Below are positions 1-23,904 of a stretch of 23,904 bases of DNA, piece after piece. The stretch comes from a virus. Every line of letters starts with the position of its first letter. Position 1 is the first letter of the stretch. The notes below the pieces were generated by a model that saw nothing but the letters and a program-made list of their open reading frames with translations, was not told where the DNA came from and searched no databases. Both the position numbers and the translations under genes were made by a program. Where the stretch lies: the IMG/VR virus record IMGVR_UViG_3300009157_000210, positions 1 to 23,904 of that record; one strand, given 5' to 3'.

Positions 1-87
1 AAGGAACCTCTCTGGCCTGCCAAAATCGAGGAGCATAGGCAGGAGCTTCGGTTCCTCATGGGATACGTTGGCCCGATTCATGTGTAG
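1..87 (+). CDS. 3' end of an unidentified protein (partial)
   Basis: Frame 1 is open from the window edge to TAG at 85-87. It gives a 28-residue tail rich in charged residues and ending GPIHV. The start and any domain lie to the left, so no function can be given. The next gene starts nine bases downstream, with its AGGTGG ribosome site directly after this stop. That suggests the same plus-strand operon as the small genes that follow. Confidence 0.55.
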   Translation, partial: KEPLWPAKIEEHRQELRFLMGYVGPIHV

Positions 88-95
88 GTGGTTAA

Positions 96-239
96 ATGGC
101 GACAAAAACATGCCGATGGCATACAAGCGGCAATGAGAACATGCCGCATAACTACTGCAATAATCGGAACGTGACGACCGGCATATGCATCTGCACCACC
201 TTACAAGAACAGTTCTGCAAGTACAAAGAAGCGGTCTAA
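96..239 (+). CDS. Small cysteine-rich protein, 47 aa, unknown
   Basis: ATG at 96 is preceded by AGGTGG at 86-91. The product has five cysteines, including a C-x-C pair (GICIC) and two histidines, so metal binding is plausible. It matches no family I recognise. It sits between a truncated gene and a hairpin-rich stretch whose first strand overlaps its stop codon. It is too short to support a functional guess beyond a possible zinc knuckle. Confidence 0.5.
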   Translation: MATKTCRWHTSGNENMPHNYCNNRNVTTGICICTTLQEQFCKYKEAV

Positions 240-319
240 GGCAATGTGCCGGTGCGATTCCGGCAGCCGCACTTGCCGGGTTTGCCTCCCTTCACCCCCG
301 AAGATCAGTTGCCCGGCAA
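231..319 (+). promoter_or_regulatory. Hairpin-rich leader with four alternating complementary segments
   Basis: Four short segments alternate in complementarity: TGCCGG (247-252), CCGGCA (260-265), TTGCCGGG (273-280) and CCCGGCAA (312-319). Pairings 1:2, 2:3 and 3:4 are all possible and mutually exclusive, as in attenuators. The 1:2 hairpin has a 7-base loop TGCGATT that resembles a tRNA T-loop. GCGG (231-234) can pair with CCGC (267-270) to close it. The stretch lies in the 240-426 gap, upstream of the 50-aa gene at 427. A regulatory role is inferred, not shown. Confidence 0.35.
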
Positions 320-426
320 TAATCCCCATGTCGGTAATGGATTGCATGGTCGACCGAAAGACCTTCACAACTTACCATGCGCCGATTCGATCTCGGCCCG
401 ACACTTTCCGCAAGGAGCGTACCAAA

Positions 427-579
427 ATGGAAGACTTAGCAGAACTCAAAATGCAGTCCATGAAGCTGGCAATGGAGATAAGCGATCTCCTGTTACAATG
501 GCGAAAGGATCACTCGGAGATCTTGGATAGAAAGTCAGCAATCGATATCCAGATAATGGAATTGGAAGAGGAGGCTTGA
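427..579 (+). CDS. Small acidic helical protein, 50 aa, unknown
   Basis: ATG at 427 follows AAGGAG (412-417) at a good distance, so this start is preferred over the longer in-frame reading from 244. That longer reading would run through the hairpin region and has an unlikely Cys/Pro-rich head. The protein is predicted to be mostly helical (MEDLAELKMQ... to ELEEEA), with a heptad-like spread of Leu, Ile and Met that suits a short coiled coil. The stop lies just before the RecT-like start. The GGAGG of the next gene is inside its last codons, so the two genes are probably translated together. Confidence 0.6.
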   Translation: MEDLAELKMQSMKLAMEISDLLLQWRKDHSEILDRKSAIDIQIMELEEEA

Positions 580-581
580 AC

Positions 582-1448
582 ATGGCAGCCAAGCCCATAG
601 ACATCTCGGAAATCGAGAGAGCCGTCCGAGAGACAGGCTACTCATACATCAAGCCAGGGCCTGAACTATTCGAGGTCGAGCTTCCAGATGGCACCAAAGC
701 CACTGTAGGGCTCAAGGATGGCAAGATCGATTGTCCAAGGAGTAAAGATCTCAAAGAGAAGGTATCTCTGCTTATAGCCGATATTAGGGCCGGTATGGGG
801 CAAGTGCCCGCTATAATGGGTGATGAGAAGACCAAGATCATGGGACTCATGCAGCAAGTGCCCGGATTCATGCCGGAGATCTCCATAGAGATGATAGCCA
901 ATCTGGTGCATTGCCCCGACGCAACCGCCGAAGACCTCATGATGCTTGCTGTTACCGCCAAGAACATCGGGGCGAATCCGTTCCTGCCCGGTGAGATCTT
1001 CCTTATCAAGCCAAAGCAGCGAGACGATGGCAGCCAGCCGCCCGCCTATACGGTGATTGGTCAAACCTTGGTGGCTAAGAAGCTGTCTAATGCGCCTGGA
1101 TTCTCCAAGGCCATCCGGGGTATTATCGTAGAATCAAAAGAGGGCGTCATATCCTTCAAGCAAGGCAATTACTACAATCCAAAGAGAGAAGAGCTAACCG
1201 GCGCGTGGTGCGAGATTCACTACGAAGATGGGCGAGTAATTCGCAAGGAGATGCCATTATGTGAGATCGCAGGTAAAACGTCCAACTGGACAAAGATGCC
1301 GGGACTCATGGCAGCCAAGGTGGTCTTTATGATGGCTGCCAGAGAGGCCGAACCCAACCTCATGGGCGGATGCTACGACATTGATGAGATGGGTGGCCAG
1401 ATCAAGATGGACGAAAGCAAGGAGATCAAGATGGGGGTCTCTGCATAA
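582..1448 (+). CDS. recT: RecT/Bet-like single-strand annealing recombinase
   Basis: This 288-aa protein resembles the RecT/Bet family of phage single-strand DNA annealing proteins, which pair complementary strands during homologous recombination and end repair of the viral genome. Visible family features are the motif ANPFLPGEIFLIKPK (about 131-145) followed by a YTVIGQTLVAKK-type strand (156-167), a core around WCEIHYEDGR (209-218), and the C-terminal segment NWTKMPGLMAAKV with AREAEPNLMGG (about 235-263) and a trailing YDIDEMGG. Length is close to typical RecT/Bet proteins. ATG at 582 has GGAGG at 570-574; an upstream TTG at 576 is less likely. A PD-(D/E)XK nuclease and an ERCC4-like nuclease follow within 3 kb; one of them may be its exonuclease partner, but that is inference. 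Confidence 0.85.
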   Translation: MAAKPIDISEIERAVRETGYSYIKPGPELFEVELPDGTKATVGLKDGKIDCPRSKDLKEKVSLLIADIRAGMGQVPAIMGDEKTKIMGLMQQVPGFMPEISIEMIANLVHCPDATAEDLMMLAVTAKNIGANPFLPGEIFLIKPKQRDDGSQPPAYTVIGQTLVAKKLSNAPGFSKAIRGIIVESKEGVISFKQGNYYNPKREELTGAWCEIHYEDGRVIRKEMPLCEIAGKTSNWTKMPGLMAAKVVFMMAAREAEPNLMGGCYDIDEMGGQIKMDESKEIKMGVSA

Positions 1449-1519
1449 TACCTCCTTGCCCCCATCGGTCCACCCCTGCCAATCCCAGGGAGTTCAAATG
1501 CAATCTGAAGAAGATTATC

Positions 1520-1582
1520 ATGACATATGCAGAGGCAGATAAACAGTGCAATAAATGTGAGGAGGTTACATGCAATCTTTAA
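1520..1582 (+). CDS. Possible 20-aa zinc-knuckle peptide
   Basis: A 20-residue reading frame carries a C-x2-C...C pattern (CNKCEEVTC) and overlaps the start of the next gene. The upstream ribosome site is weak (GAAGAAG). Chance cannot be excluded at this size. It is listed because neighbouring genes are also tiny, overlapping and cysteine-containing. Confidence 0.25.
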   Translation: MTYAEADKQCNKCEEVTCNL

Positions 1583-1716
1583 TTTCGTTTATGGCCCTCA
1601 TAGTGTTTTATGTGGGCTTCGCCGGATTTGTCCGAGCGGGCAAATGGTACTTTAGATTAATAGCATGCACGGGATCAATGACTGCCTTCCAATATCTGAT
1701 CGGGGAACTTGCATGA
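1570..1716 (+). CDS. Small membrane protein, 48 aa
   Basis: ATG at 1570 follows GAGGAGG. The first about 20 residues are strongly hydrophobic (LISFMALIVFYVGFAGF), a clear membrane segment. After a short basic linker a weaker hydrophobic stretch (LIACTGSMTAFQYLI) may be a second segment. The family is unknown; holin-like or signal-type roles cannot be told apart. It ends in an ATGA overlap with the next gene, so it heads the chain of overlapping small genes that runs to 2507. Confidence 0.6.
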   Translation: MQSLISFMALIVFYVGFAGFVRAGKWYFRLIACTGSMTAFQYLIGELA

Positions 1717-1829
1717 AGCAATCCCCGCCCAAACCCAAGCACTCAGATACCTACATCCACCAGCGACTTGTGCCCGCATATCGCCGGGAAGACTTCGATG
1801 GCAGCGAGCCCGTGGGAGTGGAAGAATGA
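1713..1829 (+). CDS. Small basic/proline-rich protein, 38 aa, unknown
   Basis: It starts in an ATGA overlap with the membrane protein gene and ends in another with the zinc protein at 1826. The sequence begins MKQSPPKPKHSD and contains a YRREDFDG segment. No fold is evident. Support comes from the tight overlaps on both sides and the GGGAGTGGAAG ribosome site for the next gene inside its 3' end. Confidence 0.5.
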   Translation: MKQSPPKPKHSDTYIHQRLVPAYRREDFDGSEPVGVEE

Positions 1830-1966
1830 AACCGATGCCCGTTCATGCAATAATATGTGATTGCGGCGTAGTTATCACCTTCCCGGTTTCCTGGGAATTT
1901 GTAAGATGTTCTGACTGCAAAGCAGGATATCGAAAGTATGGCGATGATTATGCGAGGATAGAATGA
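1826..1966 (+). CDS. Small zinc-ribbon-like protein, 46 aa
   Basis: ATG at 1826 overlaps the previous stop and has GGGAGTGGAAG just upstream. The product has paired cysteines CDC (residues 11-13) and CSDC (about 29-32), spaced as in a compact zinc ribbon, followed by an aromatic basic tail (GYRKYGDDYARIE). It is probably a metal-stabilised binding protein. Partner and role are unknown. Confidence 0.6.
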   Translation: MKPMPVHAIICDCGVVITFPVSWEFVRCSDCKAGYRKYGDDYARIE

Positions 1967-1986
1967 CTGCCGAAGGAAGTGGAAGA

Positions 1987-2160
1987 ATGATCACTATAAA
2001 AATATATCCTGACGGCGATCAAATATGCGCGTGTATAGGCGATATGCCCAATGAAGATGCTTGCGGATTTGGAGACAATATCATTCAGGCTCTTATATCG
2101 CTATCATACGACATGATGACAAAAGCAGAAGACGGTCATGAATGGGGTATGCCTCTATGA
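1987..2160 (+). CDS. HicB-like small protein, 57 aa
   Basis: Sequence MITIKIYPDGDQICACIGDM then a G-F-GD turn and IIQALISLSYDM matches the beta-beta-beta-helix look of the HicB fold (DNA-free domain of HicA/HicB-type pairs, also common as single phage proteins). No HicA-type partner is adjacent, so a toxin-antitoxin role is not supported. ATG at 1987 is preferred over ATG 1963 because GGAAGTGGAAG precedes it, almost repeating the site in front of the gene at 1826. Confidence 0.55.
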   Translation: MITIKIYPDGDQICACIGDMPNEDACGFGDNIIQALISLSYDMMTKAEDGHEWGMPL

Positions 2161-2279
2161 GCCTACAAGCAGCACCCACCCAATCGGCCATGTCCCAACG
2201 CAAGCGATCTAAGCTCATTGAGGACGCCCTGGTAGATATCGCAGAAGATCAGGAGAATAGGAAAGATGATCAATGCTGA
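2157..2279 (+). CDS. Small protein with basic segment, 40 aa, unknown
   Basis: It begins in an ATGA overlap with the HicB-like gene. The product has a basic stretch (SQRKRSKLIEDALVDIAED) that would form one amphipathic helix. No domain is recognised. The gene overlaps the next start at 2266, continuing the chain. Confidence 0.5.
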   Translation: MSLQAAPTQSAMSQRKRSKLIEDALVDIAEDQENRKDDQC

Positions 2280-2370
2280 TGAATGGATGTATTTCATTTT
2301 GTCGCGTGCCGGAAAGGTAAGTGATGATGAAATGGAAGAAGCATTCGACGAATGGCAGGCGGAAAGATGA
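2266..2370 (+). CDS. Tiny acidic protein, 34 aa, unknown
   Basis: ATG at 2266 lies inside the end of the previous gene with AGGAG-type bases upstream. The product MINADEWMYFILSRAGKVSD and an acidic helix (DEMEEAFDEW) look like a helix-turn-helix or EF-like mini domain, though none can be assigned. Its stop overlaps the next ATG. Confidence 0.45.
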   Translation: MINADEWMYFILSRAGKVSDDEMEEAFDEWQAER

Positions 2371-2507
2371 AGATCGCCGCTGATGCCCCCTGCAAACATG
2401 CCACACCCTCCGGCAAAGGATGGGACGAATGCGATAAGGGCTATCCATGTACGGGCAGCTTTGCAGATGTGATGTTTAGCCCGCAGGAGATGGATTGCTA
2501 TGAATGA
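2367..2507 (+). CDS. Small cysteine-containing protein, 46 aa, unknown
   Basis: ATGA overlap with the previous gene. It contains four cysteines (C9, C22, C28, C44) and a histidine, in a spacing that could hold one zinc. It overlaps the next gene start at 2500, so it closes the run of overlapping micro-genes. Function unknown. Confidence 0.5.
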   Translation: MKIAADAPCKHATPSGKGWDECDKGYPCTGSFADVMFSPQEMDCYE

Positions 2508-3153
2508 ACGCATTTCTGTCATCTGCCACCCAAACGAAAAGCAAACTTCCGAGTCGGTTGATCCATATGCATACGACGGATGGGAAACGCAAAAAAAATG
2601 CGGACGCTGTGGGAAGGTGCTACCATTTAAATTCTTTAATAAGGCCAATAAAGGCAAATACCGGTTGCAATCGTGGTGCATTAAATGCAATGCAGAGAAT
2701 GCGTTTGATTGGAGCCATAGAACCGGTAGGAAAATATCTATGGACCAAAATCAAAAATGTTCAAGTTATCTCGGGGTTCATATAGCAGAAAGCATACTTT
2801 CCAGATATTTCAAAGGCATACAGCGAATGCCATATGGTCATAAAGGATATGACTATATATGTTCAAAGGGATATAAAATAGATGTAAAGAGCGGATGTAT
2901 GCGTTATAGGGGTCCTTACAAATATTGGGCATTTTCTGTCTGGAAAAACAAAATGCCTGATTATTACATGTTCTTAGCATTTGATAATCGCGATAAACTC
3001 AACCCAGAACATATCTGGCTTATTCCCGGCGCGGTTGTCAATAACCGGGATTGCATAACAGTGTCATATAATCGTCTTAAGGATTGGTCGGAATACGAAC
3101 GCCCCATAAACAAGGTAATCGAATGCTGCGATTCAATGAAGGTGGTTGCGTGA
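2500..3153 (+). CDS. Zinc-finger PD-(D/E)XK endonuclease (homing-type)
   Basis: This 217-aa protein has an N-terminal zinc site (CGRC at 34-37 and CIKC at 60-63), then a C-terminal nuclease-like core: GYDYICSKGYKIDVKSG (about 117-132) gives the D...D-x-K acidic/lysine pattern of PD-(D/E)XK enzymes. It is followed by a strand with YWAFSVWKNK, then DYYMFLAFDNRD and HIWLIPG, a series I associate with phage and archaeal endonucleases of this superfamily. It likely cuts DNA, either as a free-standing homing enzyme or as a recombination nuclease. ATG at 2500 has AGGAG upstream. It overlaps the ERCC4-like gene by four bases (GTGA), suggesting joint expression. Base use is more AT-rich than in the neighbouring genes, a hint of transfer. 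Confidence 0.7.
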   Translation: MNERISVICHPNEKQTSESVDPYAYDGWETQKKCGRCGKVLPFKFFNKANKGKYRLQSWCIKCNAENAFDWSHRTGRKISMDQNQKCSSYLGVHIAESILSRYFKGIQRMPYGHKGYDYICSKGYKIDVKSGCMRYRGPYKYWAFSVWKNKMPDYYMFLAFDNRDKLNPEHIWLIPGAVVNNRDCITVSYNRLKDWSEYERPINKVIECCDSMKVVA

Positions 3154-3884
3154 ATCCACCCATTTTATTGTCCCTGTCAAACAACGAGAATAACACACCC
3201 GATCGGGTCAAAGACCTCGTTAAAGCAATCGAGTCTTTCAAGGGACAGATCGTGAGAATATCGGATGATCCGAAACAACCGGCTGATATCTGCATGAAAA
3301 CGCGAGATAAACAAATATTCATCGAGGTCAAGGATACCAAACAGGCCGGAAAGGTATCTAATGATATTTGGGGATCGATGCAGGGCCATTTCGGGGATCA
3401 GCTTGTTAAGTTACTGGATGAGTCATCAGAGGCGTTTGTCATAGTGCTGGCAACTTACCCAGAATGCCTCCAAGAAGTGCCACAGTTTACTCGGCAGGGG
3501 GATCATACCAAATGGGCAGGGAAAGCTCTCCAGGAGTCAAATAAGACCACTCTACGGGCATTGAATGCCGATGCCTTTGGCTCTTGCATTCCTGTAATCT
3601 ACCTGTCTAAGGACCGGGTACTGAGTTTCAAGGAAGCTCTGAGTTATGGGAAGGCCCGGCTCCTGGGCGCAAATCCCTTCCAATGGACCAGCCCACACAA
3701 AGGAAAGGCAGGGAAGATATCGGCGCTCACCAAGGCGCGGGGCATTGGCGTCAAGAACTCTGAGGCTCTGTTAGGGCACTTCGGGTCAATCAAGAATATT
3801 GCCCTGGCCGGATACGAGGATCTCTTGAAATGTCCGGGAATAGGGCCTGAAAGGGCGATTGCGGTTATGGAGTTGCTGGCATGA
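3150..3884 (+). CDS. ERCC4/XPF-like nuclease with helix-hairpin-helix repeats
   Basis: The product is 244 aa from GTG 3150 (GTGA overlap, AAGGTGG upstream); ATG 3123 is an alternative adding nine residues. The N-terminal half has an ERCC4-type core: IVRISDDPKQPADI (34-47) and IFIEVKDTKQ (57-65), with E59 and K61 in place of the usual ERK box, then a strand FVIVLAT (96-102). The C-terminal about 55 residues hold two HhH-like units (KARGIGVKNSEALLGHFG; LLKCPGIGPERAIAVM), which bind branched or bent DNA. XPF/Mus81-like enzymes cut 3' flaps and junctions; a role in resolving viral recombination intermediates beside the RecT-like protein is inferred. The altered catalytic motif means activity should not be assumed. 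Confidence 0.75.
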   Translation: MNPPILLSLSNNENNTPDRVKDLVKAIESFKGQIVRISDDPKQPADICMKTRDKQIFIEVKDTKQAGKVSNDIWGSMQGHFGDQLVKLLDESSEAFVIVLATYPECLQEVPQFTRQGDHTKWAGKALQESNKTTLRALNADAFGSCIPVIYLSKDRVLSFKEALSYGKARLLGANPFQWTSPHKGKAGKISALTKARGIGVKNSEALLGHFGSIKNIALAGYEDLLKCPGIGPERAIAVMELLA

Positions 3885-4003
3885 TCCGCATATCCCGTCC
3901 CTGGCCACCAATCCATATCAGGATGCCTATTCACCCTCGCCGGTGGATCGAAGATGTCCGGATTGTGAAAGCGAAATATAAGGAGCAGAAACATGAAGAT
4001 TAA
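3881..4003 (+). CDS. Small basic protein, 40 aa, unknown
   Basis: It starts in an ATGA overlap with the nuclease gene. The product is rich in Arg, Pro, Ile and Trp (MIRISRPWPPIHIRMPIHPR) and ends with a Lys-rich helix. No domain is recognised. Support comes only from the coupling geometry at both ends. Confidence 0.4.
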   Translation: MIRISRPWPPIHIRMPIHPRRWIEDVRIVKAKYKEQKHED

Positions 4004-4133
4004 TCGCTTAAATTTCATATTGGGTATTCTGTGCATATCCATATCGATGACCGGTACCGGAAACCCGATTTTAGCTTTGGCGCTCGGATTAATGAATTTG
4101 TCAATTTTCGTATTGACTGAGGCAATGGAATGA
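3993..4133 (+). CDS. Small two-helix membrane protein, 46 aa
   Basis: ATG at 3993 follows AAGGAG. Two hydrophobic segments (FILGILCISISM and PILALALGLMNLSIFVL) are separated by a TGTGN turn, giving a membrane hairpin. It overlaps the next gene by ATGA. Holin-like or host-membrane roles are possible, but nothing in the sequence decides. Confidence 0.5.
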   Translation: MKINRLNFILGILCISISMTGTGNPILALALGLMNLSIFVLTEAME

Positions 4134-4336
4134 TCCTAGCCAAAGATCTCTCTCCCGATGCACAATTTGCCTTTGCCATCTTCCAATGCAAGGAGCGAGC
4201 CCGGCACTTGAAAGATGTAGCAAACATTGAGGCCGATCTGGAAAGGCTGCGGGCAATGGGTGTAGATGTGGATTTGGCCGCAAAGGTGGATTGGGGATTT
4301 GTGACCACGGAAGATACCCCCTTAGGATTTGCCTAA
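4130..4336 (+). CDS. Helical protein, 68 aa, unknown
   Basis: ATGA overlap with the membrane protein gene. It is mostly helical with regular Leu/Ala spacing (FAFAIFQCKERARHLKDVAN and IEADLERLRAMGVDVDLAAK), so a small coiled-coil or helical bundle is likely. It is the last gene of the long early operon. The next gene has its own promoter immediately downstream. Confidence 0.55.
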   Translation: MILAKDLSPDAQFAFAIFQCKERARHLKDVANIEADLERLRAMGVDVDLAAKVDWGFVTTEDTPLGFA

Positions 4337-4343
4337 TACCGAA

Positions 4344-4371
4344 AAGTATAAGTAGTATTATACTTATACTT
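4344..4371 (+). promoter_or_regulatory. Palindromic promoter/operator of the RHH-like gene
   Basis: A perfect 11-base inverted repeat, AAGTATAAGTA (4344-4354) and TACTTATACTT (4361-4371), flanks a 6-base spacer. It ends seven bases before ATG 4378. The repeat includes TATA-like bases and the gene has no ribosome site, so a leaderless transcript is plausible. The downstream ribbon-helix-helix-like protein could bind this repeat and repress itself. The repeat is seen in the sequence; the regulation is inferred. Confidence 0.6.
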
Positions 4372-4377
4372 ATTATT

Positions 4378-4509
4378 ATGAAACGGATTAACGTATTGAT
4401 TTCAGAAGATGCTAGGCAAATTCTCGATGAATTTCAGAAGAAGAATAAAATATCCACATTAGATGATGCGGTGGATCAATATATTAAATATCACGAGGCG
4501 CGAACGTGA
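4378..4509 (+). CDS. Ribbon-helix-helix-like regulator, 43 aa
   Basis: MKRINVLISEDARQILDEFQ followed by a second helix with DDAVDQYIKYHEA has the strand-helix-helix layout and length of CopG/Arc-type DNA-binding proteins, which act as dimers. It has no ribosome site and starts just after an inverted-repeat promoter, consistent with autoregulation and leaderless translation. Its stop overlaps the GTG of the HNH gene, so the two are probably co-expressed. Confidence 0.65.
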   Translation: MKRINVLISEDARQILDEFQKKNKISTLDDAVDQYIKYHEART

Positions 4510-5009
4510 CTGTGTATCTTAATCTAACCAGAAACAAAATCACATCGGTGGACGACATCGATGGAGATCTTGCGAACGTTAGATGGTATGCGCTTTATGG
4601 GAACGGTGTTCCGTATGCCGCTAGAACATTATCACGTCGTTATGAGAATCATAGAACCGTGTTATTACATCGGATCATAATGGAAAGAATGCTAAATAGA
4701 AAACTAGCGCGCGGCGAACGTCCTGATCATATCAATCACGATAGTTTGGACAATCGGAGATCAAATCTAAGACTTGCCAGCGTACTTGAGAACAACCGCA
4801 ATGCCAGATGTGTTTCTTCTAAGAAGCTAAGCCATTTTAAAGGAGTGACAAAAAATAGAAGCGGTTGGATGGCACGGATACGCGTGAATGGAAAATTAAA
4901 CGGTCTAGGGACGTTTCATTCAGAAGAAGAAGCGGCGAAAGCATATGATCGCGCAGCGCGAGAATACTTTGGTTCGTTTTGCGTATTAAATTTTTCGACG
5001 GAGGTATAA
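4506..5009 (+). CDS. HNH homing endonuclease with AP2 DNA-binding domain
   Basis: The 167-aa product has an HNH core (LLHRIIMERM at 53-62; DHINHDSLDNRRSNLRLA at 74-91, with N92-region helix) and a C-terminal AP2 domain (FKGVTKNRSGWMARI at about 111-125; GTFHSEEEAAKAYDRAA at 135-151). This is the classic layout of selfish phage HNH-AP2 endonucleases that cut a specific target and spread by repair copying. GTG 4506 overlaps the stop of the RHH-like gene. Insertion between two small regulator genes fits a mobile element that has settled at a gene border. The downstream gene lacks a normal start codon, which may be a scar of the insertion. Confidence 0.85.
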   Translation: MTVYLNLTRNKITSVDDIDGDLANVRWYALYGNGVPYAARTLSRRYENHRTVLLHRIIMERMLNRKLARGERPDHINHDSLDNRRSNLRLASVLENNRNARCVSSKKLSHFKGVTKNRSGWMARIRVNGKLNGLGTFHSEEEAAKAYDRAAREYFGSFCVLNFSTEV

Positions 5010-5011
5010 CC

Positions 5012-5200
5012 ATCTCAAAGCAAGAATGTTTGTCCTATTTGCAGTCTCACCCGGGCCAACACACACTACCAGAGATTGCCTTATCTACCGGGCAAAACAT
5101 AGAGACGGCCCGCCGGTGCATGATAAGATTGGCTAAAGATGGCTTGGTAAATAAGAAGTATCCCGCGGCTGCGAATAAATTCATAATGTGGTGCATATGA
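5012..5200 (+). CDS. Small winged-helix-like DNA-binding protein, 62 aa
   Basis: The reading frame encodes SKQECLSYLQSHPGQHTLPE then IALSTGQNIETARRCMIRLAKDGLV and a basic tail, a typical winged helix-turn-helix with the recognition helix at about ETARRCMIRLAKDGLV. The only good ribosome site, GGAGG at 5000-5004, lies seven bases before an ATC codon at 5012, suggesting a non-standard start. TTG at 4979 has no ribosome site and would overlap the HNH gene by 31 bases. It overlaps the next gene through ATGA. A transcription-regulator role is inferred. Confidence 0.6.
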   Translation: MSKQECLSYLQSHPGQHTLPEIALSTGQNIETARRCMIRLAKDGLVNKKYPAAANKFIMWCI

Positions 5201-5439
5201 ACAATTCCATCGCTGCATGTGGTTTCTATCTCATGGCAAAGGGTATCCCGTTAGACGTTCTTGCCGGATTGCCTAAACGTTTATCGGGCCTGGATAGGGG
5301 GGTGGTAACGAAGCTGTCACAAGAAGGCATCATAGCCAAACATGGGCGGGTTTATGAGGGCCGGGCATGGCGGAGAACGTGGAAGGCAGGGGCGAGATAT
5401 GGGGCCTTTATGCGATGGGCAGAAACCCACCGCACATAA
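5197..5439 (+). CDS. Putative small HTH-like protein, 80 aa
   Basis: ATG at 5197 overlaps the preceding stop (ATGA). The body PLDVLAGLPKRLSGLDRGVV and TKLSQEGIIAKHGRVYEGRAW reads like a short winged-helix domain with basic wing, followed by a Trp/Arg-rich C terminus (RRTWKAGARYGAFMRWAETH). No family is recognised. Together with the gene before it, it may form a two-protein regulatory unit. Confidence 0.55.
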   Translation: MNNSIAACGFYLMAKGIPLDVLAGLPKRLSGLDRGVVTKLSQEGIIAKHGRVYEGRAWRRTWKAGARYGAFMRWAETHRT

Positions 5440-5440
5440 A

Positions 5441-5463
5441 TTATAGATTGTTATCCTTTTTTA
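5441..5463 (+). terminator. T-rich terminator candidate
   Basis: After the stop at 5439 a short AT-rich stretch ends in six consecutive T residues (5457-5462), followed by the promoter of the next gene. Archaeal transcription often ends at such T tracts. There is no strong hairpin. Confidence 0.35.
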
Positions 5464-5491
5464 GGGAAATCGCGATTAAGTGACAGCGATA

Positions 5492-5503
5492 GTTATATAT
5501 AAC
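5492..5503 (+). promoter_or_regulatory. Palindromic TATA promoter of the ParB-domain gene
   Basis: GTTATATATAAC is a perfect 12-base palindrome containing a TATA box. It is placed about 25 bases before a likely transcript start near 5520-5530 and about 40 bases before ATG 5544. Such symmetry invites binding of a dimeric repressor over the TATA box. That part is inferred. Confidence 0.6.
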
Positions 5504-5543
5504 AGTAAGTTATTATGGTATGCTACCAAGAAAGGAGCTATCC

Positions 5544-6602
5544 ATGAATGAATTGATTGTAATTGATCCTATCTTAGAAGCGGTATGCTTGCCGTTATCC
5601 GAGGAAGAATATACCGGGCTGGAATCGCAGATTTTAAGAGATGGTTGCTTAGATGCTCTGAAAGTTTGGGACAGAGAAGGTAAAATCGTCCTGCTGGATG
5701 GCCACAACCGCCTGAAGATCTGTAAGAAGCATGGCAAGCCTTATGATACAAGCACCATCGAGATAGATAGCATTGATGAAGCTATTATCTGGATTGTGGA
5801 TAACCAGAGAGGGCGGCGCAATGTGGCCACGGATGAACAGAAAGATTACATCTCTGGCAAGCGATATGAGGCGCAAAAGAATATCAACCGTTTGCGAGAC
5901 AAGAAGGGAGTATTTATATCTAATGCTCCTACTGAACAAAATGTTCAGGTGGACTACAATAGACAGGATACACCGACCGCAAATAAGCAAGCATTCGATG
6001 AAGGTATAACTCCCATATTAGTCCGACACAATGCGCGGTTTGCCAAAGGCGTTGATGCCGTCCGGGAAGTCTCTCCAGAACTTGCCGATAAGATCCTGAA
6101 GCCCGATCCATCTGCGCCGACACTAACCAAGAAGGCAGTTGCTGCCCTTCCGAAGCTGAAGGCCTCAAATCCAGAAAAGTTTGTTGAAACGGTCAAAGAA
6201 ATCGCAGAAGCACTGGAAACTAAAGACAAAGCTACCCTCGAAATGGTAGTAAAAGGCCACGTTTCACCAGACGAACCCACGCATGCTGAAAAGATGATCG
6301 CCAAAAAGCACCACCTGAAGCCCGAACATGTCCGATACGCAAACGAGCACAATATACCCTATGAGAATCTAAGGACAGTTGAACAGATCGATGCTATCAA
6401 TGCTAGAAAGGCATTGGCAACTTGTTCAACCGCATGGGACGGCTTCTATGGGTGCGATTGTGGAATCAAATTTGAAATGTTTGGGTCTGAACATGCGCCG
6501 GTTTGTTGCCCGCATTGTGGGAAATCTGATACCCTGAGAAGAGTTTCACACGGATTCGACGAAGGCTATCTCCAGATGAAAGAATTAAAACAGGAGCGAT
6601 AA
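5544..6602 (+). CDS. ParB/Srx-domain protein with C-terminal zinc ribbon
   Basis: This 352-aa protein starts at ATG 5544 with AAAGGAG upstream. The N-terminal about 110 residues form a ParB-like domain: acidic residues near EEEYTGLESQI (20-30), VLLDGHNRLKI (49-59, the D-G-H-x-R box), and IIWIVDNQRGRRN later. A helical middle with HTH-like repeats (PELADKILKPDPSAPTLTKK, EIAEALETKDKATLEMVVKG) follows. The C terminus has paired cysteines (GCDCG and CCPHCGKSD), a zinc ribbon. ParB-domain proteins in viruses can be CTP-dependent DNA clamps, nucleases, or targeting subunits for methyltransferases. A DNA methyltransferase at 8873 lacks its own ParB domain, so a partnership is possible. Confidence 0.75.
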   Translation: MNELIVIDPILEAVCLPLSEEEYTGLESQILRDGCLDALKVWDREGKIVLLDGHNRLKICKKHGKPYDTSTIEIDSIDEAIIWIVDNQRGRRNVATDEQKDYISGKRYEAQKNINRLRDKKGVFISNAPTEQNVQVDYNRQDTPTANKQAFDEGITPILVRHNARFAKGVDAVREVSPELADKILKPDPSAPTLTKKAVAALPKLKASNPEKFVETVKEIAEALETKDKATLEMVVKGHVSPDEPTHAEKMIAKKHHLKPEHVRYANEHNIPYENLRTVEQIDAINARKALATCSTAWDGFYGCDCGIKFEMFGSEHAPVCCPHCGKSDTLRRVSHGFDEGYLQMKELKQER

Positions 6603-6605
6603 ATT

Positions 6606-7103
6606 ATGTTTAAATGTGGTGATAAGTGTACGGGCAAGTTCGCTGCTGAAGCCCGATTGGTCAGGGAAAAGATTTGCTACGAAAACGCAAAGAAGGAAAA
6701 CGATCAACGTGGCATGAAATCAGCCGCCCGAAAAGTACAGAATACAAAGGATTACATCAAGATAATGGAAGAGTGGCCGCCATCCGTCAATTTGGCCATC
6801 GGCCCGGCTCTGATGATTGGAAAGATCCGATTACCCGAAAAACAAGCCGCTATTATGAGACATGTTCAACGGGCACAAGAGACTGGTATCAATCCCATGA
6901 ACGGCTTGTCATTAGGACCGCAAGGCGTGACTGGTACCATCATACGATACTTGATTGCAAAGCATGATCGCAAACCGTTTATCTTGGAGAAGCGCATTCT
7001 CCTAACAAAGGACACCATCAATGCAATTAATTATCTGATGGGTACTTGCCAGGGCAACGCAAAGGCAACGAACTTCCTGAGATCTCTGGTAGCGACTGCA
7101 TGA
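6606..7103 (+). CDS. Unknown 165-aa protein with cysteine start
   Basis: It follows the ParB-domain gene by three bases with CAGGAGCG upstream. The N terminus (MFKCGDKCTGKF) has a C-x3-C pair, followed by a charged helix, a hydrophobic stretch around SVNLAIGPALMIGKIRL and a C-terminal helical part. I do not recognise the family. Operon position suggests a DNA-related or regulatory function shared with its neighbours. Confidence 0.65.
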   Translation: MFKCGDKCTGKFAAEARLVREKICYENAKKENDQRGMKSAARKVQNTKDYIKIMEEWPPSVNLAIGPALMIGKIRLPEKQAAIMRHVQRAQETGINPMNGLSLGPQGVTGTIIRYLIAKHDRKPFILEKRILLTKDTINAINYLMGTCQGNAKATNFLRSLVATA

Positions 7104-7222
7104 AAACTTATCACTGTCTCCGCTGCCTGCATACGTGGTATCCCCGGAAGGATGCCATGCCCAGGGTTTGCCCGCGCTGTAAATCTGCCTATTGGGATGT
7201 CCCTAAGAAAGCAGATCGTTAA
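7100..7222 (+). CDS. Zinc-ribbon mini-protein, 40 aa
   Basis: The ATGA overlap with the preceding gene fixes the start. The pattern Y-H-CLRC...W-YPRK...VCPRCKSAYWDVP shows two C-x2-C knuckles about 15 residues apart, the well-known archaeal small zinc-ribbon type with a conserved CPRCKS..W ending. Proteins of this kind are thought to bind nucleic acid or other proteins; no specific role can be given. Confidence 0.75.
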   Translation: MKTYHCLRCLHTWYPRKDAMPRVCPRCKSAYWDVPKKADR

Positions 7223-7241
7223 ACCTTTTTTGGAGGTAATC

Positions 7242-7400
7242 ATGAAATATCTAAAAGATTTTGTATTCATTATACAACTGCTAGTAGGCTGTTTCTGTGT
7301 ATATTGCATCTTCAAAGATGCGATAATACTTGGATTCGCTGCGATGTATGTGGTATTTATCCTCGGATTTCTCAGTGATCGCTTTATATCGCCTAATTAG
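7242..7400 (+). CDS. Small two-helix membrane protein, 52 aa
   Basis: ATG at 7242 follows TGGAGG at 7231-7236. Two hydrophobic segments (FVFIIQLLVGCFCVYCIF and AIILGFAAMYVVFILGFL) are separated by a short polar loop (KD), giving a membrane hairpin. Size and layout would fit a holin, but no endolysin is seen nearby, so that remains a guess. Confidence 0.6.
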   Translation: MKYLKDFVFIIQLLVGCFCVYCIFKDAIILGFAAMYVVFILGFLSDRFISPN

Positions 7401-7502
7401 TTCTATGTCATTTCTCGCAATTCCCTACAAAATGCCATAGACCTTTTATCCTTCCCGGTGCCAATTTGGCCCTTTCAGGGTAATCACCTATTCTTATTAT
7501 CC

Positions 7503-7519
7503 ATAACTATTTATAGGTT
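7503..7519 (+). promoter_or_regulatory. Virus promoter motif, copy 1
   Basis: ATAACTATTTA (7503-7513) followed by three variable bases and GTT (7517-7519). The same 11 bases, same spacing and GTT recur at 8143 and 19807, each time in an intergenic gap. Copy 1 lies 51 bases before ATG 7570. The ACTATTTATA part serves as the TATA element. Confidence 0.7.
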
Positions 7520-7569
7520 GCATTCTATCAGGATAATTGGGCAGCTTACCACTGCCTGGAGATACCAAG

Positions 7570-8106
7570 ATGGCAAGTCACTTTTGTAGGTCATGCGGAG
7601 ATAAATTATCTCGCAAAAATGCTTATAAGAATCGCAAAAAAGGACATAGTTATAGGCGAATTTGTAAAGAATGCAACAAAAAGGAAAGTTCTGATACAAG
7701 GCGAAAAAACAACGGGAATTGCCGCCTATTATTGAAGGGAAAATATCGAAAGATTTCAATCACGTTTCTCAATCAAGAAGCCAAAAAACATTTCCTTCTA
7801 TGCCGTCGCCTGCAAGTCATTGGCTGCCATCCCAAAGTTGGTCACGAAAGCAAAGTAGGCCAACGGGTCGAGCATCTGGTAGAGGAACGCACCGAACATG
7901 GCGAGATGCATCGCTACTTCATTGATACCAAATGCGATGAGTGCCAGGGCGAAGTGAAGTTTAATCCGCATGGCTTTAAGCAGTGTATTGAGTGTGGTTT
8001 GTTGTCCGCAAACTTTACCCTAGAAAACGAACTGGATGAGCCGCAAGATCGCGACTTGCCACAAGAAGAATATTACGGTCATGCCAGGCCGGAAGAGGCT
8101 GACTAA
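7570..8106 (+). CDS. Double zinc-site protein, 178 aa, unknown
   Basis: ATG 7570 has GGAG upstream; the longer reading from 7537 is not needed. The N terminus has CRSC (6-9) and CKEC, a zinc site like that of the endonuclease at 2500 but without its nuclease core. The middle is basic. A second zinc ribbon (CDEC, CIEC) lies near the C terminus before an acidic tail (ENELDEPQDRDLPQEEYYG). It is monocistronic, between two copies of the virus promoter motif. A DNA/RNA-binding or transcription-modulating role is inferred only from zinc sites and layout. Confidence 0.65.
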   Translation: MASHFCRSCGDKLSRKNAYKNRKKGHSYRRICKECNKKESSDTRRKNNGNCRLLLKGKYRKISITFLNQEAKKHFLLCRRLQVIGCHPKVGHESKVGQRVEHLVEERTEHGEMHRYFIDTKCDECQGEVKFNPHGFKQCIECGLLSANFTLENELDEPQDRDLPQEEYYGHARPEEAD

Positions 8107-8142
8107 AGCCTCGTGCATAAGTCCTGGCATTCATATTTACCA

Positions 8143-8159
8143 ATAACTATTTAACCGTT
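8143..8159 (+). promoter_or_regulatory. Virus promoter motif, copy 2
   Basis: ATAACTATTTA (8143-8153) plus NNN and GTT (8157-8159), identical in layout to copies at 7503 and 19807. A transcript would start near 8175, exactly where the structured non-coding stretch begins. No gene starts for another about 700 bases, so the immediate product is probably a long leader or a separate RNA. Confidence 0.65.
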
Positions 8160-8416
8160 CATCACCTACTCACATATGCCATTGGCCGCCTTAGGTAAGC
8201 GACAATCACAAATGGCCTCCGCTACCTCGCTGGGGCGGGGCTCTTCTAATTATCTGCGATGAGCCGGGCTACCACGCCCGCCGATGATCGCAATATAAGC
8301 CGCCTGTTATCATGATCCGGGTGTATAGAACGCTTCCTTTTCTTTTACCGGGCAGGCGGTTATCACAGTCATTGCAGCCTGATCCGCTGCCTTGGACCAC
8401 ATCGATGTGTGGCATT

Positions 8417-8460
8417 ATCCTGTTGGCCGAGGGATAAGGGCTACTCAGGATCATCGGCCA
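8417..8460 (+). ncRNA. Interleaved inverted repeats (pseudoknot-like)
   Basis: ATCCTG (8417-8422) pairs with CAGGAT (8446-8451), and TGGCCGA (8424-8430) pairs with TCGGCCA (8454-8460). The two stems interleave, the signature of a pseudoknot. GGGATA (8431-8436), in the loop, can also pair with TATCCC (8491-8496) downstream. Loop 3 is only two bases, tight for a classical H-type knot, so folding needs checking. Confidence 0.35.
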
Positions 8461-8555
8461 TTCTATCACCTTTATTTGCCGCAAAAGACCTATCCCAAAC
8501 GGATGATGCTGCCTATTGACAGATGGGACAAAGTAAGATAGGGCGCGGCTTTCTA

Positions 8556-8623
8556 CGGCGTGTCTAACTGGTCGGACGGGCCGGGAACCCGGAAGAATGC
8601 AAGTTCGAATCTTGCCACGCCGA
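8556..8623 (+). tRNA. tRNA-like element, compact or decayed (GGG anticodon position, Pro?)
   Basis: The 7-base acceptor arms CGGCGTG (8556-8562) and CACGCCG (8616-8622) are fully complementary, followed by A as discriminator base. The T arm is perfect: GCAAG, TTCGAAT loop, CTTGC (8599-8615). A D-arm with loop AACTGGTC is present but merges with the acceptor, with no linker bases. The anticodon stem has four pairs and a 7-base loop CCGGGAA, placing GGG (proline) at the anticodon but with C instead of the near-universal T at position 33. At 68 bases it is short. It may be a non-canonical viral tRNA, a tRNA-mimic, or a decayed copy. Confidence 0.45.
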
Positions 8624-8872
8624 TTATATCCTTTCCTAGTCATCCCTAGATGACATCGATCCATCATGTAAGCCGTCAATTTGGCGAGCCGATGACGGTA
8701 AGGTACGGTACTACGCGGCCCGCCCGGTTAAATTCCGGGCAGGGTCTCCTAATTATAAGCCGACTATTAATTGCCAATCATGCCATTCCCTTACCTATTG
8801 TGAATGAAAATATTAACAGTATATCGTTAGTTTCTGCTTATCGGCAAGCGCCGCTTGTCATAAGGTGATTTT

Positions 8873-9874
8873 ATGGTAAGATGTGAAGAGTTTTATAAGA
8901 AATGGGATTCTTGCGGTAATTTCTGCGAGAAGCACCCAAATACCGCCGCACAGATTGAAGCATATTTAGACCAGATGGATGAAATTGAGGAAATAACAGC
9001 AGATTGCTTACCGGACGTTAAACCTTCCGCGATCGCGGAAATGCGAATTTCTGAAAACGCATGCAGGCCGCTTATTCGTGAGAAAGACCCAGAAGTGCGC
9101 CGGGAAGTTATCAAGCAAATTGTAAAGAAAAGCGAGGAAAAAGCGCAAACCGGGGCACGGCCAACAGTAACCTCTAAAGAGGTTAAGAAGATCCTGGCTG
9201 ATGTCAAACGGCCCGAACCACCGAAGCCAGAACTTACCAAGAATGCTCCAAGATGGGAAGGCAGTTGGTTAATTCTTGGAAAGCATAAGGTCTTTTGTGG
9301 TGATTGCAACTCAGAAGAGTTCAAAGCAGAATGCAAAGGCGCAAAGTTCGCTTTCTCTGATCCTCCCTATAACGCGGGCGTTGCTGAGTGGGATCATGAT
9401 TTTACATGGGCACAAGATTGGCTGGCCGATCTGGCGCCAATCGTTGCAGTCACACCTGGTATAGTTTCAATTCAAGACTTCTTCAAGTCTACCAATATGC
9501 CTTATGCGTGGTCGGTGGCTTGCCTGATCAAAAACGGCATGACTCGCGGCGCGTTGGGCTTCGGAAATTGGATTTACGTTTCACTCTTCAGCAAAGAATC
9601 TCTCTTCAGAACATCCCAGGATTATCTAGAAGTCTCTATAAAGACCTCCGAAACAGAAGACAGCAACCACAAAGGCCGAAAGCCTTTAGACCTTTTGAAG
9701 TGGCTCCTGGAACGCTTCAGTAAGCCCGGTGATGTGGTTATAGATCCTTTCCTTGGATCAGGAACCACCTTAATAGCCTGTGAAAAAATGGGCAGAACGT
9801 GTATAGGTGCTGAAATAAGCCGCGAATACTGCGAAGCGATAGGAACGAGGTGGCTACGTGAGAACACCATTTGA
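8873..9874 (+). CDS. DNA methyltransferase, beta-class N4/N6
   Basis: The 333-aa protein has the catalytic motif SDPPYN at 162-167 and the AdoMet-binding motif DPFLGSGTT at 291-299, in beta-class order, preceded by HKGRKPLDLLKWLL. It would transfer methyl from AdoMet to adenine N6 or cytosine N4 in DNA, for self-marking against host restriction or control of packaging. LGKHKVFCGD at 135-144 is the usual entry strand. The N-terminal about 120 residues carry cysteines (C4, C14, C18) and a helical segment like the C-terminal part of ParB-fused methyltransferases, but no ParB domain. ATG 8873 follows AAGGTGAT. The next gene overlaps it by 17 bases. Confidence 0.88.
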   Translation: MVRCEEFYKKWDSCGNFCEKHPNTAAQIEAYLDQMDEIEEITADCLPDVKPSAIAEMRISENACRPLIREKDPEVRREVIKQIVKKSEEKAQTGARPTVTSKEVKKILADVKRPEPPKPELTKNAPRWEGSWLILGKHKVFCGDCNSEEFKAECKGAKFAFSDPPYNAGVAEWDHDFTWAQDWLADLAPIVAVTPGIVSIQDFFKSTNMPYAWSVACLIKNGMTRGALGFGNWIYVSLFSKESLFRTSQDYLEVSIKTSETEDSNHKGRKPLDLLKWLLERFSKPGDVVIDPFLGSGTTLIACEKMGRTCIGAEISREYCEAIGTRWLRENTI

Positions 9875-10418
9875 CGCGACCAACGCCGGGTTCTCAGGAA
9901 AAGCGCACCTCGCGGCGAGAGAACAGTTCTATCCAAGACTATTTAATACTTCTCCTGGAAGCCTGAAATTCGTTGATACGGTGATGGATGGCACCGAAAG
10001 AAACCGAATTTTAGACGGCGAAATGGCCGTAGATAGGATGGTCTACGTTACAAAAACCGACTTACACCACCCATTAACATTCACCATTCAAGAACGATTT
10101 AGACGACCACAGTATAAACGATATCAAGATCTTACGATAACTGAGCATAACGGATGCTCAGGCATGCCATCTGAACTTTATAAGCTGACATGTGGTATTT
10201 TCGTTTATGGCTATTACTCTGAGCAAAACGATAAGATCTTGCAGGCACTGGCCATAAACACAAGCGGCTTGATGTATTCTTTTGCTGTTGGGGATCTAAC
10301 TCCCGATTCAAAAAAGATTAACTGCAAAGAGCAGACATTCCTTTCCTTCCTATTCGATCAATTGTATAGAAAGGGCCTGGTTCTGTTCTCTTACACATCA
10401 CCCCAGGGGGCCAGATAG
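9858..10418 (+). CDS. Putative PD-(D/E)XK-fold nuclease paired with the methyltransferase
   Basis: GTG start at 9858 overlaps the methyltransferase by 17 bases, so the two are translationally coupled. The 186-aa product has an acidic residue at D59 (MAVDRMVYV), then a strand LTFTIQERFRRP (73-84) with the Q-E-R signature often seen as the metal-binding strand of PD-(D/E)XK-like enzymes. RYQDLTIT and a conserved-looking SGMPSELYKL then YGYY follow. This suggests a restriction-type or DNA-repair endonuclease; a viral restriction-modification pair is an attractive but unproven reading. It could also be an unrelated accessory protein. Confidence 0.55.
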   Translation: MRTPFDATNAGFSGKAHLAAREQFYPRLFNTSPGSLKFVDTVMDGTERNRILDGEMAVDRMVYVTKTDLHHPLTFTIQERFRRPQYKRYQDLTITEHNGCSGMPSELYKLTCGIFVYGYYSEQNDKILQALAINTSGLMYSFAVGDLTPDSKKINCKEQTFLSFLFDQLYRKGLVLFSYTSPQGAR

Positions 10419-10440
10419 CTCCCTTAAAACCTTTTAGGAT

Positions 10441-11106
10441 TTGATTTTTACGGCAAAGCCCTGCCCAATCTGCCATCTGCCCATCGACACCCGCCGCTCA
10501 TTGGAACTAGACATATCAGGTGGCATGAAGCCAGCCGAGGCAGGCCGCAAATATGCAAGCTACATCACCACCCGCACCAGGCCCGATCTGGCGATCATCA
10601 AGCACACGAGCAAGTGCATGAAGCTTGGAAAGGACAAGCTATGGGAGTTGCAGAAGAAGCGAGAGGCTGAGGCGAGGGATAAGAAGATAGCAAAGGCTGT
10701 ATTCGTTGAGCCTAAACCGGCACCTGACACACAGATTAAGGCAGAAGTTGCTGAACTAAAGCATGTCAAGACGGCCCTAGAGCGCAATGAGGCGGTTTAT
10801 GAGCTTGCCATGTTGGGCGCGAGGACTGCCTTATACTACAAGGATGAGCTTACTAAAAAATGGGAACTTCGGCCATCTGACAAAATAGATCGCAAAGGAT
10901 TGGCTGCTTGCCTGGCACAAGTGAACGCTGCAAACGCTTTTCTAGGGAAGCCGGAACCGGTGAGCGTGCAACAGATTACGAATATCAATCTCACCGACAC
11001 GTTCACAAAGATAAAGACATACGAAAAATATTTCGCGGATATGGAAAATGACACCAGCCGAGAAAGCACTTCTGACCGCGACAATCTTAGAAAACAAGTA
11101 TTGTAA
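10441..11106 (+). CDS. Probable terminase small subunit
   Basis: The 221-aa protein starts at TTG 10441 (weak AGGA upstream; next in-frame ATG at 10525 would lose the zinc pair CPIC). The N terminus has CPICHLPID, then an HTH-like segment (GMKPAEAGRKYASYI), a long basic coiled coil (LWELQKKREAEARDKK) and a C-terminal helical part. It overlaps the large terminase gene by 59 bases, the normal place for the small subunit, which recognises the viral packaging site and recruits the motor. Identity rests on position and domain layout, since small terminases are poorly conserved. Confidence 0.6.
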   Translation: MIFTAKPCPICHLPIDTRRSLELDISGGMKPAEAGRKYASYITTRTRPDLAIIKHTSKCMKLGKDKLWELQKKREAEARDKKIAKAVFVEPKPAPDTQIKAEVAELKHVKTALERNEAVYELAMLGARTALYYKDELTKKWELRPSDKIDRKGLAACLAQVNAANAFLGKPEPVSVQQITNINLTDTFTKIKTYEKYFADMENDTSRESTSDRDNLRKQVL

Positions 11107-12397
11107 ACAGAAGCCTACCAAGAAGCAAGCCGCGTTTCTTGTGCGAAATGAGTTAGAAGCACTATACGGCGGCGCGGCTGCTGGTGGTAAAAGCTCCGCG
11201 TTGCTTATGGCGGGCCTGCAATATGTAGATGTCCCTGATTATGCGGCTCTGATTCTAAGACGCACCTATGCGGATTTGGCCCTGCCCGGCGCCATCATGG
11301 ACCGATCGTTTGATTGGCTGATGGGCACAGATGCGAAATGGAGAGACAAAGACAAGACCTGGGACTTTCCGAGCGGTGCAACTCTCACATTTGGATATCT
11401 TGAAACTGACAAAGACCGCTATAGATATCAGTCATCGGAGTTTCAATTTGTGGGCTTCGATGAGCTAACACAATTTCCAGAAATTCCTTATACTTATCTA
11501 TTCTCACGACTTCGCAAACTTGGTGGTGCACAAGTCCCTATCAGGATGCGAGCTGCTAGCAACCCTGGCGGAATCGGCCATGATTGGGTAAAATCTCGAT
11601 TCTTCCAAGTTTATCCTAATCGGGTATTCGTTGGCGCTCGTCTGGAAGATAACCCCTATGTGGATCAGGCCGCCTATGAGGAAAGCCTTAAACTTCTTGA
11701 TTATGTGACCCGGGAGCAGCTAAGAAAAGGCGATTGGGACATATCAGAGAGCGGTGGAATATTCTTTGAGCCTAAGACATACCAAGTAACTAATCCCGAT
11801 TTCCGAAAAGATCCCAATCTTACAAACTGTCAAGTTTATGCGGCATGCGATCCATCCGAAGGCGGCCAGGACTTCGCTGCAATCGGGTTAGTTCTGAAGT
11901 TACCTGATGGCAGACTGTTGCCGTGGGCGTGTGATATGGCAGTCGATAATCAGAGTAAGACCATCGAGAAGATCATAGAATTCCAAACGCTTTATAATCC
12001 TGCCAAATTCTGGATAGAGGCAAATTCTCTCGGCCACGCCAAGAGCGCCGAGGGGATGTCTCTGTTTGAAAAGGATCTTCGGGCGCAAATGCAAAGGGCT
12101 GGCGTTACTGTCCCGTTTATTTTTGTGTGGAATACGGCAAACAAGGAGGCCCGCATAAGGTCTATGGAGCCTCATTACAGTAACGGAACATTACTTTTTA
12201 GATCTGACTATAACCAAGAATATCCCATGCTGATTAGTCAGCTCAAAGGCTTTAAGCCGGGCAGCAAAATGCATGATGACGGCCCGGATATGCTTGAGTT
12301 ATGTGCATCAAATATCCTAAATATGCCAAAACAAAGGCAGTATAGTTTCACATCACCAGGCCAAATATCCAGCTCCGGCATACAATACAGAGGTTAA
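11048..12397 (+). CDS. terL: Terminase large subunit
   Basis: The 449-aa DNA packaging motor has a Walker A loop GGAAAGGKS at 41-49, Walker B QFVGFDE at 133-139 and the coupling motif ASNPGG at 170-174 for ATP hydrolysis. A C-terminal RNase H-fold nuclease has acidic residues D268 (AACDPSEGG), E323 (WIEANS) and D411/D414 (HDDGPDM). It pumps viral DNA into the prohead and cuts concatemers. All motifs are intact, indicating a functional gene. ATG 11048 lies inside the end of the small-subunit gene, and portal follows one base after its stop. Confidence 0.93.
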   Translation: MTPAEKALLTATILENKYCKQKPTKKQAAFLVRNELEALYGGAAAGGKSSALLMAGLQYVDVPDYAALILRRTYADLALPGAIMDRSFDWLMGTDAKWRDKDKTWDFPSGATLTFGYLETDKDRYRYQSSEFQFVGFDELTQFPEIPYTYLFSRLRKLGGAQVPIRMRAASNPGGIGHDWVKSRFFQVYPNRVFVGARLEDNPYVDQAAYEESLKLLDYVTREQLRKGDWDISESGGIFFEPKTYQVTNPDFRKDPNLTNCQVYAACDPSEGGQDFAAIGLVLKLPDGRLLPWACDMAVDNQSKTIEKIIEFQTLYNPAKFWIEANSLGHAKSAEGMSLFEKDLRAQMQRAGVTVPFIFVWNTANKEARIRSMEPHYSNGTLLFRSDYNQEYPMLISQLKGFKPGSKMHDDGPDMLELCASNILNMPKQRQYSFTSPGQISSSGIQYRG

Positions 12398-12398
12398 C

Positions 12399-13724
12399 AT
12401 GGTCAAAATTCATCGCCCTATTAAATACACAAATGCTGCCGGAGGCAAGACAACGGGCCGGGCGAATGTGGCTCTGGCCAGCTCTGGCTTTGCCAGCATT
12501 GATCGCAATATCAATGCATCTGCGATCAATTCGGCCCTATCGGTTCCACCTGTGCAGGGCCTCTTACTGCCCATTTCCAAGATAGCTTTCAATGGCTATG
12601 ACATCAAGCCCATGCCGTCTGAAGAGGAAAAGGCAAACGAGGCCAAGGTCGCAGAGGCTACCAAGGGCCTTCTATTGGCCGATAAGGTGGTCAGGAGCCG
12701 CAACCATATCAGGCAGACGTTCTTTGACACTTTGGGCTTCCGCCACGCCGTTTTCAATTACAGCATGGCCACGGCCGACCAATGGACCATACCCGATGTC
12801 TTCAAGCATCTTCCACCAGTATCCTTTGAGGTTGCCCCTGATAGTGCCAGGAACTCGGATCAGTTCTTTTGCGATCCGCTCTTAAAGGGCATCGTCACAG
12901 ATAACAATGATGATTCCACCCATTTTTACCAGTCACAATCGAAGATCGGCAAGCCAGTAGAGATTGATGCTGAGCAAATACTCCACATAAAGGATGAAAC
13001 TCCAGGAGATCTTTCATATATTGCTGCAATTATACCCACAATCCGCCAATGGTCTTTTGCCCGGTCTCAAGCAGTAATGAAATACCTGCAACGGGTAGCG
13101 GCTCCTAATGCGGTAGGGATCATCGATTTCAATTATGTTACTGCGATGGCAGGAAATGGGGCAGATGATCCGGGATATCAGGGCACTAAGACGATGGGCA
13201 TCCCCGCAGAAGTGTGGGATTACCTGGACAAAGTCATCAAGGCCCAATCCACAGATACCGCCTTTCTCATGCCACCCGGCACCAAGCTAGATTATCCTTC
13301 GCTTTCCGCCAGGCCACCTATTGAGATCGATCAATATTTGATACGAGAGATTACTTCGCACTTAATTCCTGTGAATATATTAGATACTTTGGGAAGTGCG
13401 ATCAGCAAATCAAGTGCTCCTGCCTTAGAACTCTTCCAGTTAATTGTAAATGGATGGCGTGAAATATGCGCCCGCCCCTTCGAGGACTTCTATAGCAAAA
13501 TATTGGAACTGAATGGCTTCGAAGGCTGGACTGCAAGCTTCCAATGGTGGCCGATTATACCAGTGGACAAGGCACAAATTCACAGAGAATATTTGGAAGG
13601 TGCCATGAATAAACTGGTTACGGTAAATGAGTATCGGGCGGCACATGATTTGCCCCCATTAGACGATGCTGCATTAACTCAAATGTCCAACGAATATAAT
13701 TCCCTAGGCGGAGGCATGATCTAA
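12399..13724 (+). CDS. Portal protein
   Basis: A 441-aa protein directly after the large terminase gene, the invariant place for portal. Mixed alpha/beta sequence with a segment typical of the portal core (YIAAIIPTIRQWSFARSQAV and IKDETPGDLSYI) and a clip/wing-like region with NILDTLGSAISKSSAPALEL. C terminus has YLEGAMNKLVTVNEYRAAHD, similar to phage portal tails. Portals form a dodecameric ring through which DNA enters and leaves the capsid. AGAGG precedes ATG 12399. Length is within the usual range. Confidence 0.82.
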   Translation: MVKIHRPIKYTNAAGGKTTGRANVALASSGFASIDRNINASAINSALSVPPVQGLLLPISKIAFNGYDIKPMPSEEEKANEAKVAEATKGLLLADKVVRSRNHIRQTFFDTLGFRHAVFNYSMATADQWTIPDVFKHLPPVSFEVAPDSARNSDQFFCDPLLKGIVTDNNDDSTHFYQSQSKIGKPVEIDAEQILHIKDETPGDLSYIAAIIPTIRQWSFARSQAVMKYLQRVAAPNAVGIIDFNYVTAMAGNGADDPGYQGTKTMGIPAEVWDYLDKVIKAQSTDTAFLMPPGTKLDYPSLSARPPIEIDQYLIREITSHLIPVNILDTLGSAISKSSAPALELFQLIVNGWREICARPFEDFYSKILELNGFEGWTASFQWWPIIPVDKAQIHREYLEGAMNKLVTVNEYRAAHDLPPLDDAALTQMSNEYNSLGGGMI

Positions 13725-13876
13725 TGGATGAATCTTTCTTGGTCACATTGGCTCTGCGAGGGCATGGCTTCAAGATCGCCCGGCCCATCGCCAGACGGCT
13801 GAAGAAGCTGGACAGGGCGATAAGGGCAAGTGGGATTGTAATGCAGGGAAAAAAAAAGGGGCCTAAAGGGAAGTAG
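13724..13876 (+). CDS. Small basic protein, 50 aa, unknown
   Basis: ATG 13724 overlaps the portal stop by one base. The product ends in a strongly basic tail (MQGKKKGPKGK) and has an amphipathic Arg/Lys helix (IARRLKKLDRAIRA). Such proteins in the head operon can bind nucleic acid. It is convergent with, and overlaps by 14 bases, a minus-strand gene. Confidence 0.5.
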   Translation: MDESFLVTLALRGHGFKIARPIARRLKKLDRAIRASGIVMQGKKKGPKGK

Positions 13877-14027
13877 GCGGTTCGCCGGTTATCAGCCACA
13901 CCGCGAAGTAATCGCCGCACTTCCGGCACCTGTAGACGGATATATCACGTTTGCCGGGAAGTTGAACACCTGTCAAGTCGTGATCCAATGGGCCGCATAG
14001 CTTACCTGGTGTCAATATAAACCACAT
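13863..14027 (-). CDS. Small zinc-knuckle protein, 54 aa (antisense cassette)
   Basis: Minus-strand frame from ATG at 14027 to TAG at 13863, with a G-rich ribosome site just upstream. It contains a single cysteine at KLCGPL and a CRKCG knuckle (YRCRKCGDYFAVWLITG), like a zinc-binding mini-domain. It overlaps the stop of the 135-aa gene upstream on the same strand, the coupling style seen elsewhere in this genome. The family is unknown. Confidence 0.5.
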   Translation of the reverse strand: MWFILTPGKLCGPLDHDLTGVQLPGKRDISVYRCRKCGDYFAVWLITGEPPTSL

Positions 14028-14409
14028 CCCCCCCAGTCCCTATCAAGAGCACTATACCAGGATCGGCGGTGTCATCGAATATGATGAAACTGTCGTCTCC
14101 TGGTCGTTTTGCAAAGAACGGTGCAAGTGATTCATGAATAGGCCGCTTTGTTTCATAGTAAAGCATGTAAAGCGGCGCGATTGTTGGCCCATTTCCGATT
14201 AGGTTAAACGGAACACTCGCCAGTCGTTTTGATGCTCTCCAAAGATCTTCTATGATATCGCGCGTTGTGTGCTTTCCTTCCCATTCGCCGCAATTCGTCA
14301 CATCGTTTCCGATCATTTTATCTGGTCCGAGTCTATTTGGATAAATCGATGCCAGAAGCTTGCCTTTCGGATTGGCAAGCCCGATTGCTTTGAGTTCTTG
14401 AAAGTTCAT
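14002..14409 (-). CDS. Unknown 135-aa protein (antisense cassette)
   Basis: ATG at 14409 on the minus strand overlaps the end of the upstream RHH-like gene by four bases. The sequence is mixed alpha/beta: a helical N half (MNFQELKAIGLANPKG; DIIEDLWRASKRLASV) and a beta-rich C half (FIIFDDTADPGIVLLIGTGG). No family is recognised. Pairing with a ribbon-helix-helix-like protein is the arrangement of many toxin-antitoxin or repressor units, but no toxin motif is visible. Confidence 0.65.
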   Translation of the reverse strand: MNFQELKAIGLANPKGKLLASIYPNRLGPDKMIGNDVTNCGEWEGKHTTRDIIEDLWRASKRLASVPFNLIGNGPTIAPLYMLYYETKRPIHESLAPFFAKRPGDDSFIIFDDTADPGIVLLIGTGGDVVYIDTR

Positions 14410-14621
14410 GGTAATCCCCTCATCTTAATGATATTTCCTGATGCATCTCTTCCAACTAATCCACTTAGTGGCTTACGCAATTCTCCAAATTCTAATATCA
14501 TTGCCACCGCCGCCTCATCTTGACCTAATCCTGTCTCGGACTTATAGGCTTCAAAGATTGTTTTGGCTTCGGATGACAGATACCAGTTTACTCTCGGCAT
14601 TGGCACTCCGATTCTTGCCAT
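14406..14621 (-). CDS. Ribbon-helix-helix-like protein, 71 aa (antisense cassette)
   Basis: The N-terminal part RVNWYLSSEAKTIFEAYKSE then LGQDEAAVAMILEFGEL fits the strand-helix-helix of Arc/CopG-type DNA-binding proteins. The C-terminal extension (GLVGRDASGNIIKMRGLP) is unassigned. The start may be ATG 14621 or the internal ATG seven codons later (MPRVNW). It overlaps the upstream 69-aa gene and the downstream 135-aa gene, so the cassette is one operon. It is a candidate repressor of the palindromic promoter at 14812. Confidence 0.6.
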   Translation of the reverse strand: MARIGVPMPRVNWYLSSEAKTIFEAYKSETGLGQDEAAVAMILEFGELRKPLSGLVGRDASGNIIKMRGLP

Positions 14622-14797
14622 ACATATGGGTTATATGGATCGATCTTTTTGGGATGCAATCTCGTATATTCCCGGAGTTCATCGTCTAACTCTTTCGCGG
14701 ATTTGGCAGACAAATGAAACACGTTTTTCTCTTTAGAATCTGGTATTAGGCGAATGACATCCTCTAATAGGATTTCATCAATTTCTTCCATGCTCAT
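14588..14797 (-). CDS. Small acidic protein, 69 aa, unknown (antisense cassette head)
   Basis: Minus-strand gene, first in the cassette. ATG at 14797 (MSMEEIDEILLEDVIRLIPD) is preferred: the ATG at 14812 abuts the TATA palindrome at 14812-14823 and would lie upstream of the expected transcript start. The product is acidic and helical (SAKSAKELDDELREYTRLHP) and ends with CQC. It has no recognised domain and probably leaderless or near-leaderless translation. Confidence 0.55.
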   Translation of the reverse strand: MSMEEIDEILLEDVIRLIPDSKEKNVFHLSAKSAKELDDELREYTRLHPKKIDPYNPYVWQESECQCRE

Positions 14798-14811
14798 AAG
14801 CACATCTCTCA

Positions 14812-14823
14812 TTATAATTATAA
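14812..14823 (-). promoter_or_regulatory. Palindromic TATA promoter of the antisense cassette
   Basis: TTATAATTATAA is a perfect 12-base palindrome in the gap between the divergent cassette and the protease gene. As a TATA box it would place the minus-strand transcript start about 25 bases on, near 14794, matching ATG 14797. A dimeric repressor could sit on it. Confidence 0.55.
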
Positions 14824-14844
14824 CTTTTGGTAAGGTGATTTCCC

Positions 14845-16134
14845 ATTGATGAAAAATTAGTAAATGCTGAAATGTCGGTAGAGTACTTACGGGCCTTTCA
14901 CAAATTCGTTTCCAGCCATCCACACATCTACGGTGCCGTCAAAGAAGAGATTCATAAGAGGGCGCGGGGGAGCGCGGGCGGGCAAGCTAAGGCAAGACGT
15001 GCCCTAGAGGGCGGTGGTGAGGAGATCGACCTAGAGGATATGCTAGAACATCCTCTCGATGAAAGCCCGGTTAAGGCCACCAACGCGGCCCATATAGAGG
15101 GCGATATCCTAGAGACGGATGAATATTACGATGTCCCTACCGTATTCGCTAAGGAGGGCGTGTGGACCGGCACGAATGGCATTCCAACGCTGAAGACGTT
15201 TGAGGCTCTGAAGGCGTCCGCTCCTTGGTTTGTGGGCACACCGATTACACCAAAACACATCGAAACCGACACCATACGGCCCAATGACCGGCGGTTAGGC
15301 CATGTAATCTCTGCCACCGCTCGCGAGGATAAGAGAGATGTTTTTGGGATTTCCCGATTATATAAGAACTTACTGACATCTGAAGAAAACGAGAAAGTGG
15401 CAAACCGCCAAAATCTAGACGGTTCGCCTGGTTATTTTACCCCCGTGAGGAGTGAGACCGGTGTCTTTGGCGATAAGCAATATCAAGCCAAAGAAATAGG
15501 CCCCTACGTGCTAGGGGAATATGCGATGTTCTTTGACGGAACTCGCGGGGCTTGCTCAAGTGACGATGAATGTGGCCCATTCCAGAACGCAAAAGGCAAA
15601 AAGAAAGATGAGCCCGAGCAGACCGATAAACTGGTCTTAGACAAGAATGGGAATGTGAGAAAGCGATGTCCAAAACTCAAAAATGAGGCTGATCAAATGG
15701 TAGAAGAAGTCGGGGCCGTAAGGGCCGAACTTACTAAGCAGCTTAACGCTGCCAATGAGATCATAACCGCTCAGGCGGGGCAGATCTCCGAAATGAAGAA
15801 GGTTCTGGATGGGCTGGTAGCCGATCACAAGACCTTAAATGAAGCCTTCTCCGGCAAGGTGGCCGCTGAGGATGCAGCCAAGACGATTGCATTCAAGACC
15901 GAGTTCAAGAAGGAACTCAATGCCGCCGCTGCAACTGAATACGAAACTCTGTGGGATGAGGTCAAGAGCCTGAACCCGGTAGAGTTCAAGGCTTGGAAGA
16001 CCACAAATGCAGCCAAGCTGCTCAATGAGGCCGAGAGGAAGGAAGCGACTGGCAAGAAAGTCACCGACGCAGCGGGCGACCTGGTATCCGCTGCAAGAGC
16101 AAAGGCTGACGCCGCTCTGTTCAAGAGGAGATGA
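14845..16134 (+). CDS. DUF2213-like capsid maturation protease fused to scaffold
   Basis: The protease half (about residues 80-200) reads VFAKEGVWTGTNGIPTLKTF, then APWFVGTPITPKH and RRLGHVISA, the signature of phage DUF2213 proteins, regarded as head proteases. The C-terminal about 160 residues are a Lys/Glu/Ala coiled coil (VRAELTKQLNAANEIITAQ...), typical of a scaffolding domain removed during head maturation. It lies just upstream of the capsid genes. The start is uncertain: ATG 14872 has no ribosome site, whereas GGTGAT at 14834-14839 fits an ATT codon at 14845, which would add MDEKLVNAE. The plain ATG reading gives 420 aa, the ATT reading 429. Confidence 0.75.
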   Translation: MDEKLVNAEMSVEYLRAFHKFVSSHPHIYGAVKEEIHKRARGSAGGQAKARRALEGGGEEIDLEDMLEHPLDESPVKATNAAHIEGDILETDEYYDVPTVFAKEGVWTGTNGIPTLKTFEALKASAPWFVGTPITPKHIETDTIRPNDRRLGHVISATAREDKRDVFGISRLYKNLLTSEENEKVANRQNLDGSPGYFTPVRSETGVFGDKQYQAKEIGPYVLGEYAMFFDGTRGACSSDDECGPFQNAKGKKKDEPEQTDKLVLDKNGNVRKRCPKLKNEADQMVEEVGAVRAELTKQLNAANEIITAQAGQISEMKKVLDGLVADHKTLNEAFSGKVAAEDAAKTIAFKTEFKKELNAAAATEYETLWDEVKSLNPVEFKAWKTTNAAKLLNEAERKEATGKKVTDAAGDLVSAARAKADAALFKRR

Positions 16135-16140
16135 TTACAA

Positions 16141-16842
16141 ATGACAGTTCCTAGAAAGGTTGGGGCCACAGGCTCTAATTATTATGTATCTTATCCTGCG
16201 GCTTCCCGGATCGCTTGCGGTGCCGTGGTTACTCTCAGTTCTGCAACGGCTGGAGCTGAGACCGTTGCAGCTGCCGAGACCCAGACCAGCATCCTTGGCA
16301 TAGCTGGCAACAGGCCCGAAGGCTTGACCAAAGGCAAGTACGACGGATTCTTTGAGACCTATGAGCAGGTGCCAATCGTTGATGACATCGGCTATGCTCT
16401 GGTAGCACCCAACAGCGGGGCCACCAACATAGACATTGGCGACTTCTTGGAAGTTGGCATCTTCGGTGATGGCTCCCCCGGCGCTCACGGCATCCTGGAA
16501 GAGGCCGGTGTCACGGACGGTACAGTATTCACCATAGCCACGGTTGCAAAGGCTCTTCAGAGCGTCACAATGGGCAGCAAGTCCTATAAGGTTCCTGCTT
16601 CAAGTGTCGCTGTCGGGGCATCTTCGGCCACAATGGTGGCGGGAGAGATTGCCACAATGGGAATCGGTGTAGGCGATTACATCCTGATAGAGGATGATGA
16701 TGGAGCCGCGCAGGTCAATAGGGTTGCGTCTCTGACTTCCACTGTGATAGGCTTTGAGATCCCGGCAACGAATGTGTGTGCCACCGGCGGCACTGACACG
16801 ATTACCAGGCTCTATCAATGCTTAGTAAAGCTGGTGAAATAA
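16141..16842 (+). CDS. Probable capsid decoration protein
   Basis: A 233-aa Ala/Gly/Thr/Val-rich beta protein with ATG 16141 after AGGAGATGAT. It lies between protease/scaffold and major capsid genes, where many viruses keep the head decoration protein. Visible features include AAASRIACGAVVTLSSATA-type strands near the N terminus, a barrel-like GIAGNRPEGLTKGKYDGFF, and repeated V/I strands to the end. It likely trimers on the capsid lattice and stabilises it. The call rests on position and composition, not on a firm family match. Confidence 0.65.
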   Translation: MTVPRKVGATGSNYYVSYPAASRIACGAVVTLSSATAGAETVAAAETQTSILGIAGNRPEGLTKGKYDGFFETYEQVPIVDDIGYALVAPNSGATNIDIGDFLEVGIFGDGSPGAHGILEEAGVTDGTVFTIATVAKALQSVTMGSKSYKVPASSVAVGASSATMVAGEIATMGIGVGDYILIEDDDGAAQVNRVASLTSTVIGFEIPATNVCATGGTDTITRLYQCLVKLVK

Positions 16843-17772
16843 ATGGCTACTGATATGCTTTATGGAAGCGGTATAGTCCCTGGACAGTTTACCGCGACCT
16901 TCTACGATTACATCTCCGAATGGTACGACATCAATCTGGATAACCAGATGGCAAGAAAGTGCACTGTGGTTACTCCTGTTCCTGCCACAACCGAAGCCTA
17001 CGAGATCAACAAGATCGATTTCGCTTCTGATGACGTAGTTCCCAAGTCCAAGAAGACCCCAGGCGTCGAGGTATCTCTTGGCAGCACGACCGAAAATACT
17101 CCGCTCTGGCGCTGGCCGGACTTCTTCGTCATGAACGAGGACGACCTGGCCAAAGATCCCATGCTCCAAAGAAGGTATGTCGAAGGCTGCATGGCCAAGA
17201 TATACAGGGGCGAAGATAAGGTCTGGTTCGCAGGTCGCGCCGTGAATAACATCTCTGGTGTGGATGTCCAGGCCGGGCTGAATACCAACGGCGCTGTCAC
17301 AGCTGCCGCCTCTTCTGGCGTTAATACCGGCAACGTTGGCGCATGGCTCACCAGTGACACAAACCGGGACATCTACGAGGATTGCAGGGTTGCAAGGGGC
17401 AAGCTGGATTCCAAGTACAGAACCAACCTCAAGAACCTGTTCATGATAGGAAGCGCTGCCTCAATGGATGCCTTCTGGCAGAAGGACCCCTACAGCGACA
17501 ACTCCGAGCCCATCTACAGGTCGGTAGGGCCGCTGTTTGGCCGGAGCCCGGACGACACCTCCTGGATGGTCACCAATGATCAGGTTACTGCTGGATACGT
17601 CTACATAGTCACCAAGAACCGGGAAGCTGCAGAGCTTATCCAGGCCCGTGGTGTCACCATTGATGAGAACTATCCGAGGAAGCCCATTAAAAACATCGAG
17701 TGCCATCTCTACCAGGATGTCGGTATCGCCTTCCATGACCCGAATGCCTTTGTCGAAATACAGATTACTTAA
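16843..17772 (+). CDS. Major capsid protein (HK97 fold)
   Basis: A 309-aa protein directly after the decoration gene, with GGTGA before ATG 16843. It has a polar N-arm, then KTPGVEVSLGSTTENTPLWR (E-loop-like region), P-domain-type helices (DPMLQRRYVEGCMAKIYRG), and a C-terminal A-domain-type end (RSPDDTSWMVTNDQVTAGYV; NIECHLYQDVGIAFHDPNAF). The long, codon-biased, GC-rich reading frame suits a highly expressed structural gene. It would form the icosahedral shell. Length is normal for HK97-type capsid proteins without a large cleaved domain, agreeing with a separate protease-scaffold. Confidence 0.8.
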   Translation: MATDMLYGSGIVPGQFTATFYDYISEWYDINLDNQMARKCTVVTPVPATTEAYEINKIDFASDDVVPKSKKTPGVEVSLGSTTENTPLWRWPDFFVMNEDDLAKDPMLQRRYVEGCMAKIYRGEDKVWFAGRAVNNISGVDVQAGLNTNGAVTAAASSGVNTGNVGAWLTSDTNRDIYEDCRVARGKLDSKYRTNLKNLFMIGSAASMDAFWQKDPYSDNSEPIYRSVGPLFGRSPDDTSWMVTNDQVTAGYVYIVTKNREAAELIQARGVTIDENYPRKPIKNIECHLYQDVGIAFHDPNAFVEIQIT

Positions 17773-17806
17773 ATGGTAATCTGTTTATATTTTAGGAGAT
17801 GATTAT

Positions 17807-19354
17807 ATGGTAGGAATACCAAGGCCATCAAGTTTCTTCCGGGCAACTGGTTCGGTAGATTCAACGGCCATAGTTGATGATTCGGTCGGGGCGGTGGATG
17901 TAGCAAATTCGCTTGTCTACGATATGGACGCAAAGACGACTGCAGTTGGTGCGGATTCGGTTCTGCTCAATGATTCAGAAGCTTCAAATATCAACAAAAA
18001 AGCCACGTTGACCGTTGTGGGCGAGTTGCTTGCTGGTACCGTAGGCACAAGCTCCCTAGAGAACACGGCTGGCGTGCTGAAGGTAGATATCGGCAACACG
18101 ACAGCAGCAACCGGACCTCTCACAACGAATAAGGTTCTAGTAGACGTATCCGGCGTGAACAAAGCCGTAACCCTTCAGAATCTTGCAAAACCAATCGGCG
18201 AAGTTTTCGCCGCCACCAATGCGACATCCGCCCTTTCCGAGGTAGATGGTGTTGGCCGGGTAAATATTGGCTCCGTGACGGCCAAGACTGCCCCCGTGGG
18301 AGCCGATATGCTCCTCATAGAGGACACGGTAGCGCCTGATGCCAATGTAAACAAGATGTGCACGATTACACAGCTTGCAGAGACCCTGGCGGGAACTGTA
18401 ACCACCTCTGGCATTGAAAATACTACGGGCGCTCTGTCTATCGTTCCGGCGTCTCTTACTGCGATTGATGCTATTGCAGTGGCCGATACCCTGATAGTGG
18501 CAGATGCGACCGCCGCGAATGTAGCCAAAGCGGGCACAGTAACCATGCTTGCGGACACTCTGGCAGGAGCAGCAGCCGCAACCGGCGTAGTAGATGCCAC
18601 GGGCACAATCAAGGTTAGCCCAACGGACGCTGCTCTTGACGTGGCTGCTGATAGCCTTGTCTTCATGACGGCTGCCGGCGTCCCCCAAAAGGACCTGGTT
18701 TCCGATGTTGCCGCCGCAATGGCTGGCACGATGCTCAACGCCGCGTCAGGTGTCATCTCTCATGAGGCAACCGGCCAGATGGGTGTGGGCACGATCCTGT
18801 TTGGTGCTACCGGGGATTGTACCTCGATAACTATCGGTGCCGTGACCTATCCTTACGATGGATCGCCAACAGTCGCAGACGGCGAATGGGATTATGGTGC
18901 ATCTGCCAGCGAATCTGCTACCAATTTAGCCGCTGCGATCAATGGCAAGACCGGCTCTCCATATGCAGCTACCGCCAATACCGACACTGTGCATGTATAT
19001 GCAAAGACGGTCGGAACCGCCGGGAACGTGACCATTACTCGGAACACTGGCGCACAGCCGGCCACCGTAGCAAACACAGTGGGCGGTCTTGCTGCCGCTA
19101 CCAAGCAATGGTGCATGAGGGCGCATACCGTAACGGCCAATGATGTCGATACGGCTGTACTGGTCAACATCCCAATGCCGTTCACGCCGACCATGTTTAC
19201 GGTCCAGGTTCGAAGCTCAACCGGCACCATCCGGGACGGCCTGGTGACTGATCTGTTCACCATCGCGGCCACTCCCGCCAGGATTGTAGCAACGGATGCG
19301 GGCGCGGTGCATCTAGTCGCTGGTGACGTTATCACCATAACGGCTCATGAGTAG
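17807..19354 (+). CDS. Repeat-built virion fibre/decoration protein, 515 aa
   Basis: ATG 17807 follows AGGAGATGATT. Residues about 28-320 consist of five tandem units of 57-60 residues. Each has an aspartate-rich strand (for example VGADSVLLND, GADMLLIEDT, VADTLIVADA, AADSLVFMTA), then a V/T-rich strand, an LA...LAG helix and G-[VL]-x-[VI]. Such units occur in phage head- or tail-fibre proteins. The C-terminal about 185 residues carry a beta domain with ITIGAVTYPYDG, NLAAAINGKTG and a GTAGNVTITRN turn, common in viral surface proteins, and a receptor-like end. Placement right after the capsid gene favours a head fibre. Confidence 0.65.
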   Translation: MVGIPRPSSFFRATGSVDSTAIVDDSVGAVDVANSLVYDMDAKTTAVGADSVLLNDSEASNINKKATLTVVGELLAGTVGTSSLENTAGVLKVDIGNTTAATGPLTTNKVLVDVSGVNKAVTLQNLAKPIGEVFAATNATSALSEVDGVGRVNIGSVTAKTAPVGADMLLIEDTVAPDANVNKMCTITQLAETLAGTVTTSGIENTTGALSIVPASLTAIDAIAVADTLIVADATAANVAKAGTVTMLADTLAGAAAATGVVDATGTIKVSPTDAALDVAADSLVFMTAAGVPQKDLVSDVAAAMAGTMLNAASGVISHEATGQMGVGTILFGATGDCTSITIGAVTYPYDGSPTVADGEWDYGASASESATNLAAAINGKTGSPYAATANTDTVHVYAKTVGTAGNVTITRNTGAQPATVANTVGGLAAATKQWCMRAHTVTANDVDTAVLVNIPMPFTPTMFTVQVRSSTGTIRDGLVTDLFTIAATPARIVATDAGAVHLVAGDVITITAHE

Positions 19355-19400
19355 GTCGAAAGGCCTATTCACTTTTTATTATAAACTCAGGAGCTTAATA

Positions 19401-19802
19401 ATGACTTCCACTTATACAAGCCCGACCACTTCAAACACCGATTGGTGTCGCGATAAATATGGGGACGTTGATAGTGCTGCTTTTATTTTAACAAATGAGG
19501 AGATTCAATCCGAAATAACAGCACAAAGCAACCTTTATATCGCCGCAGCTAATTGTGCGTTCAAGTGCATTACCAGGCTTGGAGAATATGACAAGTTTGC
19601 CCTAATGTTTGAGAAACGCGGCAACCAATTACTAAAAGAGGCAAACCGGAATGCCGGGTTTACTTCGACAACGCCGAGCGTGGGCGTCCTTACCGACAGC
19701 GGAACAATGCCAGACGGATATCATGTATCTGACGAAAAACCTGCTAATTGGAGTTTGAACCGGGATGACATGCCAGACGAGGTGCGCGGGGTAGACTCGT
19801 GA
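19401..19802 (+). CDS. Head-tail connector/adaptor candidate, 133 aa
   Basis: ATG 19401 has AGGAG at 19389-19393; the longer in-frame reading from 19347 overlaps the previous gene and is not needed. The protein opens with TSNTDWCRDKYGDVDSAAF, then helices EEIQSEITAQSNLYIAAANC and CITRLGEYDKFALMFEKRGNQ, the helical layout of gp6/gp15-like connector proteins that seal the portal exit. The tail is disordered and acidic. Position after capsid genes fits. It is the last gene before a new promoter. Confidence 0.55.
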   Translation: MTSTYTSPTTSNTDWCRDKYGDVDSAAFILTNEEIQSEITAQSNLYIAAANCAFKCITRLGEYDKFALMFEKRGNQLLKEANRNAGFTSTTPSVGVLTDSGTMPDGYHVSDEKPANWSLNRDDMPDEVRGVDS

Positions 19803-19806
19803 CGCG

Positions 19807-19823
19807 ATAACTATTTATCCGTT
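19807..19823 (+). promoter_or_regulatory. Virus promoter motif, copy 3
   Basis: ATAACTATTTA (19807-19817) plus TCC and GTT (19821-19823), the same layout as at 7503 and 8143. It starts a second late transcription unit for the tail and surface genes that follow; expected transcript start near 19840. Confidence 0.7.
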
Positions 19824-19862
19824 AGACGATAAAATATCTATTGTTCAAATGCAATACGGTTG

Positions 19863-19904
19863 GGTCCGGTCGGGTATGGTCTGGACCATGTTTATTATTT
19901 TTTT
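19863..19904 (+). terminator. Attenuator-like hairpin and T tract in the leader
   Basis: In the leader of the second late unit, GGTCC (19863-19867) can pair with GGACC (19883-19887), or ATGGTC (1976-19 region: 19876-19881) with GACCAT (19884-19889); the two folds exclude each other. A T-rich tract follows at 19891-19904, just before the GAGGTG ribosome site. This looks like a conditional terminator. The stretch also has four GG runs. Function is inferred. Confidence 0.4.
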
Positions 19905-19918
19905 CATGAGGTGTTTTC

Positions 19919-20803
19919 TTGTCTTCGAGATTTTTACATTTATCAAAAAGAATCACCCAAACCGCTAAGGAGCTTTTCGATGGTGTCCCTCCTTCGGGGG
20001 CAGTTACCCTAACAGGGACCGCTCCAACCGTTTCCTTTCGGTGCCGGGTTACTGTTACTCCCCTGCCATATTATACCACCAACCTATCAGGCACGCATAA
20101 CGATATCACATGGGCAGATACCCTCGGCACTACCGCACTGGCATCAATCGAATATACCAGCACAGCAAGCCATCCACTTAGCATAACGGTTACGGGTTCG
20201 GATGTCGTTGTCGATCTTGCTACCTCATCGGGCGGGGCAATTACATCTACAGCATCAGATATAATTGCATTGGCTGCTCTGAATACAAGCCTGATAGCTC
20301 TCGGAATAACGGCCACCCTAAAGACCGGCGATACAGGCGCGGGTGTGGTTACGGTTCTAGCTCATACTCATTTCACAAGCGGTCTTGATGTGGCGGGCTC
20401 CCTGGCGATAGGCGCAGACACCTTAACATTTACCATCGCCAGCAAGAAGACCACTACCAGCACTCTAACATCTTTGCCCACAGTGACCAATACGGGCCTC
20501 GATTGCCAGGTACTTATAGAGTGCATAGATCTGGCGGGCGCTACGATCTATACCACCACCGAAACCGACCTACCTTGCACGATTGAGATCAAATCGAAAA
20601 GCATTCCATCTCCACAAGGTGGCTGGACTACTATCAGGGCGACCGAACTTGAGGCCAGAGGGCATTTCGATGTAGGTGAGATGATCAAGTTTGATGTAGA
20701 TAACCCATTCAGTCCGACTAATGGCATTGAGTACCCTATTGTATCTTTTGCTCCAAAGGTCCGGTTAATGGGCAAGGAAGATATAAAAATTTTGCAATTC
20801 TGA
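19919..20803 (+). CDS. Beta-rich virion (tail or baseplate) protein, 294 aa
   Basis: TTG start at 19919 with GAGGTG a few bases upstream; no better start exists. After a short basic head (MSSRFLHLSKRITQTAKELF) the sequence is Thr/Ser/Ala/Val-rich beta, with a domain containing ITWADTLGT, SITVTGSDVVVDLATSSGG and a helical IIALAALNTSLIALGITATL segment, like surface domains shared among tail proteins. The C terminus (EIKSKSIPSPQGGWTT ... KFDVDNPFSPTNGIEYP) may attach to the virion. Exact role is unknown. It heads the late unit driven from 19807. Confidence 0.55.
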   Translation: MSSRFLHLSKRITQTAKELFDGVPPSGAVTLTGTAPTVSFRCRVTVTPLPYYTTNLSGTHNDITWADTLGTTALASIEYTSTASHPLSITVTGSDVVVDLATSSGGAITSTASDIIALAALNTSLIALGITATLKTGDTGAGVVTVLAHTHFTSGLDVAGSLAIGADTLTFTIASKKTTTSTLTSLPTVTNTGLDCQVLIECIDLAGATIYTTTETDLPCTIEIKSKSIPSPQGGWTTIRATELEARGHFDVGEMIKFDVDNPFSPTNGIEYPIVSFAPKVRLMGKEDIKILQF

Positions 20804-20810
20804 GGTTTAC

Positions 20811-21116
20811 ATGGACGAAAATTATCCAACTGGCCGATATAAAACATCGAACTTGCAATACGATGTTGGCTCACCGGTGCGAATTACAAACAATGCTACA
20901 AGCCAATCGGTCACGGTTCCGGCAACTGCCAGGTCTTTCATGTGCATTGCAGAAGGCGGCCCGGTTAGGCTGGAAATCGGCGGGGCAGCATCGGCAACCT
21001 CAACATTGTACGTCCCTGAAGATACCGCCTTCATATATCCGATTATAGCAGCATCCCAGACATTGTTCTGTTATGGAGCGGCGGCAACTTACGGAAACTT
21101 CCGTTTTCTGGTGTAA
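20811..21116 (+). CDS. Small beta-sandwich virion protein A, 101 aa
   Basis: ATG 20811 follows TGAGGTTTAC. The protein is a compact beta domain with RITNNATSQSVTVPATARSF, AEGGPVRLEIGG and TSTLYVPEDTAFIYP. It is clearly a paralogue of the next gene, sharing the AEGGPVRLEI core and the ending NFRF. Such domains decorate virions or bind receptors. Function is inferred from the neighbourhood. Confidence 0.6.
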   Translation: MDENYPTGRYKTSNLQYDVGSPVRITNNATSQSVTVPATARSFMCIAEGGPVRLEIGGAASATSTLYVPEDTAFIYPIIAASQTLFCYGAAATYGNFRFLV

Positions 21117-21261
21117 TCATGGACTTTGAGGACAATTTTCGGTTCACAGATACGGGATCGGACCGAATAACCAACGATGGGACAAGCAAGCCGGTAACGG
21201 TTCCTGCCGCATGTGCAGCATTCTATTGTTTTGCAGAAGGCGGCCCGGTTAGGCTGGAAAT
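20947..21261 (+). repeat. 31-base exact direct repeat within paralogous genes
   Basis: Bases 20947-20977 and 21231-21261 are identical (begins TTGCAGAAGGCGG, ends GCTGGAAAT), 284 bases apart. They encode the AEGGPVRLEI core of the two tandem paralogues, while flanking codons differ, suggesting gene conversion or recombination at this core. Confidence 0.85.
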
Positions 21262-21397
21262 TGACGGAGACGCCGACGCAACTTCGACTCTTTACATTCC
21301 AGAGGCTTGCCCTCGGACATATCCGTTGTGGTCCGGGCAATCATTGTCGTGCTACGGGTTAGCGGGCACAATAGCAAATTTCAGATTTACGGGGTGA
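21119..21397 (+). CDS. Small beta-sandwich virion protein B, 92 aa (paralogue of A)
   Basis: It starts two bases after protein A's stop. The sequence aligns over nearly its full length with the preceding protein: RITNDGTSKPVTVPAACAAF, AEGGPVRLEIDG, TSTLYIPE and a final NFRF. A 31-base exact DNA match inside both genes shows that the duplication is recent or under conversion. It is likely a second surface subunit or a hetero-oligomer partner. Confidence 0.6.
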   Translation: MDFEDNFRFTDTGSDRITNDGTSKPVTVPAACAAFYCFAEGGPVRLEIDGDADATSTLYIPEACPRTYPLWSGQSLSCYGLAGTIANFRFTG

Positions 21398-21401
21398 GGG
21401 A

Positions 21402-21530
21402 ATGATAAAATCTTTTCAGGGAATGAGTATACCCAGGGCGCTTAAATTCCTATATTCCAAAGGGATGAAATTTTACTTTCTGAATAATTCTTATCCGTGG
21501 AACTCGGGATACCACATTTTTCATTGGTGA
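21402..21530 (+). CDS. Small aromatic protein, 42 aa, unknown
   Basis: ATG 21402 follows GGGTGAGGG. The product is rich in Phe, Tyr and Trp (LKFLYSKGMKFYFLNNSYPW and GYHIFHW). It has no domain, but could attach to membrane or to other virion parts. The stop lies within the GGTGA ribosome site of the next gene. Confidence 0.5.
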   Translation: MIKSFQGMSIPRALKFLYSKGMKFYFLNNSYPWNSGYHIFHW

Positions 21531-21536
21531 TTCTTC

Positions 21537-22127
21537 ATGGCTACAAAAACTTTAGCAGAGGCAGACGGCACGCAATTCGAGGCGCGCGTCTATGATTTGG
21601 GGGCAAGTGAATTCGCATCGGCAACGGTGCTGGAGGGCGGCTATGGCAGGATTACAAAAGAGATCACCATGCCAGCAGGGACCGCTACACATTCGGCCAA
21701 TGATGCCATAGCGCATACTACAGCCGATGCCACAACCCATAACCTCCCGCTGGCGGGCAGGGTCGTGGGCGGATCTGGTGCGGTGGTTTCAGCCGCTATC
21801 AAGACCGATAACCCCCTGTGGACCACAGGCATCTCAGTAATCATCTATGATGCGGCACCGGCCGCGTTCGTGGCAGATAATGCGGCATTCGATCTGATGT
21901 ATGCTGATAAGGGCAAGGTCGTCTGTCAGCTAGATATAGCGAGCTTTACCAAGATCACGGGCGGTGCTGGATCGGCTGCATGGGGTCGGGCAGAAGGCCT
22001 GAATCGGCCCTTCAAGTGCGCTTCCGATTCACAGAATTTGTACTTCCAGATGTACACCTCCGCGGTAAGCAGTGCTCAGGTAGCTGGCCAGAAGTTCTCT
22101 TTGGAAGTTGGGATTATAAGGGATTGA
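21537..22127 (+). CDS. Virion structural protein, 196 aa
   Basis: ATG 21537 has GGTGATTC upstream. Alternating beta strands with many Ala, Thr and Asp residues (QFEARVYDLGASEF; RITKEITMPAGTATHSANDA; SVIIYDAAPAAFVADNAAF; YFQMYTSAVSSAQVAGQ) suit a jelly-roll or beta-barrel minor virion protein. Members with this look occur widely near tail and neck genes of phages, without a known precise task. Confidence 0.6.
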   Translation: MATKTLAEADGTQFEARVYDLGASEFASATVLEGGYGRITKEITMPAGTATHSANDAIAHTTADATTHNLPLAGRVVGGSGAVVSAAIKTDNPLWTTGISVIIYDAAPAAFVADNAAFDLMYADKGKVVCQLDIASFTKITGGAGSAAWGRAEGLNRPFKCASDSQNLYFQMYTSAVSSAQVAGQKFSLEVGIIRD

Positions 22128-22134
22128 GGTTAAA

Positions 22135-22989
22135 ATGTCGAGGGTTCAAGTCTCCCGGGGCGTGATCCCCCGGCTCTGGAAAGATTTTAATCAGATCGAA
22201 ATTTGGCACAATCCGCTAGGATCGCTCACCTTTGATCCGTCTATAACTACATCAGTATCGACTACGGTCATATGGGAAACCGAAGTTGGTAGTACCGTCA
22301 CCACCGGCACCAGCCATGCTCTAAGCTATACTCCGACCGCCGGGGCGAAGGTCTGCAAGGTCACGGTGCAAGGTGGCTTGGGATTGGTGACGGGGATTGA
22401 TTCAAACACCGATGCGATAACGTTAATTAAAAATTCCAATAAATGTAAGTTGTCTGGTATATTTTCTATATACGGTAATGTATTATTATCGTTAAATCTC
22501 GATGAATACCCCAATCTAATATCTATCATCGCTACCACGATGGTAAGGGTGACTGGCACAACTGCCAAAATTAGTCGTTATTTAACTAATCTTCAATGTG
22601 CTAATTGTCTCATTTCGGGTTCCGTCGCTGATCTACCATCTACACTTACGACAAAAATATATCTAAGTGGGACGTTGGTTACTCCCGGAAACATATCACA
22701 CCTGACGGGGGCTCAATTAATTACAATGTTTGATCTCGGATGGCTCGCGGCTGATGTCGATTTGGTGCTAATGTCGATTGGCAACGCGATCCTGGCAAAT
22801 GCGGCCCACTTCACCTATGCGACCCCATCAATTCAGATCGGTGGAACTAACGAGGCTCCGGGTGGCACTTATCAAGCACCATCCGGACCAGGTGGGACGA
22901 TTACAAGCGGGCTTGAAGCGGTTTGGGTCATGGTCCACAACGTAGGACATGCTTGGACGGTGACCGTAACGGGAAGCGGGCCTTATTGA
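22135..22989 (+). CDS. Leucine-rich-repeat-like surface/adhesion protein, 284 aa
   Basis: ATG 22135 follows TTGAGGTT. After an N-terminal beta domain with TTVIWETEVGSTVTTGTSHA, residues about 100-200 show irregular leucine-rich repeats: ITLIKNSNKCKLSGIFSIYG, LLSLNLDEYPNLISI, LTNLQCANCLISGSVADLPS, TKIYLSGTL. This is a ligand-binding fold seen in phage tail proteins with variable targets. The C terminus (QIGGTNEAPGGTYQAPSGPGG) is Gly/Pro-rich and ends with a beta strand. The repeat part is more AT-rich than the ends, suggesting exchange of the binding module. A host-recognition role is inferred. Confidence 0.6.
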   Translation: MSRVQVSRGVIPRLWKDFNQIEIWHNPLGSLTFDPSITTSVSTTVIWETEVGSTVTTGTSHALSYTPTAGAKVCKVTVQGGLGLVTGIDSNTDAITLIKNSNKCKLSGIFSIYGNVLLSLNLDEYPNLISIIATTMVRVTGTTAKISRYLTNLQCANCLISGSVADLPSTLTTKIYLSGTLVTPGNISHLTGAQLITMFDLGWLAADVDLVLMSIGNAILANAAHFTYATPSIQIGGTNEAPGGTYQAPSGPGGTITSGLEAVWVMVHNVGHAWTVTVTGSGPY

Positions 22990-23001
22990 GGGGGTGATTC
23001 G

Positions 23002-23220
23002 ATGGACAAACTCATCATAAAGGGCATTGTAACCGACCTGGATCGGTCTAAAAATGATGTCACATACCTGCCGCCCGGCAGAAGCTTGATTGTCGGGGAG
23101 CATTGGGACAACCTGAAAGGGGCATTGTCTCTGAAAGAAGATCCCGAAGCCATCCAGAACGAAAAGGTGCAAATTGCCCTGAAAGTGACCGCGTCGGCTG
23201 TAATCGAGAAAGGGAAGTAA
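23002..23220 (+). CDS. Small protein, 72 aa, unknown
   Basis: ATG 23002 follows GAGGGGGTGAT. The product has an N-terminal beta strand (MDKLIIKGIVTDLD), a loop with PPGRSLIVGEHWDNLKGALS and a C-terminal helix/strand (VQIALKVTASAVIEKGK). It lies just behind the LRR-like protein gene and may be its assembly helper. No family is recognised. Confidence 0.55.
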   Translation: MDKLIIKGIVTDLDRSKNDVTYLPPGRSLIVGEHWDNLKGALSLKEDPEAIQNEKVQIALKVTASAVIEKGK

Positions 23221-23261
23221 GATACAACGCCAGATACCGAACTGGAAACTGCCCTCTGATC

Positions 23262-23390
23262 ATGCCCCTAAAACAGATAGCGTGTGGTATTCAGCTTGAA
23301 TTATTTTTTGGAGTGCAACGGGCATCTCCGCCATGCACTGGATTCCTATTGTCACATTTGCTTTGCATCCTGGAGGAGACAATTCGATGA
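23262..23390 (+). CDS. Doubtful 42-aa frame in a 166-base gap
   Basis: The gap between the stop at 23220 and ATG 23387 holds one frame (MPLKQIACGIQLELFFGVQR...) that ends in an ATGA overlap with the next gene. It has no ribosome site, and the downstream gene has its own GGAGGAG. Listed as doubtful; nothing else is seen in this gap. Confidence 0.2.
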   Translation: MPLKQIACGIQLELFFGVQRASPPCTGFLLSHLLCILEETIR

Positions 23391-23521
23391 CAGAAGATCG
23401 GGCAAAGCTCCTGGAGGAGCTAAGGAAGCATCCAAACATTAGGATGGCTTGCATAGCATTTCGGGATGGTGGCCTAATCACAGTAGATATGAAGGAGCCT
23501 ATATGTCAGTCCCCCAATTGA
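23387..23521 (+). CDS. Small protein, 44 aa, unknown
   Basis: ATG 23387 follows GGAGGAG at the right distance. A helix with EDRAKLLEELRKHPNIRM and a strand ACIAFRDGGLITVDM make up the product, which has no family I know. The next gene starts inside its last codons (AAGGAG at 23492-23497, ATG 23503), indicating coupled expression. Confidence 0.5.
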   Translation: MTEDRAKLLEELRKHPNIRMACIAFRDGGLITVDMKEPICQSPN

Positions 23522-23793
23522 AAGAAGTTCAGCATAGATTCAGTATAGAAACTGAATCACAGGAATATCTTTGTGATGACTACATAATCTACATTGGCAG
23601 GGGAGTTCAAGCTCTTCTCGTAACCCCGGATTATACCGATTGCTTCATGATCCTTGGTCCGATCCTCGCAATTCATGATTTTGCTTCTAATATGGATGCT
23701 GCCAGTTTTGCCGAACTCCGAGAAGAAGCCGTTAAGATGTCTCAAGCAGAACGAAAACCCTCCGAACCATATCAAGATGTAGGGACGGTATAA
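23503..23793 (+). CDS. Unknown 96-aa protein
   Basis: ATG 23503 with AAGGAG at 23492-23497; the longer reading from 23449 is not favoured. The product has beta strands (FSIETESQEYLCDDYIIYIG; VQALLVTPDYTDCFMIL) and a C-terminal helix (ASFAELREEAVKMSQAE). No match to a known family. It is followed by another gene whose ATG overlaps its stop by one base. Confidence 0.55.
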   Translation: MSVPQLKEVQHRFSIETESQEYLCDDYIIYIGRGVQALLVTPDYTDCFMILGPILAIHDFASNMDAASFAELREEAVKMSQAERKPSEPYQDVGTV

Positions 23794-23904
23794 TGTCGCT
23801 TTGGATGTTTTCAGGCCAATTCGATGATGAGCGGCGGCTCATCTCCCTGGAAATATCCGAAGTTCCTGATATTGATTTCATTTTAGATAGTGCCGAAAAT
23901 GCTG
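23793..23904 (+). CDS. 5' end of an unidentified protein (partial)
   Basis: ATG 23793 overlaps the previous stop and the frame stays open to the window end, giving 37 residues that begin MSLWMFSGQFDDERRL and continue with acidic, hydrophobic text. The gene is cut by the window edge; no function can be given. Confidence 0.5.
   Translation, partial: MSLWMFSGQFDDERRLISLEISEVPDIDFILDSAENA

Follow-up and report, generated by a model that had tools for sequence, protein, structure and literature searches.

A free-standing viral DUF3800-X RNA beside a tRNA-like element: a candidate mimic of a host nuclease's partner RNA

The virus represented by the window, a stretch of 23,904 nucleotides (IMG/VR record IMGVR_UViG_3300009157_000210), encodes a full-length copy of the DUF3800-X RNA (Rfam RF02984) at positions 8477-8550 of the + strand. 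Host copies of this RNA adjoin a DUF3800 gene or its remains, whereas the viral copy has neither such a gene nor a TATA box of its own, and a tRNA-like element comes directly after it. The explanation that we consider best, with a probability of roughly 0.42, is that the viral DUF3800-X is a mimic of the partner RNA of a host nuclease, released via the tRNA-like element and serving as an antidote or decoy. The segment around it is most likely a small viral non-coding RNA unit, a reading that forms part of the mimicry explanation and is covered by the same joint figure.

The RNA and its surroundings in the viral segment

The DUF3800-X RNA lies in a gap between two + strand genes (8107-8872) which, in agreement with the original prediction, contains no credible gene. 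Its two open reading frames, 8650-8868 (+) and 8269-8679 (-), score -0.09 and -0.05 bits per codon respectively and neither has a Pfam match, compared to 0.10 to 0.35 bits per codon for 19 of the 23 genes of the virus and -0.01 to 0.08 for the weakest four. Downstream of the gap the window encodes a methyltransferase, a TerS-like gene and TerL, in that order. The TATA-like promoter motif ATAACTATTTA at 8143-8153 (+) has only three exact copies in the window (7503, 8143 and 19807), all intergenic and on the + strand, and is probably a promoter box common to several virus transcripts. A transcript from the copy at 8143 would be expected to start near 8173-8178.

The match to the covariance model of RF02984 is full-length (model positions 1-73 of 73), includes the same core and three helices, and reaches 49.2 bits with an E-value of 2e-9 against a curated cut-off of 38.2. 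It is the sole match above the curated cut-off in an Rfam search of the whole window, and was overlooked in the original prediction. Adjacency to a DUF3800 gene, the association behind the family name which lies outside the model, is not a property of the viral copy. A newly built DUF3800-X model that includes the viral copy itself scores this copy at 71.8 bits. Across 22 aligned sequences from hosts and viruses, pairing is found in 91% of cells, and 13 of the 19 pairs have changed on both sides as opposed to 7.8 +/- 1.5 in shuffles, with all shuffled and slid controls falling below the real alignment; a covariance analysis of relatives, which had been suggested as a check, thus finds the helices kept by paired changes. 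The viral outer helix reads GCCGC/GCGGC where the typical host helix is AGTGA/TCACT; four pairs of this helix have changed on both sides, and two further pairs have changed on both sides in the second helix, while the conserved core AAA.GGATGATGC ... GATGGGACAAAGTA is retained. Since the closing helix has been rebuilt by paired changes and the core kept, the viral DUF3800-X is a selected RNA, the fold of which is under selection.

Five bases after the DUF3800-X RNA begins the tRNA-like element (8556-8623, +). It passes the Rfam cut-off for tRNA (RF00005, 30.5 bits with a cut-off of 29) as the earlier reading of a tRNA-like element would imply, but no tRNA is called at 8556-8623 by ARAGORN at its default settings. 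Like tRNAs, the element has an acceptor stem (CGGCGTG/CACGCCG), a perfect T-arm and an anticodon-like stem, with an anticodon-like GGG at 8583-8585; unlike them, it has no proper D-arm and carries C33 in place of U33, and hence it is not a normal tRNA. In a comparison with 231 Methanomicrobiales genomes, a set that may not include the true host, no host tRNA of tRNA length matches the element; the matches in these methanogen genomes span about 17-33 nt, and the two that were examined look like coding sequence.

The remainder of the segment consists of a leader (8178-8476, +), with weak hairpins for example at 8254-8296, 8298-8364 and 8371-8461, and a tail (8624-8756, +) with hairpins at 8639-8654 and 8722-8740 that as a set are not above chance. 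Both the 12-base palindrome CACATCGATGTG at 8398-8409 in the leader and the block repeated near both ends, CTAATTAT at 8246-8253 and again in the tail at 8749-8756, are present as originally described. At least eight inverted repeats had also been taken as a sign of structure. Perfect hairpins of at least 6 bp number 3 as opposed to 1.6 +/- 1.2 in shuffles, the folding z-score of 8163-8760 is -0.88, and in sliding 80-nt windows the mean folding z of the segment is -0.41 compared to -0.26 elsewhere in the contig; since neither the number of hairpins nor the folding energy exceeds chance, the inverted repeats are dropped as evidence. The proposal of a viral non-coding RNA is upheld on the strength of paired changes in a named RNA family, and not of the listed repeats. 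The full segment has one other copy in the collections, which is identical and so allows no paired-change comparison for the remaining hairpins. No relative is found among phage records, where three Sinorhizobium phage matches of 25-35 bases (E 0.8) fall on tRNA-Pro sequence. When the parts of the segment outside DUF3800-X are compared with 232 methanogen genomes, the four matches examined (L066, L078, L080 and L081) look like short coding-sequence matches, and with DUF3800-X masked the segment has no similarity above shuffles to the other viral arrays.

Two further hairpins lie at the borders of the gap. One, a strong hairpin (CTTAT-GGCAAGC/GCTTGTC-ATAAG, 8837-8864, +), is located just 5' of the methyltransferase start and overlaps an AAGGTG ribosome-binding stretch; windows from 8860-8880 have a folding z of about -2 to -3 and the one at 8840 of about -1.6, and this hairpin could control translation of the methyltransferase. 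The other is a long hairpin (ATGCCAGG/CCTGGCAT, 8082-8136) that spans the stop codon of the upstream gene, with a folding z of about -3.

As a whole the first reading of the segment holds for the lack of genes, the tRNA-like element and the motif copies and fails for the excess of inverted repeats. The term 'undescribed system' is apt for the free-standing viral form beside tRNA-like elements, of which no description was found in the literature searched, and inapt for the RNA family, which was already known.

Distribution in methanogens and in other viruses

An exact-pattern genome scan finds DUF3800-X in eight archaeal MAGs, five of which are Methanoregula or other Methanomicrobiales, and a search of 232 Methanomicrobiales genomes detects the RNA in 61. 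The patterns also hit sequences of Enterococcus, Akkermansia, Flavobacteriales and Bacteroidales, but these hits have no Rfam match and look like chance. This distribution, together with a TerL that is 58% identical in a methanogen bin and the viral-like locus L120 of a methanogen bin (see below), points to an archaeal host, and judging from these related sequences the window virus is a probable methanogen virus.

At most host loci examined the 3' end of DUF3800-X lies tail-to-tail with the DUF3800 gene or with what is left of it. A TATA-like box usually precedes the host copies by about 27 nt on the same strand, which supports the strand and start of the RNA; the sequence upstream of the viral copy has no such box at about -27. 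Among 53 chromosomal loci, some of which are cut by contig ends, the DUF3800 gene is intact at about 18, broken or truncated at about 11 and undetectable at about 20. RNA scores stay high in loci that lack the gene, and the top-scoring copy of all (L033, 88.3 bits) has no detectable DUF3800 gene. The host gene is predicted to encode an RNase HII-like fold: a protein model from the host set (pLDDT 84.8) has an archaeal RNase HII as its nearest Foldseek match (E 5e-6), and the acidic residues D19, E20, E68, D141, D180 and D191 are invariant. DUF3800 has been described as an RNase H fold tied to CRISPR effectors and non-coding RNAs, its nucleases also being found beside CRISPR effectors (PMC10910872, PMC12669027).

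Beyond the window and a 30.5-kb near-duplicate, three virus contigs carry an orphan DUF3800-X. In L113 a TerS-like gene and TerL follow the RNA at a distance of 19 nt. The interval between TerL and portal in L115 contains two copies, which are surrounded by tRNA-Ser and tRNA-Thr-like genes. In L139/L149 (46.6 kb) the RNA ends a gene-poor run of about 1.6 kb made up of tRNAs and tRNA-like elements, located on the minus strand from about 9132 down to 7503 of L149 (G245:C1:10000-29000), and the methanogen bin contig L120 carries a 91% identical version of this DUF3800-X/tRNA part. tRNA or tRNA-like genes thus lie beside the RNA in two of the three other virus contigs, whereas tRNA genes are near host DUF3800-X at only 4 of 53 loci with no enrichment, and the link with tRNAs therefore looks viral, albeit in a small sample. 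No DUF3800 gene is found in the window record, its near-duplicate or the other three RNA-bearing virus records, all of which are classed as linear and are possibly fragments, such that the gene could be present beyond their ends. Scans of viral contigs with loosened patterns detected no full DUF3800-X in addition to those described.

Several features of these contigs are recorded as observations in their own right. The tRNA-Thr-like gene of L115 (8511-8584, -) has anticodon AGT and C33, which is unexpected for archaeal decoding, and a 6-pyruvoyl tetrahydropterin synthase/QueD-like gene (9067-9447, -) is situated between the two DUF3800-X copies. The run in L149 includes a tRNA-CAT that has C33 and a long variable arm, a Gln-like tRNA apparently interrupted by an intron of 86 nt and several elements bearing T-arms, and its DUF3800-X is fused to a T-arm-like end. 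A virus-collection contig with a ParA-like gene (L140, IMGVR_UViG_3300001567_000002) carries a complete pair of DUF3800 gene and RNA, which suggests that the pair may be mobile. Five marine virus contigs retrieved with the loosened patterns (L188, L187, L179, L186 and L184) were rejected as they carry a variant of the manA RNA of about 200 nt each with covarying helices, which scores below the Rfam cut-off (26 bits, E 5e-5); two of them have a tRNA-Ile(TAT) about 50-90 nt downstream. The manA variant and DUF3800-X have in common GAGTA.GTCC...GGATGAGGC...AAGTAGGG.

Proposed mimicry of a partner RNA and its alternatives

The mimicry explanation envisages that the + strand is transcribed from the TATA-like motif at 8143 and that the tRNA-like element would allow host tRNA-processing enzymes to cut DUF3800-X from a longer precursor. 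The freed viral RNA would then replace the host RNA as the partner bound by the host DUF3800 nuclease and, once bound, neutralise the nuclease as an antidote or decoy. That viruses keep the RNA alone, and that hosts keep it after loss of the nuclease, points to such an antidote-like role, although its persistence in hosts that lack the gene would also suit an RNA that has a function of its own. The position near terminase in three of four viruses counts against mimicry and fits other roles.

For bacteria it is established that viruses mimic host RNA partners with RNAs of their own (PMC3475682, PMC10651486). The pseudo-ToxI RNA of phage PhiTE blocks a host RNA-antitoxin system (PMC3475682) and, like the viral DUF3800-X, is a virus-borne copy of a host RNA whose partner protein the virus does not encode; the mimicry has been tested for pseudo-ToxI and is only inferred for DUF3800-X. 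ToxI furthermore consists of an array of repeats that precedes toxN in the same orientation, whereas DUF3800-X is single and convergent, and the convergent host pair likewise departs from the type III toxin-antitoxin arrangement, in which the RNA lies upstream of the toxin gene and points in its direction. Phages also carry solitary CRISPR-repeat RNAs (Racr, RNA anti-CRISPRs) that block CRISPR-Cas (PMC10651486); they resemble the viral DUF3800-X in being solitary host-like structured RNAs behind a viral promoter with no gene for the partner protein, but Racrs mimic CRISPR repeats and the viral DUF3800-X has no Cas link. A virus that encodes the host RNA and not the protein is what the fragmentary records contain, with DUF3800 as a putative defence protein or toxin.

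A different account, possible but somewhat doubtful, is that DUF3800-X travels in viral tRNA clusters as one of the small structured RNAs that serve the virus's own expression or RNA processing, and acts without DUF3800 protein. Other structured phage RNAs also occur near tRNAs. One of them, the manA RNA (RF01745) of marine phages, is comparable to DUF3800-X as a structured phage RNA beside tRNA genes with variants that carry the GGATGAGGC...AAGTAGGG core, but it is larger, has other helices and occurs in other viruses. The account agrees with the gene-poor run of L139/L149 and its homologue L120, where the RNA merges with a T-arm-like end, with the tRNA genes around both L115 copies and with the scarcity of tRNA genes near the RNA in host chromosomes; it leaves the host tie to DUF3800 genes unexplained. 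The terminase genes that lie near the RNA in three of four independent viruses, including the window, where the methyltransferase intervenes, leave a small weight on a link with packaging, in which the RNA would act together with terminase in a way loosely reminiscent of phi29 pRNA. This is improbable given that L139 and L120 have no terminase beside the RNA, that cellular copies are chromosomal and next to DUF3800 rather than head genes, and that late-gene neighbourhoods often gather extra genes.

The many decayed copies in host genomes would suit a functionless piece of a host DUF3800 element that the virus has captured and that is now decaying. This reading is disfavoured by the paired changes and just as improbable: the outer helix in the window is wholly replaced yet still pairs, the core is retained, and four independent viruses have kept the RNA. 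The least credible reading is a DNA site, despite the gene-free position 5' of the terminase genes, the palindrome and the tRNA-like 3' half. The suggestion that the segment is a replication origin, pac or cos site finds no specific signal, as the segment shows neither a GC-skew turn, the check proposed for it, nor tandem or iterated repeats; an attachment site was rejected as the element has no tRNA-length host match in the 231 Methanomicrobiales genomes, outside which the true host may lie. None of these three readings is thus supported.

Mimicry of a host partner RNA remains the best explanation. A broader and more tentative proposition, itself rather unlikely as it stands, is that DUF3800 and its RNA form an RNase H-like toxin or defence module of methanogens, which archaeal viruses would switch off with free RNA copies derived from tRNA-like precursors. 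DUF3800-associated RNAs are conserved families and, if the mimicry explanation is true, the viral DUF3800-X would constitute an RNA-based counter-measure in an archaeal virus.
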